The notes under the pieces are model-generated. The model searched no databases, was not told the origin of the DNA, and worked only from the letters and a program-made list of their open reading frames with translations. DNA of 64,000 nucleotides from Xanthomonas sp. SI (lineage in GTDB: Bacteria > Pseudomonadota > Gammaproteobacteria > Xanthomonadales > Xanthomonadaceae). Shown here one piece after another: positions 1 through 64,000 of the stretch (position 1 is its first letter; each line of letters starts with the position of its first letter). Location: contig NZ_CP051261.1 in NCBI RefSeq assembly GCF_014236855.1, positions 1,798,001-1,862,000 on the forward strand, in the 5' to 3' direction. The position numbers and the translations under genes were made by a program.

Positions 1-371
1 CGGTCGCTTCCAACAGCCTGCGCCACAGCGTGGTGGCGTCGGTGGCGCGCGCTGGGCTGAGCGAACGGGTGAACGGCCACATCTTCGGCGCCGACATGGT
101 GGCGCGGCCGAAGCCGGCGCCGGACGTCTACCTGCTGGCCGCACACACGCTGGGTGCGGCGCCAGCGCGTTGCCTGGTGATCGAGGACAGCGTCACCGGC
201 GCCAGTGCGGCGCTGGCTGCGGGCATGACCGTGATCGGTTTCACCGGCGCGGCGCATATCCCGCCGGGCCATGCCGACACCCTGCGCCACCTCGGCGTGG
301 CGGCGGTGATGGAGCATATGCGGCAGTTGCCGCAGGTCTATGCGGAACTGGTGCGCGCGGCGGCGGCGTAG
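1..371 (+). CDS. HAD-superfamily hydrolase, C-terminal part (5' end outside window)
   Basis: The reading frame is open from the first complete codon at position 3, so the true start lies upstream. The visible 122 residues begin with VASNS, matching HAD motif II (Ser/Thr that binds the phosphoryl group). They continue with KPAPDVYL, carrying the motif III lysine, and VIEDSVTGASAAL, the acidic motif IV that binds Mg2+. This order is typical of the beta-phosphoglucomutase / phosphatase subfamily (GS1/YcjU type). The substrate cannot be told from this part, because motif I and the cap domain are missing. The C-terminus is short and alanine-rich. Confidence 0.85.
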   Translation, partial: VASNSLRHSVVASVARAGLSERVNGHIFGADMVARPKPAPDVYLLAAHTLGAAPARCLVIEDSVTGASAALAAGMTVIGFTGAAHIPPGHADTLRHLGVAAVMEHMRQLPQVYAELVRAAAA

Positions 372-718
372 TTTCGATCGGGAGGTCGCGCTGCCGGGTG
401 GCGGCGACGCAAAAGCGCACAGCCGGGGCTGTCCGCTCGCTGGAGCCTTCGCGTAGCGTCGCGGACGGCGAGAGTCGCTCCGGACAGCGTCTCGCCATTC
501 GTGGTGCGTGTCTTCTTCGTGCTGCCTGTCGCGGCTGAAGCCGCTCCTACATGGGGTGGCGCGTGTTCAAAGCATGTCGGAGTGCGCGCTCACGCACCGG
601 AGCGTCATGGCGTGCCTTCCGCAGCCGCGATGCCCTCGGGCACCGCGCTGCCGCCTTTGCCAATCCCAAATCCCCAATCCCGGCTTTCCACAGCCGAATG
701 GCTGGTCATCCCGGCCTT
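372..718. other. intergenic region without a gene
   Basis: These 347 bases lie between the HAD gene and the convergent ybdD-like gene. They hold one REP-like hairpin arm (525-551) and several short GC-rich inverted repeats around 420-495. Reading frames crossing the stretch have no ribosome binding site and no family resemblance. Confidence 0.6.
525..551 (-). repeat. REP-like palindrome, single arm
   Basis: Contains GCGGCTGAAGCCGC flanked by TGTC and TCCTAC. It is the reverse-strand form of the GTAGGAGCGGCTTCAGCC repeat found at least six more times in the window. The core folds into a short perfect hairpin. This copy is solitary rather than part of an inverted pair. Confidence 0.8.
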
Positions 719-943
719 TCAACAACAACGAAACCCACTCTTGCCGCCATACCGCGCTTCCTGGCGCTCGCGGAAGAAGGTCTTGTAGTCCATCGGTTGC
801 CGGTCGGGGTGTTTCTCCAGCACATGGCGCACGTAGTTGTCGTAGTCGGGAATGCCGCAGCACAGCCGCGCGGTCTGCACCAGGCGCCGCCACAGCCGGC
901 GGTGCGCCTGGTATTGCCCGACCGGAACCAGATCGTTGCTCAT
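719..943 (-). CDS. YbdD/YjiX family small protein (DUF466), CstA partner
   Basis: This 74-residue protein has the family signature: [11 protein letters not shown] in the middle, then [20 protein letters not shown], and a short basic C-terminus ending GKSGFRCC. Members are nearly always encoded directly behind a CstA-type transporter. Here the start ATG overlaps the cstA stop by an ATGA, which implies translational coupling. The molecular role is not settled; an accessory role in peptide or pyruvate uptake by CstA is inferred from linkage. The start is the first in-frame ATG at the overlap. Confidence 0.88.
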
Positions 944-3015
944 CACACGTCCGCCATCTGGTGCGGCTGCAGCGCCACGTACGCGGTTTCCTTGTCGCTG
1001 CGCTGCGGGTTGCGGCGCGCGGCGAGGATGGTCTTGACCGAGTAGATCAGGATCGAGAGCACCACGAACAGGAACAGCGCGGTCAGCCCGGTGTTGACGT
1101 AGGCGTTGGTGACGATCTGCTGCATCTGCGGCAGGGTCTTGGCCGGCGCGGTGATGGTGCCGCTGGCGATCGCGTCCTGGAACTTGTGCGCCTGCGCCAG
1201 GAAGCCCTGCGCCGGATTCGGGTCGAAGATCTTGATCAACCCGGCGTAGGTGGTGCAGATCAGCAACCACAGCGCCGGCACGATGGTGACCCAGGCGTAG
1301 CGGTCGCGCTTCATCTTGAACAGCACCACCGTGCCCAGCATCAGCGCGATGCCGGCGAGCATCTGGTTGGAGATGCCGAACAGCGGCCACAGCGTGCGGA
1401 TGCCGCCGTACGGATCCTTGACTCCGGTGTACAGCAGGTAGCCCCACAGCGCCACGCAGCCGCCGGTGGCGACGATGTTGGCGGCCCACGACTCGGTCCG
1501 CTTCAGCGCCGGCACGAAGTTGCCGAGCAGGTCCTGCAGCATGAAGCGCCCGGCGCGGGTGCCGGCATCGACCGCGGTGAGGATGAACAGCGCCTCGAAC
1601 AGGATCGCGAAGTGGTACCAGAACGCCATCATGTCCTCGCCCGGCAGCAACTGGTGCAGGATCTGCGCGATGCCCACCGCCAGGGTGGGGGCGCCGCCGG
1701 CGCGGGCCAGGATGGTGGTCTCGCCGATGTCGCGGGCAGTGGCCTCGAGCACCTCGGGGGTGATCGCGAAGCCCCATTCGCTGACCTTGGCCGCGACCGC
1801 GACCACGTCGCTGCCGACCATCGAGGCCGGCGCGTTCATCGCGAAATACACGCCCGGTTCGATGATCGAGGCGGCGACCAGCGCCATCACCGCGACGAAC
1901 GACTCCATCAGCATGCCGCCGTAGCCGATGTAGCGCATGTGGCCTTCGTTGGCGAGCAGCTTGGGGGTGGTGCCGGAGGAGATCAGCGCATGGAAACCGG
2001 ACACCGCGCCGCAGGCGATGGTGATGAACAGGAACGGGAAGATGCCGCCGGTCCACACCGGGCCCATGCCGTTGTGCGCGTACTGGGTCAGCGCCGGCAT
2101 CTTCAGGTCGGGCATGACCACCAGGATGCCGATGGCCAGGGCGATGATGGTGCCGATCTTGAGGAAGGTGGACAGGTAGTCGCGCGGTGCCAGCAGCAGC
2201 CACACCGGCAGCACCGAGGCGACGAAGCCGTAGCCGATCAGCATCCAGGTGATCTGCACGTCGGTGAAGGTGAAGGCCGGGCCCCAGGTCGGATCGGCGG
2301 CGACCTTGCCTCCGAACCAGATCGCGGCCAGCAGCAGGATCAGCCCGACCACCGAGATCTCGCCGATCTTGCCGGGGCGGATGTAGCGCATGTACACGCC
2401 CATCATGATCGCGATCGGCATCGTCGCGATCACCGTGAACATGCCCCACGGACTCTCCGCCAGCGCCTTGACCACCACCATCGCCAGCACCGCCAGGATG
2501 ATGATCATGATCAGGAACGCGCCGAACAGGGCGATGGTGCCAGGGATCTGGCCCATCTCCTCGCGCACCAGGTCGCCGAGCGAGCGGCCGTTGCGGCGGC
2601 TGGACAGGAACAGCACCACGAAGTCCTGCACCGCGCCGGCGAACACCACGCCGACCACCAGCCACAGCAGCCCGGGCAGGTAGCCCATCTGCGCGGCGAG
2701 CACCGGGCCGACCAGCGGTCCGGCGCCGGCGATGGCGGCGAAGTGGTGGCCGAACAGCACGTGCTTGTTGGTCGGCACGTAGTCCAGGCCATCGTTGTTG
2801 AGCACGGCGGGCGTGGCCCGGGTGGTGTCCAGCTGCATCACCTTGGTGGCGATGAACAGGCTGTAGAAGCGATACGCGATCAGGTAGATCGAGACCGCGG
2901 CGACCACGATCCACAGTGCGTTGATGTGTTCGCCGCGGCGCAGGGCGATGGTGCCCAGGCAGAACGCCGCCAGCACCGCGAGCGCGGCCCAGGCCAGTTT
3001 GGAAAACCCTTTCAT
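943..3015 (-). CDS. cstA: carbon starvation protein CstA, peptide/pyruvate transporter
   Basis: A 690-residue polytopic inner-membrane protein of about 16 or more hydrophobic segments. It carries the conserved N-terminal block around [21 protein letters not shown] (residues about 75-95) and [13 protein letters not shown]. coli CstA has 701 residues, so this is full length. CstA proteins import peptides or pyruvate when carbon is scarce. The chosen ATG (complement 3013-3015) has GGGGGAG eight bases upstream; an in-frame ATG ten codons earlier lacks such a site. It forms an operon with the YbdD-like gene. The 504 bases upstream contain two copies of a palindromic repeat, so the promoter must lie close to the start. 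Confidence 0.95.
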
Positions 3016-3118
3016 GCAGATCGCTCCCCCACAAGATTCCCGCAAGGGTCGCCCCGATGGCCTGGGGGGTCAATGCCGGGACAGGCAATGGCCCTAGTAC
3101 TTTGGTCGTAGTCAATTA

Positions 3119-3275
3119 CCCCTCTCCCACCGGGAGAGGGGTTGGGGTGAGGGTACGAGGCGAAGCCCTCGCAAAACCAGCTTGCGCTAATGGACGCTGC
3201 ACGAGGCTGCGCCCGACCCTCATCTGCGGGGCACCTTCCCCCGAAAAGGGGGCCATGGTCCCGGTGGGAGAAGGA
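3119..3275. repeat. Xanthomonadaceae palindromic element, copy 1
   Basis: Starts with a near-perfect hairpin, CCCCTCTCCC-acc-GGGAGAGGGG, followed by TTGGGGTGAGGGT. It then has a variable centre and closes with ACCCTCATCTGC...GCACC and GGTGGGAGAAGG. The outer GGGTGAGGGT / ACCCTCA parts are also complementary, so the whole unit can fold on itself. The same layout recurs at 3286-3414 and inside mfd at 30776-30958. Confidence 0.8.
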
Positions 3276-3285
3276 ACAGCCGTAG

Positions 3286-3414
3286 CCCCTCTCCCATCGG
3301 GAGAGGGGTTGGGGTGAGGGTATGGTGCGAAGCGTCTCGTGGAGTTTGGGTGCACGAGGCTGCGCCCGGACCCTCATCCGCCCCTGTGGGGCACCTTCCC
3401 CCGAGGGGAGAAGG
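3286..3414. repeat. Xanthomonadaceae palindromic element, copy 2
   Basis: A second copy directly after copy 1 in the same orientation. It opens with CCCCTCTCCC-atc-GGGAGAGGGG at 3286-3308, then TTGGGGTGAGGGT, and ends with ACCCTCATCCGCC...GGGGAGAAGG. The centre differs in sequence and length from copy 1, so the ends are conserved while the middle drifts. Confidence 0.8.
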
Positions 3415-3519
3415 GAGCAGCGGGCGGCGCCTCGCGATGGAACGATGGGTTGCGCGCATCGCGATTGGCCGCCGGCAGCGGCACGCCCATATTCGGTGCT
3501 TCACCAGGAGATCGCCTGC

Positions 3520-4380
3520 ATGACCGACACCCTCACCGCCGCCCCCGCGCGCATCGCGCGCACCATCCGTGGCCGCGCCACCGCCGACGGCGACGGGGTC
3601 CGGCTGACCCGCGTCATCGGCGGCGCCGAGCTGCCCGAGCTGGACCCGTTCCTGCTGCTCGACGAATTCGGTACCGATCGCGCCGAGGACTACATCGGCG
3701 GTTTCCCCAGCCATCCGCACCGCGGTTTCGAGACCGTCACCTACATGCTCGACGGGCGCATGCGGCACAAGGACAACCATGGCAACGAAGGCCTGCTGAC
3801 CCCGGGCAGCGTGCAGTGGATGACCGCCGGTCGCGGCCTGGTGCATTCGGAGATGCCGGAACAGGAGTCCGGGCGCATGCGCGGCTTCCAGCTGTGGGTG
3901 AACCTGCCGGCGCGCGACAAGATGACCGCGCCGCGCTACCAGGAGTTCGCGCCCGAGCGCATCCCGCTGGCGCATCCGGCGCCTGGGGTGACGGTCAAGG
4001 TGATCGCCGGCCAGGTCGGCGACGTGCATGGGCCGATCGTCCAGCCGGCCACCGATCCGCTGTACCTGGACATCGCGCTGGATGCGGACGCGCGCTGGGA
4101 CTGCCTGCTGCCGGCCGGGCACAACGCGTTCGCCTACGCCTACGAAGGCGCCGCGACGCTGGGCGAGGGCGAGGCCGCGCGCGAGCTGCCGGCGCAGACC
4201 CTGGCCGTGCTCGGCGGCGGCGACCTGCTGCAGTTGCAGGCCGGAACGGCGGGCGCGCGGCTGATCCTGGTCGCCGGCCGCCCGCTGCGCGAGCCGGTGG
4301 CGCGACACGGGCCGTTCGTGATGAACACGCGCGAAGAACTGATGCAGGCCTTCGTGGATTTCCAGGAAGGGCGGTTCTAG
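3520..4380 (+). CDS. pirin family protein
   Basis: A 286-residue bicupin. The N-terminal cupin has the pirin signature HPHRGFETVTYMLDG (about residues 66-80) and later TAGRGLVHSE. The histidines and glutamate of these motifs bind one metal ion (usually Fe2+ or Zn2+). Bacterial pirins include quercetin 2,3-dioxygenases and regulators of central metabolism; the substrate cannot be decided here. The second cupin (about 170-265) is more degenerate, as usual. The ATG at 3520 has CAGGAG 8-9 bases upstream. A second pirin with separate sequence lies at 5339-6208. Confidence 0.92.
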   Translation: MTDTLTAAPARIARTIRGRATADGDGVRLTRVIGGAELPELDPFLLLDEFGTDRAEDYIGGFPSHPHRGFETVTYMLDGRMRHKDNHGNEGLLTPGSVQWMTAGRGLVHSEMPEQESGRMRGFQLWVNLPARDKMTAPRYQEFAPERIPLAHPAPGVTVKVIAGQVGDVHGPIVQPATDPLYLDIALDADARWDCLLPAGHNAFAYAYEGAATLGEGEAARELPAQTLAVLGGGDLLQLQAGTAGARLILVAGRPLREPVARHGPFVMNTREELMQAFVDFQEGRF

Positions 4381-4416
4381 CGGCCTGGGGTGGCGATAGC
4401 CACTCCCATGAAACCC

Positions 4417-4486
4417 TGTAGGAGCTGCTCTACGCCGCGACAGGCTCTACGGATAGAACCTGTCGCGGCTGAAGCCGTTCCTACAA
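4417..4486. repeat. REP-like inverted pair (BIME)
   Basis: Two arms facing each other: TGTAGGAGCTGCTCTACG at the left and CGGCTGAAGCCGTTCCTACA at the right, separated by about 20 bases. The left arm has diverged from the consensus. The pair sits between convergent genes, where such hairpins commonly act as transcript ends or stabilisers. Confidence 0.8.
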
Positions 4487-4500
4487 AAGCGTCGCCAGAC

Positions 4501-4971
4501 TCAGCGATCCAGCGCCACGCTGGTCGGGCGCATGTCCAGTCCCTGCACCAGCGATTGCAGCGATTGCAGTTCCTGCACGTCGCCGGCATCGATCCAGACC
4601 TGGGCGTAGTGGTCCTTGCCCAGCTCGACCACGGTGACCCGGCGCGAGGCCAGGCCCGGCGCGTCGACTCCACCCAGATCCGGCCGGTACCAATGCATGC
4701 TTTCGCCGGCGATGCTGCCTTTCTCTTCGCGCAGGTTGCGCGCCAGCGGGATGTTCGGGTCGCGCGAGGTCAGCATCATGCCGAGTACCTGGCGGCCGTC
4801 GGCGGCCGTCGCGCGGCACACGATGAAGCCCTTGTCGCTGCGCTCGCTCCACTGCAGCTTGGACTGCGGCGGCAGTTGCGGACAGTTTTGCGCCTGTTGC
4901 GCCATGGCCGTGGCCGCCGCCAGTACGGCAGGCAGGACCGACAGGCCGGTGAGCCAGTTTGCAACCCTCAT
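4501..4971 (-). CDS. hypothetical secreted protein
   Basis: A 156-residue protein with a clear Sec signal peptide: MRVANW, then a hydrophobic run LTGLSVLPAVLAAATAMA, with likely cleavage after AMA-QQ. The mature part is about 130 residues with two cysteines and no recognised family. The start at 4971 follows GGGGACATCGCAA. An in-frame ATG 15 bases upstream (4986) would add only MGTSQ. Longer frames upstream are rich in Arg/Cys and look like non-coding DNA. The protein is probably periplasmic. Function unknown. Confidence 0.7.
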   Translation of the reverse strand: MRVANWLTGLSVLPAVLAAATAMAQQAQNCPQLPPQSKLQWSERSDKGFIVCRATAADGRQVLGMMLTSRDPNIPLARNLREEKGSIAGESMHWYRPDLGGVDAPGLASRRVTVVELGKDHYAQVWIDAGDVQELQSLQSLVQGLDMRPTSVALDR

Positions 4972-5338
4972 TTGCGATGTCCCCATGCACCGTCGCGCCG
5001 CGACGGTATCGATCTTCAGCGCACGCCGACGCAGGCCGCACGGCACGTCACCCTCATTCCTTTGCGGGATCCGCGTGCAGTGCATACCCCTACGCAATGC
5101 GTGTCCCGGTGTGCGGCCGCAATGTCCCCGCCGCTGCCCGAACCATAGCCCAGCGAGCGGCACTTGACAATTGGAGTGCGGGTCGGAAGCACGCGATCCG
5201 GCGCTGTCGCGGGAGGCGCTCGCCTGAACGCAGTCAGCGGCCGCTCGCCGCTGCGGCGCCCGTGCCGCGTCGAAGCAGGGGATGCCGCAGCGCCACGCGA
5301 CGCTGCAGCCGAATCAAGCCCGATCGCGCCGGCAGGCG
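4972..5338. other. intergenic region without a gene
   Basis: These 367 bases lie between two leftward genes (secreted protein and pirin). They contain GC-rich inverted repeats around 5230-5260 but no T-run terminator. Frames through the stretch show no ribosome binding site or recognisable product. The promoter of the secreted-protein gene is expected near 4990-5100. Confidence 0.5.
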
Positions 5339-6208
<870 letters not shown>

Positions 6209-6565
6209 GCGCGGCCTCGCGGAGCTGGGAACAGGGGCACGAGCTTCGCATGCGCGATGGCCGAAGTGGGAGCGTTGCAGCAAGACGGACTGTCCCGGAC
6301 CGGAGTGTTTACTGCGCCGCGTGGGGGCGATGCCGCACAGGGCTGCGCCGGCGCCGCACCGCTACTGGCATGCGTAGTGGGTATGCCAGACAAGCGAAAT
6401 CGCATAGTGCGAGAGGGCGCGCGTTTTTTGTCTGCAAATTTGTAACTTGCGGTGAAATTATCAACAGCGAATCGGAATAATCGGGCGCTGCCGGTCGGGG
6501 CCGTCCTGGCCGCAGCGTTGCAGCGCGCTCGCTGCATCCGTCCCCCAACAAGCGAGAACAAGCTG
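6209..6565. promoter_or_regulatory. divergent intergenic region with an AT-rich core
   Basis: 357 bases between the leftward pirin and the rightward secreted-protein gene. The segment 6420-6480 is clearly richer in A+T than its surroundings (TTTTTTGTCTGCAAATTTG, then AAATTATCAAC) and is the obvious place for a promoter for the gene at 6566. I could not assign -35/-10 boxes with good spacing. No gene is seen. Confidence 0.4.
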
Positions 6566-6952
6566 ATGATCCGTTCGTCGAAATCCAGTAACACCGTCAC
6601 CGCCGTGCTGTCGATGGCGATGGCGATAGCGGCGTTTTCCGCCATGCCGACACAGGCGCAAAGCGCCGACATCAATGTCCCCACCGTGATCATCAACTCA
6701 CTGTGGAGCGCCAAGGCGTTGATGGTGGTGGGCGGGCAGGGCAGCGGATGTTATGCGGTCAACAACGGCGGCCGCATCGCCGGCCCGACGCTGCGTACCA
6801 ATATTAGTTACACCGTGATCGGCATGAGCTCGGCCGATTGCGCCGGCGGAACCGGCCTGGCCGGCGTCAACCGCCAATTCCTGGCGCGCGCACGCCCGGC
6901 CGGCATGTACATCCAGATCGTCAACGGCGGGATCAACGTCGGCAACCGCTAG
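6566..6952 (+). CDS. hypothetical small secreted protein
   Basis: A 128-residue protein with a signal peptide: MIRSSKSS, hydrophobic core AVLSMAMAIAAFSAM, likely cut at TQAQS-AD. The mature part of about 97 residues is rich in Gly, Asn, Ile and Val, has two cysteines that could form a disulphide, and ends in IVNGGINVGNR. No family is recognised. The ATG at 6566 is preferred because it opens the signal peptide; the frame upstream (from 6452) would bury it. The ribosome binding site is weak (GCGAGAA). Base composition is less GC-biased than its neighbours, which may reflect recent acquisition or relaxed constraint. Confidence 0.6.
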   Translation: MIRSSKSSNTVTAVLSMAMAIAAFSAMPTQAQSADINVPTVIINSLWSAKALMVVGGQGSGCYAVNNGGRIAGPTLRTNISYTVIGMSSADCAGGTGLAGVNRQFLARARPAGMYIQIVNGGINVGNR

Positions 6953-7094
6953 CCGCCAGCGATGCCTGTCGCCGGCCACGCGCGATCGCCGCGTGGCCGG
7001 CGGCAGATCGCATCGTGCTGCTGCAGGCGGTGCTTGCCGCCGCCGCGCGTCGTGTAGAGGCGGCGCCCAACGCATCGATGCGTAGCGGCTCGAT

Positions 7095-7811
7095 TCAGAA
7101 CAACTGCCCGCTCTCGGCTGCCTGCACCGCGACCTCGCCGCGTCGCGAGGCCAGCCGGTCGGCCAGGCGGGTCGGTTCCGGCAGCCGGTAGCCGCGCAGG
7201 TAGCGCAGGGTCCAGTCCAGCGCGCTGTCCACCGCGACGCGGTGGCCGGGCGAGACGATCAATGGATTGCAGCGCGACTTGCTGCGCAGCGCCCAGCCGA
7301 CAGTGTCGCCGCGGTGCACGATGGGGCTGCGGTCGCCGGCCTGCGGCCCGGGTTCGTCGTAGCGTCCGGCCAGCAGCTTCTTGGCCACGCCGATGCTGGG
7401 CAGGCCGCTGATCACGCCGAAGTGCGCGGCGATGCCGAGCCGGCGCGGATGGGCGATGCCCTGGCCATCGACGAACACCAGGTCCGGACGCTGCCGCAGC
7501 AGGGCCAGCGCGGCCAGCAGCGCCGGCAGTTCGCGAAAGCTCAGCAAGCCCGGCACGTAGGGCATCGAGGTCGGCACGCGGGCGATCTCGGCCTGTTGCG
7601 GTTGCAGGGTGTCGGCATCGATCAGAACGGCGGCGGCGCGGGTGATGCGGCCTTCGTCCTCGAAACCGACGTCGAACCCGGCCAGCCAGCGCGGCGGGTC
7701 CGGCACCTCGTCGTGCAGCCGCACCTGCTTGGCCAGCGTGGCCTGCAGCGCCCGCGCCTGCACGATGCTGCCGTCCCAGTCGCCGAAGACATTGTGCGAA
7801 GGAGTGTCCAT
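7095..7811 (-). CDS. nfi: endonuclease V (deoxyinosine 3'-endonuclease)
   Basis: A 238-residue protein in the size range of bacterial endonuclease V. It shows [10 protein letters not shown] (first metal aspartate), [15 protein letters not shown] (wedge and catalytic Glu) and [19 protein letters not shown] (second Asp with the downstream His). [10 protein letters not shown] and [10 protein letters not shown] are also conserved. The enzyme cuts the second phosphodiester 3' to deoxyinosine and other deaminated bases, starting alternative excision repair. The ATG at 7811 gives a family-like N-terminus ([15 protein letters not shown]). The upstream extension is repeat DNA. It is a single-gene unit. 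Confidence 0.93.
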
Positions 7812-8160
7812 GCGGCGATGATCGCGCGGTGGTCGTGGCTGTGGCGTGGAGGAGCTGGGAATGGGGAAACGGGAATGGGGAATCGTTGAAGCAGGTTCCT
7901 GATGCCTGGCGACGAGAGGTCGCGGTCTCGACAAGAGGGTGACGGTGGTCAGCGCCGATCCGCTTGCGTTCCGGCGTAGCGCCAGCCCGGCGCGCCTTGT
8001 AGGAGCGGCTTCAGCCGCGACAGATCGCCAGACGGCAAGGCGCGCTGGAACGCCAGGCCGTTTCCCATTCCCCCATTCCCATTTCCCCATTCCCAGCCGT
8101 CACATCCCGCTACAATCCAGGGCCGCACGACCCACGCATCCCCCAACGGAGACCGTCGCA
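7812..8160. other. divergent intergenic region with simple repeats
   Basis: 349 bases between nfi (leftward) and gpmA (rightward). It holds G-rich runs of GGAATGGGGAA type near 7855-7890, the complementary TTCCCATTCCCCC type near 8065-8098, and a single REP arm at 7998-8023. The two runs are inverted relative to each other and could pair. No gene. Confidence 0.6.
7998..8023 (+). repeat. REP-like palindrome, single arm
   Basis: A copy of the GTAGGAGCGGCTTCAGCC hairpin without a facing partner. Same family as 525-551 and the pairs at 15322, 47222 and 52739. Confidence 0.8.
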
Positions 8161-8910
8161 GTGACCCGCAAACTCGTATTGTTGCGCCATGGCCAGAGCC
8201 AGTGGAACCTGGATAACCGCTTCACCGGCTGGGTGGATGTGGAACTCACCGAGCAAGGCCGCCAGGAAGCCGCCGCCGCCGGGCGCCTGCTGCGCGAGGA
8301 GGGGCTGCAGTTCGACGTGGCGCATACCTCGGTGCTCAAGCGCGCCATCCACACTCTGCAGGGCGCGCTGAAGGAACTGGATCAGGACTGGCTGCCGGTG
8401 CACAAGAGCTGGCGCCTCAACGAACGCCACTACGGCGGCCTGCAGGGCCTGGACAAGGCCGAGACCGCGGCCAAGCACGGCGAGGAGCAGGTCAAGATCT
8501 GGCGCCGTTCCTACGACATCCCGCCGCCGCCGATGGACGCCGACGATCCGGGTCATCCGCTGCACGACCGCCGCTACGCCACGCTCGACCGCAATGCGTT
8601 GCCGGCCACCGAGTCGCTGGCGACCACGCTCGAGCGCGTGCTGCCGTACTGGCACGACGCGATCGCGCCGCAGCTGAAGGCCGGGCAGACCGTGCTGGTC
8701 ACCGCGCACGGCAACTCGCTGCGCGCGCTGTACAAGTATTTGAACGGCGTCTCGCGTGAGGAAATCCTGGAACTCAATATCCCCACCGGCATCCCGCTGC
8801 TGTTCGAGTTGGACGACGAATTGAAGGTGCAGTCCTACCGCTATCTCGGCGATCAGGAAGCGGCGAAGAAGGCGGCCGAAGCGGTGGCCAACCAGGGCAA
8901 GGCCAAGTAA
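8161..8910 (+). CDS. gpmA: 2,3-bisphosphoglycerate-dependent phosphoglycerate mutase
   Basis: A 249-residue enzyme, the usual length for GpmA. The N-terminal [10 protein letters not shown] carries the phosphohistidine of the RHG motif; [20 protein letters not shown] and VTAHGNSLR supply the other active-site residues. It interconverts 3- and 2-phosphoglycerate in glycolysis and gluconeogenesis in the cytoplasm. The start is a GTG at 8161 with GGAGA 9-10 bases upstream, giving the standard N-terminus (M)[10 protein letters not shown]. Frames running upstream enter repeat DNA. Followed after 36 bases by a SHOCT protein. Confidence 0.97.
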
Positions 8911-8946
8911 CACGCTGGCGCTACCTGCCGCATCAAGGAGGATGGG

Positions 8947-9207
8947 ATGTTCGGTTTCAGCATCTGGCACTTCGTGATCATGTCGGTTCTGCTGGCGCTG
9001 CCGGTGCTGGTGTTCGCGGCGGTATGGCTGGCGATGCGCGCCGACCGGCGTGCGCAAGCGTCGCGTCGCGCCGCTGCGCCACCACCGCTGCCGCCCGCGG
9101 CATCGGTGGAAACGCGGTTGCGCGCGCTCGAGGCGTTACGCGCGCAGGGCCTGGTCGACCAGGCGGAGTACGAACGCCGGCGCCAGCAGATCCTCGCCGA
9201 TCTGTAA
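8947..9207 (+). CDS. small membrane protein with SHOCT domain
   Basis: 86 residues: a single transmembrane helix (about residues 7-29), a basic Ala/Pro linker, and a C-terminal SHOCT motif (RLRALEALRAQGLVDQAEYERRRQQI). SHOCT is a short amphipathic domain found at protein termini and thought to mediate oligomerisation. The ATG is preceded by AAGGAGGATGGG, one of the strongest ribosome binding sites in the window. It lies 36 bases after gpmA and may be co-transcribed; no functional link to glycolysis is evident. Confidence 0.8.
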   Translation: MFGFSIWHFVIMSVLLALPVLVFAAVWLAMRADRRAQASRRAAAPPPLPPAASVETRLRALEALRAQGLVDQAEYERRRQQILADL

Positions 9208-9231
9208 CGCGCGGCGCGGCGTCGCGCGGCT

Positions 9232-11226
9232 TCAGTCGTTGCCGCTCGCGTCCACCCACACTCGCATCTCGCCTTCGCCGCGGTTGGCCCAGGCGAAGTA
9301 GGGCACGAAGGTCAGGGTCTGCGCCTGCCGCGACGGCGGCGGCGCGTCGTAGCGGTACAGCGGCGAGGCGTCGGCCTGTGCGTCGTCGTGGCCGTGCAGG
9401 CGTTCGCCTTCGGCCTGCAGCAGCACCTGGCCGGCCAGCGTGCCGCTGCCGGGTTCGCTGCGGATCGCCGCGTCGGCGGGCAGGCGCAGCTGGTGCAGTT
9501 GCGTGCCGTTGTCGGCCTGCTCCAGGCAATACACCAATGGCCCGCGCTGCAGCGCGACCTTGCCGGCCAGATGGCGAACGCGCGGATGGCCGCTGACTCG
9601 CATCACCGGCATCGGCAAGTCCAGGTGCAGGGTGTCGCCGCGTTGCCAGCGCCGGCGCAGCACGCAATAGCCGTGCTGCAGATGCGCCTCGATCGCCACC
9701 GCTTCGCCGTTGAGCCGCAGTTGCGGCGCGCGGCACCAGTCCGGCAGGCGCAGCGCCAGGGCGGCCTCGATCGGCGCCTCGCAATCCACGCTCAGTTCGA
9801 CTTGCTCCTGCCACGGGTATTCGCCGCGCTGGCGCAGGGTCAGGGTCTGTCCGTCCACGTCGAACGCCGCATCGCTGCCGACATACAGGTTCACGTAGAG
9901 CGTGTCGTCGCGCCGAGTGTAGATGTAGTGGCCGAGCGAGGTCAGCACGCGGGCGATGTTCGGCGGGCAGCAGGCGCAGCCGAACCAGCGCTGGCGCACC
10001 GGCTTGACGTGGTCGAAGCCGTGGTTGCCGTGCACCGTGGGCGGATGCACTTCCAGCGGGTTGACGTAGAAGAAGTGGCGCCCGTCCAGGGCCATGCCGG
10101 CCAGCACGGTGTTGTACAGCGCACGCTCCATCACGTCGGCGTAGCGGCTGTCCGGCGCCAGCTGCAGCATGCGGTTGGCGAACATCATCAGCCCGATCGA
10201 GGCGCAGCTCTCGTTGTAGGCGGTGTCGTTGGGCAGGTCGTAGTCGACGCTGAAGGCTTCGCCGTAGCTCTGCGCGCCGATCGCGCCGGTGAGGTACAGC
10301 TGCCGCTGGGTGGTGTTCTCCCACAGCCGTTCGCAGGTCGCGCGCAGGTCGGCGTCGCCGCTGTGCCGCGCCAGGTGCGCCACGCCGGCGTACAGGTAGA
10401 CGAAGCGCACCGCGTGGCCGACCGCGGTGGTCTGCAGCGCGACCGGCACATGCGCCTGGCTGTAGGCCTTGTCCTCGATCATCCACGCCGGCCCATGCCC
10501 GCCCCAGAAGAAGCTGCGCCCGCGCTTTTCGTATTCCTCGTCGTAGTAGTGCGGCGCGGTGCCGCGCTGCTCGACGAAGTAGCGGGTCAGCGCCAGGTAG
10601 CGCGGCTCGCCGGTGGCCTCGTACAGGCGCATCAGCGCCAGTTCGATCTCCGGATGTCCGGGGTAGCCGTGCAGCTGGTCCGGGCCTGGGCCGAAGGTGG
10701 CGTCGATGTGGTCGGCGAGCCGGCACACGATGTCCAGCAGCGCGCGCTTGCCGGTGGCCTGGTGGTAGGCGACGCCGGCCTCGATCATGTGCCCGGCGCA
10801 GTACAGCTCGTGGCATTCGGCCAGGTTGGTCCAGCGCTGTTCCGGCGCCTTCACCGTGAAATAGGTGTTGAGGTAGCCGTCGGCCTGCTGCGCGGCACCG
10901 ATCAGTTCGATGGTGGCGTCGGCATCGCGCTCCAGCGCCGGATCGGGATGCTGCGCGAGCAGGTAGGCCACCGCTTCCAGCCACTTGGCCACGTCGCTGT
11001 CCTGGAACACCATGCCGTAGAACGCGCCGTCGCTGCGCCCGGCGGCGATGCGGAAGTTCTCGATCGCGTGGCTGGGTTCGGCATCGGCGACGTTGTCGTT
11101 GAGCGCATCCCACTGGTACGGCAGCACCACCTCCTGCACCAGGCGCTGGTAGCGCTGCCAGAACGGGTCGGCGATGCGCAGGCGGTCGAGCGGGAGTTCG
11201 GGCGGCGGGGCGAGCGAAAGCGGCAT
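9232..11226 (-). CDS. GH127 family glycoside hydrolase, predicted beta-L-arabinofuranosidase
   Basis: A 664-residue protein with an (alpha/alpha)6 barrel followed by beta-sandwich domains, as in HypBA1 of Bifidobacterium. The zinc-thiolate active site is intact. NESCAS supplies E339 and C341, and FGCACCPPN supplies C419 (predicted nucleophile) and C420, matching the HypBA1 E338/C340/C417/C418 set in spacing. These enzymes release L-arabinofuranose from beta-linked arabinosides of plant hydroxyproline-rich glycoproteins. No signal peptide is visible, so the enzyme is probably cytoplasmic and acts on imported disaccharide. The ATG at 11226 starts MPLSLAPPPELPL; the open frame further upstream is the shadow of the transporter gene. 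Confidence 0.9.
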   Translation of the reverse strand: MPLSLAPPPELPLDRLRIADPFWQRYQRLVQEVVLPYQWDALNDNVADAEPSHAIENFRIAAGRSDGAFYGMVFQDSDVAKWLEAVAYLLAQHPDPALERDADATIELIGAAQQADGYLNTYFTVKAPEQRWTNLAECHELYCAGHMIEAGVAYHQATGKRALLDIVCRLADHIDATFGPGPDQLHGYPGHPEIELALMRLYEATGEPRYLALTRYFVEQRGTAPHYYDEEYEKRGRSFFWGGHGPAWMIEDKAYSQAHVPVALQTTAVGHAVRFVYLYAGVAHLARHSGDADLRATCERLWENTTQRQLYLTGAIGAQSYGEAFSVDYDLPNDTAYNESCASIGLMMFANRMLQLAPDSRYADVMERALYNTVLAGMALDGRHFFYVNPLEVHPPTVHGNHGFDHVKPVRQRWFGCACCPPNIARVLTSLGHYIYTRRDDTLYVNLYVGSDAAFDVDGQTLTLRQRGEYPWQEQVELSVDCEAPIEAALALRLPDWCRAPQLRLNGEAVAIEAHLQHGYCVLRRRWQRGDTLHLDLPMPVMRVSGHPRVRHLAGKVALQRGPLVYCLEQADNGTQLHQLRLPADAAIRSEPGSGTLAGQVLLQAEGERLHGHDDAQADASPLYRYDAPPPSRQAQTLTFVPYFAWANRGEGEMRVWVDASGND

Positions 11227-11264
11227 GGAGGAGTCGATCCTGGGGAGGGAGAGAGGGAAGGGCG

Positions 11265-12665
11265 TCAGTGCACCGGTCGCGCGGCCAGATCGGCGCCGAT
11301 CTCGGCCAGCAGCGGCCGGCGCAGGCGGCAGCGGTAGATCACCGCGGCCAGCAGCAGGTGGATGCCCGCCGGAATCAGCGTTTCCAGCAGGGTGATCGCC
11401 TGCAGCGAGGCGGCGGTCTGGTGCTCGGCGCCGGCACGGTAGCCCACGCGCACGAACAGGTAGCTGATCACCACCGCGCTCGAGGCCCAGGCCAGCTTGA
11501 TGCAGAACAGGTTGAAGGCGAAGTTGATGCCGGAGGAACGGATGCGGTTCTTCCACGCGCCGTAGTCGTCGGCAAAGGCCATGATCGAGAAGTGCAACGG
11601 CAGCGCGAAGCCGAGCACCAGGCAGTTGACGAAGATCAGCCCCAGCCACAGCGTCTGCTGCGCCGGCCCGGTGGGCATGCACCACTGCAGCACGCCCAGC
11701 GCGGCCAGCGCCAGGTTGGTGTGCAGGTACAGCGCCAGCGGATCGAAACGGCGGCACAGCGCGTTGACCACGATCGCGCCGAGCACCGTGGCCAGCGCCA
11801 CCATCGCGAAGAACAGCGAGGTGTAGCCGGCGCCGCCGCCGAGCACGTAGCTGATGAAGTACAGATAGCCGCCGCCGCGGATGTTGAACACGTTGATCAG
11901 CAGGAACGACATCAGCAGCACCAGCCGCATCTGGTCGTTGCGCAACAGCCCGCGCAGGTGCTCGCCGATGCCGGCCTCGCCCAGCAGGCTGACCGGCACG
12001 CGCTCGCGCACGGCGAAGAAGCAACACAGGAACATCGCCACCGCCAGCAGGCTGAGCAGGCCCACGCCGAGCTGGTAGCCGTGCGCGGTATCGCCATTGC
12101 CGAGCACTCGCACCAGCCACGGCAGCCCGACCGAGACCAGGAAGCCGGCGATGCCGCACAGCACGAAGCGCCACGACTGCGCCGACACCACTTCGCGGTG
12201 GTCGCTGGTCATGCTGTTGATCAGCGCGCAATACGGCACGTTGATCGCGGTGTAGCACAGCGACAGCAGGAAATAGCTGGCAAAGGCGTAGGCGACCTTG
12301 GCCGCGTAGCTCAGTTGCGGGGTGCTGAAGGTCAGCACGCAGGCGATGCCGATCGGCAAGGCGATCCACAGCTGCCAGCCACGGAAGCGGCCCCAGCGGC
12401 TGCGGGTGCGGTCGGCGAGCAGGCCCATCAGCGGATCGGACACCGCGTCGGCGATGCGCAGCACGGTGAACAGCGTGCCCACCAGCGCCGGGGTCAGGCC
12501 GAACACATCGGTGTAGAAGAACGTGAGGAAGTTGGCGATCAGGCAGGTGACGATGGTGCCGCCGGCATCGCCCAGGCCGTAGCCGAACTTTTCCAGGCGC
12601 GAGAGGCGGTGCGTGGCGGCCTGTTCGGCGCCTGCGGCAACGGGGCCAACGGCGGTCGCATTCAA
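11265..12665 (-). CDS. GPH-type (MelB-like) glycoside:cation symporter
   Basis: A 466-residue, 12-helix major facilitator. The start of helix 1 reads [16 protein letters not shown], the family pattern with the conserved Gly-Asp. The loop between helices 2 and 3 reads [19 protein letters not shown], diagnostic of GPH symporters. It most likely imports the arabinoside that the downstream GH127 enzyme splits (38-base gap, same operon). The best start is a TTG at 12663-12665 with AGGA eight bases upstream, giving (M)[11 protein letters not shown]. Earlier ATG codons lie in an Arg/Cys-rich frame that overlaps the divergent promoter region. Confidence 0.88.
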
Positions 12666-12856
12666 CGGGACGGTTCCTGGCGGGCGCGGGATGCGGCGCC
12701 ACCGCAAAGTCGCATGCCGGCGGCATCGGAACAAGAGCCGGTGCGGTATAAAAACGGTACGATTCCGACCTGCGCGGCTACGGCGGCGTGCGCGGCGATG
12801 CCGCGCTTTGTTTGCTGCAGTGCAGCGTGCCATTCTCGCGGGGAGACGCTTCCGAC
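12666..12856. promoter_or_regulatory. divergent promoter region of the arabinoside locus
   Basis: 191 bases between the symporter (leftward) and the AraC-type regulator (rightward). An AT-rich core, GGTATAAAAACGGTACGAT at about 12745-12763, stands out in otherwise very GC-rich DNA and is the likely promoter/operator for one or both directions. The regulator probably binds here, as AraC-type activators usually control the adjacent divergent operon. Confidence 0.5.
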
Positions 12857-13675
12857 ATGCTCGAACTCGCAGTCGCCTATCCGATCCGGGTGCAGAACGG
12901 CGGACTGTTCATTTCCCGCGGGGTCGGTGCGCACCCGACGCGGGTGATCCAGTCCTACGAACTGATCTTCGTCGAGCGCGGCACCTTGTCGATCCGTGAA
13001 CAGGACGACGACTTCCACATCGGCCCCGGCGAGACGCTGATCCTGTGGCCGGGGCGCGAACACGCCGGCCTGGGCCGCTTCTCCGACGAGCTGCGGTTCT
13101 ACTGGGTGCATTTCGAACTGGCACCGACCGCCGTCGCCGCGGACGAGGCGACGCTGCTGTCGATGCCGCAACGCACCGCGATCCGCGATCCGGAGCGTTT
13201 CGTTGGCCTGTTCCGCTGGTTCCTCGCCGAGCAGGAAGAACGGCGCACGCTGCCGATGCTGGAGCCGATCGTGCTGTCGATGCTGCAATGCGTGGCCGGC
13301 GCCTGGCCCGATCCGCACGACTCCGATCGCGCCGGCGTGGCGCTGGCGTACCGCGCCAAGCAGCTGATCGGCACCCAGTTCCATACCGCGCTGACCGCGT
13401 CCACGCTGGCCGCGCAGCTGCATTGCAATCCGGACTACCTGGGCCGCATCTACCGCCGCGCGTTCGGCACCACGCTGACCGAGGCGATCCATCGCCAGCG
13501 CATCGCCTTTGCCGAGAAACTGCTGCTGGTGAACACCTGCACCGTCGACGAAGTCGCGCAGCGCGCCGGTTTCAGCGATTGCGGCTATTTCCGCCGCATC
13601 TTCCGCCAACGCCTGGGCATGACCCCAACCGCGTATCGGCGCTTGTACTGCAAGGAGCACATCAACTCGGGGTGA
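12857..13675 (+). CDS. AraC family transcriptional regulator
   Basis: A 272-residue protein. The N-terminal half is an AraC-type cupin (about 1-140; [14 protein letters not shown] near residue 56). The C-terminal half is a double helix-turn-helix. The first HTH is around [22 protein letters not shown]; the second is [20 protein letters not shown], followed by [14 protein letters not shown], the classic AraC signature. Divergent to the GPH symporter and GH127 genes, it is probably their activator, responding to arabinose or an arabinoside. The ATG at 12857 has GGGAG 11 bases upstream and starts [16 protein letters not shown]. Confidence 0.92.
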
Positions 13676-13743
13676 GCGCGTTCGCGCAGCGGCCTACACA
13701 GGGCATTGCCTACACTGCGCCGATGTCATGGGGAGTCCGCAAG

Positions 13744-15300
13744 ATGAAGAAGGCGCTGAAATGGAGCGGCATCGCCCTGGCCGCGTTGGTGCTGGCCTCG
13801 CTGGCGGCGCTGTACGGCTACGGCCGCTTCGCCGACCGCGCGCAGGGGCCGGCCAGCCACGCCTTGCCGGCGACCGCGCTGCACACCCCGATCGACCGGG
13901 TGGTGGCGCCGCTGACCGCCGCGCATCCCGGGCACAGCGGCATGGTGATCCTGCCCGACAACGTCGAGGCGTTCGCGGTGCGCGCGGCGGCCGCGCGCGC
14001 GGCCGGGCGCAGCCTGGACCTGCAGTACTACATCTGGCATGCGGATTTCACCGGCAACCTGCTCTACAACGAATTGTTGCGCGCCGCCGACCGCGGCGTG
14101 CGCGTGCGCCTGCTGCTGGACGACATGAACGTGCACGGCAGCAATTCGGTGCTGGCCGCGCTGGACAGTCATCCGCTGATCGAGGTGCGGCTGTTCAACC
14201 CGACCCGCGCCCGCGAAGGCACGCTGATGCGCGGGGTGGAACTGGTGCTGCGCTTCTTCAGCGTCAACCGGCGCATGCACAACAAGGCCTGGATCGCCGA
14301 TGGGCGCATGGCGGTGGTGGGCGGGCGCAACGTCGGCGACGAATACTTCGATGCGGCGCGCGACACCAATTTCATGGACACCGATGTGGCGGTGGTGGGG
14401 CCGGCGGTGGCGCAGGCCGCGCAGATCTTCGACGCCTACTGGAACAGCCGCACCGCGGTGCCGCTCGGCGCGCTGGTACAGGCCGAGCCGGAGGCGCTGC
14501 CCAGGCTGCGCGCCAGCATTGATGCCGGCCTGGGTTCGGCGCGGGCGCATCCCTACGTGCAGCGCCTGCGGCAGGCGCCCAGCGTGCGCAACCTGGTCGA
14601 GGGCGAGCGCCCGATCCACTGGAGCGCCGAGGCGTCGATCGTGTCCGACCCGCCGGAGAAGGCCGAAGGCGCGCCGCCGCGCGCGGACTGGATGACGCCG
14701 CGGCTGGTCGGCGAAATGGCGCGCGCGCAGCGCGAACTGGCGCTGATCTCGCCGTACTTCGTGCCTGGCGCGGAGGGCATGCGCTGGATCGGCCAGCTGC
14801 GCCAGCGCGGCGTCGCGGTCGGTGTGCTGACCAATTCGCTGGCGGCCAACGACGTGGTCGCGGTGCATGGCGGCTATGCCGGCTACCGGGTGCCGCTGCT
14901 GCGCCAGGGCGTGGCGCTGTTCGAACTCAAGCCGCAGGGCGATCCGGGCGGCAGCCTGTTCGGCTCCAGCGGCGCCAGCCTGCACACCAAGGCGTTCGTG
15001 GTCGATGGGCGCGAAGGCTTCATCGGCTCGTTCAATCTCGACCCGCGCTCGATGAATCTCAATACCGAGATGGGCCTGCTGTTCCGCGATCGCGCGGCGG
15101 CGGCCGAACTCGAGCGGCTGTACCGGACGAAGGTGTCGGCGCCGGTCAGCTACCGGCTGGCGCTGCAGGATGGGGCGGTGCGCTGGCACGACGCGGCGGC
15201 GCGGCCGCCAACGACCTGGGAGCGCGAGCCGGAGGCAGGGATCTGGCGGCGTGCCGCGGCGCGTGTGATCGGCTGGTTGCCGGTGGAGTCGCAGCTGTAG
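13744..15300 (+). CDS. phospholipase D family protein (cardiolipin synthase-like)
   Basis: A 518-residue protein with an N-terminal membrane anchor (about residues 6-27) and two PLD half-sites. The first HKD motif is HNKAWIADGRMAVVGGRN (about 180); the second is HTKAFVVDGREGFIGSFN (about 415). Such proteins resemble YmdC/ClsC, which make cardiolipin by phosphatidyl transfer, or act as phospholipases; the two cannot be told apart here. The start at 13744 has GGGGAG at good spacing and opens MKKALKWSGIAL. An in-frame ATG seven codons earlier (13723) overlaps that site. A REP pair follows the stop. Confidence 0.88.
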   Translation: MKKALKWSGIALAALVLASLAALYGYGRFADRAQGPASHALPATALHTPIDRVVAPLTAAHPGHSGMVILPDNVEAFAVRAAAARAAGRSLDLQYYIWHADFTGNLLYNELLRAADRGVRVRLLLDDMNVHGSNSVLAALDSHPLIEVRLFNPTRAREGTLMRGVELVLRFFSVNRRMHNKAWIADGRMAVVGGRNVGDEYFDAARDTNFMDTDVAVVGPAVAQAAQIFDAYWNSRTAVPLGALVQAEPEALPRLRASIDAGLGSARAHPYVQRLRQAPSVRNLVEGERPIHWSAEASIVSDPPEKAEGAPPRADWMTPRLVGEMARAQRELALISPYFVPGAEGMRWIGQLRQRGVAVGVLTNSLAANDVVAVHGGYAGYRVPLLRQGVALFELKPQGDPGGSLFGSSGASLHTKAFVVDGREGFIGSFNLDPRSMNLNTEMGLLFRDRAAAAELERLYRTKVSAPVSYRLALQDGAVRWHDAAARPPTTWEREPEAGIWRRAAARVIGWLPVESQL

Positions 15301-15321
15301 CGGCACGGACCGTAGCGAAAT

Positions 15322-15389
15322 TGTAGGAGCGGCTTCAGCCGCGACAGGTTCTATTGGTAATGCCTGTCGCGGCTGAAGCCGCTCCTACA
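15322..15389. repeat. REP-like inverted pair (BIME) between convergent genes
   Basis: Two near-consensus arms (TGTAGGAGCGGCTTCAGCC and its reverse complement) separated by about 16 bases (TTCTATTGGTAATG). It lies between the PLD gene and the 3' end of the chemosensory cluster. It can form either two small hairpins or one long one, and so probably marks the transcript end from both sides. Confidence 0.85.
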
Positions 15390-15419
15390 GGGACGGCATT
15401 TCGGCGGCGGCGAGCCGCG

Positions 15420-16499
15420 CTAGGTCAGCTGCTGCACGATCTCGCGCGCCATCGAGCCCAGCGGCAGGATCTTCTCCGCGCCGCCGCGCTTGATCGCTTC
15501 CTTGGGCATGCCGAACACGATGCTGCTCTGTTCGTCCTGGGCCACGGTGCGCGCGCCGGCCTGGCGCATCTCCAGCAGGCCGACCGCGCCGTCGTCGCCC
15601 ATGCCGGTCATGATGATGCCCAGCGCATTGGCGCCGGCGGCGCGCGCGGCGGAGCGGAACAGCACGTCCACCGACGGCCGGTGCCGGTTCACCGGCGGCC
15701 CGTCCACCACCTCGACGAAATACTGCGCGCCGCTGCGGCGCAGCAGCATGTGCTTGCCGCCGGGCGCGATCAGCGCGCGGCCCGGGACCACGCGGTCGTT
15801 GTTGGCCGCTTCCTTCACCGCGATCTGGCACAGGCTGTCCAGCCGCGCGGCGAACGCGGCGGTGAACTTCTCCGGCATGTGCTGCACGATGACGATGCCG
15901 GGGCTGACCCGCGGCAGCGCGGTCAGCACTTCCTCCAGCGCCTGGGTACCGCCGGTGGAGGTGCCGATCGCGATCACCCGTTCGGTGGTCTGCGCCAACG
16001 GGCGCCCGCCCTGCGCCGGCAGGATCACGTCGGCGGTGTGCTTGACCTCCGCTTCCACCGGCGGCGCGGCACTGCGCGCGGCCAGGCGCTTGACGTTGGC
16101 GCGCGCGGCGGTGCGCACCGTGGCGACGAGTTCCTCGGCCGAGTCGGTAAGGAATTGCTTCAGCCCGAGCTTGGGCTTGGTCACCACCGCCACCGCGCCG
16201 GCGGCCAGCGCGTCCATGGTCACCCGCGCGCCTTTTTCGGTGAGGGTGGAACAGATCACCACCGGGGTGGGGCGCTCGCTCATGATCTTGCGCAAGAAGG
16301 TGATGCCGTCCATCTTCGGCATTTCCACGTCCAGCACGATCACGTCCGGCCATTGTTGGCGCATCTTCTCGATCGCCAGCAGCGGGTCGGCGGCCGCGGC
16401 GATCACTTCGATCCCGGGCGCGTCGTTGAGCACCGCCACCAGCACCTGGCGCACCACCGCCGAATCGTCGACCACCATGGCCTTGATCGTCGTCGTCAT
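15420..16499 (-). CDS. cheB: chemotaxis protein-glutamate methylesterase/deamidase CheB
   Basis: 359 residues. Residues 1-125 form the receiver domain, with the acidic pair in VVDDSAVV, phospho-acceptor D57 ([11 protein letters not shown]) and K109. A linker leads to the methylesterase domain, with catalytic S181 (GTSTGGTQA), H207 (VQHMPE) and D303 (GMGDDGA). This spacing is the same as in the Salmonella enzyme. CheB removes methyl groups from receptors when phosphorylated by CheA, giving adaptation. It is the last gene of the cluster, 31 bases after cheR. No cheD accompanies it. Confidence 0.96.
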
Positions 16500-16530
16500 C
16501 GGTCGTTCCTTGTAGATGCAGCAGGGGCGC

Positions 16531-17337
16531 TCATGGCTTGCGGTAGACCGACGGCGCCACCTGCACGACTTCGTTGTTGACGTCGTTGAGGCTTTCCGAA
16601 TGGCCGATGCAGAAGATGCCGCCGCGCTTGAGCGTGGACAGCACCCGCGCGACCACTTCGCGCTTGGTCTGGCCGTTGAAGTAGATCATCACGTTGCGCA
16701 GGAAGATCACATCGAACTGGCCGAGGTTGGGCAGCGACGCATTGAGGTTGGCGTGCAGGAAGCGCACGTTGTCGCGCAGCTTGCGGTCGATCAGCAGGCT
16801 ACCTTCGTATTCGCCGCGGCCTTTCAGGCAGTAGCGCTTGAGCAGGGCGGGCGGCATGTGCTCGATGCGCTGCAGCGGATAGTGGCCGGTGCGCGCCTTG
16901 GCCAGCACGCGGGTGCTGATGTCGGTGCCGACCACTTCGTAGGCGCGACCTTGCAGCGTGTCGTCCAGCACCATCGCCATGCTGTAGGCCTCCTCGCCGG
17001 TGGAACTGGCCGCGCTCCAGATGCGGAACGGCGCGTTGCCCTTGTGCTCGCTGGCCAGCTTGCGCAGCAGGTCGAAGTGCTTGGGTTCGCGGAAGAAGTA
17101 GGTTTCGTTGGTGGTCAGCAGGTCGATCGCGGTCTGCACCTCGCCGCTGCCTTCGCGGCTTTCCAGCAGCTTCATGTACTGGGTGTAGGTCTGCAGCGAA
17201 TGCGCCTTCAGGCGCTTGCCCAGGCGCCCGCACAGCATCGCCTTCTTGGCCGGGGAAATGGTGATGCCGGCGGCGTCGAAGATGAAGCGCTGGAACCTGC
17301 CGAATTCCTGCTCGGTGATGGTGTCGGTGCTGGTCAT
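16531..17337 (-). CDS. cheR: chemotaxis protein methyltransferase CheR
   Basis: 268 residues with the N-terminal helical CheR_N domain (1-80; [15 protein letters not shown] at about 75-89) and the SAM-binding domain. [17 protein letters not shown] is the glycine-rich SAM loop, [14 protein letters not shown] the acidic residue, and [13 protein letters not shown] the conserved catalytic-domain motif. It methylates receptor glutamates. The three receptors encoded upstream end in aromatic pentapeptides that could tether this enzyme. Thirteen bases separate it from the REC-EAL gene. Confidence 0.96.
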
Positions 17338-17350
17338 GGTGGTCCGGGAG

Positions 17351-18604
17351 TCAGTGGTGCGGCGCTTGCGCCGAGGTGGGGCCGTGTTCCTGCAGCCGGG
17401 TCTGGTGCTCGAGCAGCCAGGTAGTCAGCGCGCCGCCGCCCATCGGCCGCGCCAGCAGATAGCCCTGGCCCAGGTCGCAACCCAGTTCCTGCAGCAGTTG
17501 CCAGTCCTCGACCGTTTCGATGCCTTCGGCGACGGTGCTCAGGCCCAGCCGTTGGGCCATGCCCAGCGCCGATTCGAGCACGGTGCGCAGATTGCGGCTG
17601 CGGTGCGCGTCGTGCACGAAGATGCGGTCGATCTTCAGTTCGGTGAAGGGGATGCGGGTCAGCTGTTGCAGCGAGGAGAAGCCGGTGCCGTAGTCGTCCA
17701 GCGACAGGCCGAAGCCCTGCAGCCGCAGCCGTGCCAGCATGCCCAGCGCGCTGGCCTCGACCAGCGAGCTTTCGGTGATCTCCAGGATCACGTCGGCCGG
17801 CACCAGTCCGTGGCGGCGCAGTTGCGTTTGCAGTTCGTCGAGCAGCCCGGGGTCCTGCAGCAGGCACGGCGACACGTTGATCGCCAGGGTCAGGCGGAAG
17901 CCGGACTGCTTCCAGGTCGCCAGCCGCGCCATCGCCTGGTCGGCGACGCTGGCGGTCAGCGCATGGATCAGGCCTTCGCGTTCGGCCAGGGCGATGAAGC
18001 GGTCCGGCGCGATCTGCCCGTTCTGCGGATGCCGCCAGCGCGCCAGCGCTTCCACGCCGCTGACCTGGCCGCTGCGCATGTCCACCTTGGGCTGGTACGC
18101 CACTTCGATGTCGCCGCGGCGCAGCGCCTCGTGCAGCATCGCCGCGTCGGTCGGATCGCCGGCGCCGGCGTCGTTGCGCGCGGCCGGCAGCGGCTGCGGG
18201 TGCGCCTGCAACGCCGCATCGAGTTCGGCCGCGCGCAGCGGCTTTTCCAGGCCGGCCAGCACCTGCAGGCCGCTGGCGCGGCCGACCTGCAGCACCGAGT
18301 CGATCAGCGCCGAGCCGCGTTGCGAGGCGACCACGATCGGCACGCGCACGTTGCAGCGGGCCAGCGCATCGAGCAGCTGCACGCCGTCCATGCCGGGCAT
18401 TTCCAGATCCACGATCAACAGCCCCGGCGCCGGCCCCTGGCTCACCCGCGCCAGCGCCGCATGGCCGTCCGGCACGCCCTCCACCGCCACCGCGCCCAGC
18501 CGCAGGCACAGCGCCAGCGCATGCTCGCGCTGGACATGGCTGTCGTCGACGACCAGGACCGTACCGAATTGGCTGAGCGTGGCGATTTCGGGGGCGAGCG
18601 ACAT
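17351..18604 (-). CDS. response regulator with EAL c-di-GMP phosphodiesterase domain
   Basis: 417 residues: receiver domain 1-140 (VVDDSHVQ, phospho-acceptor D66 in IVDLEMPGMDG, lysine in LEKP), a short linker, then an EAL domain from about 155. The EAL signature is present (VEALARW, E185). So are the other metal and catalytic residues: INVSPCLL, EITESSL, LDDYGTGFSS, LKIDRIF and VAEGIET. The enzyme is therefore predicted to be an active phosphodiesterase degrading c-di-GMP. In this cluster it is the only receiver besides CheB, so it is the likely output of the CheA encoded upstream. There is no GGDEF domain. Confidence 0.93.
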   Translation of the reverse strand: MSLAPEIATLSQFGTVLVVDDSHVQREHALALCLRLGAVAVEGVPDGHAALARVSQGPAPGLLIVDLEMPGMDGVQLLDALARCNVRVPIVVASQRGSALIDSVLQVGRASGLQVLAGLEKPLRAAELDAALQAHPQPLPAARNDAGAGDPTDAAMLHEALRRGDIEVAYQPKVDMRSGQVSGVEALARWRHPQNGQIAPDRFIALAEREGLIHALTASVADQAMARLATWKQSGFRLTLAINVSPCLLQDPGLLDELQTQLRRHGLVPADVILEITESSLVEASALGMLARLRLQGFGLSLDDYGTGFSSLQQLTRIPFTELKIDRIFVHDAHRSRNLRTVLESALGMAQRLGLSTVAEGIETVEDWQLLQELGCDLGQGYLLARPMGGGALTTWLLEHQTRLQEHGPTSAQAPHH

Positions 18605-18663
18605 GCGGATTCCGTCGGTGGGCAAGGTGGACGCGGCGCGAGGCGCCACGCCGCGCGGGAAAC

Positions 18664-19197
18664 TCAGGCGGCCAGGCCTTCCTCGGCAGCCGACTCGACG
18701 CCGGCCATGGCGACGAACTCCTGGGTGGACAGCGCCGCATCGGCATCGAGCAGGATCACGAAACGTTCGCCGACCTTGCCCATGCCGTGGATGAAATCGC
18801 GGCGGATGCCGGCGCCGAACGCAGGGGCCGGGGCGATGTCGGCGGCGGCGATCTCCAGCACTTCGCTGACCGCGTCCACCAGCAGCCCCAGCACCTGGCG
18901 CTCGTTGCCGTTGGCGACTTCGACGATGACGATGCAGGTGCGCTTGGTGACCTCGCTGGCGGAGCGGCCGAAGCGTTGCTGCAGGTCCACCACCGGCACC
19001 ACCGCGCCGCGCAGGTTGATCACCCCGCGCAAGGCCGGCGGCATCATCGGCACGTCGGTCGGCGTGCGGTATTCGATGATTTCCTTGATGCCGAGGATGC
19101 CGACGCCGAACATCTCCTTGCCGAGCAGGAAGGTCAGGAACTGGTCGGGAGCGAGATCGGTGCCGCCGAACGGGACGGTGGATGCGTGAGCGTTCAT
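18664..19197 (-). CDS. cheW: chemotaxis coupling protein CheW
   Basis: 177 residues consisting of a single CheW-like SH3-pair domain. FLTFLLGKEMFGVGILGIKEI is the first strand set, and ALRGVINLRGAVVPVVDLQQRFG is the diagnostic stretch. It bridges receptors and CheA in the signalling array at the membrane. It starts nine bases after the stop of the first receptor gene, so it is in the same transcript. The C-terminal AVESAAEEGLAA-type tail is low complexity and probably flexible. Confidence 0.95.
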   Translation of the reverse strand: MNAHASTVPFGGTDLAPDQFLTFLLGKEMFGVGILGIKEIIEYRTPTDVPMMPPALRGVINLRGAVVPVVDLQQRFGRSASEVTKRTCIVIVEVANGNERQVLGLLVDAVSEVLEIAAADIAPAPAFGAGIRRDFIHGMGKVGERFVILLDADAALSTQEFVAMAGVESAAEEGLAA

Positions 19198-19206
19198 GGC
19201 TGGTCC

Positions 19207-21135
19207 TCAGAAACTGTCGAAATTGGCTTCGTCCGGCGCAGCGCCGGCCAGCGCGAGCTGGCTGTCGGCGAAACGCACGAACGGCTTGCGCGCTGCGGCG
19301 CGGGCGGGCTGCGCCGGCTTGCGCGCGGCTGCGGTCGCGGTCGCCGCGCGGCGCGGCGGCGCCACGCCGGCGAGCTTGAAGAAGCTCATCAACTGCTGCA
19401 GTTGCTCGGCCTGGCCGCTCATTTCCTCGGCGGTGGCGGCCAGCTCCTCGGAGTTGGACGCGGCCTGCTGGGTGGTCTGGTTGAGCTGGCCGACCGCGGT
19501 ATTGATCTGGCTCACGCCCGAGGCCTGTTCCTCGGACGCGGCGGTGATTTCCTGCACCAGGTCGGAGGTGCGCTTGATCGACGGCACCATCTGCTCGAGC
19601 AGCTTGCCGGCGTTCTCGGCCAGTTCGACGCTGGAGCCGGCGACGTCGCCGATCTCCTGCGCGGCGACCTGGCTGCGCTCGGCCAGCTTGCGCACTTCCG
19701 CGGCGACCACGGCGAAGCCCTTGCCGTGCTCGCCGGCGCGCGCCGCTTCGATCGCCGCGTTCAGCGCGAGCAGGTTGGTCTGGTAGGCGATGTCGTCGAT
19801 GATGCCGATCTTCTGCGCGATCTGCTTCATCGCCTGCACCGTGGCGCGGACCGATTCGCCGCCGTCCAGCGCCTGGCTGGAGGCCTTGCTGGCCATGCCG
19901 TCGGTGACCTTGGCGTTCTCGGTGTTCTGCGCGATCGAGGCGGTCATCTGCTCGATCGCGGCGCTGGTCTCCTCGACTCCGGCCGCCTGCTCGCTGGCCG
20001 CCTGGCTCAGCGACTGCGCGGTGGCGCTGACTTCCTCCGAGGCGCTGGCCAGCGCCTCGGCGCTGCCGTTGACCTCGCTGACCACCTGCGACAGGCGCGC
20101 GATGGTGTCGTTGACGTAGTTCTTCATCTCCGCGTAGGCGCCGTCGTAGCTCTTGTCGATGCTCTGGGTCAGGTCGCCATCGGACAGCGCGCTCATCACC
20201 CGCACCACGTCCTGGATGCTGTTGCCGGTGGTGCCGACCAGATCGTTCAGGCCCTGGCCCATCTCGCGCTGGAAACCGGCCAGGCCGTCCAGCGCGACCT
20301 GCTCGGAGAAGTCGCCGCGGTTGGCGGCCTGGATCACGCGGCGCTGGCCGTCGATGACCAGCTTCAGCCGCTCGACCATGCTGCGCATCGCATACAGCGC
20401 GCTGCCGTTGTCGTTGGCGCGTGTCCTGACGTCCAGGGCCAGATCGCCCTGCGCCACCTTGTTGGCGATCTCGGCCACGTAGGCCGGCTCGCCGCCAAGC
20501 AGACGCATCAGTCCGCGCACGATGAACACCGAGATGCCGGCGCCGAGCAGCACGCATACCGCGATCACCGCGACGATCCAGCTACGCGCGCTGGCGTACA
20601 GCGCATCGCCCTGCGCACTGGCGGCTTCGCCGCCCTTGACGTTGATCTCGACCAGCTTGTCCAGGGTCGCCGAGGAATCGTCGAACAGGGTCTGCTGGCG
20701 GCCGTTGAGCAGGGCCATCGCCTCGCTGGTCTTGAGCTCGCGCGACAGCTGCAGCACCTGCTTGTGCAGCGCCAGGTATTCGTCGAACTTGTGCGCGAAA
20801 TCGTCGTAGTCGGCCTTTTCCTCGGGCGAGGAGATCAGCTTGACGTAATGGTCGCGGTTGCTCGCGTAGTCGGCCAGGATCTTGTCCATGACCTGATCCA
20901 ACTTGGCCATTTCCTCCGGGCGCTCGCTGACCACGTGCTGCAGCTCGGCCACGCGCAGGTCGGAGGTGTTGGTGTTCATCTGCTGGATGTAGCGGATGCT
21001 GGGCATCCAGTTCTCGGCCATGTCGGTCGAGGACTGGTTGACCTGGGCCAGCTTGTCGGTGGCGAACAGGCCCATGCCGAGCATCAACAGCAGCACCGAG
21101 GCGAAACCCAGGCCGATTCTTGTACCGATTTTCAT
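19207..21135 (-). CDS. methyl-accepting chemotaxis protein with four-helix periplasmic domain
   Basis: 642 residues. TM1 is about 6-27, followed by a periplasmic helical domain of about 160 residues (4HB_MCP type, mostly helix with many Asp/Glu/Gln) and TM2 at about 190-211. A HAMP domain comes next, a second HAMP-like segment (about 260-350), and the MCP signalling hairpin with its tip [20 protein letters not shown]. An Ala/Pro/Arg-rich tail of about 60 residues ends in the aromatic pentapeptide NFDSF. The ATG at 21135 has a poor ribosome site. A GTG four codons upstream (MFANMKIG) has AAGAGA at better spacing and is a real alternative. Confidence 0.93.
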
Positions 21136-21238
21136 GTTGGCAAACACGCGCGTGATCTCTTGAAGATGGAATGTGCGAGCGGTCCGGGTCCGCGCCGCGC
21201 GCCAGCTGTGCGGACGCAAGGCCGGACGCCGGGTTGGT

Positions 21239-23236
21239 TCAGAAGCTGTCGAAATGCAGTTCGTCCGGTGCCGTCACCAGCGCCAGCCCGGCCTCGCCGT
21301 AGCTGCGTGCCCGCGCAGGTGCCGCCGGCTTCCTGCCGGCGCGCGGCACCGCGACCGGGCGCCGCGGCGTCGCCGCCGCCTGGTTGGTGCGGAAGAAGCT
21401 CATCAGCTGCTGCAGTTGCTCGGCCTGGCCGCTCATCTCCTCGGCGGTGGCGGCCAGTTCCTCGGAATTGGACGCGGCCTGCTGCGTGGTCTGGTTGAGC
21501 TGGCCGACCGCGGCATTGATCTGGCCGACGCCGGAGGTCTGTTCCTCGGAGGCGGCGGTGATCTCCTGCACCAGGTCGGAAGTGCGCTTGATCGACGGCA
21601 CCATCTGCTCGAGCAGCTTGCCGGCGTTCTCGGCCAGCTCGACGCTGGAGGTGGCGACGTCGCCGATCTCCTGCGCGGCGATCTGGCTGCGCTCGGCCAG
21701 CTTGCGCACTTCCGCGGCGACCACGGCGAAGCCCTTGCCGTGCTCGCCGGCGCGCGCCGCTTCGATCGCCGCGTTCAGCGCCAGCAGATTGGTCTGGTAG
21801 GCGATGTCGTCGATGATGCCGATCTTGTGCGCGATCTGCTTCATCGCCGCCACCGTGGAGCGCACCGCTTCGCCGCCTTCGATGGCTTCGCGCGCGGCCT
21901 TGGCGGCCATGCCGTCGGTGACCTTGGCGTTCTCGGTGTTCTGCGCGATCGAGGCGGTCATCTGCTCCAGCGAGGCGCTGGTTTCCTCCACGCCCGCGGC
22001 CTGCTCGCTGGCCGCCTGGCTCAGCGACTGCGCGGTGGCGCTGACTTCTTCCGAGGCGCTGGCCAGCGCCTCGGCGTTGATGTTGACCTCGCCGACCACC
22101 TGCGCCAGGCGCGCCACGGTGCCGTTGATGCTGTCGCACAGTTCCTTAAGCTGGCCGTGGCAGGCGACGTTGGCGGTGCGGGTCAGGTCGCCGTCCTCGA
22201 TCGCCTTGAGCACCTGGCGCGCTTCGGTCAGCGGCCCGATCACCGTGTCCAGGGTCTGGTTGACGCCGTCGACGATGCGGCGGAAATCGCCCTGGTGCAG
22301 GCCGGCGTCGGCGCGCACGTCCAGGCGTCCGGCACCGGCGGCTTCGACCAGCAGGTTGGTATCGCGGATCAGCGCGCGCAGGTTGCTGCGCACCTGCTCG
22401 ATGATGTCGTTGATGAACGCCTTCTTGCCGGGCAGCTGCGCCAGCGGCGCGTCGAAGTTGCCGCGGCCGAATTCGGCGACCACGCCCATCGCCAGCTTCT
22501 TGACCGCGATGTGGCCCACGACCATGCGGTTGATGCCGTCGGCCATGCTGCGGAAATCGCCTTCGAAGCGCTGGCTGTCGATGGTCACGTCGATGTCGCC
22601 GGCGTCGTGTTCGGCCGACATGTGGTTCATCTGCGCGATCAGCCCCAGCAGGTTGCGGCGCACCTGTTCGATGGTGTCGTTGATGAACGCCTTCTTGCCC
22701 GGGAAGGTCTCCAGCGGCGCCTGGAAGTTGCCGCGGCCGAACTCGGCGACGCAGGCCATGGCCTTCCTCTTGCCCGCGATATGGCTGGCGACCATGCGGT
22801 TGATGCCCTCGGCGATGCTGCGGAAATCGCCTTCGAAGCGCTGGCTGTCGATGATCACGTCGATGTCGCCGGCATCGTGCTCGCGCGACATGCGCCCGAT
22901 CTCGTCGCCGATCTGGCGCACGCCGAACTGCACCTCGCGCAGCGCCAACAGGATCTCGCAGGCCTGGTCGTTGCGCACCGTCGGCATCACCACCTCGAAA
23001 TTGCCGCGGGCGAAGCGGGTCAGGGCGGCGGTGGCGATGCCCAGCGAGCGCGAGATCGCGTGCGCCACGTAGGCAAGCACCGCGCCGCCCAGCACCGCTG
23101 CGGCGATGGCCAGCGCCAGCACCTGGCCTGGCGGCAGCGCCAGCGCGAAGCCGGCCGCGCTGGCTGCCAACGGCAGCAGCACGGCGATGCAGCAGCCAGT
23201 CCATAGCTTGGAAGAGAGTGAGATGGCGTTGGACAT
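21239..23236 (-). CDS. methyl-accepting chemotaxis protein with poly-HAMP array, no periplasmic domain
   Basis: 665 residues. Two N-terminal helices (about 14-34 and 39-59) are separated by only a few residues, so there is no periplasmic sensor. HAMP-like units follow, including two near-identical blocks of 90 residues (ending HIAVKK; starting EFGRGNF), then one more HAMP before the standard signalling hairpin. Its last residues are HFDSF, a CheR-tether-like pentapeptide. A cytoplasmic or membrane-borne stimulus is inferred. DNA of the signalling domain is nearly identical to that of the flanking receptor genes, pointing to duplication with sequence homogenisation. Confidence 0.93.
22461..23013 (-). 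repeat. HAMP-encoding 270-bp tandem units in second receptor
   Basis: The block CCGCGGCCGA (reverse strand of the EFGRGNF codons) recurs at 22461 and 22731, exactly 270 bases apart. A weaker copy at 23004 is one codon further. Each unit encodes one 90-residue poly-HAMP module. Confidence 0.75.
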
Positions 23237-23312
23237 CGCTGTGTACCTATCGGTGATGGGGTGGCGGGTCCCGGCCGTGTCGCGGCCGGTTCCGGGTGGG
23301 CTGGTGCGGGGA

Positions 23313-25703
23313 TCAGAAGGTTTCGAACGCGGTTTCGTCGAGCCGTGCCGCCGCAGGTGCGGCGCCGGCGAAGGCGCGCAGGCGCGGCGCCCGCACCGGC
23401 GGTACCGGGACGCGCCGCGGCAGCGGGGTAGGGGCGGACGCCGCGTTGGCGGGGCCGGTCCTGAAGAAGTTCATGAGCACCTGCAGTTGTTCGGCCTGGC
23501 TGCTTACTTCTTCGGCCGTGGCCGCCAGTTCTTCAGCGTTGGCTGCCGATTGCTGGGTGGTCTGGTTGAGCTGGACCACGGCCGTATTGATCTGCCCGAC
23601 CCCGGAGGTCTGTTCCTCGGAGGCAGCGCTGATCTCCTGCACCAGGTCGGAGGTGCGGCGGATCGACGGCACCATCCCGTCGAGCAGGCGCCCGGCGCTT
23701 TCCGCCAGCTCCACGCTGGAACCGGCCACGTCGCCGATCTCGTGCGCGGCGACCTGGCTGCGCTCGGCCAGCTTGCGTACTTCCGCGGCGACCACGGCGA
23801 AGCCCTTGCCGTGCTCGCCGGCGCGCGCGGCCTCGATCGCCGCGTTCAGCGCCAGCAGATTGGTCTGGTAGGCGATGTCGTCGATGATGCTGATCTTCCT
23901 GGCGATCTCCTTCATCGCGTTGACCGTGGCGCGCACGGCTTCGCCGCTCTCGGCGGCTTCGCGTGCGGCCTTGGCGGCCATGCCGTCGGTGACCTTGGCG
24001 TTTTCGGCGTTCTGCGAGATCGAGGCGGTCATCTGCTCCAGCGACGCGCTGGTCTCCTCCACGCCGGCCGCCTGTTCGCTGGCCGCCTGGCTCAGCGATT
24101 GCGCCGTGGCCGAGAGTTCCTCCGAGGCGCTGGCGAGCGTGACCGCATTGCTGTTGACTTCGTTGACGATGCCGGTGAGCTTGTCGATGGTGGCGTTGAC
24201 GTAGCGTTGCATGTCGGCGAACGCGCCCTCGTAGCGGCCCTGCACCTTGCAGCTGAGGTCGCCGTCGGCGACCGCACCCATCACCTTGATCACGTCGCCG
24301 ACGCTGCGCAGATTGCCGCGCGCCTGCTCGATGGTGTCGTTGATGAAGGCCTTCTTGCCGGGCAGTTGCGCCAGCGGCGCGTCGAAATTGCCGCGGCCGA
24401 ACTCGGCGACCACGCCCATCGCCAGTTTCTTGACCGCGATATGCGCGGCGACCATCTGGTTGATGCCGTTGCCCATCGCGCCGAAGTCGCCCTCGAACTT
24501 GGCGGTGTCGATGGCCGCGTCGATCTCGCCCTTGTCGTGCTCGGCGGACATGCGGTTGATCTCGGCGATCAGGTGCTTGAAGTTGCCGCGCACGTGTTCG
24601 ATGGTATCGTTGATGAAGGCCTTCTTGCCGGGCAGCTGCGCCAGCGGCGCGTCGAAGTTGCCGCGGCCGAATTCGGCGACGACGCCCAGCGCCAGCTTCT
24701 TGACCGCGATGTGCGCGGCCACCATCTGGTTGATACCGTCGCCCATCGTGGCGAAGTCGCCCTCGCACCTGGCGGTGTCGATGACCACGTCGATCTCGCC
24801 CTTGTCGTGCTCGGCGGACATGCGGTTGATCTCGGCGATCAGCTGCTTGAAGTTGCCGCGCACGTGCTCGATGGTGTCGTTGATGAAGGCCTTCTTGCCG
24901 GGCAGCTGCGCCAGCGGCGCGTCGAAGTTGCCGCGGCCGAATTCGGCGACCACGCCCAGCGCCAGCTTCTTGACCGCGATGTGCCCGCCGACCATGCGGT
25001 TGATGCCGTCGGCCATGCCGCGGAAATCGCCCTGGAACTGCGCGCTGTCGATGACCGCGTCGATCTCGCCGGCCTCGTGCTGGTCGGACATGCGCCGCAT
25101 TTCCGCGATCAGCCCGGTCAGGTTGCGGCGCACCTGCTCGATGGTGTCGTTGATGAAGGCTTTCTTGCCCGGGAACGCGGCCAGCGGCGCGGCGAAGTTG
25201 CCGCGGCCGAATTCGGCCACGCAATCGATCGCCTGCTTGTTCACGCCGATGTGCCCGGCGACCATCGCGTTGATGCTCTGGGCCAGATCACGGTGGGTGC
25301 CGGGCCAGCGCGCCGGATCCATCGCCACCTCGCACTCGCCGGCGGCATGCGCGCTGGCCATGTGGCCGACGTCGGCGTGGAACTGGCGCAGGTCGGCCTG
25401 CGCGGTGCGCAGCAGCTGCGTCACTTCGTTGTCGGCGGCGCCGGCTGCCGGCACGATCCGTTCCAGGTCGCCGCGCACCAGCGCGTCCAGCCCGGCGGTG
25501 GCCAGGTTCAACGTGCGCGCCGCGGCGAGCGCGGCCCAGCCCAGCACGCCGGCGCAGGCCAGCGTCGCGGCCGCGACCAGGGCCAGCGCGGCGCCCTGCG
25601 CGAGCGGCAGCAGCAGCGCCGTGGCGGCGGCAGCGGCGGGCAGGGCGACGGCGATGGCCGTCGTGATCAATAACGTGGTCGCGATCCGTGAGCGATAAGA
25701 CAT
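23313..25703 (-). CDS. methyl-accepting chemotaxis protein with long poly-HAMP array
   Basis: 796 residues. Two closely spaced N-terminal helices (about 9-29 and 33-55) leave no periplasmic domain. From about residue 75 the cytoplasmic part is a chain of 90-residue modules beginning EFGRGNF and containing [13 protein letters not shown], present four times at exact spacing. One more HAMP precedes the signalling hairpin ([19 protein letters not shown]). The protein ends AFETF, close to the classical NWETF tether for CheR/CheB. Poly-HAMP chains are known in Aer2-type soluble receptors, where they relay and invert signals. Start ATG with CAGGAA upstream. First receptor after cheA. Confidence 0.93.
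24391..25210 (-). repeat. four tandem 270-bp HAMP-encoding units
   Basis: The marker CCGCGGCCGA occurs at 24391, 24661, 24931 and 25201, always 270 bases apart, so three full periods are visible with further similarity on both sides. Long stretches of neighbouring units are identical at the DNA level, for example around the ATGGTGTCGTTGATGAAGG segments. Each unit codes for one 90-residue module. Such identity favours unit gain and loss by recombination. Confidence 0.85.
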
Positions 25704-25767
25704 GGCAGCGGTTCCTGGCTAGCGTCTATGAATGGTGTGGGTGCGCGGCGGCACCCGCGGGGCGGCG

Positions 25768-27846
25768 TCAGGCCGCCAGCGAAGCGGTGGAAGGTTCGAC
25801 TTGCGACAGCAGCGAGGGCACGTCCAGGATCAGGGCGACGCCGCCGCTGCCGAGGATGCTCGACCCGCTGATGCCCTTGACCCCGGCGAACACCTTGGCC
25901 AGCGGCTTGATCACGGTCTGCCATTCGCCCAGCAGCGTGTCCACGACCAGGCCGAAGCGCTGCGCGCCCTGGCGGATCACCACGATGCTCTCGCGCGCCG
26001 GCGGCGCGCCGGCGATGCCGAACAGCGAGCGCAGGCGCACGTACGGCAGCACCCCGCCGCGCAGGTCGATGTAGTCGCTCTGGTAGTTCGGCGCGAACTC
26101 CACGCATTCCTCGACCACGTCCAGCGGCACCACGAACACCGACTTGCCGACGCCGACCTGGAAACCGTTGATGATCGCCAGGGTCAGCGGCAGCCGCACC
26201 GAGATGGTGGTGCCCACGTCCTGCTGGCTGCTGATGTCCACGCTGCCGCGCAGCGCGGTGATGTTGCGCTTGACCACGTCCATGCCGACGCCGCGGCCGG
26301 ACAGGTTGGTGACCTTCTCGGCGGTGGAGAAGCCCGGCTCGAAGATCAGCGCGAACACCTCGCGATCGGACAGGCTGCGGCCGGGCTCGATCAAGCCGCG
26401 CTCCAGCGCCTTGGCCAGGATCCGCTCGCGATTCAAGCCGCCGCCGTCGTCGCTGATCTGGATGACCACGCTGCCCGAATCGTGGAACGCGTTGAGCCGC
26501 ACCGTGCCGCGCACCGGCTTGCCGCGCGCCTGGCGCAGCTCGGCCGGCTCGATGCCGTGGTCCATCGCGTTGCGCACCAGGTGGGTCAGCGGATCGGCGA
26601 TCTTCTCCACCACCGACTTGTCCAGCTCGGTGTCCTCGCCGTTGACCACCAGGACGATGTCCTTGCCCAGTTCGCGCGCCACGTCGTGGACCACGCGGTG
26701 GAAGCGGCTGAAGGTGCCGCCGATCTTGACCATGCGCAGCTGCAGCGCGCTCTCGCGCACGTCCTCGACCAGCCCGGCCAGGATCGAGGTGGATTCGAGC
26801 AATTGCGCGTCGCCGGTGCGCTGCGCGTTGGCGCCGGTGCTGGCGACGGCGATGATCAGTTCGCCGACCAGGTCGATCATGCGGTCGAGCTTGTCGGCAT
26901 CGACGCGGATCGAGCCGCCCTCGCTGCGCGCGGCGGCGGGTGCCGCTGCGGCCTTGGCCGGCGCCGCCGGCAGGGCGGAGGCGGGTGCAGAGGGTGCCGC
27001 TGGCGCGGGCGCGGCCAGCACCGCCGCCGGCTCTGGACTGCCGAAGTTGGCGAAGTCGTCGGCGTGGCCGTGGCCGCCGGCTTCGGCCACCAGCAGCGGC
27101 AACTCCAGATTGGCGGCATCGCCGTGCGGATCCACCGCCACGACTTGCAACTCGCAGTCGTCGCGGACGAATTCGAAAATGTCCTCGATCGCGGCCTGCT
27201 GCGCGTCGGAGCGCAGCAGGATGTCGAAGCCCAGGTAGCAGGCTTCCGGGTCCAGTTCCGGCAGCGCCGGCACGCGCTCGTGGCGGGTGCGCACCGCTTC
27301 CAGCGTGCCCAGGCTGCGCAGGCAGCGGATCAGGTGCAGCGGCGAGTTGCCGAAGCGCAGCGCGTCGCTGAACAGCTGCAGCGAGATCCGCCAGTAGCCT
27401 GTCTGCGCCGCGGCGGTGGCCGCGACCGTGGTGGCGGCAGCCGCCGGCGCGGCGGCCGGTTGCAGATAGGTTTGCAGGCGCACCAGCAGCGGCTCGCCCT
27501 CGGCGGCAAGCACCGCTTCGTCGGCCTCGGCGCCGGCCGCCGCTTCCACCAGCGCGCGGATGTGGTCGCAGCAGGCCAGCATCAGCTGGATCAGCTCCGA
27601 ATCCAGCGCCACCGCGTGCTCGCGCACCAGGTCCAGCACGCTCTCCACCACGTGGGTGAAGCCCACCAGTTGCGCCAGGTCGAACAGCCCGCCGGAGCCC
27701 TTGATGGTGTGCGCGGCGCGGAAGATGGCATTGACCGCGTCCGGGCCGGCTTCGCCGCGTTCGGCTTCCAGCAGGTTGCGTTCCATGTCCTCGAGCAGGT
27801 CGCGGCTCTCGGCGATGAAGGTCTGCAGCAGTTGAGCGAAATTCAT
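25768..27846 (-). CDS. cheA: chemotaxis sensor histidine kinase CheA
   Basis: 692 residues. An HPt domain (1-125) has phospho-acceptor H46 in AAHTIKGSGG. A middle domain (about 145-240) ends in LDPEACYLGFDILL. A Pro/Ala linker follows, then dimerisation helices (about 305-370). The HATPase domain shows HLVRNAMDHGIE (N box), SDDGGGLN (G1), and FEPGFSTAEKVTNLSGRGVGMD (F and G2 boxes). A C-terminal CheW-like domain closes the protein. It phosphorylates CheB and, by inference, the REC-EAL protein. The ATG at 27846 opens MNFAQLLQTFIAES; a longer frame overlaps the STAS gene and is spurious. Thirteen bases after the STAS gene. Confidence 0.96.
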   Translation of the reverse strand: MNFAQLLQTFIAESRDLLEDMERNLLEAERGEAGPDAVNAIFRAAHTIKGSGGLFDLAQLVGFTHVVESVLDLVREHAVALDSELIQLMLACCDHIRALVEAAAGAEADEAVLAAEGEPLLVRLQTYLQPAAAPAAAATTVAATAAAQTGYWRISLQLFSDALRFGNSPLHLIRCLRSLGTLEAVRTRHERVPALPELDPEACYLGFDILLRSDAQQAAIEDIFEFVRDDCELQVVAVDPHGDAANLELPLLVAEAGGHGHADDFANFGSPEPAAVLAAPAPAAPSAPASALPAAPAKAAAAPAAARSEGGSIRVDADKLDRMIDLVGELIIAVASTGANAQRTGDAQLLESTSILAGLVEDVRESALQLRMVKIGGTFSRFHRVVHDVARELGKDIVLVVNGEDTELDKSVVEKIADPLTHLVRNAMDHGIEPAELRQARGKPVRGTVRLNAFHDSGSVVIQISDDGGGLNRERILAKALERGLIEPGRSLSDREVFALIFEPGFSTAEKVTNLSGRGVGMDVVKRNITALRGSVDISSQQDVGTTISVRLPLTLAIINGFQVGVGKSVFVVPLDVVEECVEFAPNYQSDYIDLRGGVLPYVRLRSLFGIAGAPPARESIVVIRQGAQRFGLVVDTLLGEWQTVIKPLAKVFAGVKGISGSSILGSGGVALILDVPSLLSQVEPSTASLAA

Positions 27847-27859
27847 GAGCTGGCGCCGA

Positions 27860-28180
27860 TCAGTGGAAGGTGTCGCTGGCGCCGGGCGCGAGCGTGTCGC
27901 GCAGGCCGAGCAGGTCAAGCGCGTCGGTGACCGGCGCGCTGCAGCCGTCGAGCTGGAACGGCCGGCCCAGCGCGCGCAGCGCGGCCTGGGTGGCGAGCAG
28001 CAGCTGGATGCCGGTGGCATCGATTTCGGTGACCGCCTGCAACTGCAGCTGCAGGCCGCCGGGGTGTTCCAGCGCCGGCAACAGCAGCGGCTTGAGTTCG
28101 CCGGCGCGGCGGATGGTCATGTCGCCATCCAGGCTCAGTTGCAGCGGCGGGGGCAGGGAGTCCGGGAGTTTCGAGCGCAT
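27860..28180 (-). CDS. STAS-domain protein (anti-sigma antagonist-like)
   Basis: A 106-residue single STAS domain. The loop that carries the regulatory serine in SpoIIAA (DSSG) reads EIDATGIQLLL here, so Thr takes the place of the phospho-site; it could still be phosphorylated. STAS proteins heading chemosensory clusters are seen in several beta- and gammaproteobacteria, but their role there is unclear. No partner anti-sigma kinase is encoded in the window. It is the first gene of the cluster, about 80 bases downstream of a FliA-like promoter, and is followed by cheA after 13 bases. Confidence 0.88.
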   Translation of the reverse strand: MRSKLPDSLPPPLQLSLDGDMTIRRAGELKPLLLPALEHPGGLQLQLQAVTEIDATGIQLLLATQAALRALGRPFQLDGCSAPVTDALDLLGLRDTLAPGASDTFH

Positions 28181-28268
28181 GGGATGTCTCCGATTCGAGC
28201 AGGGGGAACGTCGAAATCCCGGCCGCGGCGCGGGTGCGAAACAAGCCGGTCGGGCTTGCTGTAAGCAG

Positions 28269-28294
28269 ATATCGGCGCCTTTTCGGAATATTTA
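28269..28294 (-). promoter_or_regulatory. FliA (sigma-28)-like promoter of the chemosensory cluster
   Basis: On the leftward strand: TAAATATT, ten bases, then GCCGATAT. The enterobacterial sigma-28 consensus is TAAAGTTT-N11-GCCGATAA, so the -10 matches at seven of eight positions and the -35 at six of eight, with a spacer one base short. It lies about 90 bases upstream of the STAS start, giving a normal leader. This would place the whole cluster under flagellar-class late gene control. Confidence 0.65.
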
Positions 28295-28448
28295 GGCCGA
28301 AAGACGCATTTGTCTCGCAAATCCTTGACAAGGATGAGCGGTTCAGTCTAGTGAGCGGCACCCCATTCCAGTTATGGGCAAGTGCCGTCCGCCACCACGA
28401 AATGGATGCATGCGCCGTGCCAGTACTGGGGTAGCGCTACCACAACAG

Positions 28449-28476
28449 AAAACGGCCGGGGAGGCCGGCCGTTTTT
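28449..28476 (-). terminator. rho-independent terminator of mfd
   Basis: Perfect 11-bp stem, AAAACGGCCGG / CCGGCCGTTTT, around a five-base loop GGAGG, with a T-rich tail on either strand. It is about 100 bases beyond the mfd stop on the leftward strand. The symmetric A/T flanks could also stop transcription from the other side. Confidence 0.9.
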
Positions 28477-28573
28477 CGGAACGTTCGCGTTGTGCGCACC
28501 CGCGGTGCGCGACCGTCTGGATGGCGTGCCGCTGTGCGCAGGGGTCTTCTGCGCGCAGCTCAGGGCCTGGCGG

Positions 28574-31500
28574 TCACCGCGGCGACAGTGCCGCCAGCAG
28601 GCCGCGCGCGGCGTTGAAGCGGTCCGCCGCTTCCGGCAGCGGCAGCTTCACCTTCAGCTTGTCCGGGCCGTCCATCGCGTACAGCTTGGGCTGCTTCTGG
28701 ATCATCTGGATGATGGTCATCGGATCGATATTGGGCTTGGACTCGAACACGATGCGGCCGCCGTTCTCGCCAAGTTCCAGTTTGCGGATGCCCAGCGTGT
28801 TGGCCTGCAGCTTCAGCTCGGCGACCGCGAACAGGTGCTTCACCGCATCCGGCAGCAGGCCGAAGCGGTCGATCATCTCCACCTGCAGTTCGCGCAGCTG
28901 CTCGCTGTCGCGCGCGCTGGAGATGCGCTTGTACAGGGTCAGGCGGGTGTGCACGTCGGGCAGGTAGTCGTCCGGGATCAGCGCCGGCACATGCAGTTCC
29001 ACTTCGGCGCCGCGCGCTTCCTCGCCGGCGTCCAGGTCCGGCAGCTTGCCCTGGCGGATGCTGCGCACCGCGCGTTCCAGCAGCTCGGTGTACAGGCTGA
29101 AGCCAACCTCGGCCATCTGCCCGCTCTGGTCCTCGCCGAGCAGTTCGCCGGCGCCGCGGATTTCCAGGTCGTGGGTGGCCAGGGTGAAGCCAGCGCCGAG
29201 TTCGTCCATCGAGGCGATCGCGTCCAGCCGCTTCTGCGCATCGCCGGTGATGCTGCGCCGGTCCGGGACCAGCAGGTAGGCGTAGGCGCGATGGTGCGAA
29301 CGGCCGACGCGGCCGCGCAGCTGGTGCAGCTGGGCCAGGCCGAAGCGGTCGGCGCGGTTGATGACGATGGTGTTGGCGTTGGGAATGTCGATGCCCGATT
29401 CGATGATCGTGGTCGACAGCAGCACGTTGAAGCGCTGCTTCTGGAAATCCAGCATCACCCGTTCCAGCTCGCGCTCGGGCATCTGCCCGTGGGCGATGCC
29501 GATGCGCGCCTCGGGCACCAGCTCGCTGAGCTCGCGCTGCATGCGGCCGATGCTTTCCACGTCGTTGTGCAGGAAGTACAGCTGGCCGCCGCGCGCCAGC
29601 TCGCGCTGGAACGCCTCGCGCAGCAGCGCGTTGTCCCAGGCGGTGACGAAGGTCTGCACCGCCAGCCGGTTCGGCGGCGGGGTGGCGATGATCGACAGGT
29701 CGCGCAACCCGGCCATGGCCATGTTCAGCGTGCGCGGGATCGGCGTGGCGGTGAGGGTGAGCAGGTGCACGTTGGCGCGCAGCGCCTTCAGCGCTTCCTT
29801 CTGGCGCACGCCGAAACGCTGTTCCTCGTCGACCACGACCAGGCCCAGGTCCTTGAACTTCACGTCCGGCTGCAGCAGGCGGTGGGTGCCGATGATCACG
29901 TCGATGCCGCCGTCGGCGACCTTCTCCAGCTCGGCCTTGATCTCCTTGGCGCTCTTGAAGCGCGACAGCACTTCCACCCGCAGCGGCCAGTCGGCGAAGC
30001 GGTCGCGGAAGTTGCGGTAGTGCTGTTCGGCCAGCAGCGTGGTCGGCACCAGCACCGCCACCTGCTTGCCGGCGCTGGCCGCGGCGAACGCGGCGCGCAC
30101 CGCGACCTCGGTCTTGCCGAAGCCGACGTCGCCGCAGACCACGCGGTCCATCGGCTGGCTGCTGCCCAGGTCGCGCAGGGTGGCCTCGATCGCGGCCAGC
30201 TGGTCGGTGGTCTCCTCGAACGGGAAGCCGGCCGCGAACGGTTCGTACATGGCCCGGTCCACCTGCAAGGCCAGACCGGCGCGGGCGCGGCGCCGCGCCT
30301 GGATCTCCAGCAGTTCGGCGGCCACGTCGCGCACCTTCTCGGCGGCGCGGCGCTTGGCCTTGGTCCACTGCTCGCCGCCCAGCGAATGCAGCGGCGCGGT
30401 CTCGGCCGAGGCGCCGGAGTAGCGGCTGATCAGGTGCAGCTGCGCGACCGGCACGTACAGGCGGTCGCCCTTGGCGTATTCGATCTCCAGGAATTCGCCG
30501 GGCATGCCGCCGGCATCGAGCACGATCAGCCCGCGGTAGCGGCCGACGCCGTGGTCCTCGTGCACGATCGGCGCGCCTTCGGTCAGCTCGCCGAGGTCGC
30601 GGATGATCGCTTCCGGCTCGCGCCCGGCGCGGCGCGTGCGCCGCGGCTGGCCGGCGCGCTCGGGGAACAGCTGGCGCTCGGTGAGCACCGCGATGTGCGG
30701 ATCGTCGAGGGCGAAGCCGTCGTCCAGCGGTGCGACCGCGATGGCGAAGCGTGCAGGCGCTACATCGGAGTCGAGCCCCTCTCCCGCCGGGAGAGGGGTT
30801 GGGGTGAGGGTACGGCCGCTAGTGACCTGCTTCTGCGCAGCTGTGGAGGATGCAGACGAAGCAGAAGCAGAAGCAGCAGCAGCCTTCTTCGACAAGGATG
30901 GCGCGAGCGCCGCACCCTCATCCGGCGCTTCGCGCCACCTTCTCCCGGGGGGAGAAGGGAGGAATGCTGCGAAGTTTGGGATCACCTCGGGCTTCAGCCC
31001 CGCCGCGGCCAGCACTTCCAGCAGCGCTTCGCGGCGGCCCGGCGAGTCGGCGGCGATCAGCACGCGGCCCGGGTAGCTGCCGAGGAAGCTCTTCAGCGCT
31101 TCGGCCGGAGCGGCGTCCTTGGCCGCCACCGGCAGCGGCGGCAGCGGCTGGTCGCCCAGCGCCTGCGCCTCGTCGATGCGCGCGTGGTCGGCGGCCCACA
31201 CCTCGATGCGCGGCAGGCCGTTGAGCTTTTCGCGCAGCGTGTCCGGCGCCTGGTACAGCTCTTCGGGCGCCAGCAGCGGGCGCTCCACGTCGTGGCGGCG
31301 CTGCTCGTAGCGGTTCTGGGTCTGCGCCCAGAACGCATCGGCGGCGGCGCCCACGCCCGGCGCGAGCAGCGGCAGCACCGACTCGCCCAGATAGTCGAAC
31401 AAGGTGGCGGTGGCATCGCGCGCCGCGGCGCCGGCGCCGCGCGTCTCCTGGAAGAACAGCGGCAGGTAGTATTCGATGCCCGACGGCGCCAGCCGCGCCT

Positions 31501-32266
31501 TCAGGTCCTGGTACAGCGCGCTGCGCCGGGTGTCCACGTCGAAGCGTTCGCGCAGCGTGGCCAGCACCCGCTCCACGCTGGCATCGTCCATCGGCACTTC
31601 GCGGCCGGGCAGCATCTTCACCGCCTGCACGTGGTCCAGCGAGCGCTGCGATTCCGGGTCGAAGGCGCGGATCGAGTCGATGTCATCGTCCAGCAGCTCG
31701 ATCCGCAACGGCGTGTCCGAACCCATCGGATACACGTCGAGCAGGCCGCCGCGCACCGCGAAATCGCCCGGGTCCATCACCTGCGGCACGTTGCGGTAGC
31801 CGGCGCTCTCCAGGCGGCGTTTTTCCGCCTCCAGGTCCAGGCGCTGGCCCACGTGCAGGTCGAAACTGCCGCCGACGATGTAGCGCAACGGCGCCACGCG
31901 CTGCATCAGCGTCTGCACCGGCACCACCACGATGCCCTGTTTCAGCGTCGGCAGCCGGTGCAGCGCCGACAGGCGCTGGCTGACGATGTCCGGGTGCGGG
32001 CTGAACTGGTCGTAGGGCAGGGTCTCCCAGTCCGGGAACGGCACCACCGGCAGGCTGCCGTCGCCGGCCAGCAGCGTGTGCAGGTCGGCCTCGATCTGGT
32101 GCGCGCTCTGGTTGTCGCGCGCGACCACCAGCAGCGGCCCGCGATGCGCCGCGGCGGCGCAGGCGATGTGCCAGGCCAGCGCGGTCGAGGACGCAGGGGC
32201 GCGCCAGAAGGCGCGGAGCTGGCCGGATTTGGGCAGCGGCGGAACGGGGAAGGAAAGAGGCGCCAT
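28574..32266 (-). CDS. mfd: transcription-repair coupling factor Mfd, with in-frame repeat insertion
   Basis: 1230 residues; E. coli Mfd has 1148. The UvrB-like N-terminus (1-350: FPDWETLPYDQFSPHPDIVSQR), RNA polymerase interaction domain (VHEDHGVGRYRGL), and RecG-like motor (Walker A GDVGFGKTEV, box VVDEEQRFGVRQKE, TATPIPRTLNMA) are intact, as is the C-terminal D7 domain. Mfd removes RNA polymerase stalled at lesions and recruits UvrA. Residues about 436-498 are not Mfd-like: they are the translation of a palindromic element (TLTPTPLPAGEG) plus an Ala/Ser-rich stretch, placed between PNFAAF and the conserved FAIAVAPLDDGF in domain D3. The frame stays open. Start ATG opens MAPLSFPVPPLPK. Confidence 0.96.
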   Translation of the reverse strand: MAPLSFPVPPLPKSGQLRAFWRAPASSTALAWHIACAAAAHRGPLLVVARDNQSAHQIEADLHTLLAGDGSLPVVPFPDWETLPYDQFSPHPDIVSQRLSALHRLPTLKQGIVVVPVQTLMQRVAPLRYIVGGSFDLHVGQRLDLEAEKRRLESAGYRNVPQVMDPGDFAVRGGLLDVYPMGSDTPLRIELLDDDIDSIRAFDPESQRSLDHVQAVKMLPGREVPMDDASVERVLATLRERFDVDTRRSALYQDLKARLAPSGIEYYLPLFFQETRGAGAAARDATATLFDYLGESVLPLLAPGVGAAADAFWAQTQNRYEQRRHDVERPLLAPEELYQAPDTLREKLNGLPRIEVWAADHARIDEAQALGDQPLPPLPVAAKDAAPAEALKSFLGSYPGRVLIAADSPGRREALLEVLAAAGLKPEVIPNFAAFLPSPPGRRWREAPDEGAALAPSLSKKAAAASASASSASSTAAQKQVTSGRTLTPTPLPAGEGLDSDVAPARFAIAVAPLDDGFALDDPHIAVLTERQLFPERAGQPRRTRRAGREPEAIIRDLGELTEGAPIVHEDHGVGRYRGLIVLDAGGMPGEFLEIEYAKGDRLYVPVAQLHLISRYSGASAETAPLHSLGGEQWTKAKRRAAEKVRDVAAELLEIQARRRARAGLALQVDRAMYEPFAAGFPFEETTDQLAAIEATLRDLGSSQPMDRVVCGDVGFGKTEVAVRAAFAAASAGKQVAVLVPTTLLAEQHYRNFRDRFADWPLRVEVLSRFKSAKEIKAELEKVADGGIDVIIGTHRLLQPDVKFKDLGLVVVDEEQRFGVRQKEALKALRANVHLLTLTATPIPRTLNMAMAGLRDLSIIATPPPNRLAVQTFVTAWDNALLREAFQRELARGGQLYFLHNDVESIGRMQRELSELVPEARIGIAHGQMPERELERVMLDFQKQRFNVLLSTTIIESGIDIPNANTIVINRADRFGLAQLHQLRGRVGRSHHRAYAYLLVPDRRSITGDAQKRLDAIASMDELGAGFTLATHDLEIRGAGELLGEDQSGQMAEVGFSLYTELLERAVRSIRQGKLPDLDAGEEARGAEVELHVPALIPDDYLPDVHTRLTLYKRISSARDSEQLRELQVEMIDRFGLLPDAVKHLFAVAELKLQANTLGIRKLELGENGGRIVFESKPNIDPMTIIQMIQKQPKLYAMDGPDKLKVKLPLPEAADRFNAARGLLAALSPR
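30776..30958. repeat. palindromic element inserted in frame inside mfd
   Basis: Same layout as the copies at 3119 and 3286: CCCCTCTCCC-gcc-GGGAGAGGGG, TTGGGGTGAGGGT, then a variable centre (AGAAGCAGAAGCAG-type run), ACCCTCATCCGGCG, and a closing TTCTCCC-gggg-GGAGAAGG hairpin. Its length of about 183 bases is a multiple of three with no stop in the mfd frame, so it adds about 61 residues to the protein. Confidence 0.85.
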
Positions 32267-32499
32267 TGACCGCTTAGTTTAGCAAGCTGGGATTGGGGAG
32301 TCGGGATTGGGGATTGGCCGCAAGCGTGCGCGGGGTGCGGCGCGGTCGCCTGGTCGGGCACAGCGGAGGCGGGCGGCGCAGGCGGTGGCCGCGTCCGCAG
32401 CACTGCGGGTGAGCCGCTGGGGCTCGCGAACCCATGCGTGGTTCGCGGTCTGCAGGTGGGTTACGCACCTGGCGGCAGCCCGAGCAGGGCCGCCCTCGC

Positions 32500-33042
32500 T
32501 CAGTTGCCCAGTTCCAGCACCACGCGCACCAGCCCCGGGGTGTCCGGATGCGGCATCGGCTGGAAGCCCAGCGATTCGGCCAGTTGCAGCATCGGCAGAT
32601 TGCTTTCCAGCACATCGCCGTAGAGCCGGTCCAGGTACTTGCGCCGCGCCCACTTGACCAGCTTGCGCATCAGCTGCCGGCCCAGGCCCTGGCCGGCGAC
32701 GAAGCTGCTGACCAGGATCGCGTATTCGGCCTCGCGGGTGCCGGGCGTGATCGCCGCGCGCGCCACCGCGCCGACCACCGCTTCGCCCGGCGGCAGCGGT
32801 TCGGCCGCGACCAGGGTCAGTTCGGTCTTCGGATTGGGATGGGTCAGGCGCTGCGCCATGTCCTCGGTCAGTTCCTGCACCGAATGCAGGAACCGCTCGC
32901 GGATCTCGGTCGGCCCGAGCAGGCTGAAGGCGCCTTGCAGCGGCGCGCTGTCTTCCGGCCGGATCGGCCGGATCAGCAGCTCGCGGCCGCTGGGCAAGGT
33001 GAAGTTTTCATGCCACGGAGGCATGCGGTTGCGGGTAGCCAT
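32500..33042 (-). CDS. GNAT family N-acetyltransferase
   Basis: 180 residues. The acetyl-CoA binding motif A reads VAGQGLGRQLMRKLVKWAR (about residues 115-133), followed by the beta-bulge strand and ESNLPMLQLAESLGF, typical of GNAT proteins. The N-terminal SGRELLIRPIRPEDSAPLQGAF resembles the acetyltransferase domain attached to ADP-forming acyl-CoA synthetases and to Pat protein acetylases, but no synthetase domain is present. The substrate is unknown. The gene is in the same direction as mfd but about 230 bases upstream of it, separated by DNA with GGATTGGGGA-type simple repeats. Confidence 0.85.
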   Translation of the reverse strand: MATRNRMPPWHENFTLPSGRELLIRPIRPEDSAPLQGAFSLLGPTEIRERFLHSVQELTEDMAQRLTHPNPKTELTLVAAEPLPPGEAVVGAVARAAITPGTREAEYAILVSSFVAGQGLGRQLMRKLVKWARRKYLDRLYGDVLESNLPMLQLAESLGFQPMPHPDTPGLVRVVLELGN

Positions 33043-33157
33043 TGCCGGATGATCCTCGACGAAGCCTGGATTCTCGCATTACCCGGGGCGGATGCCGTGA
33101 ACGCAGCGCTCACCGCGTTTGCCTACCCTGTGCGGGGATTTTCTAGAAGGATAGGCC

Positions 33158-34087
33158 ATGTCCGGCAGCGGCGATTCGCGGCGCGCCATCTTCTTCGCGC
33201 TCGGCGCCAACCTGGCCATCGCCCTGGCCAAGGGCGCGGCGGCGCTGGCCACCGGCTCGGGCGCGATGCTGGCCGAGACCGTGCATTCGCTGGCCGACTG
33301 CGGCAACCAACTGCTGTTGCTGCTGGGCATGCGCCAGGCCAAACGCCCGGCCAGCGCCGAGTATCCACTGGGCTACGGCCGCGCGATCTACTTCTGGTCG
33401 TTCCTGGTGGCGGTGATGCTGTTCTGCATCGGCGGCATGTTTTCGGTGTACGAGGGCGTGCACAAGCTGCTGCAGCCCGAGCCGTTGAGCAGTTGGGGCT
33501 GGGCGGTGGGCGTGCTGGGCTTTGCGCTCGTCGCCGAGGGCGTGTCGCTGCGCACCTGCCTGCAGGAGATCGCCAAGGTGCGTGGCGAGCGTTCGCTGTG
33601 GACCTGGTTCCGCGAAAGCCGCCAGGCCGAGCTGATCGTGATCTTCGGCGAGGACCTGGCGGCGCTGCTCGGCCTGGCGCTGGCCCTGGCCGCGGTGCTG
33701 CTGACGGTGCTGACCGGCAATCCGCTGTGGGACGCGCTGGGCACCATCGCCATCGGTGCGCTGCTGATCGTGGTCGCGGTGCTGGTGGCGATCGAGATCA
33801 AGGCGATGCTGATCGGGCAGAGCGTGGACCCGGCAATGCAGCGGCAATTGCATGCGTTCTTCCAGGCGCAACCGGAGATCGAGCGGGTGATCCACCTGAT
33901 CGCGATGCAACTGGGCGAGGACGTGATGGTGTCGGTGCAGGCCACGCTGCGGCAGAAGCACGATGCGGCGGCGCTGCTGGCCGACATCACCCGCATCGAG
34001 CGCGGCCTGAAGCAGCAGTTCCCGGCGGTGCGCTGGAGCTTCTTCGAGCCGGAGCCGGGCGCCGCCGAAGTCGCTTCCGGCAGCTGA
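33158..34087 (+). CDS. cation diffusion facilitator transporter (SLC30A9-like)
   Basis: 309 residues, about six transmembrane helices. Helix 2 carries the metal site LAETVHSLADCGNQ (HxxxD). In helix 5, where classical Zn transporters have HxxxD, the sequence is FGEDLAALLGLALAL, the Glu-Asp form typical of the SLC30A9-like branch of the family. A cytoplasmic domain of about 90 residues follows. It probably exports Zn2+ or another divalent metal from the cytoplasm using proton exchange; the altered site makes the metal uncertain. The ATG at 33158 is preceded by AGAAGGATAGGCC, a good ribosome site. Confidence 0.9.
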   Translation: MSGSGDSRRAIFFALGANLAIALAKGAAALATGSGAMLAETVHSLADCGNQLLLLLGMRQAKRPASAEYPLGYGRAIYFWSFLVAVMLFCIGGMFSVYEGVHKLLQPEPLSSWGWAVGVLGFALVAEGVSLRTCLQEIAKVRGERSLWTWFRESRQAELIVIFGEDLAALLGLALALAAVLLTVLTGNPLWDALGTIAIGALLIVVAVLVAIEIKAMLIGQSVDPAMQRQLHAFFQAQPEIERVIHLIAMQLGEDVMVSVQATLRQKHDAAALLADITRIERGLKQQFPAVRWSFFEPEPGAAEVASGS

Positions 34088-34133
34088 GCGGCATTGCTAC
34101 AGTGGCGCCCGGTCCATCGCGGGCGACAACGGA

Positions 34134-35093
34134 ATGAAGACCTCGAACGCTGTGCTGCTGTCCACCGTGATCACCCTGGCGCTGGTCGCGGTGCTGGGTG
34201 GGCTGATGCTGGGCGGCTTCTGGTGGCTCAAGCGCACGATGCAGGCGCCGCCGACGGTGGCGCCATCGTCCAGCGCCGCGCCCGCGGCGAAGGTGCCGGC
34301 CGATGCGGTGCTGGCACCGTACCGGCAACGTCTGGATGCCACGCGCAAGCCGGTGGCGCAGCTGCGCCTGCAGCCGATGGCGCAGGACGATCGCCTGGCC
34401 AGCAAGGTCGGCGGCCGCCCGTACTGGACCGCGGAAAAGGCCTACCCTCACGACGCCCATGGCCAGCCGCTGGCGCTGCTGGCGCAGGTGGACCTGGCGA
34501 AGATGCCGCCGCTGCGCGGCTATCCCACCCACGGCATGCTGCAGTTCTTCATCGGCAGCGACGATTTCTATGGCGCCAATCTCGACGGCGCCACCGACCT
34601 GGCCGCATTGAGCGCGCAACGCAATTTCCGCGTGGTGTATTGGCCGCGGCCCGATGCGTCGGCGCGGCAGGCCGAGGTGCCGTTGCCGGCCGCCGACGCG
34701 CTGCCGTTCGATCCGGCGCATCCGCGGGCGATGCATTTCGCTGTCGGCGAGGAAAGCATCGGCAGCAGCGACGTGCACTTCGAGCAGGCGCTGGGCCGGC
34801 CGCTGGACGAAGTCGCCGCCGCCTACGCCGGCCGCCATGCGCTGCCGCAGGACGACGTGGACGAGGCGCTGTACGACGCATTGAATCGCAGCGGGCACAA
34901 GCTCGGCGGCTATCCGGAGTTCACCCAGGAGGATCCGCGCACGCCGCAGGACGCGCAGGTCCTGCTGCTGCAGCTGGACAGCGACGACGCCATGATGTGG
35001 GGCGACAGCGGCATCGCCAACTTCTTCATCGATCCGGCCGACCTGCAGCGCGGCGATTTCAGCCGGGTCGCCTACAACTGGGATTGCTATTGA
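34134..35093 (+). CDS. DUF1963 (YwqG-like) protein with N-terminal membrane anchor
   Basis: 319 residues. One transmembrane helix (about 8-31) is followed by a Pro/Ser/Ala linker and a DUF1963 domain of about 260 residues. Markers are SKVGGRPYWTAEKAYPHD near 95, LALLAQVDLAKMPPL, GMLQFFIGSDD, and the C-terminal LLLLQLDSD...MWGDSGIANFFI. YwqG-type proteins have no assigned biochemical role. The anchor is unusual for the family and would place the domain on one face of the membrane. It begins 46 bases after the CDF gene and may be co-transcribed. Confidence 0.8.
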   Translation: MKTSNAVLLSTVITLALVAVLGGLMLGGFWWLKRTMQAPPTVAPSSSAAPAAKVPADAVLAPYRQRLDATRKPVAQLRLQPMAQDDRLASKVGGRPYWTAEKAYPHDAHGQPLALLAQVDLAKMPPLRGYPTHGMLQFFIGSDDFYGANLDGATDLAALSAQRNFRVVYWPRPDASARQAEVPLPAADALPFDPAHPRAMHFAVGEESIGSSDVHFEQALGRPLDEVAAAYAGRHALPQDDVDEALYDALNRSGHKLGGYPEFTQEDPRTPQDAQVLLLQLDSDDAMMWGDSGIANFFIDPADLQRGDFSRVAYNWDCY

Positions 35094-35153
35094 CCCAGTG
35101 CCGTGCGTGACACGCGCGCGGCTGCGGCGTGGCGGGACGTCCCGCGCGCCGGC

Positions 35154-36011
35154 TCACTCCTCGCGCTTGAGCCACTCCAGGCGGCTGGAGGCGCCGGCCT
35201 CGCCCAGATGCTGCTTCAGCGCCGGCAGCGCGCTGGCCAGCGCCTGCTCGAACTGCCACGGCGGATTGAGCAGCAGCATGCCGCTGCCGTTGAGCCGCAG
35301 CGGCGAATCGTCGGGGCGCACCTGCAGTTCGGCCAGCAGCACCGACTTGGCCGGCATCGCCGCGGCCTTGCGGAAGAACGGCTGCAGGCTGCGGCGCTGC
35401 TTGATCGGATACCACACCGCGCACATCGCCTGCGGCCAGCGGGTCAGGGTCTCGCGCAGCGCCGCGGCGATCAGCGGGTATTCGGCGTCCTGCGATTCGT
35501 AGGGCGGATCGATCAGCACCAGGCCGCGGCCGATCTTGGCCGCGCCGGCCTTCGGCGGCACGAACGCCTTGATCGCCGCATAGCCGTCGCCGGCATGCAC
35601 CTGCACGCGGCGGTCGTTGCCGAACAGCGCCTTCAGTTCGGCCGCTTCCTCGGGCTGCAGTTCGCAGGCGGCGAGCCGGTCCTGTTCGCGCATGGCCTGG
35701 GCGACCAGCAGCGGCGAGCCGGGATAGGCGAGCAGGGCGCCCACCGGGTTGTCGGCCTGCACTGCGCGCAGGTAGCGCTCCAGCACCTCGGGCAAGGTGG
35801 GCTGGCCCATCAGCTTCAGCACCCCGGCCGCGGCCTCGCCGGTCTTGCGGCTCTCGCTGCCGGCGAACAGGTAGCGGCCGCGCCCGGCATGGGTGTCGAG
35901 CACGAAGAACGGGCTGTCCTTGCGCTTGAGCGCGTCGATCAGCGCGAGCAGCACGGTGTGCTTGAGCGCGTCGGCATGGTTGCCGGCGTGGTAGGCGTGG
36001 CGATAGTTCAT
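35154..36011 (-). CDS. rlmJ: 23S rRNA (adenine(2030)-N6)-methyltransferase RlmJ
   Basis: 285 residues, close to the 280 of E. coli RlmJ. The N-terminus MNYRHAYHAGNHADALKH is the highly conserved family start. FFVLDTHAGRGRYLF is SAM motif I, and LVLIDPPYE is the catalytic DPPY motif of N6-adenine methyltransferases. It methylates A2030 of 23S rRNA. Convergent with the DUF1963 gene, 60 bases apart. Confidence 0.95.
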   Translation of the reverse strand: MNYRHAYHAGNHADALKHTVLLALIDALKRKDSPFFVLDTHAGRGRYLFAGSESRKTGEAAAGVLKLMGQPTLPEVLERYLRAVQADNPVGALLAYPGSPLLVAQAMREQDRLAACELQPEEAAELKALFGNDRRVQVHAGDGYAAIKAFVPPKAGAAKIGRGLVLIDPPYESQDAEYPLIAAALRETLTRWPQAMCAVWYPIKQRRSLQPFFRKAAAMPAKSVLLAELQVRPDDSPLRLNGSGMLLLNPPWQFEQALASALPALKQHLGEAGASSRLEWLKREE

Positions 36012-36192
36012 CGGCGCAGTGTACGGGTCGCACCGGCGCGGAGCCATGCCGGCACGCGACGAGCGCTGCGGCGGTCGAGCGGGCAGGGCGGGTGTCGGTC
36101 CGCCTGCGCGGGGCCTCGCGGCGGCGCCACCGCGCATCGCGTATGGTCGCGACCATCAGATTCCCTTAAGCCCGGCCCGCTATTTTTCCCCG

Positions 36193-36855
36193 ATGCGCAT
36201 CCTCCTGGTAGAAGACGATCTTTCGCTCGGCGACACCCTGCGCGGGTGGCTGAAGCTGGACGGCTACACCGTGGACTGGCTGACCCGTGGCGACGAGGCG
36301 CGCACCGCGCTGCAGGCGCAGCCCTACCAGTGCGTGCTGCTCGACCGCGGCCTGCCCGGACTCGACGGCGACGCCTTGCTGCGCACGCTGCGCGCGGCGC
36401 GGGTGACCACGCCGGTGCTGATGATCACCGCGCGCGATGCGCTGGAAGACCGGGTACAGGGCCTGGACCTGGGCGCCGACGACTATCTGGTCAAGCCGTT
36501 CGACCTGGAAGAGCTGTCGGCGCGCATCCGCGCCGCGTTGCGCCGTGGCGGCGGCGATCCCGCGGTGCTGCTGTCGCACGGCGAGGTGACCCTGGACCCG
36601 GTGGCCAAGCGCGTCACCCGCAACGGCGAGCCGGTGGCGTTGACCGCGCGCGAGTACGCGGTGCTGCATGCGCTGCTGGCGCGCAAGGGCCATATCGTCG
36701 GCCGCGACCAGCTCGAGGACGCGCTGTACGGCTGGGGCGAGGAAGTGGAGAGCAACGCGATCGAAGTGCACATCTCGCACCTGCGCAAGAAGCTGGGCAG
36801 CGCACTGATCGTCACGATCCGGCGCCAGGGCTACTGCCTGGGAGCGCCGCGATGA
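36193..36855 (+). CDS. OmpR-family response regulator (QseB/PmrA-like)
   Basis: 220 residues: receiver domain 1-118 (VEDD, phospho-acceptor D51 in VLLDRGLPGLDG, K101 in YLVKPF) and a winged-helix DNA-binding domain (LTAREYAVLHALLARKG; SNAIEVHISHLRKKL). The overall sequence is QseB/PmrA-like. It overlaps the sensor kinase gene by four bases (ATGA), so the pair is translationally coupled. The ATG at 36193 gives the canonical MRILLVEDD start. The promoter probably lies in 36012-36192, shared with the divergent rlmJ. Confidence 0.93.
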   Translation: MRILLVEDDLSLGDTLRGWLKLDGYTVDWLTRGDEARTALQAQPYQCVLLDRGLPGLDGDALLRTLRAARVTTPVLMITARDALEDRVQGLDLGADDYLVKPFDLEELSARIRAALRRGGGDPAVLLSHGEVTLDPVAKRVTRNGEPVALTAREYAVLHALLARKGHIVGRDQLEDALYGWGEEVESNAIEVHISHLRKKLGSALIVTIRRQGYCLGAPR

Positions 36856-38306
36856 GGTGGCCGCGCTGGCGGCGCGCCGCGGCGGCCGTGCCGCCGCCGG
36901 CGGATGCGCGCTATTCGCTGCGCCGGCGGCTGATCGCCACCACGCTGGGATCGAGCATCGCCTGCTGGCTGGTCAGCCTGGCGGTCATCGTCGGCGTGGC
37001 CTGGACCGAAACCAGCGACGTGTTCGACGATGCGCTGGAAGAAAGCGCGCGCCTGGTCGCGACCTTCGGTCCCGGCCTGTTGCACGGCGCCGCGCCATCG
37101 GAGGACGGCGACGCGGCGGCGGACGCCGACGGCGGCGTGCGCCTGTACTACCAGATCGTCGATCGCCACGGCACGGTGCTGCGCCGCTCGGCGGACGTGC
37201 CGCGGCAGCCGTTCGTGCCGCCGCGGCAGGTGCATGGCGACGATGCCACGACCACCGTGCTGCACGCGCAACGGCTGTGGCGCGTGCACGTGCTGCACGC
37301 CCGCGCGCAGGATCTCTACGTGCAGGTCGCGCAGCCGCTGCAAGAGCGCACCGAACTGCTCGAGGACATGGCCGAGAACCTGGTATGGCCGGCGCTGGCG
37401 CTGCTGGTATTGCTGGCCGCGCTCAACTGGTGGGTGATCCGCCGCCAGCTGCGGCCGCTGGAGCGCCTGGCCGAGGACATCGGCCGGCAATCGCCGCAGG
37501 CGTTGACCGCGGTCTCCGCGGCCGGCCAGGCCGACGAGCTGCGTCCGATCGTGCAGGCGCTCAACGGCGTGCTCGCGCGGCTGGGCGAGGCGCTGCAGTC
37601 CGAGCGCCGCTTCACCGCCGATGCGGCGCACGAACTGCGCACGCCGCTGGCCGGGCTGCGCATGAAGATCCAGCTGATGCAGCGCAGTCACGCCGCGACC
37701 CTGGACCCGGCGCAGCGCCAGGACCTGGCGACGCTGCGCGCCGATGTGGACCGCGCCACGGCGTTGGTGGACAACCTGCTGATGCTGGCGCGGCTGGATC
37801 CGCAGCAACCCGGCAGCCTGGCCTGCACGGCCGTGGCGTTGCCGGCGCTGGTCGATGCGGTGCTGGCCGACATCGCGCCCGCGGCGGCGGCCAAGCGCAT
37901 CGGCGTGCACGTGGACATCGGCGTGGACACGGTCTGGGCGCATGGCGACTTGCTGCGCAGCGCGCTGCGCAACCTGCTCGACAACGCGGTGCGCTACGGC
38001 AGGGATGAAGGCGAGGTGCGCATCGACGCCACCGTGGTGCGCGGCGCCACGGGCGCGCCATCGGTGGTGCGCATCGTCGTGTGCGACGACGGCCCCGGCG
38101 TGGCCTCGGGCGATCTGGCCCGGCTTACCCAGCGCTTCTTCCGCGTGCTCGGCAATGCCGGGCAGGGCAGCGGGCTGGGCCTGTCGCTGGTGGAGCGCAT
38201 CGTCGCCCTGCACGGCGGGCAGCTGCGCCTGGACTCCGGTGGCGAGGGCATGGGCCTGGCGGTGCGCATCGAATTGCCGCAGCGCGAGTCGGTGGCGGCC
38301 GGCTAG
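36852..38306 (+). CDS. sensor histidine kinase (QseC-like)
   Basis: 484 residues. TM1 is about 33-55, a periplasmic domain about 56-175, TM2 about 178-198. HAMP-like and HisKA domains follow, with H260 in FTADAAHELRTPLAG. The ATPase domain has NLLDNAVRYG (N box), CDDGPGV (G1) and GQGSGLGLSLVERI (G2). The periplasmic domain has an acidic stretch (EDGDAAADAD) that could bind cations. Pairs with the regulator at 36193. The identity of the signal is unknown; the neighbouring YgiW-like gene supports a QseBC-type system. Confidence 0.93.
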   Translation: MRWPRWRRAAAAVPPPADARYSLRRRLIATTLGSSIACWLVSLAVIVGVAWTETSDVFDDALEESARLVATFGPGLLHGAAPSEDGDAAADADGGVRLYYQIVDRHGTVLRRSADVPRQPFVPPRQVHGDDATTTVLHAQRLWRVHVLHARAQDLYVQVAQPLQERTELLEDMAENLVWPALALLVLLAALNWWVIRRQLRPLERLAEDIGRQSPQALTAVSAAGQADELRPIVQALNGVLARLGEALQSERRFTADAAHELRTPLAGLRMKIQLMQRSHAATLDPAQRQDLATLRADVDRATALVDNLLMLARLDPQQPGSLACTAVALPALVDAVLADIAPAAAAKRIGVHVDIGVDTVWAHGDLLRSALRNLLDNAVRYGRDEGEVRIDATVVRGATGAPSVVRIVVCDDGPGVASGDLARLTQRFFRVLGNAGQGSGLGLSLVERIVALHGGQLRLDSGGEGMGLAVRIELPQRESVAAG

Positions 38307-38667
38307 AACGCGGCTTGTCGCCATAAGCAGCACCGATTGCGGCACGCGTCGCGTGCGTGCTCGCGCTGGGCGATGGACAGCGGCGGCATGTGCGATGCGC
38401 AACGCGAACCCGCCAACCCAGGCGGCGCGTCGATTTGTGCGACATGCAAAGCCCTGGAGCGCGACATGCGCTGCGTACGTGCGGCTCCCGAGAACCGCCA
38501 CATGCCATGCGTGCTGTCGACGCTGCACCACCAGCATGCCGATCGACGCCGCTTCAATCAGGCGGTGCACCTAAATCGCAGCACGGGACATCAGATCCAC
38601 TTCAGGTTCGCGCGTTCCAATGGCGTCCATGGCGATCGGCCATGACATCGACCCCAAGGAGCACTCC
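38307..38667. other. intergenic region without a gene
   Basis: 361 bases between the sensor kinase gene and the YgiW-like gene, both rightward. No repeat element and no credible gene; several short frames lack ribosome sites. A separate promoter for the YgiW-like gene is expected here. Confidence 0.5.
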
Positions 38668-39024
38668 ATGCGCAAGATCCTTCTTTCCACGTTTGCCGCC
38701 GCCATAGCCGTCCTCGCCAGTGGCCAGGCCGCCGCGCAATACACCGGCCCCAGCAGCGTGCCGGTGACCACGGTCAAGCAGTTGCTGGAGCAGGGCAAGG
38801 ACGAGCAGCAGGTGGTGTTGCGCGGGAACATCGTGTCCCACGATGGCGGCGACCGCTATACCTTCCGCGACGCGACCGGCAGCGTGAAGGTCGAGATCGA
38901 TGCGCACCGGCTGCCGGCCGGGCGGGCGTTCGACGACAAGGCGCAGGTCGAGCTGCTGGGCGAATTCGACAAGGACTTCCGTTCAGCCGAAGTCGAAGTG
39001 GACGAGGTGCGCTTCCTGCGCTGA
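38668..39024 (+). CDS. YgiW/BOF family periplasmic OB-fold protein
   Basis: 118 residues with a signal peptide (MRKILLSTFAAAIAVLASG, cut near AAAQ) and a single OB fold of the bacterial OB-fold (BOF) family: VKQLLEQGKDEQQVVLRGNIV...YTFRDATGSVKVEID...VELLGEFDKDF. E. coli YgiW/VisP, linked to stress resistance and virulence, has this layout and lies directly upstream of qseBC. Here the gene lies downstream of the QseBC-like pair, in the same direction. AAGGAG precedes the ATG at ideal distance. Confidence 0.9.
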   Translation: MRKILLSTFAAAIAVLASGQAAAQYTGPSSVPVTTVKQLLEQGKDEQQVVLRGNIVSHDGGDRYTFRDATGSVKVEIDAHRLPAGRAFDDKAQVELLGEFDKDFRSAEVEVDEVRFLR

Positions 39025-39188
39025 GCCGGCGCAGCGTCGCGGCGCAGTGTCGGCCGCTGCGCCGCGCTGCGGCCGGCCATGGCTGCGCGCGTGTCGGCGG
39101 CCGATGCCTGACCCGGATCGCCTGCGGCGCCGCGTTGCGGCGCGGCGGCCGCTGCACGCCGCGCCCCGCTGCGGCTATGCTGCGCGCC

Positions 39189-39890
39189 ATGTCCGCGTCC
39201 GCCGCCCCGTGTGTCCTCGTCGTCGAGGACGAATCCGCCATCGCCGATACCGTGCTGTACGCCTTGCGCAGCGAGGGCTACCAGGTGCGGCACTGCCTGC
39301 TCGGGCGCGAGGCGCTGGCGCAGGCGCGCGCCGGCGGCATCGACGTGGTGGTGCTGGATGTCGGCCTGCCCGACCTGGGCGGCTTCGAGGTGTGCCGCGA
39401 ACTGCGCAGCTTCAGCCAGGTGCCGGTGATCTTCCTGACCGCGCGCAACGACGAGATCGACCGCGTGCTCGGCCTGGAGCTGGGCGCCGACGACTACATG
39501 GCAAAACCATTCTCGCCACGCGAACTGGTGGCGCGGGTCCGCGCGCGGCTGCGGCGGCCGGCGCCTGCGGCGAGCGCGGAAGCGGAGCAGGGCTGGCAGC
39601 GGCACGGCGCGTTCGCGATCGACCGCGACGGCCGCCGCATCCACTACGGCGACGCCGCCCTGGACCTGACCCGCTACGAATACGCGCTGCTGGCCGCGCT
39701 GCTGCAGCGCCCCGGGGCCATCCTCAGCCGCGCGCAACTGATGGACCGCGGCTGGGACAGCAGCGCAGACAGCGCCGACCGCACCGTGGATACCCACATC
39801 AAGACGCTGCGCGCCAAGCTGCGCGCGGCCGGCGCCGCGCACGACCCGATCCGCACCCATCGCGGCATCGGTTACGCGCTGGAGTCGTGA
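39189..39890 (+). CDS. creB: response regulator CreB
   Basis: 233 residues: receiver domain (VVEDE, phospho-acceptor D57 in VVLDVGLPDLGG, lysine in YMAKPFSP) and a winged-helix domain (LTRYEYALLAALLQRPG; DRTVDTHIKTLRAKL). The pattern is CreB. It regulates the cre regulon (carbon-source response and envelope functions, including creD) through TTCAC repeats. Followed by creC after one base. The ATG at 39189 opens MSASAAPCVLVVEDES. Confidence 0.9.
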   Translation: MSASAAPCVLVVEDESAIADTVLYALRSEGYQVRHCLLGREALAQARAGGIDVVVLDVGLPDLGGFEVCRELRSFSQVPVIFLTARNDEIDRVLGLELGADDYMAKPFSPRELVARVRARLRRPAPAASAEAEQGWQRHGAFAIDRDGRRIHYGDAALDLTRYEYALLAALLQRPGAILSRAQLMDRGWDSSADSADRTVDTHIKTLRAKLRAAGAAHDPIRTHRGIGYALES

Positions 39891-39891
39891 G

Positions 39892-41334
39892 ATGCGGCTG
39901 GGGCTGAGGCTGTTCCTGGGCTTCTTCCTGATCGTCGGCGTGGCCGCGTTCTTCGTGATGCGGGTGTTCGTCAACGAGGTCAAGCCGGGCGTGCGCCAGG
40001 CGATGGAATCGACCCTGGTGGACGCGGCCAACGTGCTGGCGCAGATGGCCTCCACCGACCTCAAGGCCGGGCGCATCGACAGCGGCGCCTTCGCCCGCGA
40101 CCTCGGCGCGGCGCAGCGGCGCAATCCGCGCGCGATGGTGTGGCGCTTTCCCAAGCGCAGCGTCGATTACCGGGTCACCATCACCGACGCGGCCGGCGTG
40201 GTGGTGTTCGATTCGCGCGGCCAGGACCTGGGCCGCGACAACTCGCGCTGGAACGACGTCTACCGCACCTTGCGCGGCGAATACGGCGCACGCTCCAGCG
40301 CCGAGGGCGACGGCGACCCCAACCACACGGTGATGCACGTGGCCGCGCCGATCTACGACCCGGACGACGCCCGGCGCCTGATCGGCGTGCTGACCCTGTC
40401 GCAGCCCAACCGCAGCATCGAGCCGTTCATCGTCGCCAGCCAGCGCAATATTTTGTTGCGCGGCGCCTGGCTGATCGGCATCTCCGCGCTGATCGGGCTG
40501 CTGATGACCTGGGGCCTGCTGCGCGGCATCGGCCGTCTCAACCGCTACGCGCAGGCGGTCAGCGCCGGCGAGCCGGTGCCGCCGCCGCCGCCGCGCCGCG
40601 ACGAGATCGGCGATCTGGGCCGTGCGCTGGAGACGATGCGGCGCAAGCTCGAGGGCAAGGCCTATGTCGAGCAGTACGTGCAGTCGCTGACCCACGAGAT
40701 GAAGAGTCCGCTGGCGGCGATCCGCGGCGCCGCCGAACTGCTGCAGGAACCGCTGCCGGACGCGGAGCGGCAACGTTTCGTGCGCAACATCGCCGAGCAG
40801 CAGCAGCGCCTCACCGAAACCATCGACAAGCTGCTGGCGCTGGCCGAGGTGGAACAGCACGGTTGGTTGCAGCGGCGCGAGCGCATCGCGCTGGCGCCGC
40901 TGTTCGCGCAACTGGCCGAGGCGCTGGCGCCGCAGCTGCGCGCCAGCGGCGTGCAGTTGCAGGTGCAGGCACCGGAGGCGGAACTGGCGCTGGCCGGGGA
41001 TCCGTATCTGCTGCGCCAAGCCCTGCACAATCTGCTCGACAACGCGATCGCGTTCTCGCCGGACGGCGGGGTCGTGGTGCTGCGCGCCGAGCGCGCCGCG
41101 GACGCGCGCATCGCGCTGCTGGTGGAGGATGCGGGCCCCGGGGTTCCCGATTACGCGCTGGAGCGGGTGTTCGAGCGCTTCTATTCGCTGGCGCGGCCGG
41201 CCACCGGACAGCGCAGTTCCGGCCTTGGCCTGCCGTTCGTGCGCGAAGTGGCGCGGCTGCACGGTGGCGAGGCGAGCCTGCGCAACCGCGAGGGCGGCGG
41301 CGCCGTGGCGCGGCTGTCGCTGCCGGCGGCCTGA
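39892..41334 (+). CDS. creC: sensor histidine kinase CreC
   Basis: 480 residues. TM1 is about 3-23 and a periplasmic sensor domain about 24-183, with a CreC-like FPKRSVDYRVTITDAAGVVVFDS segment. TM2 is about 186-210, then HAMP, HisKA (H268 in SLTHEMKSPLAAIRG), and the ATPase domain (NLLDNAIAFS; EDAGPGVPD; SSGLGLPFVREV). It probably responds to metabolic or penicillin-binding-protein stress and phosphorylates CreB. It starts one base after the creB stop. Confidence 0.92.
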   Translation: MRLGLRLFLGFFLIVGVAAFFVMRVFVNEVKPGVRQAMESTLVDAANVLAQMASTDLKAGRIDSGAFARDLGAAQRRNPRAMVWRFPKRSVDYRVTITDAAGVVVFDSRGQDLGRDNSRWNDVYRTLRGEYGARSSAEGDGDPNHTVMHVAAPIYDPDDARRLIGVLTLSQPNRSIEPFIVASQRNILLRGAWLIGISALIGLLMTWGLLRGIGRLNRYAQAVSAGEPVPPPPPRRDEIGDLGRALETMRRKLEGKAYVEQYVQSLTHEMKSPLAAIRGAAELLQEPLPDAERQRFVRNIAEQQQRLTETIDKLLALAEVEQHGWLQRRERIALAPLFAQLAEALAPQLRASGVQLQVQAPEAELALAGDPYLLRQALHNLLDNAIAFSPDGGVVVLRAERAADARIALLVEDAGPGVPDYALERVFERFYSLARPATGQRSSGLGLPFVREVARLHGGEASLRNREGGGAVARLSLPAA

Positions 41335-41429
41335 GCGGCGCCTGCATTCACTGCGGGATCGGTTCCGGGGTGACCGCAGGCCATCGGTTCCTGCGGCGTC
41401 CCTGACCGCGAAGGCTGGAGGCTTCGCTC

Positions 41430-41850
41430 GTCGCGACTGAAGTCGCTCCCACAAGGGACTCGCGCCCAACTCGCTGGGTGCAGAGGGGCTTCAGCCCCGA
41501 CAGACAGCCGGCAACATTGGGATGCCTGGCTTCGCTTGTCGCGGCTGAAGCCGCTCCTACAGGGGGCTTGCGGCTAGCTTGCTGAGTGCACTGTAGGAGG
41601 GGCTTCAGCCCCGACAGACAGCTGGCAGCATTGGGATGCCTGGCTTCGTTCGTCGCGGCTGAAGCCGCTCCTACAGGGGGACTTGCGGCTAACTTGCTGG
41701 GTGCACTGTGGGAGGGGCTTCAGCCCCGACAGACAGCCGGCAGCATTGGGATGCCTGACTTCGCTCGTCGCGGCTGAAGCCGCTCCTACAGGGGGGGGGC
41801 TTGCGGCCAACTTGCTGGGCGCACTGTGGAAGGGGCTTCAGCCCCGACGC
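41430..41850. repeat. tandem array of REP-type hairpins (BIME array)
   Basis: About 3.3 units of 114-118 bases. Each unit contains GGGGCTTCAGCCCCGACA, a spacer CAGCATTGGGATGCC, then GTCGCGGCTGAAGCCGC, TCCTACAGGGGG and TTGCGGCTAACTTGCTGGG. The GGGGCTTCAGCCCC cores begin near 41485, 41599 and 41714, with a variant at 41832. Every unit can form two hairpins. It lies between creC and creD in one orientation. Confidence 0.88.
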
Positions 41851-41942
41851 TGTGCGCCGCCAATGCTGGTCCCGACATCGCTCGCAAAGCGAGCGCCTTA
41901 CGCGAAGGCTTTTGCGGTCCCGCCTCACGCACGCCCACGCAC

Positions 41943-41969
41943 TTCACACTCGCTTCAAATTCGCCTCAA
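41943..41969 (+). promoter_or_regulatory. cre-tag-like CreB operator upstream of creD
   Basis: Three direct repeats at 11-base spacing: TTCAC (41943), TTCAA (41954) and CTCAA (41965), each separated by six bases (ACTCGC, ATTCGC). The known CreB box is TTCAC-N6-TTCAC, so the first two match at nine of ten positions. It ends 54 bases upstream of the creD start, a position suited to activation. Confidence 0.75.
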
Positions 41970-42023
41970 ACCCCGCACACGCAGGCGCGGCACCCTGGCG
42001 TCCTCCATCACCGAGGACCGTCG

Positions 42024-43340
42024 ATGAAATCCCTCAAGCTCGTTCTGCGATTCGCCACCATCGGCGGGTTGATCCTGTTGTTGCTGATCCCGCTGCTGAT
42101 GATCCGCGGCACCGTGCAAGACCGCCAGCGCTACCGCGACGAGGCGGTGGAACGCGTGTCGCAAAGCAAGGCCGGCGAACAGCGCCTGCTCGGCCCGTTG
42201 CGGGTGGTGCCGTGGACGCAGGTGCGCGATGTCGCGGTGGTCGATGCCGACGGCAAGCGCAGCGTCAAGCGCGAAACCGAAAACGGCTACGACGTGCAGA
42301 CGCCTAGGCATCTGGCGATCAGCGGCGAGCTGAAGCCGTCGCAGCGCAGCATCGGCCTGTTCAAGGTGCAGGTGTACAGCTGGCACGCGCGGCTCAAGGC
42401 GCAGTTCGACGATCTCGACTACGAAGCGGTCGAAGGCCGCAGCTATGGCCAGCCGTATCTGGTGGTCGGCATCCAAGACGTGCGCGGTCTGGTCGGTACG
42501 CCCAATCTGCGCACCGACGGCAAGGCGCTGGCGCTGCAGCCGGGTTCGCTGGCGCTGGCCGGCCAATCCAAGGGCGTGCATGCGCTGCTGCCGGCGCTGG
42601 CCGATGCGCGCCAGGGCAAGCTCACCGACCTGCACAGCGTGGAAATGGAATTCGTGCTCGACGGCACCCAGGGCCTGTCGATCGTGCCGGTCGGCGACGA
42701 CAACCAGATCGCGCTGACCTCGCCATGGCCGCATCCGCTGTTCGGCGGCCGCTTCCTGCCCAACGAGCGCCGCATCACCGAGCAGGGCTTCCAGGCCAGC
42801 TGGGCGCTGTCGTCGCTGGCCACCGGCGCGCAGGCGCAACTGTTCTCGGGCGGCGAGATCGATGCGCTGCGCGTGGACCTGGTCGACCCGGTCGACGTCT
42901 ATACCCAGGCCGATCGCGCCAGCAAGTACGGCATCCTGTTCGTGGTGCTGACCTTCGTCGCCTTCGCCCTGTTCGAACTGATCAAGCGCCTGCCGATCCA
43001 TCCGCTGCAATACCTGCTGGTCGGCCTGGCGCTGGCGATCTTCTTCCTGCTGCTGCTCAGCCTGTCCGAGCACATCCCGTTCTGGCAGGCGTACCTGGTC
43101 TCGGCAGTGGCCTGCATCGGCCTGCAGTTCTTCTACCTGTCCGGGGTGTTGCGCAGCCGCGGCCGCGCCGCCGGCTTCGCCAGCATGCTCACCGTGCTGT
43201 ACGGCGCGCTGTACGGATTGCTGGCCTCGGAAGACAACGCCTTGCTGATGGGCTCGCTGCTGCTGTTCGGCATCCTCGCCGCGATCATGTGGATCACCCG
43301 CAAGATCGACTGGTACGAACTCGGCGCGGCACTGCGCTGA
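42024..43340 (+). CDS. creD: cell envelope integrity protein CreD
   Basis: 438 residues; E. coli CreD has about 450. N-terminal TM (about 10-30), a periplasmic region of about 270 residues with LLGPLRVVPW and the conserved PFWPHPLFGG-like region (SPWPHPLFGGRFLPNERRITEQGF), and four to six C-terminal helices beginning YGILFVVLTFVAFALFELIKRL. An inner-membrane protein strongly induced by CreBC and linked to envelope stress and beta-lactam response. GAGGACC precedes the ATG. Followed after 25 bases by an unknown gene. Confidence 0.94.
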   Translation: MKSLKLVLRFATIGGLILLLLIPLLMIRGTVQDRQRYRDEAVERVSQSKAGEQRLLGPLRVVPWTQVRDVAVVDADGKRSVKRETENGYDVQTPRHLAISGELKPSQRSIGLFKVQVYSWHARLKAQFDDLDYEAVEGRSYGQPYLVVGIQDVRGLVGTPNLRTDGKALALQPGSLALAGQSKGVHALLPALADARQGKLTDLHSVEMEFVLDGTQGLSIVPVGDDNQIALTSPWPHPLFGGRFLPNERRITEQGFQASWALSSLATGAQAQLFSGGEIDALRVDLVDPVDVYTQADRASKYGILFVVLTFVAFALFELIKRLPIHPLQYLLVGLALAIFFLLLLSLSEHIPFWQAYLVSAVACIGLQFFYLSGVLRSRGRAAGFASMLTVLYGALYGLLASEDNALLMGSLLLFGILAAIMWITRKIDWYELGAALR

Positions 43341-43365
43341 ACCGGCACGCGACCAGGACCCCGCC

Positions 43366-43797
43366 ATGTCGGCACACACCCATCTGCATCGTCGCGTCCA
43401 GGCCCTGTTGCCGGACGCGTTGGACACCCGCGGCCTGCACCGCGGCAATGCCGGCGCGGCGCTGGCGCGCAGCGCGCAGGCGGCGCTGGTCACCGCCGCC
43501 GACCGCGGCGGCGCGCTGTGGCTGCGGTTGAGCGAACGCAGCCGCGAGGCGCTGGCCGCGCACGGTCTCGGGTTCCTGGCGGCGGCGCTGCAGGCGCGCG
43601 CCGTCTTGCCCGGCGAGGCCGAACCCTGGCGCTACTGCGCATGGCGTGCCTTGCGCGGGGGTTCGGCCTGGGCACCGGCCGGGCAGGGCGAGCAGCGCGC
43701 GCACGGACCCGGCTTCGTGACCTGGGAAGCGCAGGGACGCGCACGGCTGCTGGTGTTGCCGGCGCAGGCAGCGCTGCTGTGCCGCTGGTGGCGCTGA
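43366..43797 (+). CDS. hypothetical protein downstream of creD
   Basis: 143 residues, rich in Ala, Arg and Leu, mostly predicted helical, with no signal peptide or membrane helix and no recognised family. The central part reads RLSERSREALAAHGLGFLAAALQAR, and Trp is frequent near the C-terminus. CAGGACC precedes the ATG eight bases away, and the gene begins 25 bases after creD, so it is probably co-transcribed with it. Function unknown; coding status rests on codon bias and the ribosome site. Confidence 0.65.
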   Translation: MSAHTHLHRRVQALLPDALDTRGLHRGNAGAALARSAQAALVTAADRGGALWLRLSERSREALAAHGLGFLAAALQARAVLPGEAEPWRYCAWRALRGGSAWAPAGQGEQRAHGPGFVTWEAQGRARLLVLPAQAALLCRWWR

Positions 43798-43859
43798 GGC
43801 GCGCGCCGGCATTGGCGAGAGAAGCGTTGCGCCCGCTGCCTCCGCCACACCTGCTTGCG

Positions 43860-44215
43860 CGATAGGCCCGCTGGCGACATGGCGCCGACATGCGGCATCG
43901 GCCGACAGGCACGACCGCGCACTGGCATCGCGGCCACGGACGCCGCCGCAGGACGCACTGCCGGGCAGGGATGCCCACCGCCAAGGAAGGCGACATGCGT
44001 GGATAGGCGGGACAGGCGCTATCGCGCAACACAACAGTGGCCACGGACGCCGCCGCAGGACGCAATGACCGGGCAGGGACGCCCACCGCCAAGGATGGCG
44101 ACATGCGTGGATAGGCCGGAACGGCGCCATCGCGCAACGCGACAGCGGTCATGGACGCCGCCACAGGACGCAGCACCGGGCAGGACGCCCACCGCCAGGG
44201 ACGGCACCAGGAGCA
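43860..44215. repeat. tandem repeat of about 107-108 bases
   Basis: About three units. The marker GGACGCCGCCGCAGGACGCA occurs near 43938 and 44045, with a variant (GCCGCCACAGGACGCA) near 44153. Each is followed by GGGCAGGGA..CCCACCGCC and then GGCGACATGCGTGGATAGGC. Unit spacings are 107 and 108 bases. It fills most of the 480-base gap 43798-44277, which contains no convincing gene. A leftward frame over it encodes a repetitive Pro/Arg/Cys-rich peptide and has no ribosome site. Confidence 0.8.
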
Positions 44216-44277
44216 ACACCGACCAGGGCATCGCCAAGCCGGCAGCGCCACGGAAACGCCTGCGGTAGAGTTCACGG

Positions 44278-44883
44278 ATGGACTCTCCGCTTCCCATCCA
44301 GCGCCTGCGCGGCGCGCAGATCGCCCCGTTCCTGGACGATGTCGCGCGGCTGCGCATCGCCGTGTTCCGCGACTGGCCATATCTGTATGCCGGCGACCTT
44401 GACTACGAGCGCGAGTATCTGTCCGCCTATGCCGCCTCGCCCGACAGCGTGTTCGTGCTGGCGCGCGACGGCGAGCGCGTGGTCGGCGCCTCCACCGGGC
44501 TGCCGCTCGCCGACGATGCCGAGGCATTCGGCGCGGCGTTCGCCGACAGCGCCATCGCGGTCACGGACGTGTTCTATTTCGGCGAATCGGTGCTGCTGCC
44601 CGCGTATCGCGGCCGCGGCGTCGGCCATGCCTTCTTCGATCATCGCCAAGCGCATGCGCGCGCGCTCGGCCGCTTCCGCCTGACCGCGTTCTGCGCGGTG
44701 GACCGCGATCCCGACGATCCGCGCCGCCCGCCCGGCTACCGCGGCAACGACGCGTTCTGGCACAAGCGCGGCTATGTGCGGCAGCCGTCGCTGCGGATGC
44801 AGCTGGCGTGGGACGAAATCGACCGCGGCGAGATCCTGCATACCCTGAGTTTCTGGACCCGGCCACTGGAGCCTGCCGCATGA
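44278..44883 (+). CDS. GNAT family N-acetyltransferase
   Basis: 201 residues. The acetyl-CoA motif reads LLPAYRGRGVGHAFFDHRQAHAR (about 102-124), preceded by VTDVFYFGESV. The pattern RGNDAFWHKRGYVRQP places it with GNAT proteins often encoded directly ahead of a nitrilase-family hydrolase. The next gene overlaps its stop by ATGA, so the two are translated together. The substrate is unknown; joint action on an amide or amine compound is inferred. Confidence 0.88.
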   Translation: MDSPLPIQRLRGAQIAPFLDDVARLRIAVFRDWPYLYAGDLDYEREYLSAYAASPDSVFVLARDGERVVGASTGLPLADDAEAFGAAFADSAIAVTDVFYFGESVLLPAYRGRGVGHAFFDHRQAHARALGRFRLTAFCAVDRDPDDPRRPPGYRGNDAFWHKRGYVRQPSLRMQLAWDEIDRGEILHTLSFWTRPLEPAA

Positions 44884-45767
44884 AGATCGCTGTCGCCAAA
44901 TACCCGATCGGCGCGCCGGTCGATTTCGCCGCCTTCGCCGACAAGCAGGCGGCCTTGATCGGCCAGGCCGCGCAGGCCGGCGCGCAGCTGGCGGTGCTGC
45001 CGGAATACCTGTCGCTGGAACTGGCCGCGACCTTCGCCAGCGCCGTGTCCGAGGACCTGCCGGCCTCGCTGGCGGCGATCCAGGCACTGCACCCGCAGTA
45101 CCTGGCGTTGTTCGCGCAGTTGGCGCAGCGGCATCGCCTGCATCTGGTCGCCGGCAGCTTCCTGCTGGCCAGCGGCGAGGGCCGCTACCGCAACCGCGCC
45201 TACTGGTTCGCGCCCGACGGCAGCCACGGCTGGCAGGACAAGCTGCAGCTGACCGGCTTCGAGAAGGCCACCGGCCTGATCGACGGCGGCGACGCGCTGA
45301 AGGTGTTCGCCGCGGGCGAGAACGTGCGCGCCGGCGTGGCGGTCTGCTACGACAGCGAGTTCCCGCTGCCGGTGCGCGCCCAGTACGAGGCCGGCGCGCG
45401 ACTGCTGGTGGTGCCCAGCTGCACCGACACCGAGGCCGGCGCCACCCGCGTGCGCATCGGCTGCCTGGCGCGCGCGCTGGAAAACCGGATCTTCGTCGCC
45501 CAGTCGGTGACCGCCGGGCTGGCCGAGTGGAGCCCGGCGCTGGACGTGAACACCGGCGAGGCGGCGATCTACGCGCCGATGGACGCCGGCTTCCCGGCCG
45601 ACGGCATCGTCGCGCAGACCCAGGGCGAGCAGGTCTGGGCGCTGGCCGAGCTGGACTTCGCCGCGTTCGAGGCCAGCCGCGCCCGCGCCCAGGTCGCCAA
45701 CGACCGCGACTGGCGCGGTCAGCTGGCGCCGGCCATCGTGCGCGCGGAGCTGGGCGGCTTCGAGTAG
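44880..45767 (+). CDS. carbon-nitrogen hydrolase (nitrilase superfamily)
   Basis: 295 residues. The catalytic triad is visible: Glu in VLPEYLSLE (about residue 40), Lys in GWQDKLQLTGFE (about 120), and Cys in AVCYDSEFPLPVR (about 158). It belongs to the amidase/omega-amidase-like branches that split C-N bonds of amides. Cytoplasmic, no signal peptide. It overlaps the upstream acetyltransferase by four bases and starts MKIAVAKYPIGAP. Confidence 0.92.
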   Translation: MKIAVAKYPIGAPVDFAAFADKQAALIGQAAQAGAQLAVLPEYLSLELAATFASAVSEDLPASLAAIQALHPQYLALFAQLAQRHRLHLVAGSFLLASGEGRYRNRAYWFAPDGSHGWQDKLQLTGFEKATGLIDGGDALKVFAAGENVRAGVAVCYDSEFPLPVRAQYEAGARLLVVPSCTDTEAGATRVRIGCLARALENRIFVAQSVTAGLAEWSPALDVNTGEAAIYAPMDAGFPADGIVAQTQGEQVWALAELDFAAFEASRARAQVANDRDWRGQLAPAIVRAELGGFE

Positions 45768-46089
45768 CCGCCTGGTCGATCCATGCGCAGGCGCTGGGCT
45801 CGGCAGGCCGGCACCGCTGCCGCACCGAGGCGCCATTCGCCTGGTGCGGCGCCGCCGCTAGCGTGGCTTTGCGCCCAAAGCAGTCATCGACATGCCGAAC
45901 GGCGCTAAGCAGTCATCGACATGCCGAACGGCGCTGAGCCAGCGCCCGCGCGCCGAGACCATGGCGAAGACCGCGCCGAACGAACTGCCGTCTCCAGCCT
46001 TCACCGCCGCATGCGTTGCGCAACACACGCCATCCGAACGCACGATGCGTTCTGCTGGCGCTTCCGCTCCGCCACCGGTCCATCGCCTC
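45768..46089. other. intergenic region with a perfect 29-base duplication
   Basis: 322 bases between the nitrilase and DUF3616 genes. A perfect tandem duplication of 29 bases lies at 45878-45906 and 45907-45935 (unit contains CAGTCATCGACATGCCG). The frame of the next gene extends into this stretch, but the predicted residues there look non-coding. Confidence 0.6.
45878..45935. repeat. perfect 2 x 29-base tandem duplication
   Basis: Two identical neighbouring units, each starting AAGCAGTCATCG and ending GAACGGCGCT. Each unit contains an ATG (ACATGCCGAACGG). The perfect identity implies a recent slippage or duplication event. Confidence 0.9.
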
Positions 46090-47172
46090 ATGCCCAAGAC
46101 TCTGCTGCCGCACGCCGTGCGCCTGGAATTCGCGCCCGGCGCGCTGGTCCACGCCAATCTGTCCGGCGCCGCCTTCACCGACGACTGGCTGTGGGTGGCC
46201 GGCGACGAAGCCTGCGCGGTCGATCGCCTGCACGCGCTGGCGCCGGTCGGCAACGAGGCGCTGCGCTTCGGCGAAGGCCGCAGCTTCGCCCTCGGCGAGT
46301 TGCTCGACCTGCCCGGCGACCACGACGAGGAGGCCGACCTGGAAGGCATGGCGCTGTCGCCCGGCTACCTGTGGGTGGTCGGCTCGCACGGCATGAAGCG
46401 CAAGAACGCCAAGCCCGACCGCGGCGACGCCGACAACGGCAAGCGCCTGGCCAAGCTCAAGCTCGACGCCAACCGGCGCCTGCTCGCCTGCCTGCCGATC
46501 GAGCGCGATGCCGACGGCGCGCCGCAACTGGTCCGCGAGGCGGCCGACGGCCGTCGCGCACTGCGGCTGAAGGGCGACGCCAAGCACAACCAGCTCACGG
46601 AACTGCTCGAAGACGATGCGCATTTCGGCGCCTATCTGAAGATTCCCGGCAAGGACAACGGCTTTGATATCGAAGGCATGGCGGTGGACGGCCAGCGCCT
46701 GCTGCTGGGCCTGCGCGGCCCGGTGCTGCGCGGCTGGGCCGGACTGCTGGAGATCGCGGTGGAGGCGCATCACGACCATCTGCGGCTGGTGCCGCTGGAC
46801 GCGGAGGGCACCTTGCTGCGCAAGCATTTCCTGCAACTGGGCGGGCTGGGCGTGCGCGACCTGCATTTCCACGGCCAGGACCTGTACCTGCTGGCCGGCC
46901 CGACCATGGTGCTGAACGGCGAGATCCGCCTGTTCCGCTGGCCCGGCGCGCGCGCGGCGCTGACCGCCAACCGCGAGCCGGTGCGGTTCCAGCGCGAGCT
47001 GATCAAATCGCTGGCGCTGCCGCACGGCGAGGACAGCGATCGCGCCGAAGCGCTGTGCAACCTGCCGCCGGCGCTGTCCGGCGGCGTGCCGAGCTGGCTG
47101 GTGCTGTACGACGCGCCGGGACCGGCGCGCAGCGACGGCGAGTGCGTCGTGCACGGCGATCTGCTGCGCTAG
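46090..47172 (+). CDS. DUF3616 family protein (predicted beta-propeller)
   Basis: 360 residues. Repeated strand patterns of the form DLEGMALSPGYLWVVGSHG (about 78-96) and FDIEGMAVDGQRLLLGLRGP (about 195-214) look like blades of a propeller. GKDNGFDIEGMA and the LHFHGQDLYLLAGPTM segment are typical of DUF3616. No enzymatic role is known. No signal peptide is evident with the start at 46090 (MPKTLLPHAVRLEF). Starts up to 200 bases upstream are in frame but read through the duplicated segment and are unlikely. Confidence 0.82.
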   Translation: MPKTLLPHAVRLEFAPGALVHANLSGAAFTDDWLWVAGDEACAVDRLHALAPVGNEALRFGEGRSFALGELLDLPGDHDEEADLEGMALSPGYLWVVGSHGMKRKNAKPDRGDADNGKRLAKLKLDANRRLLACLPIERDADGAPQLVREAADGRRALRLKGDAKHNQLTELLEDDAHFGAYLKIPGKDNGFDIEGMAVDGQRLLLGLRGPVLRGWAGLLEIAVEAHHDHLRLVPLDAEGTLLRKHFLQLGGLGVRDLHFHGQDLYLLAGPTMVLNGEIRLFRWPGARAALTANREPVRFQRELIKSLALPHGEDSDRAEALCNLPPALSGGVPSWLVLYDAPGPARSDGECVVHGDLLR

Positions 47173-47221
47173 CGCCTGCCCGAATCGTGGCCCCGGGTGA
47201 ATCGCCAGAGTTCAGGTCTTT

Positions 47222-47290
47222 TGTAGGAGCGGCTTCAGCCGCGACAGGCACTACCAGTAAGGCGCGTCGCGGCTGAAGCCGCTCCTACAA
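47222..47290. repeat. REP-like inverted pair (BIME)
   Basis: Facing arms TGTAGGAGCGGCTTCAGCC and its reverse complement, separated by CAGGCACTACCAGTAAGGCG. It lies between the DUF3616 stop and gltX, about 90 bases upstream of the gltX start. Confidence 0.85.
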
Positions 47291-47378
47291 TGGAAAAGCT
47301 TAGGCACGGCACCGCTTCCGGGCACCGTCGGGCACGGCGGGGTAAAATCGCCCGATTCCCGTTTGCTCCGAGCGTTCC

Positions 47379-48785
47379 ATGGCCTGCCGCACCCGTTTCG
47401 CCCCCAGTCCCACCGGTTACCTGCACATCGGCGGCGCGCGCACCGCGCTGTACTGCTGGCTGGAGGCGCGCCACCGCGGCGGTGAGTTCGTGCTGCGCAT
47501 CGAGGACACCGACCGCGAGCGCAGCACCCAGGCGGCGATCGACGCCATCCTGGAAGCGATGGACTGGCTCGGCCTGGACTACGACGAAGGCCCGGTCTAC
47601 CAGACCCAGCGCATCGCCCGCTACCAGGAAGTGGCCGAACAGCTGCTCGCCGCCGGCAAGGCCTACTACGCCTACGAGACCCGCGAGGAACTCGATGCGA
47701 TGCGCGAGGCGGCCATGGCCAAGCAGGAGAAGCCGCGCTACAACGGCGCCGCGCGCGAGCAGAACCTGGCCTACCGCGACGACCCGAACCGGGTGATCCG
47801 CTTCAAGAACCCCGTCGGCGGCAGCGTGGTGTTCGACGACCTGATCAAGGGCCGCATCGAGATCGCCAACAGCGAACTCGACGACATGGTGATCTTCCGT
47901 CCCGACGGCTATCCCACCTACAACTTCGCGGTGGTGGTGGACGACTGGGACATGGGCATCACCGAAGTGATCCGCGGCGACGACCACATCAACAACACCC
48001 CGCGCCAGATCAACATCTACGAAGCGCTGGGCGCGCTGGTGCCGAAGTTCGCGCACATGCCGATGATCCTGGACGAGCAGGGCGCCAAGCTGTCCAAGCG
48101 CACCGGCGCGGCCGACGTGATGCAGTACAAGGACGCCGGCTACCTGCCGCACGCGCTGATCAACTACCTGGCGCGGCTGGGCTGGTCGCACGGCGACCAG
48201 GAACTGTTTGGCCGCCAGGAATTGATCGACCTGTTCGACGTCAAGGACGTCAACTCCAAGGCCGCGCGGCTGGATATGGCCAAGCTCGGCTGGGTCAACC
48301 AGCATTATCTGAAGACCGACGACCCGGCCACGATCGCGCCGCAGCTGGACTACCAGCTGGCCAAGCTCGGCATCGACCCCGCCGCCGGCCCGGCCGCCGC
48401 CGACGTGGTGTTGGCGCTGCGCGAGCGCGTGCAGACGCTGAAGGAAATGGCCGAGAAGGCGGTGGTCTGGTACCGGCCGCTGGAGACCTATGACGAAGCG
48501 GCGGTGGCCAAGCACCTGAAGCCGGGCGCCGAACTGGCGCTGGGCAAGGCGCGCGAGCTGCTGGCCGCGCTGGGCGAGTGGAGCGTGGACGGCGTGTCCG
48601 CCGCGCTGCACGACGCCGCCGCGGCGCTGGAGATCGGCATGGGCAAGGTGGCGCAGCCGCTGCGCGTGGCCATCACCGGCACCCAGGTCAGCCCCGATAT
48701 CTCGCACACGGTCTACCTGGCCGGGCGCGAGCAGGCCTTGAAACGCATCGATGCCGCGCTCATCAAGATCCCAGCGGGAAGCTGA
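47379..48785 (+). CDS. gltX: glutamyl-tRNA synthetase
   Basis: 468 residues, the usual length for the bacterial discriminating enzyme. Class I motifs: [16 protein letters not shown] (HIGH, residues about 6-21) and KLSKRTGA (KMSKS, about 240). [24 protein letters not shown] and [12 protein letters not shown] form the Glu and tRNA acceptor site. The C-terminal helical anticodon-binding domain is complete. It charges tRNA-Glu in the cytoplasm. The ATG at 47379 opens (M)[12 protein letters not shown]. zur follows after 16 bases. Confidence 0.98.
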
Positions 48786-48801
48786 TTCCCCGGAGAAGCC
48801 C

Positions 48802-49290
48802 ATGTCCAGCAAGAAGACCGCCTGCACCGAGCCGCACCACCACGTCCACGACGCCGACGACTTCGTCAAGGTGGTGGAGCGGGTGAGCCGCGAACGCGGG
48901 CTGCGGCTGACCCCGATCCGCGCCAACGTGCTGCGCCTGATCGCCGAGGCCGGGCGGCCGGTGAAGGCCTACGACCTGCTGGAATGGGTGCGCGAAGGCA
49001 AGAGCGTGGGTGCCGATGCACCGCCCACCGTGTACCGCGCGCTGGATTTCCTGATGGCCAACGGCTTCGTGCACAAGCTCGAGTCGGTCAACGCCTTCGT
49101 CGCCTGCCACCATCCCAGCAGCGCCCAGCACTCGGTACCGTTCCTGATCTGCGATCGCTGCCACAGCGCGGTCGAACTGGAGGACCGCGACGTGGTCGCG
49201 CAACTGGAACAGCGCGCCAAGGCGCTGGGCTTCCAGCCGCAGGCGCAGACCCTGGAAGTGCACGGGCTGTGCGCGCGCTGCGCGGGGTAG
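48802..49290 (+). CDS. zur: Fur-family zinc uptake regulator (Zur-like)
   Basis: 162 residues. A winged-helix domain (RLTPIRANVLRLIAEAGRPVKAYDLLEWV; PPTVYRALDFLMANGFVHKLES) is followed by a Fur-type dimerisation domain. Cysteine pairs ICDRCHS and LCARCAG form the structural zinc site, and FVACHHP gives regulatory ligands. The spacing fits Zur rather than Fur. The N-terminus has a His-rich extension (PHHHVHDADD) ahead of the DNA-binding domain. In the same direction as gltX with a 16-base gap, so likely co-transcribed. It should repress zinc uptake genes when zinc is plentiful. Confidence 0.88.
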   Translation: MSSKKTACTEPHHHVHDADDFVKVVERVSRERGLRLTPIRANVLRLIAEAGRPVKAYDLLEWVREGKSVGADAPPTVYRALDFLMANGFVHKLESVNAFVACHHPSSAQHSVPFLICDRCHSAVELEDRDVVAQLEQRAKALGFQPQAQTLEVHGLCARCAG

Positions 49291-49546
49291 GGCGCTGCGC
49301 TTCCGGAAATGTTGTGCGGAGCTGCCCGCGACGCTATGCGTCGGGCCGCCGCGCGCGGGCATACGGCCACGAAGCGCTGCCTGCCGATCGCCTGAGGCCT
49401 CGCCGCCGCCGCTGCAGTGGATCGCGGATGGCGTCGGCTGACGCAAGCAAACCGTCAGGGAACGCCGACTTGGCGTAGCGTCGGACGTTGCGATCCGACG
49501 CAGATTCGAGCCCTTGCAACGGCGTGCCGAGGATCCGCCGCCCGCC

Positions 49547-49918
49547 TCAGCCATGCTCCAGCACATCGCCGAAGCGCAGCCGCGTCCACGCTTCGGCCGC
49601 CGCCTGTGCGAGCGCAGCCGAAACGCTGCTGCCCTCGGCCAGGGTGGTATCGCCGCGCGGATCGATGACTTCCCATTCCCAGGTCCGCGTCCGCTTGGGC
49701 AGCCACGCCGCGAGCAGCAGTGCAGGCAACTCCGCGTTCCCGGTGACGACATCGCAGCGCCAGATCAACAGGTCCGCCAGCGTGTCGCGTTGCCAGCGCG
49801 GCCGCGCCGTGTGGTCCGCAGCGGCGTCGCGCGTCGGAGCGGGGCGGGCACGCTGCAGCGGCACGGCGAAGGCGTGCGCCTCGTGCGTGCCGGGAATCGG
49901 GTAGGTCGTCTTGTGCAT
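49547..49918 (-). CDS. hypothetical protein
   Basis: 123 residues, soluble, with no recognised family. A Trp-rich patch TRTWEWEVIDPRGDT (about 78-92) is followed by an alanine-rich helix (VSAALAQAAAEAWTRLR). The ATG at 49918 has AGAGGA at good distance, and codon use fits the neighbours, supporting a real gene. It is convergent with zur, with 256 bases between containing nothing notable. Function unknown. Confidence 0.68.
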   Translation of the reverse strand: MHKTTYPIPGTHEAHAFAVPLQRARPAPTRDAAADHTARPRWQRDTLADLLIWRCDVVTGNAELPALLLAAWLPKRTRTWEWEVIDPRGDTTLAEGSSVSAALAQAAAEAWTRLRFGDVLEHG

Positions 49919-50278
49919 GCTCGCTTCCTCTGTGACAAAGAAGGCGTGCCGGGAGACCTGCGAGAGACCCCATCGGACACACCCGCATCGACCGGCGCTG
50001 CCGGTGGCTGGTGTCGCGGGTGCCCGATTGGCTGAGATGTCGCCGCTGGATGCGGCGACGGCCGGGCTACCATCCGGCCTGCTCTCTTTCGACCGCCGCA
50101 GCGTACCCATTCCAGGGTGCCGCGACAAGCGCTTTTTGTTGCCGCAAACTATTGTTTTTGCTTGGGATATGTGAGCAATCGGCGCGCTGTCGGCGCGGTC
50201 GCTGGCTGCCCGGCGGAGCAGCCGCGGCGGTGCCACCGCGGCCGAACGGCAAATCGCTGCAGGGCCGCCTGCATGAGG
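49919..50278. other. intergenic region with an AT-rich stretch
   Basis: 360 bases between the small unknown gene and the sugar transporter, both leftward. Around 50130-50175 the sequence becomes AT-rich (TTTTTGTTGCCGCAAACTA, ATTGTTTTTGC), which could hold the promoter for the unknown gene. No hairpin with T-run follows the transporter. No gene. Confidence 0.45.
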
Positions 50279-51580
50279 CTAGACGGCGGGTGCAGGCGAC
50301 GTCTTCGCGCCCCACAGTGCGTAGAACAGCACGTACAACTCGCACGCGGCGGTGAGCAGGAAGGCCTGTTGCAGGCCGACGTGGTCGGCCAGCCAGCCCT
50401 GCACCACCACCAGCGCGCCGCCGGCGATGGCCATGATCAGCAGGCCGGAGCCTTCCTCGGTGAGCGGACCCAGGCCCTTGATGCCGAGGGTGAAGATGGT
50501 CGGGAACATGATCGAGTGGAACAGGCCCACCGCGATCAGCGACCACATCGCGACGTGGCCGGTGGTGAACACGGTCAGCAGCACCACCACGAACGCGCCG
50601 ATCGAGAACAGCGCCAGCACGGTTTCCGGCGCGATGCGGCGCATCAGCGCGCTGCCGGCGAAGCGCCCCACCATCATCCCGCCCCACAGCAGGAACAGGT
50701 AGTGCGAGGCCTGTTCGTGGGTGAGGTTGCCGATGTGCGGCTGCGACACGAAATTGATGAACAGGTTGGACACGCCGATCTCGGCGATCAGGTAGATGAA
50801 GATGGCCGGGATGCCGAGCACCAGGTTGCGGTGCCGCCACAGCGAATGGCTGGCGCGCTGCGCGCCGGTGGCACGCTGGGTGGCCTGGCCGAGCGCGGGC
50901 AGCTTGAAGCGGGCGATGACCACGGCCAGCAGCACCAGCACCACGGCGACGATGAGGTAGGGCAACTGCACCGATTGCGCGTCGGCCAGGCGTTCGGCCT
51001 GGGTCAGCACCGCATCGCCCTTGGCGGTACCCGAGGCCGAGCGGCCCAGGATCAGGTAACCGCCGAACAGCGGCGCCAGCGTGGTGCCGACCGAGTTGAA
51101 CGCCTGCACCAGGTTGAGTCGCGCCGAGGCGGTGTCCGCGCTGCCGATCACCGCGACATAGGGATTGGCAGCGACCTGCAGCAAGGTGATGCCGCTGGCG
51201 ATCACGAACAGCGAGCCGAGGGTGATGCCGTACGAGACCAGCCGCGCGGCCGCGATCATGCCCAGCGCGCCCAGCGCCATGATGCCCAGGCCGATCACCA
51301 GCGCGCGCTGGTAGCCGATGCGTTCGATCAGCTTGGCCGACGGCAGCGAGGCGAAGAAATAGGCGATGAACCAGACCGACTCGATCAACGTGGCCTGGGT
51401 GTAGCTCAGCTCGAACACGCTGCGCAGGTGCGGCAGCAGCGTGTTGTTGATGACGGTGATGAAGCCCCACATGAAGAACAGCGAGGCCAGCAGCGACAGC
51501 GCGGCGCGGTAGGACGGCGCGTTGCCGGTGAGCGGTGCGGAGTGGGAAAGCGGAGCCGCCGGCCCCATCGGTCCTGCCAT
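50279..51580 (-). CDS. sugar MFS transporter (FucP/GluP-like)
   Basis: 433 residues, 12 transmembrane helices. Helix 1 carries SLFFMWGFITVINNTLLPHLR, and later LLQVAANPYVAVIGSADTASARLNLVQAFNSVGTTLAPLFGG, both typical of the fucose/glucose/galactose:H+ symporters. It probably imports a hexose or a derivative. Ribosome site AGAGGA precedes the ATG at 51580. No catabolic or regulatory gene adjoins it, so the substrate cannot be inferred from context. In Xanthomonas such transporters often serve fructose/mannose, GlcNAc or xylose loci elsewhere. Confidence 0.9.
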   Translation of the reverse strand: MAGPMGPAAPLSHSAPLTGNAPSYRAALSLLASLFFMWGFITVINNTLLPHLRSVFELSYTQATLIESVWFIAYFFASLPSAKLIERIGYQRALVIGLGIMALGALGMIAAARLVSYGITLGSLFVIASGITLLQVAANPYVAVIGSADTASARLNLVQAFNSVGTTLAPLFGGYLILGRSASGTAKGDAVLTQAERLADAQSVQLPYLIVAVVLVLLAVVIARFKLPALGQATQRATGAQRASHSLWRHRNLVLGIPAIFIYLIAEIGVSNLFINFVSQPHIGNLTHEQASHYLFLLWGGMMVGRFAGSALMRRIAPETVLALFSIGAFVVVLLTVFTTGHVAMWSLIAVGLFHSIMFPTIFTLGIKGLGPLTEEGSGLLIMAIAGGALVVVQGWLADHVGLQQAFLLTAACELYVLFYALWGAKTSPAPAV

Positions 51581-52225
51581 CGTGGGTGTCCTCTACGCTG
51601 TTACGGGGTTTGTCGTCGGGCACGCGCGGGCGTGTGCCTGCGCTGCAACAGCGCAGCTGTCGCGCGGGTTGCGGCGTTGTTGCGCAGGGCCGCAAACGAT
51701 ATCGCGGCGCGAGCGCAGGGGCGAGGATAGGCGCCGCGCTTCGCGCACGACCAATGATTTAAATCGCGGCGGTTATACGGTTATTGCAATGCTGCACTGC
51801 AGCGGCGCGTCGTTCTGGCGGCTGTGTGGATGCGTCTTCTGCGACTGGTCGGCAGCGACTGGTTCGCCTGCCGCAACAGGCGCCGCGTTGCATTTCGCGG
51901 CCAACCTATGGGCTGTGGACGCGGTCGCAGGGCATGGGTGCACAGAGGCGCGCGTGGTGTCGCTGTGGTGCATGAGCGAAGAATGCGCGGACGGAGCGAC
52001 GAGAACATGGCCGGCGAACCGCGGGAGTTATCTGCGACGATAGTCGTGGACGCCGAAGCAGGGCTTGCCATTCATGCGCGGCGGTCATGTGTATCGCGCG
52101 GCTTTGCTGCAACGCCGCCGGACGATTGATGAGCGGCGCTTATGGCGGCATGTACGCGTCATGGGCTAGTGCCGCCAGCGCTGCGCGCCTACAGTCGCTG
52201 CAGACGTCCATGCAAGGAGAATCTG
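51581..52225. other. long intergenic region without a convincing gene
   Basis: 645 bases between the leftward sugar transporter and the rightward cupin gene. AT-rich patches (CAATGATTTAAATCG and GTTATACGGTTATTGCAAT, 51750-51790) probably hold the transporter promoter. Short frames at 51780-52130 on both strands are Arg/Cys-rich, lack ribosome sites and look like noise. No repeat element was found. Confidence 0.5.
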
Positions 52226-52696
52226 ATGAGCCTGTTCGCCACTGCCATGTCGCTGTCGATGATGGCCGCTGCGGTTCCCGACGATGACGCCAAGCCGATC
52301 AGGATCGCCCGTGCCGGCAGCACCGCGTCGGCGGTCGGTCCGGCGGCGTATTTCACCGGCACGGTGCGCATCGATGCGCCGTTCCAGGGCGAGGCGCCGG
52401 CGCGCGTCGGCGGCGCCACGGTCAGTTTCGAACCGGGCGCGCGCACGGCCTGGCACACCCATCCCTTGGGGCAGACCCTGATCGTCACCGCCGGCGTCGG
52501 CCATGTGCAGGAATGGGGCAAGCCGGCGCAGGAGATCCGCCCCGGCGACATCGTGTGGATTCCGCCGGGGGTCAAGCATTGGCACGGCGCCAGCGCGCAG
52601 GTGGCGATGACCCACATCGCCATCGCCGAAGCGGTGGACGGCTCGCCGGTGACCTGGCTGGAGCCGGTGTCGGACAGTCAGTACCGCGGGGAGTGA
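52226..52696 (+). CDS. small cupin protein, (R)-mandelonitrile lyase-like
   Basis: 156 residues with a short hydrophobic N-terminus ([17 protein letters not shown]) that may be a weak signal peptide. The single cupin shows [15 protein letters not shown] (two His and a Gln as metal ligands), GHVQEWG, and [12 protein letters not shown] (third His). This ligand set and wording match the manganese cupins of Granulicella type that act as hydroxynitrile lyases. In vivo such proteins may have other roles. AAGGAGAATCTG gives a strong ribosome site at the ATG. Confidence 0.87.
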
Positions 52697-52738
52697 GCGA
52701 TGCACATTGCGCGGGCGTGTGTGCGATTGCGATTGACC

Positions 52739-52807
52739 TGTAGGAGCGGCTTCAGCCGCGACAGGCTCTATCGGTAATGCCTGTCGCGGCTGAAGCCGCT
52801 CCTACAG
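52739..52807. repeat. REP-like inverted pair (BIME)
   Basis: Facing arms of TGTAGGAGCGGCTTCAGCC separated by CAGGCTCTATCGGTAATGCC. It sits between the convergent cupin and TetR genes and probably ends both transcripts. Confidence 0.85.
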
Positions 52808-52828
52808 AGGCGCCTGTTGGCGCTCTCG

Positions 52829-53431
52829 CTATGCCCCATAACCGCCGAAGAACACCTGCAGCGCGCGCCGCGTCGCGTCGCGCAGGTATTCCGGCGACGG
52901 GTTCTTCAGTGCGCCGAACAGGCACGGCATCAGCGTTTCCGCTTCCAGCAGCCCGGCCAGGTGGCGGGCGGCGGTGGTCGGGTCGGCGCGGCGCAAGCGG
53001 CCCTGGTCCATCTGTGCCTGCAGGAACGTGCCGAGGCGGTGCATGCCCTGGTCGGGCCCGCTCTGGAAGAACAGCAGGCCGATGTCCGAGCGGCCGGAGA
53101 CGCCGATGATGGTCTGCCACACCTGCAACGACTGCGCCGAGCACAGGAACGCCAGGGCGTCTTCGCCCAGGCGCTGCAACGCGGTCGGCAGATCGTCCTT
53201 GGACTGTTCCAGCGTGGCCAGGATCGGATCCATGAACTGTTCCGCGACGCTGTGCGCCACCGCCACGAACAATTCCTCCTTGGACGGGAAATAGCCGTAC
53301 AGGGTGCGTTTGGAGCTTCCGGCGCGGGTGGCGATCTGGGTCATCGAGGCGCCCTCGAAACCGGCCTCCAGGAACACCGCGGCCGCCGCTTCGACGATCG
53401 CCTCGCGTTTGGCTTCGGTCCTGACGCGCAT
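52829..53431 (-). CDS. TetR family repressor, divergent to the RND efflux operon
   Basis: 200 residues. The N-terminal helix-turn-helix reads [45 protein letters not shown] (residues about 11-55), followed by a helical ligand-binding domain (LQVWQTIIGVSGR). It is divergent from the adaptor gene across 138 bases that contain a repeated AGTATACCGA box. By position it is the local repressor of the pump, comparable to SmeT or NalC-type regulators. The ATG at 53431 gives a family-like start. Confidence 0.92.
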   Translation of the reverse strand: MRVRTEAKREAIVEAAAAVFLEAGFEGASMTQIATRAGSSKRTLYGYFPSKEELFVAVAHSVAEQFMDPILATLEQSKDDLPTALQRLGEDALAFLCSAQSLQVWQTIIGVSGRSDIGLLFFQSGPDQGMHRLGTFLQAQMDQGRLRRADPTTAARHLAGLLEAETLMPCLFGALKNPSPEYLRDATRRALQVFFGGYGA

Positions 53432-53457
53432 CGCTGTGCCATGGGGAAGGGCGCTTA

Positions 53458-53515
53458 AGTATACCGAGAGGGCAGAAATGATTGACGGCGCCGAATTGCA
53501 CGAATAGTATACCGA
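53458..53515. promoter_or_regulatory. candidate TetR operator boxes in the RND/TetR intergenic region
   Basis: AGTATACCGA occurs at 53458-53467 and again at 53506-53515, 48 bases apart, in an AT-richer section of the divergent promoter. The second box is followed by ACCGTACCGTTTAG, a partial repeat. GTATAC within each box is a perfect palindrome. Binding by the adjacent TetR is inferred. Confidence 0.6.
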
Positions 53516-53569
53516 ACCGTACCGTTTAGATTCTTTCAGCCTCCCTGCGTTCCCACCCGGAGATTCCCC

Positions 53570-54781
53570 GTGCGTCCTGTCCTTTCCTCTCGTCTATCGC
53601 TGGCCCTGGCCGTGGCGGCCACCTCGCTGCTGAGCGCGTGCGGTTCGCCCCCGGGCGGTCCGCCGCCGCAGGAGGGCACGCCGGAGATGGGCGTGGTCAC
53701 CGTCGCCACGCGGCCGGTCACCCTGACCACCGAGTTGCCGGGGCGCACGCTGCCGTACCTGATCGCCGACGTGCGGCCGCAGGTGAACGGCATCATCCAG
53801 GTGCGCAAGTTCCGCGAAGGCGGCGAGGTCAAGGCCGGCGAGACGCTGTACCAGATCGATCCGTCCAGCTACCGCGCCACCTACGACAGCTACGTGGCGG
53901 CGCTGGGCAAGGCCCAGGCCACGCTGCGCACTGCGCGGCTGAAGGCCGAGCGCTACCGCGAACTGGTCAAGGTGTCGGCGATCAGCAAGCAGGACAACGA
54001 CGATGCCGACGCCGCGTTGGGCCAGGCCGAGGCGGATGTCGCCGCGGCCAAGGCCAACGTGGAGAGCGCGCGCATCAACCTGGCCTATGCGCGGGTGGAT
54101 GCGCCGATTTCCGGGCGCATCGGCAAGTCCAGCGTGACCGCCGGCGCGCTGGTCACCGCCAGCCAGTCGACCGCGCTGGCCACGATCCAGCAGTTGGACC
54201 CGATCTACGTCGATGTCACCCAGCCCAGCGCTTCGCTGCTGCGGCTCAGGCAGGCGCTGGCCAGCGGCGAGCTGGAAAAGGCCGACGCCACCGCGGCCAA
54301 GGTGAATCTGCTGCTGGAAGACGGCAGCGCGTATCCGCTGCAGGGACGGCTGGAATTCTCCGATGTCACCGTCGACCAGAACACCGGCTCGATCACCTTG
54401 CGCGCTGTGTTCCCGAATCCGAACGCGGACCTGCTGCCCGGCATGTACGTGCGCGCGGTGCTGCAGGAAGGGGTGAAGGACGACGGCCTGCTGGTGCCGC
54501 AGCGCGCGGTGTCGCGCAACGGCGCCGGCAAGCCGACCGCGTACGTGGTCGGTAGCGATCACAAGCTGCAGTTGCGCGTGCTGGAGACCGACCGTGCGGT
54601 CGGCGACCAATGGCTGGTGCGCAGCGGGCTCAAGCCCGGCGAGCAACTGGTGGTCGAAGGCCAGTCGCGGGCGCAGCCCGGGACGACGGTCAAGACCGTG
54701 CCGTGGCAGCCGAAGCCGGCGGCCACGGGCGCGCCTGCCGCCGCCGCACCCGCCGCGGCCACGCCGCGCGCGGCCAACTGA
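53570..54781 (+). CDS. RND efflux periplasmic adaptor subunit (AcrA/MexA-like)
   Basis: 403 residues. A lipoprotein signal (hydrophobic run, lipobox LLSAC, Cys at about 24) precedes the lipoyl half-motif (VRPQVNGIIQVRKFREGGEVKAGE), a coiled-coil hairpin of about 70 residues (YDSYVAALGKAQATLRTARLKAERY...), the second lipoyl half (ARVDAPISGRIGKS), and the beta-barrel and membrane-proximal domains. It ends in a Pro/Ala-rich tail. It joins the pump to the outer-membrane channel. The start is a GTG at 53570 with GGAG seven bases upstream. First gene of the operon. Confidence 0.96.
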   Translation: MRPVLSSRLSLALAVAATSLLSACGSPPGGPPPQEGTPEMGVVTVATRPVTLTTELPGRTLPYLIADVRPQVNGIIQVRKFREGGEVKAGETLYQIDPSSYRATYDSYVAALGKAQATLRTARLKAERYRELVKVSAISKQDNDDADAALGQAEADVAAAKANVESARINLAYARVDAPISGRIGKSSVTAGALVTASQSTALATIQQLDPIYVDVTQPSASLLRLRQALASGELEKADATAAKVNLLLEDGSAYPLQGRLEFSDVTVDQNTGSITLRAVFPNPNADLLPGMYVRAVLQEGVKDDGLLVPQRAVSRNGAGKPTAYVVGSDHKLQLRVLETDRAVGDQWLVRSGLKPGEQLVVEGQSRAQPGTTVKTVPWQPKPAATGAPAAAAPAAATPRAAN

Positions 54782-54795
54782 GGCGCTAGACCGTC

Positions 54796-57700
54796 ATGGC
54801 ACGCTTCTTCATCGATCGTCCGATCTTCGCCTGGGTGCTGGCCATCATCGTGATGCTGGCCGGCATCCTTTCCGTCGCCACCTTGCCCATCGCGCAATAC
54901 CCGAGCATTGCGCCGCCCGCCGTGGCGATCACCGCCAACTATCCCGGCGCTTCGGCCAAGACCCTCGAGGACACCGTCACCCAGGTCATCGAGCAGAAGA
55001 TGAAGGGCCTGGATCATCTGAGCTACATGGCCTCCACCAGCGAGTCCAGCGGCCAGGTCACCATCACCCTGACCTTCGACAACGGCACCGACCCGGACAC
55101 CGCGCAGGTGCAGGTGCAGAACAAGCTGTCGCTGGCCACGCCGTTGCTGCCGCAGGAAGTGCAGCAGCAGGGCGTGACCGTGACCAAGTCGGCGACCAAC
55201 TTCCTCAACGTGCTGGCCTTCACCTCCGAAGACGGCAGCATGAGCGATTCGGACCTGTCCGATTACGTGGCCGCCAACGTGCAGGAAGCGATCAGCCGCG
55301 TCGAAGGCGTCGGCGACACCACCCTGTTCGGTTCGCAGTATTCGATGCGGATCTGGCTGGACCCGAACAAGCTGAGCAACTTCAGCCTGACCCCGCTGGA
55401 CGTGAAGACCGCGGTCCAGGCGCAGAACGCGCAGGTCTCGGCCGGCCAGCTCGGCGCGCTGCCGGCGGCCGCCAACCAGCAGCTCAACGCGACCATCACC
55501 GCACAGACGCGGCTGAAGACCGCCGCGGAGTTCGAGGACATCCTGCTGCGCACGCAATCCGACGGTTCGCAGGTGCGCCTGCGCGACGTGGCCCGGATCG
55601 AGCTGGGCAGCGAGAGCTACAACACCGTCGGCCGCTACAACGGCAAGCCCGCCGCCGGCCTGGCGATCAAGCTGGCCACCGGCGCCAACGCGCTGGACAC
55701 GGTCAAGGCGATCGACGCCAGCATGGCCGAGCAGGAGAAGTTCTTCCCGCCGGGCATGAAGGTGCAGAAGCCGTACGACACCACGCCGTTCGTGCGCATC
55801 TCGATCGAAGAGGTGGTACGCACCCTGATCGAGGCGGTGGTGCTGGTATTCCTGGTGATGTACCTGTTCCTGCAGAACTTCCGCGCCACGCTGATCCCGA
55901 CCATCGCCGTGCCGGTGGTGCTGCTGGGCACCTTCGGCGTGCTGGCCGTGTTCGGCTACACCATCAACACGCTGACCATGTTCGCGATGGTGCTGGCGAT
56001 CGGCCTGCTGGTGGACGACGCGATCGTGGTGGTGGAGAACGTCGAGCGGGTGATGAACGAGGAGCAGTTGCCGCCTAAGGAAGCCACGCGCAAGTCGATG
56101 GGGCAGATCACCGGCGCGCTGGTCGGCGTGGCCCTGGTGCTGGCGGCGGTGTTCGTGCCGATGGCGTTCTTCGGCGGCTCCACCGGCGTCATCTACCGCC
56201 AGTTCTCGATCACCATCGTCGCGGCGATGACGCTGTCGGTGCTGGTGGCGATGGTGCTGACCCCGGCGCTGTGCGCGACCCTGCTCAAGCCGGCCAAGCA
56301 GCACGGCATGGCCACCACCGGCTTCTTCGGCTGGTTCAACCGCGTGTTCGACCGCGGCAACGGCCGCTATCAGGGCGCGGTGCGGCACATGCTGGGCAAG
56401 GGCTGGCGCTACATGATCGCCTACGCGGTGGTGCTGGCGCTGGTGATGGTCGGCTTCATGAAGCTGCCGGTCGGGTTTCTGCCGGACGAGGACCAGGGCA
56501 CGCTGTTCGTGCTGGTGCAGCTGCCGCCCGGCGCCACCGCCGCGCGCACCGATGCGGTGATCCGCCAGGTCGAGCAGCATTTCCTGGTCGAGCAGAAGGA
56601 CTCGGTCGCCGGCGTGTTCGCCGTGTCCGGTTTCAGTTTCGCCGGCAGCGGGCAGAACGTCGGCTTCGCCTTCGTCAAGCTGCGGCCGTGGGACGAGCGC
56701 ACCGGCAAGGGCCAGAGCGTGACCGATGTGGCGGCCAAGGCCGGCAAGTTCTTCGCCGGCATCCGCGACGCCAGGGTGTTCGCGTTCGCGCCGCCGGCGG
56801 TGTCGGAACTGGGCAATGCCACCGGCTTCGACCTGATGCTGCAGGACCGCGCCAATCTCGGCCACGACGCACTGATGCAGGCGCGCAACCAGTTGCTGGC
56901 CGAGCTGTCGCAGGACAAGCGGCTGGTCGCGGTGCGCCCGAACGGGCAGGAGGACACGCCCGAGTTCAGGCTGGACATCGATCCGCACAAGGCCGAAACG
57001 CTGGGCCTGTCGATTTCCGATATCAACAACACCTTCTCCAGCGCCTGGGGCAGTACCTACGTCAACGACTTCATCGACAAGGGCCGGGTCAAGAAGGTGA
57101 TGCTGCAGGCCGATGCGCCGTACCGCATGCTGCCGGAGGACATCGACCGCTGGTACGTGCGCAACAGCGCCGGCACCATGGTCGCGTTCAATTCCTTCGC
57201 CAAGGCCAGCTGGAGCATGGGTTCGCCGCGGCTGGAGCGCTACAACAGCGTGCCGTCGGTGGAGATCCTGGGCATGGCGTTGCCGGGCGCGGCGTCCAGC
57301 GGCGAGGCGCTGGCCATCGTCGAGGCCGCGGCGGCCAAACTGCCGCCGGGCATCGGCTTCGAGTGGACCGGGCTGTCGCGGCAGGAGAAGGCGTCCAGCG
57401 GCCAGACCGGCATGCTGTACGGGCTGTCGATCCTGATCGTGTTCCTGTGCCTTGCCGCGCTGTACGAAAGCTGGGCGATTCCGTTCGCGGTGATCCTGGT
57501 GGTGCCGCTGGGCGTGTTCGGCGCGCTGCTCGGCGCGGTGCTGACATGGAAAATGAACGACGTGTACTTCCAGGTCGGGCTGCTGACCACGATCGGCCTG
57601 GCCTGCAAGAACGCGATCCTGATCGTGGAGTTCGCCCGCGAACTGCACGAGGGCGGCAAGAGCCTGCTGGAGGCGGCGCTGGAAGCGGCGCGCATGCGCC

Positions 57701-57945
57701 TGCGGCCGATCCTGATGACCTCGATGGCGTTCATCCTCGGCGTGGTGCCGATGGTGCTGGGCAGCGGCGCCGGTGCCGGCGCGCAGCATGCGCTGGGCAC
57801 CGCGGTGATCGGCGGCATGTTGTCGGGCACGGTGCTGGCGATCTTCTTCGTGCCGCTGTTCTTCGTGCTGGTGTGCGGCCTGTTCAAGCGCCGCGCCGGC
57901 AACCCCGACGACCCGTCCGCCGCGCGCGTCGCGGAAGGAGCCTGA
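54796..57945 (+). CDS. RND multidrug efflux permease (AcrB/MexB-like)
   Basis: 1049 residues, identical in length to E. coli AcrB. Start [23 protein letters not shown] is the HAE1-family hallmark. The proton-relay aspartates D407 and D408 lie in [15 protein letters not shown], and K938 in [12 protein letters not shown]. The two large periplasmic loops, the GFFGWFNR linker, and 12 helices are complete. A proton-driven trimeric exporter of hydrophobic and amphiphilic drugs. Fourteen bases after the adaptor gene and one base before the channel gene. Confidence 0.97.
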
Positions 57946-57946
57946 C

Positions 57947-59413
57947 ATGTCCCGTTCGATCCTGACCCCGCTGGCGCTGGCGGTGTCCACCTTGCTTGCC
58001 GGCTGCAGCCTGATGCCGGCCTACGAACGCCCGGCGGCGCCGGTGCCGGCGCAGTTCGACGGCGCCGCCGCCGACAGCGGCGCGCAGACCGTCGCCGTTC
58101 CCGTCGCCGACATCGGCTGGCGCGCGGTGTTCACCGATCCCAAGCTGCAGCAGGTGATCGAGCTGGCGCTGGACAACAACCGCGACCTGCGCGTGGCCGC
58201 GCTCAACATCGACCAGGCCTGGGCGCAGTACCGGGTGCAGCGCGCCGACCTGGCGCCGGGCGTGGACCTGGGCGGCAGCGGCAACGGCTCGCGCACCCCG
58301 GGCGACCTGTCCGGCACCGGGCAACCGCTGGTGGCGCACAGCTACAGCGCCACGCTCGGCATCAGCGCCTACGAGCTGGATCTGTTCGGCCGCGTGCGCA
58401 GCCTCAAGGAACAGGCGCTGCAGCAGTTCCTGTCCACCACCGAGGCGCAGCGCAGCACCCACATCAGCCTGATCGCGCAGGTCGCCACGGCCTATCTGAC
58501 CCTGGCCGCCGACCAGGATCTGCTGCGCCTGGCGCAGGACACGCTGAGCAGCCAGGGCGAGAGCTACCGGCTGCAGCAACGCAGTTTCGAACTCGGCGCG
58601 GCCTCGGCGCTGACCCTGCGGCAGGCGCAGACCACGGTGGAAAGCGCGCGGGTGGACGTGGAGCGCTACACCGCGCAGGTGGCGCAAGATCGCAATGCGC
58701 TACGCCTGCTGGCGGGCACGGAAGTGCCGAGCGAGCTGCTGCCGACCGCGCTGCCGGACAGCGCTAGCGCCGACGCCAACGTGTTGGCCAGCATTCCGGC
58801 GGGGCTGCCGTCGGAGCTGCTGCAGCGCCGTCCGGACATCCTGCAGGCCGAGCGCACCCTGCAGGCCGCCAACGCCAACATCGGTGCGGCGCGTGCCGCG
58901 TTCTATCCGAGCATCAGCCTGACCGCCTCGGCCGGCAGCGCCAGCGCCGGCCTGTCCGGCCTGTTCAAGGGCGGCTCGGGCAGCTGGAGCTTCGCGCCCA
59001 GCCTCTCGTTGCCGATCTTCGACGGCGGCCGCAACCGCGCCAATCTCGATGTCGCCAAGGTGCAGCGCGACATCGACGTGGCCAACTACGAGAAGGCGAT
59101 CCAGACCGCGTTCCGCGAGGTCTCCGATGCGCTGGCCGAGCGCAGCACGCTGGGCCGCCAGCTGCAGGCGCAACAGGCGCTGGTGGATGCGTCCGCCGAC
59201 AGCTACCGGCTGTCGCAGGCGCGCTTCGAGCGCGGCGTGGACAGCTATCTCGGCGCACTGGATGCGCAGCGCACGCTGTACGCCGCCGAGCAGACCCTGA
59301 TCGACACGCGGCTGTCGCGCTTCACCAACCTGGTGACCTTCTACAAGGCGCTGGGCGGCGGCTGGGTGGAGATGGCCGCGTCCACGGACGCGACGGCCTC
59401 GACGGGGCGCTAG
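57947..59413 (+). CDS. outer-membrane efflux channel (OprM/TolC family lipoprotein)
   Basis: 488 residues. Lipobox LLAGC gives a mature N-terminal Cys at about 22. Two repeats of long helices and beta strands (OEP domains) follow: the first has [24 protein letters not shown], the second [33 protein letters not shown], the signature of this family. It completes the tripartite pump. It begins directly after the permease stop with GGAAGGAG upstream. Confidence 0.96.
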
Positions 59414-59415
59414 CG

Positions 59416-60111
59416 GTGCCGCGCCAGGTGTCCGCGCCGGCACGGGCGCGGCGGCGTGGCGAGCGGAGCGCGACGCGCGAAAAGCACGCCGCGATCCTCG
59501 ACGCGGCGCGGCGGCTGTTCTCCCGCAACGGCTTCGACCACACCAACATGGATGCCATCGCCGCCTGCGCGGACGTGTCCAAGGCCACCGTCTATGCGCA
59601 TTTCGCCAGCAAGGATGCGCTGTTCCAGGCCACGGTGGACGCGATGGCGAGCGAGATGCCGGATCGCTGGGATGCGCTGCTCGCCATCGGCGGGCCGCTG
59701 CCGCTGCGGCTGACGGCGGTGGCGCACGACCTGATGGCGATGACCGCCGCGCCGATGCTGCAGGCCATCCAGCGCATGCTCGCGCTGTCCACGCAGGTGT
59801 CGCTGCAGCGCGCCGAGACGTACTGGGACCTGTGTTTCGCGCGCTACGATCGCGCCATGCAGCGGTTGCTGCGCGCCGAGATCCGGCAGGGCACGCTGGC
59901 GATCGCCGACGTGGCGCAGGCGTCCGCGCAGTTCTTCGCGTTGATCGCCAGCGCGTCGGCGTTGCGCGGCTTGCTGACCGGCGAGCCGGGCGCGCCGCAG
60001 CGGCCGGGCGCACGTTGCGTGGAAAGCGCGGTGGCGTTGTTCGTGCGCGGCTACCGCGCGGAGGCGAATCCTGCGCCGGCAATGCGCCGGCGCGTCGCCG
60101 CCAGGCCCTAG
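59416..60111 (+). CDS. second TetR family regulator, last gene of the RND operon
   Basis: 231 residues. The helix-turn-helix reads AILDAARRLFSRNGFDHTNMDAIAACADVSKATVYAHFASKDALF (about 25-69), preceded by a basic, Arg-rich extension. A ligand-binding helical domain follows. The GTG start at 59416 lies two bases after the channel gene stop, so it is co-transcribed with the pump and would rise with it, as a feedback regulator. It overlaps the convergent MFS gene by four bases at its end. No resemblance beyond the family fold to the divergent TetR. Confidence 0.88.
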   Translation: MPRQVSAPARARRRGERSATREKHAAILDAARRLFSRNGFDHTNMDAIAACADVSKATVYAHFASKDALFQATVDAMASEMPDRWDALLAIGGPLPLRLTAVAHDLMAMTAAPMLQAIQRMLALSTQVSLQRAETYWDLCFARYDRAMQRLLRAEIRQGTLAIADVAQASAQFFALIASASALRGLLTGEPGAPQRPGARCVESAVALFVRGYRAEANPAPAMRRRVAARP

Positions 60112-61334
60112 GCGGGCTGTGCGGCCGCCAGCGGACGCTGTTCGCGGATCGGCAGATTGACCAGCGCCGCGGCCGCGGCCAGTGCCATGTCGGCGTACCA
60201 CATCCACTGGTAGTTGCCGAAACGCTCCAGCGCCACGCCGCCGAGCCAGGCGCCGAAGAAACCGCCGATCTGGTGCGACAGCAGGGTCAGGCCGAACAGC
60301 GTGCCCAGGTAGCGCGGCCCGAACAGTTTGCCGATCAGGCCGGCGGTCGGCGGGACCGTCGCCAGCCAGGTGAAACCGAGCGCGGCGGCGAACAGGTAGA
60401 AGGTCAGCGGCGTCGGCGGCGCGACCAGGTACAGCGCGATCAGTACCGCGCGGCTGGCGTACATCGCCAGCAGCAGCCACTTCATGCGCACGCGTTCGCC
60501 GAGCTTGCCGGCAATCAGGCTGCCGGCGACGTTGAACAGGCCGATCAGCGCGATGGCGATGGCCGACACGCTGGGCGCCAGCCCGCACAACGCGATTTCC
60601 CCGGGCAGGTGGGTCACCAGGAACGCGATGTGCACGCCGCAGGTGAAGAAGCCCAGGTGCAGGCACCAATAGCTGCGATCGCGCAGGGCGATGCGCAATT
60701 GCGCGCGCAGGCCGCCGTCCGGCGCGGCCGCCGTCGCCACCTGCGTCTGGCCCTTGCGGCGCAGCGGCCAGGCCAGTGGCAGGGTCAGCAGCGACAACGC
60801 GGCCATGCCGGTCATCGCCATCGCCCAACCTGCGGCGCCGATCATCCATTGCACCAGCGGCGCGAACAGGAACTGGCCGAGCGAGCCGCCGGCGTTGATC
60901 AGCCCGGCGGCGAACGAGCGCCGTTCCGGCGCGATGCGATGCGCGGTGGCGCCGATCAGCACCGAGAAGCTGCCGGCACCGGCGCCGGCCGCGGCGAGCA
61001 GGCCCAGGCTGACGATCAGGCCCCATTCGCTCGGCAACCAGGGCGCCAGGCCCAGGCCCAGCGCCAGCAACACCCCGCCCAGCCACAGCACCGGCAGCGG
61101 GCCGCGCTGGTCGGCGATGGCGCCGAAGACAGGCTGCACCGCGCCCCACACGAACTGGCCGACCGCCAGCGCGAAGCTGATCGCGGCGATGCCGACGCCG
61201 CTGCTGCGGTGGATCGGCTCGACGAACAGGCCGGTGGTCTGGCGCGCGCCCATGGTCAGCATCAGCGTCGCCGAGGCGATGATCAGCAGGCCCCAGTGAC
61301 GGCTGGCCTGCGCGTGCGGCGCCGCGGCGCTCAT
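60108..61334 (-). CDS. MFS transporter
   Basis: 408 residues, 12 helices. Helix 1 has LLIIASATLMLTMGARQTTGLFVEPI, and the loop between helices 2 and 3 carries VFGAIADQRGPLPVLWLGG, a variant of MFS motif A. The sequence is like the monocarboxylate/oxalate-formate or CynX-type branch. It is translated from an ATG overlapping the marR stop (ATGA), so regulator and transporter form one unit, consistent with an exporter induced by its substrate. Confidence 0.88.
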   Translation of the reverse strand: MSAAAPHAQASRHWGLLIIASATLMLTMGARQTTGLFVEPIHRSSGVGIAAISFALAVGQFVWGAVQPVFGAIADQRGPLPVLWLGGVLLALGLGLAPWLPSEWGLIVSLGLLAAAGAGAGSFSVLIGATAHRIAPERRSFAAGLINAGGSLGQFLFAPLVQWMIGAAGWAMAMTGMAALSLLTLPLAWPLRRKGQTQVATAAAPDGGLRAQLRIALRDRSYWCLHLGFFTCGVHIAFLVTHLPGEIALCGLAPSVSAIAIALIGLFNVAGSLIAGKLGERVRMKWLLLAMYASRAVLIALYLVAPPTPLTFYLFAAALGFTWLATVPPTAGLIGKLFGPRYLGTLFGLTLLSHQIGGFFGAWLGGVALERFGNYQWMWYADMALAAAAALVNLPIREQRPLAAAQPA

Positions 61335-61774
61335 GCGGCGGCGTCCTCACGCTCGGCGCACAGCGCGCGTTCCAGCTGCCGCAGTTGGCGGTGCAGGGCG
61401 TCGATGGCCGCATCGCCGGCCAGCGCGTCGATCCGTGCCTGCGCGCGTTCCCAGTGCGGCAGCGCGCGCTTGAGCAGGCGCCGGCCGGCGGCGCTGACCA
61501 CCACCAGCTTCTGCCGCGCATCGTCGCCGCGGCGTTGCTCGATCCAGCCGGCCGCCTGCATCGGCTTGAGATTGCGCGACAGCGTGCTGCGGTCCATGCC
61601 CAGGCGCTCGGCCAGCGCGCCGAGCTGCTGCGCGGTGCCGGCGCGGCGCAGGATCGAATACTCGTTCAGGCTCAGCCCCACCGCGCTCAGCTCGCGGTCG
61701 TAGACCTGCGAGGTACGCCGCGCGGCGCGGCGCAGCAGGAAACAGGTGCAGCGGCAGGGTGCGGTGTCTTCCAT
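61331..61774 (-). CDS. MarR family regulator
   Basis: 147 residues. The winged-helix domain reads LSLNEYSILRRAGTAQQLGALAERLGMDRSTLSRNLKPMQAAGWIEQRRG (about 32-82), the MarR pattern. The N-terminus has three cysteines close together (PCRCTCFLLRRAAR), a known arrangement in MarR proteins whose role may be thiol or oxidant sensing. It overlaps the MFS transporter gene by four bases. The probable operator is a TGCATATGCA palindrome 16-25 bases upstream of the start. Confidence 0.92.
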   Translation of the reverse strand: MEDTAPCRCTCFLLRRAARRTSQVYDRELSAVGLSLNEYSILRRAGTAQQLGALAERLGMDRSTLSRNLKPMQAAGWIEQRRGDDARQKLVVVSAAGRRLLKRALPHWERAQARIDALAGDAAIDALHRQLRQLERALCAEREDAAA

Positions 61775-61789
61775 GTTTCGCAAAGTACG

Positions 61790-61799
61790 TGCATATGCA
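61790..61799. promoter_or_regulatory. candidate MarR operator palindrome
   Basis: Perfect 10-base palindrome TGCATATGCA, extended by TACG on the left and TGCAATTG on the right, directly upstream of the marR start at 61774. It would overlap the promoter or leader of the marR-MFS unit, suiting autorepression. Confidence 0.55.
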
Positions 61800-62043
61800 T
61801 GCAATTGGCAAGCGCCCGGATGAGCGGGGAGGACGACGTGTCGCCGCCGTCTGCGGGCGACGTGGGCGGGGCATGCCCTGGTCGGTCGACGGCATGCGGA
61901 CGGATGGTGCGGCTCGCGTGCAGCTGCGGCAGCGCCACGCTTCGTCCAGGCGCAGCGAACGCACGCAGACGCTTGCGCGCGCTCGCGGATCGCCGGCATT
62001 GCTATGCTCTGCGGCGCCTTGCGCTTGCCGGAGTGCCATCCCG

Positions 62044-63195
62044 ATGCCGAACACACGCACCGCCTCTGTGCCGATCGCCGCCGCGCGGGCGCGTGCGCTG
62101 TGGCTGGATGCGCAGCGGCTGACCACCCCGGCGCCGTTCGGCGCGGGCGCCGAGGCGGTGCGGCAGGCCACGGCGCACCTGGGCTACGTGCAGATCGACA
62201 CCATCCACGTGATCGAACGCAGCCACCACCACGTGCTGTACAGCCGCATTCCCGCCTATCGCAAGCAGGATCTGGAACAGGCGCAGGCGCAGGACAAGTC
62301 GGTGTTCGAATACTGGACGCATGCGCTGGCCTATGTGCCGATCGCCGACTACCGCATGTACGTGGCGCAGATGGCGCGCTACCGTGCCCAGGCGGACGCG
62401 GCCGGCAAGATCGATCCGGCCGACTACGCCAGGTTGCTGCGGCGCATCCGCAACGACGGGCCGTTGTCGATCCGCGATATCGACGACGACGTGCTGGTCG
62501 AGAAGACCCATCCGTGGGGCAGCCGCAAGCCGTCGCGGGCGGCGTTGCGCTACGGCTTCTTCAGCGGCGACCTGGTGGTCAGCCAGCGCAGCGGCATGCT
62601 CAAGACCTACGAGCTGGCCGCGCGCCATTTCGGCTGGAGCCGGCGCCCGCGCCCGGCCAGCGACGTGCAGTACGCGCGCTATCTGCTGGAGCGCGCGCTG
62701 CGCGCGCAGGGCCTGGTCGGCGTGGATTCGACCTGCTACGGCGATGCCGGCGCCAAGCCCGCGGTGCGCGCGCTGCTCGCCGCGGCGGTCGCCGCCAAAC
62801 GCCTGGTCCCGGTGCATCTGCAGGGCCAGGAGCAGGCCGCGCTGTGGGCTGCGCCGGCGCTGCTGGAGCATGCGCCGCCGCTGCCGGACGATTCCCTCGC
62901 GCAGCTGCTGTCGCCGTTCGATCCGTTGCTGATCCAGCGCAAGCGGCTGCAGCAGTTCTTCGGCTACGAACATCGCTTCGAGGCCTACGTGCCGGCGCCG
63001 CAGCGGGTGCTCGGCTACTTCGCGCTGCCGGTGTTGGTCGGCGACCGCATCGTCGCGGCGCTGGATCTGAAGATGGATCGCCAGGCGGGCAGGCTACTGA
63101 TCCAGAAATGGACCTGGCTGGTGCCGCAGCGGCCGGCGCTGAAGGCGGCGATCGATACGGCGCTGCAGCGCTTCGAGCGGTTTCATCTGCAATAG
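62044..63195 (+). CDS. winged-helix DNA glycosylase, YcaQ/AlkX-like (HTH_42)
   Basis: 383 residues of the HTH_42 family. The catalytic region reads GYVQIDTIHVIERSHHHVLYSR (about 48-69), giving the Gln-x-Asp form of the active site, as described for E. coli YcaQ (AlkX). YWTHALAYVPIADY and SPFDPLLIQRKRLQQFFGYEHRFEAYVP are further family blocks. E. coli YcaQ removes bulky N7-alkylated purines and unhooks interstrand crosslinks. The ATG at 62044 opens MPNTRTASVPIAAARARALWLDAQ. Single-gene unit, divergent to marR. Confidence 0.9.
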   Translation: MPNTRTASVPIAAARARALWLDAQRLTTPAPFGAGAEAVRQATAHLGYVQIDTIHVIERSHHHVLYSRIPAYRKQDLEQAQAQDKSVFEYWTHALAYVPIADYRMYVAQMARYRAQADAAGKIDPADYARLLRRIRNDGPLSIRDIDDDVLVEKTHPWGSRKPSRAALRYGFFSGDLVVSQRSGMLKTYELAARHFGWSRRPRPASDVQYARYLLERALRAQGLVGVDSTCYGDAGAKPAVRALLAAAVAAKRLVPVHLQGQEQAALWAAPALLEHAPPLPDDSLAQLLSPFDPLLIQRKRLQQFFGYEHRFEAYVPAPQRVLGYFALPVLVGDRIVAALDLKMDRQAGRLLIQKWTWLVPQRPALKAAIDTALQRFERFHLQ

Positions 63196-63363
63196 CGCAG
63201 GCGCTGCGCGCCCTGCCGCGCACGTCGTGGTTCGTGGTGCAGATCATGGAGCCGTGCATCGCGCTGGACTTGCCGCGCTTGCTGCGTGCAGCGCGCAGCG
63301 GAACACCATGCTGGCCGCCGTGCAACTGCCGGCGCACACGCGTTGCGTGCGCCGGCGAGCGGA

Positions 63364-64000
63364 TCAAGCCTTGAAGAAGGCCAGCAGATCCTGGTTGATC
63401 TCGTCCGGGTGGGTGGTGCACATGCCGTGCGGGTAGCCCTTGTAGACCTTCAGCGTGGCGTGCTTGACCAGCTTGGCCGACAGCAGCGCCGAGTCGGCGA
63501 TCGGCACGATCTGGTCGTCGTCGCCGTGCAGGATCAGCACCGGCACGTCGATCTGCTTCAGGTCCTCGGTGAAGTCGGTTTCCGAGAACGCCTTGATGCA
63601 GTCGTAGTGGGCCTTGGCGCCGCCCATCATGCCCTGCCGCCACCAGTTGTCCATGGCGCCCTGCGAGATCTTGGCGCCGTCGCGGTTGTAGCCGTAGAAC
63701 GGCACCGGCACCTCCTTGTAGAACTGCGCGCGGTTGGCCGCGAGCTGGGTGCGGAAGCCGTCGAACACGTCCATCGGCAGGCCGCCCGGGTTGTTCGCGG
63801 TCTTGAGCATGATCGGCGGCACCGCGCCGATCAGCACCGCCTTGGCCACGCGGCCGGCGCCGTGCTTGGCGACATAGCGCGCCACTTCGCCGCCGCCGGT
63901 GGAATGGCCGACGTGGATCGCGTTCTTCAGGTCCAGATGCTTGGCCAGCGCGGCCACGTCGGCGGCGTAGGTGTCCATGTCGTTGCCGTTCGCGGTCTGC
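63364..64000 (-). CDS. alpha/beta hydrolase (chloroperoxidase/esterase type), N-terminus outside window
   Basis: The visible 212 residues are the C-terminal three quarters. The frame runs on past the window edge (QTANGND before MDTYAADV), so the true start is beyond 64000. The nucleophile elbow is [14 protein letters not shown]; the acid is in [12 protein letters not shown]; the catalytic His is in [10 protein letters not shown]. Segments such as [25 protein letters not shown] are typical of cofactor-free haloperoxidase-like esterases. The substrate is unknown. Confidence 0.93.

Follow-up and report, generated by a model that had tools for sequence, protein, structure and literature searches.

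Palindromic repeats of different kinds recur at one loop of the transcription-repair coupling factor Mfd in Lysobacteraceae and a neighbouring family

The gene mfd of Xanthomonas sp. SI carries a palindromic repeat within its reading frame, in the 64,000-nucleotide stretch of DNA analysed here (the window; contig NZ_CP051261.1). How did such an element enter a conserved gene, and is it kept for a function or simply tolerated? REPs of the GTAG and CGTC groups are short palindromes described in the main text of PMC3733652 as mostly intergenic and in some cases coding, many of the latter in genes for replication and repair. Different REPs occupy approximately the same site in recB of X. campestris and X. 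oryzae, and flexible linkers or loops have been proposed as REP-tolerant (PMC3733652, main text). Rickettsia palindromic elements (RPEs), of 105–146 bp, lie in frame in conserved protein genes, where they are tolerated (Ogata 2000, as cited in Delihas 2007, PMC2229807). In-frame palindromic repeats have formerly been scattered cases. One repeatedly used loop offers natural replicates, which help to tell tolerance from function and reveal which loops can take up long disordered segments. Whether repair is altered by REPs in repair genes also becomes testable, via natural orthologues carrying different repeat types.

An in-frame type A element in Mfd domain D3

The mfd product scored above both NCBIfam cut-offs (PRK10689, 1401.9 bits, cut-off 1329; TIGR00580, 1021 bits, cut-off 800), and the closest Mfd among same-genus genomes (G002) was 98% identical. 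An earlier note on this DNA had described the element as lying in frame with no stop or frameshift, which was borne out by an uninterrupted 1230-aa frame on the minus strand, and the approximately 60 residues that it was said to add (about 436–498) were confirmed as residues 437–497 (Table 1). Its edges encode PSPPGRRWREAPDEG (residues 437–451, nt 30914–30958) and TLTPTPLPAGEG (residues 486–497, nt 30776–30811). Hairpin arm 1 consists of two 11-nt halves, 100% complementary, with a 1-nt spacer, and arm 2 of two 9-nt halves, also 100% complementary. The 201-nt strand containing the element folded at −107 kcal/mol versus −81.75 (sd 4.78) in 200 dinucleotide-preserving shuffles (z −5.28; shuffles as good, 0/200). 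An Rfam search with 701 bases returned three sub-threshold matches only, the best to the Xanthomonas sRNA sX2 (E 0.01); this weak match (23.5 bits, gathering 40) lies within the insert, at 30828–30923 on the strand opposite mfd.

Table 1. Features of the mfd locus and further type A copies, in window coordinates
Feature	Position	Strand	Remarks
mfd (transcription-repair coupling factor)	28574..32266	-	1230 aa, uninterrupted ORF
Type A palindromic element, in frame, 183 nt	30776..30958	-	Mfd residues 437-497; two-armed
Hairpin arm 1, CCCCTCTCCC..GGGAGAGGGG	30776..30798		inverted repeat I3; encodes part of TLTPTPLPAGEG
Hairpin arm 2, CCTTCTCCC..GGGAGAAGG	30938..30958		inverted repeat I7; encodes PSPPGRR
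Expanded element centre, Ala/Ser/Lys-rich	30812..30913	-	residues ~452-485; unlike consensus centre of genomic copies
Upstream edge of host loop, NFAAF (residues 431-435)	30962..30976	-	end of helix; AlphaFold2 model helix 104-107
Downstream edge of host loop, strand FAIAV (residues 507-511)	30734..30748	-	AlphaFold2 model strand 179-183
First part of domain D3, residues 394-436	30959..31087	-	best of two PF21132 Pfam stretches, ending at insert
Further copy of type A family	3119..3275		by eye; one arm degenerate; coordinates from earlier note
Further copy of type A family	3286..3414		by eye; coordinates from earlier note

The proposed placement in domain D3 also held: the best PF21132 stretch ends at the insert, and the structural model puts the loop in D3. 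The host loop comprises ~13 residues in E. coli Mfd (413–425) versus 80 in Xanthomonas sp. SI. In an AlphaFold2 model of 288 residues built from 70 sequences (mean pLDDT 75.5; model residue + 328 = Mfd residue), the D3 core reached ~90 and the insert ~38–54, with values below 50 at model residues 134–170, and the top PDB matches in Foldseek were E. coli Mfd structures. The insert, which is probably translated, is predicted by this model, a check that the earlier note had suggested, to form a disordered loop between a D3 helix and strand.

Genome-wide (5.25 Mb), the type A arm pattern, searched with ≤2 mismatches, gave 135 forward and 136 reverse matches and 0 in the reversed control; the arm is nearly palindromic, so that forward and reverse counts largely represent the same arms. 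Arms often formed tandem arrays with ~140 bp spacing. In the stretches read, arms of the CCCTCTCCC type occupied 118 distinct places, and 58 distinct full elements had a modal length of 129 nt (22/58), the mfd copy having a centre ~54 nt longer than usual copies. The mfd element had been equated with those at 3119–3275 and 3286–3414; by eye, this stands for the arms and fails for the centre. Four of the six frames were open in 51, 53, 52, and 41 of the 58 copies (the other two in 5 and 8), and element length was divisible by 3 in 24/58, so in-frame capture would be easy. The GTAG tag was absent from the consensus of the 58 elements, and GTAG or CTAC occurred ≤12 nt outside an arm at 10/58 places only; type A is therefore without a conserved tag and lacks this mark of GTAG REPs. 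No CGTC tag was conserved in the copies read either. The genome has two Y1_Tnp genes, and type A arms were absent from the 3.3-kb stretches around both, so type A does not flank a RAYT there and mobilization of type A by RAYTs was rejected. At L406, the repeat next to a Y1 (RAYT-like) transposase gene is of a different sort, GTAGGAGCGGCTTCAGCCGCGAC, present together with its inverse.

Repeats of different kinds at one Mfd loop

Repeats of different kinds recur at this loop in Lysobacteraceae and a neighbouring family. Among the best 80 of 303 loci from named relatives, the loop region was longer than 66 residues in 29, with a two-armed repeat in 11. Relatives had no equivalent non-repeat filler of the same length, a possibility raised in the earlier note: the loop region was ≤66 residues in 51 of these 80 loci versus 125 in Xanthomonas sp. 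SI. One set of relatives' loci consisted of the top scores of insert-containing queries and is accordingly biased towards carriers. An order-wide search matched 145 of 151 genomes and revealed repeats outside the family in three type D genomes; seven other outside-family loci that were read had no repeat at the loop. In a class-wide search (143 genomes, 133 matched), 119 loop-spanning matches had length differences of −12 to +7 residues relative to the query, so these 119 are without a long insert. Across 110 Mfds, with the N-terminus set aside, insertions of >16 residues were confined to this loop; at the N-terminal end, open frames extend, and one protein (L132) has 33 residues after residue 4.

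Kinds of insert were assigned by pattern matching and by visual reading of the DNA, those of short remnants being uncertain; on this basis, type A occupied the loop in the same orientation in P. spadix, a Pseudoxanthomonas MAG, and nine further genomes (G287, G278, G216, G296, G140, G050, G039, G047, and G069), and in reverse in P. sacheonensis, G059, and Luteimonas aestuarii. Type B, CGTCATCCCCGCG.., was present in P. japonensis, P. sp. CF125, Lysobacter sp. Root494, G041, G042, and G218, and type B′, with CCGGCG stems, in P. koreensis, a MAG, and G058, with a single palindrome in P. kalamensis. Three genomes from another family of the order (G388, G396, and G368) carried type D, and Luteimonas sp. 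8-5 has a possible further kind. Three loci (L131, L134, and L157) showed length changes at the same loop without recognized repeats. The insertion point shifts by several codons between lineages (AF/LPSP, AFLN/PSP, AFV/RHP, FLSD/RHP, and EFC/SPLP, the slash marking the junction).

When local alignments were compared with 200 shuffles, the A–B score was reached by 192/200, the D–B score by 187/200, and that of reversed A with B by 11/200. The similarity between A and D is weak (score reached by 1 and 0 of 200 shuffles), so the clearly unrelated kinds are A and B/B′ only; the view that all kinds are mutually unrelated was rejected on this ground, and type D could be remotely related to A. B and B′ are CGTC-tagged REPs. 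One type B insert (L144) reads CGTC-ATCCCCGC-GAAG-GCGGGGAT-CCA plus an opposed second arm, and type B copies in G430 read CGTC-ATTCCCGC-GAAA-GCGGGAAT-CCA in opposed pairs (tag and tail were built into the search pattern). The features given for CGTC-1 are a CGTC tag, an 8-bp stem starting with AT, a 4-nt loop, a CCA tail, and head-to-head dimers (PMC3733652, main text). Type B shares the tag, the AT-starting stem, the 4-nt loop, the tail, and the dimers; B′ stems start with GT in part.

A, B/B′, and D are multi-copy repeats in the genomes tested. B/B′ arms were detected in 12/13 genomes searched, including 10/10 carriers, with 6 to 441 matches on both strands; among insert-free genomes, G433 had none and G432 had 9. 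Type A arms were detected in 24/24 genomes, carriers and non-carriers, at 2 to 134 places, and type D arms in 3/3 genomes (18, 35, and 32 forward). The mfd copy is counted in these figures wherever it fits the pattern, and the reversed control was 0 in every search.

Trees were built without insert columns; they are quick trees, with 51/152 inner branches open in the 159-row tree. Loop-state changes, a count that lumps gains with losses, numbered at least 32 in the 159-row tree with remnants counted and at least 22 in a 158-row tree with two-armed inserts only; the rows left out were L086 (partial; type A reversed), second copies from the same genome, and, in the 158-row tree, L262. Close relatives make the turnover plain: type B in P. 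sp. CF125 stands against reversed type A in its sister P. sacheonensis, and a clade of type A carriers also contains P. japonensis with type B and P. sp. PXM01 with no insert. If pieces of mfd had moved between lineages, fewer independent insertions would be needed. A record titled Bacillus subtilis SK7B5 (L114) holds a Stenotrophomonas-like Mfd and is probably mislabelled or contaminated.

Descent within the genus and repeats in other genes

In a same-genus set of 20 genomes, its own included, whole-protein alignment recovered the insert in one piece in 17, a short remnant in G019, and no insert in G001 and G013. The last two fall inside the carrier clade in the tree, so that loss is the simplest reading; the insert is inherited, and a single insertion accounts for the data within the genus. 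An assembly error, the other doubt raised in the earlier note, was rejected because the insert recurs in separately assembled genomes. Mfd with the insert remains under purifying selection, with dN/dS of 0.165 in clade-1 carriers (insert included) and 0.095 in a second carrier group; the insert-free groups had 0.061 (Xanthomonas) and 0.127. One genome (G017; L035 5308-5661; G017:C1:3453461-3453814:+) holds a second, partial Mfd copy spanning residues ~423–542 with the repeat insert still in frame; it lies ~100 bp beyond the end of the mfd match and has 84% identity and a 162-aa open frame.

Repeat arms are rare inside genes in the four genomes sampled. For unannotated stretches, gene predictions came from a home-made codon model, and these stretches, chosen around listed arms and hence not an unbiased gene sample, contained 4/219 arms of this genome in predicted genes and 215/219 outside, being 0.82 coding by the model. 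Two of the four were in mfd, one in HrpB, and one in the RecB C-terminus, the last two answering the earlier proposal to look for the repeat in other coding regions of the genome. The pooled set of 238 arms included 19 from five stretches of other genomes (0/19 in genes), and when 188 arms were screened with a margin of 45 bases, the mfd pair were the only genic arms. Among genomes picked as Mfd insert carriers, 2/35 arms were genic in G058 (mfd, by position), 7/36 in G430 (an Lhr-like helicase below family cut-offs, RlmKL, mfd, and IcmF), and 2/42 in G050 (both IcmF). A class of helicase-only hosts, suggested by Mfd, HrpB, and RecB, was rejected owing to RlmKL and IcmF in G430 and IcmF in G050.

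At the same site in the linker of IcmF (fused isobutyryl-CoA mutase; L381 3441-6992 and L395 5190-8813), G430 has type B and G050 has type A. A loop of HrpB is also recurrent: 30 loci, the best scores of an insert-containing query and therefore biased towards carriers, comprised 11 with type A signatures (some half), 2 shorter half-copies, 1 type D-like, 3 with other long loops, and 13 with none. This HrpB helicase loop sits just before V.VLPLHGEL (L295 2036-4696; L315-L325). In RecB (L173 8231-12028), the type A arm lies near the C-terminus, past the end of the TIGR00609 match.

Explanations for the recurrence and known systems

We consider it probable that a permissive Mfd loop has been recurrently colonized by repeats and that tolerance keeps the inserts. 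A REP/MITE-like multi-copy palindromic repeat would have landed in mfd of the ancestor of Xanthomonas clade 1 and would then have been inherited in frame within that clade. It would survive because it sits in a D3 surface loop, flanked by the helix ..NFAAF and the strand FAIAV.., in which additional disordered residues may do little harm, and its survival would be aided by a GC-rich repeat that is nearly stop-free in four of six frames. The same loop would have been re-entered in other Lysobacteraceae and the neighbouring family by different kinds in both orientations, after which the repeats would have decayed to remnants, been lost, or been replaced, while insertions almost everywhere else in genes would have been removed by selection. 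That tolerance, and not benefit or target preference, is the cause, as well as the mode of repeat movement, is what we infer here; of the two options in the earlier note, tolerance in a surface loop is favoured, and a useful flexible linker less so.

It is unlikely that several repeat kinds favour the mfd stretch as a target, or that a resident copy attracts new ones. The tandem arrays of type A mean that copies may attract copies, and different kinds do share one site, with P. japonensis (B) inside a type A clade; however, the insertion point differs by several codons between lineages, no shared target sequence was seen in a non-systematic look, and the HrpB and IcmF loops behave alike. Selection for an insert that alters Mfd, and hence repair or mutability, strikes us as quite improbable, even though Di Nocera 2013 speculated on an adaptive role for REPs in replication and repair genes (PMC3733652, main text). 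The hosts Mfd, RecB (C-terminus), HrpB, and the Lhr-like helicase (family matches below cut-off) would fit such a role, as would retention of the insert in 17/20 same-genus genomes and the dN/dS of clade-1 Mfd, which lies above that of insert-free Xanthomonas and makes a mild effect on Mfd possible. Against this stand the two same-genus genomes without the insert and the one with a remnant only, the drift of the centre in sequence and length among carriers, the presence among the hosts of a CoA mutase (IcmF) and of an rRNA methyltransferase (RlmKL), and the sequence-unrelated peptides that fill the loop in relatives.

Effects at the level of the nucleic acid, with hairpins in the mfd gene or mRNA kept for regulation or homogenized by gene conversion with dispersed copies, have a very low probability in our judgement. 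Both arms pair low synonymous change with high amino-acid change, a combination reached by 1 and 0 of 1135 15-codon windows (17 same-genus sequences) and a hint of gene conversion with the dispersed copies; weakly in line with this, seven relatives have in mfd a long-loop arm variant that recurs elsewhere in the genomes (10/11 match), including four places in G000 and none in G000 mfd. Yet low synonymous change alone is not rare, since 191 and 123 of the 1135 windows match either arm, and this whole-gene control, the better test, weakens the difference in dS between the arms (0.06–0.13) and their near flanks (0.24–0.33). Selection on hairpin pairing was rejected because no compensatory changes were seen in the arms, and in L038 and L047 the ORF is intact despite a disrupted left arm. 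One ancient insertion followed by many losses, or an assembly artefact, is hardly credible: a single insertion suffices within the genus and is refuted for the family, where unrelated kinds (A and B) and opposite orientations at one site exclude descent from a single event, and 17 separate same-genus assemblies contradict the artefact. Beyond the tolerance of a permissive loop, Mfd D3, HrpB, and IcmF could be long-lived landing loops used in turn by repeat families, with palindromic repeats as a standing source of disordered segments and those in Mfd tuning transcription-coupled repair; we regard this extension as doubtful.

The mfd element resembles RPEs, as the earlier note had proposed, in being a multi-copy palindrome in frame in a conserved gene, and would class as an RPE-like protein-coding palindromic element if, as its sequence suggests, the gene is still working; the resemblance is one of description, and RPEs come from other taxa. 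Type B at the Mfd loop further fits the description of CGTC-1, which is equated with RPE-6 of R. conorii and Neisseria dRS3 (PMC3733652, main text). Unlike in the RPE cases, several repeat kinds use one protein loop here. With intragenic REPs, the shared traits are in-frame short palindromes in repair genes and different REPs at one recB site, as far as the main text describes them; the differences are that type A has no conserved GTAG/CGTC tag in the copies read and that the scale at Mfd is larger, with A, B/B′, and D at one loop and the state changes counted above. The terms "mfd" and "transcription-repair" are absent from the main text of PMC3733652. Among the matches listed from the open-access literature, supplements aside and queried partly by the name Mfd, none named an Mfd with such repeats. 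The Mfd landing loop and the scale of its use appear to be new; in-frame REPs in repair genes and the shared recB site are already in print. We know of no link between Neisseria dRS3 and Mfd. Equated with CGTC-1, dRS3 is a probable relative of type B, and it is organized in large clusters in Neisseriae (PMC3733652, main text).
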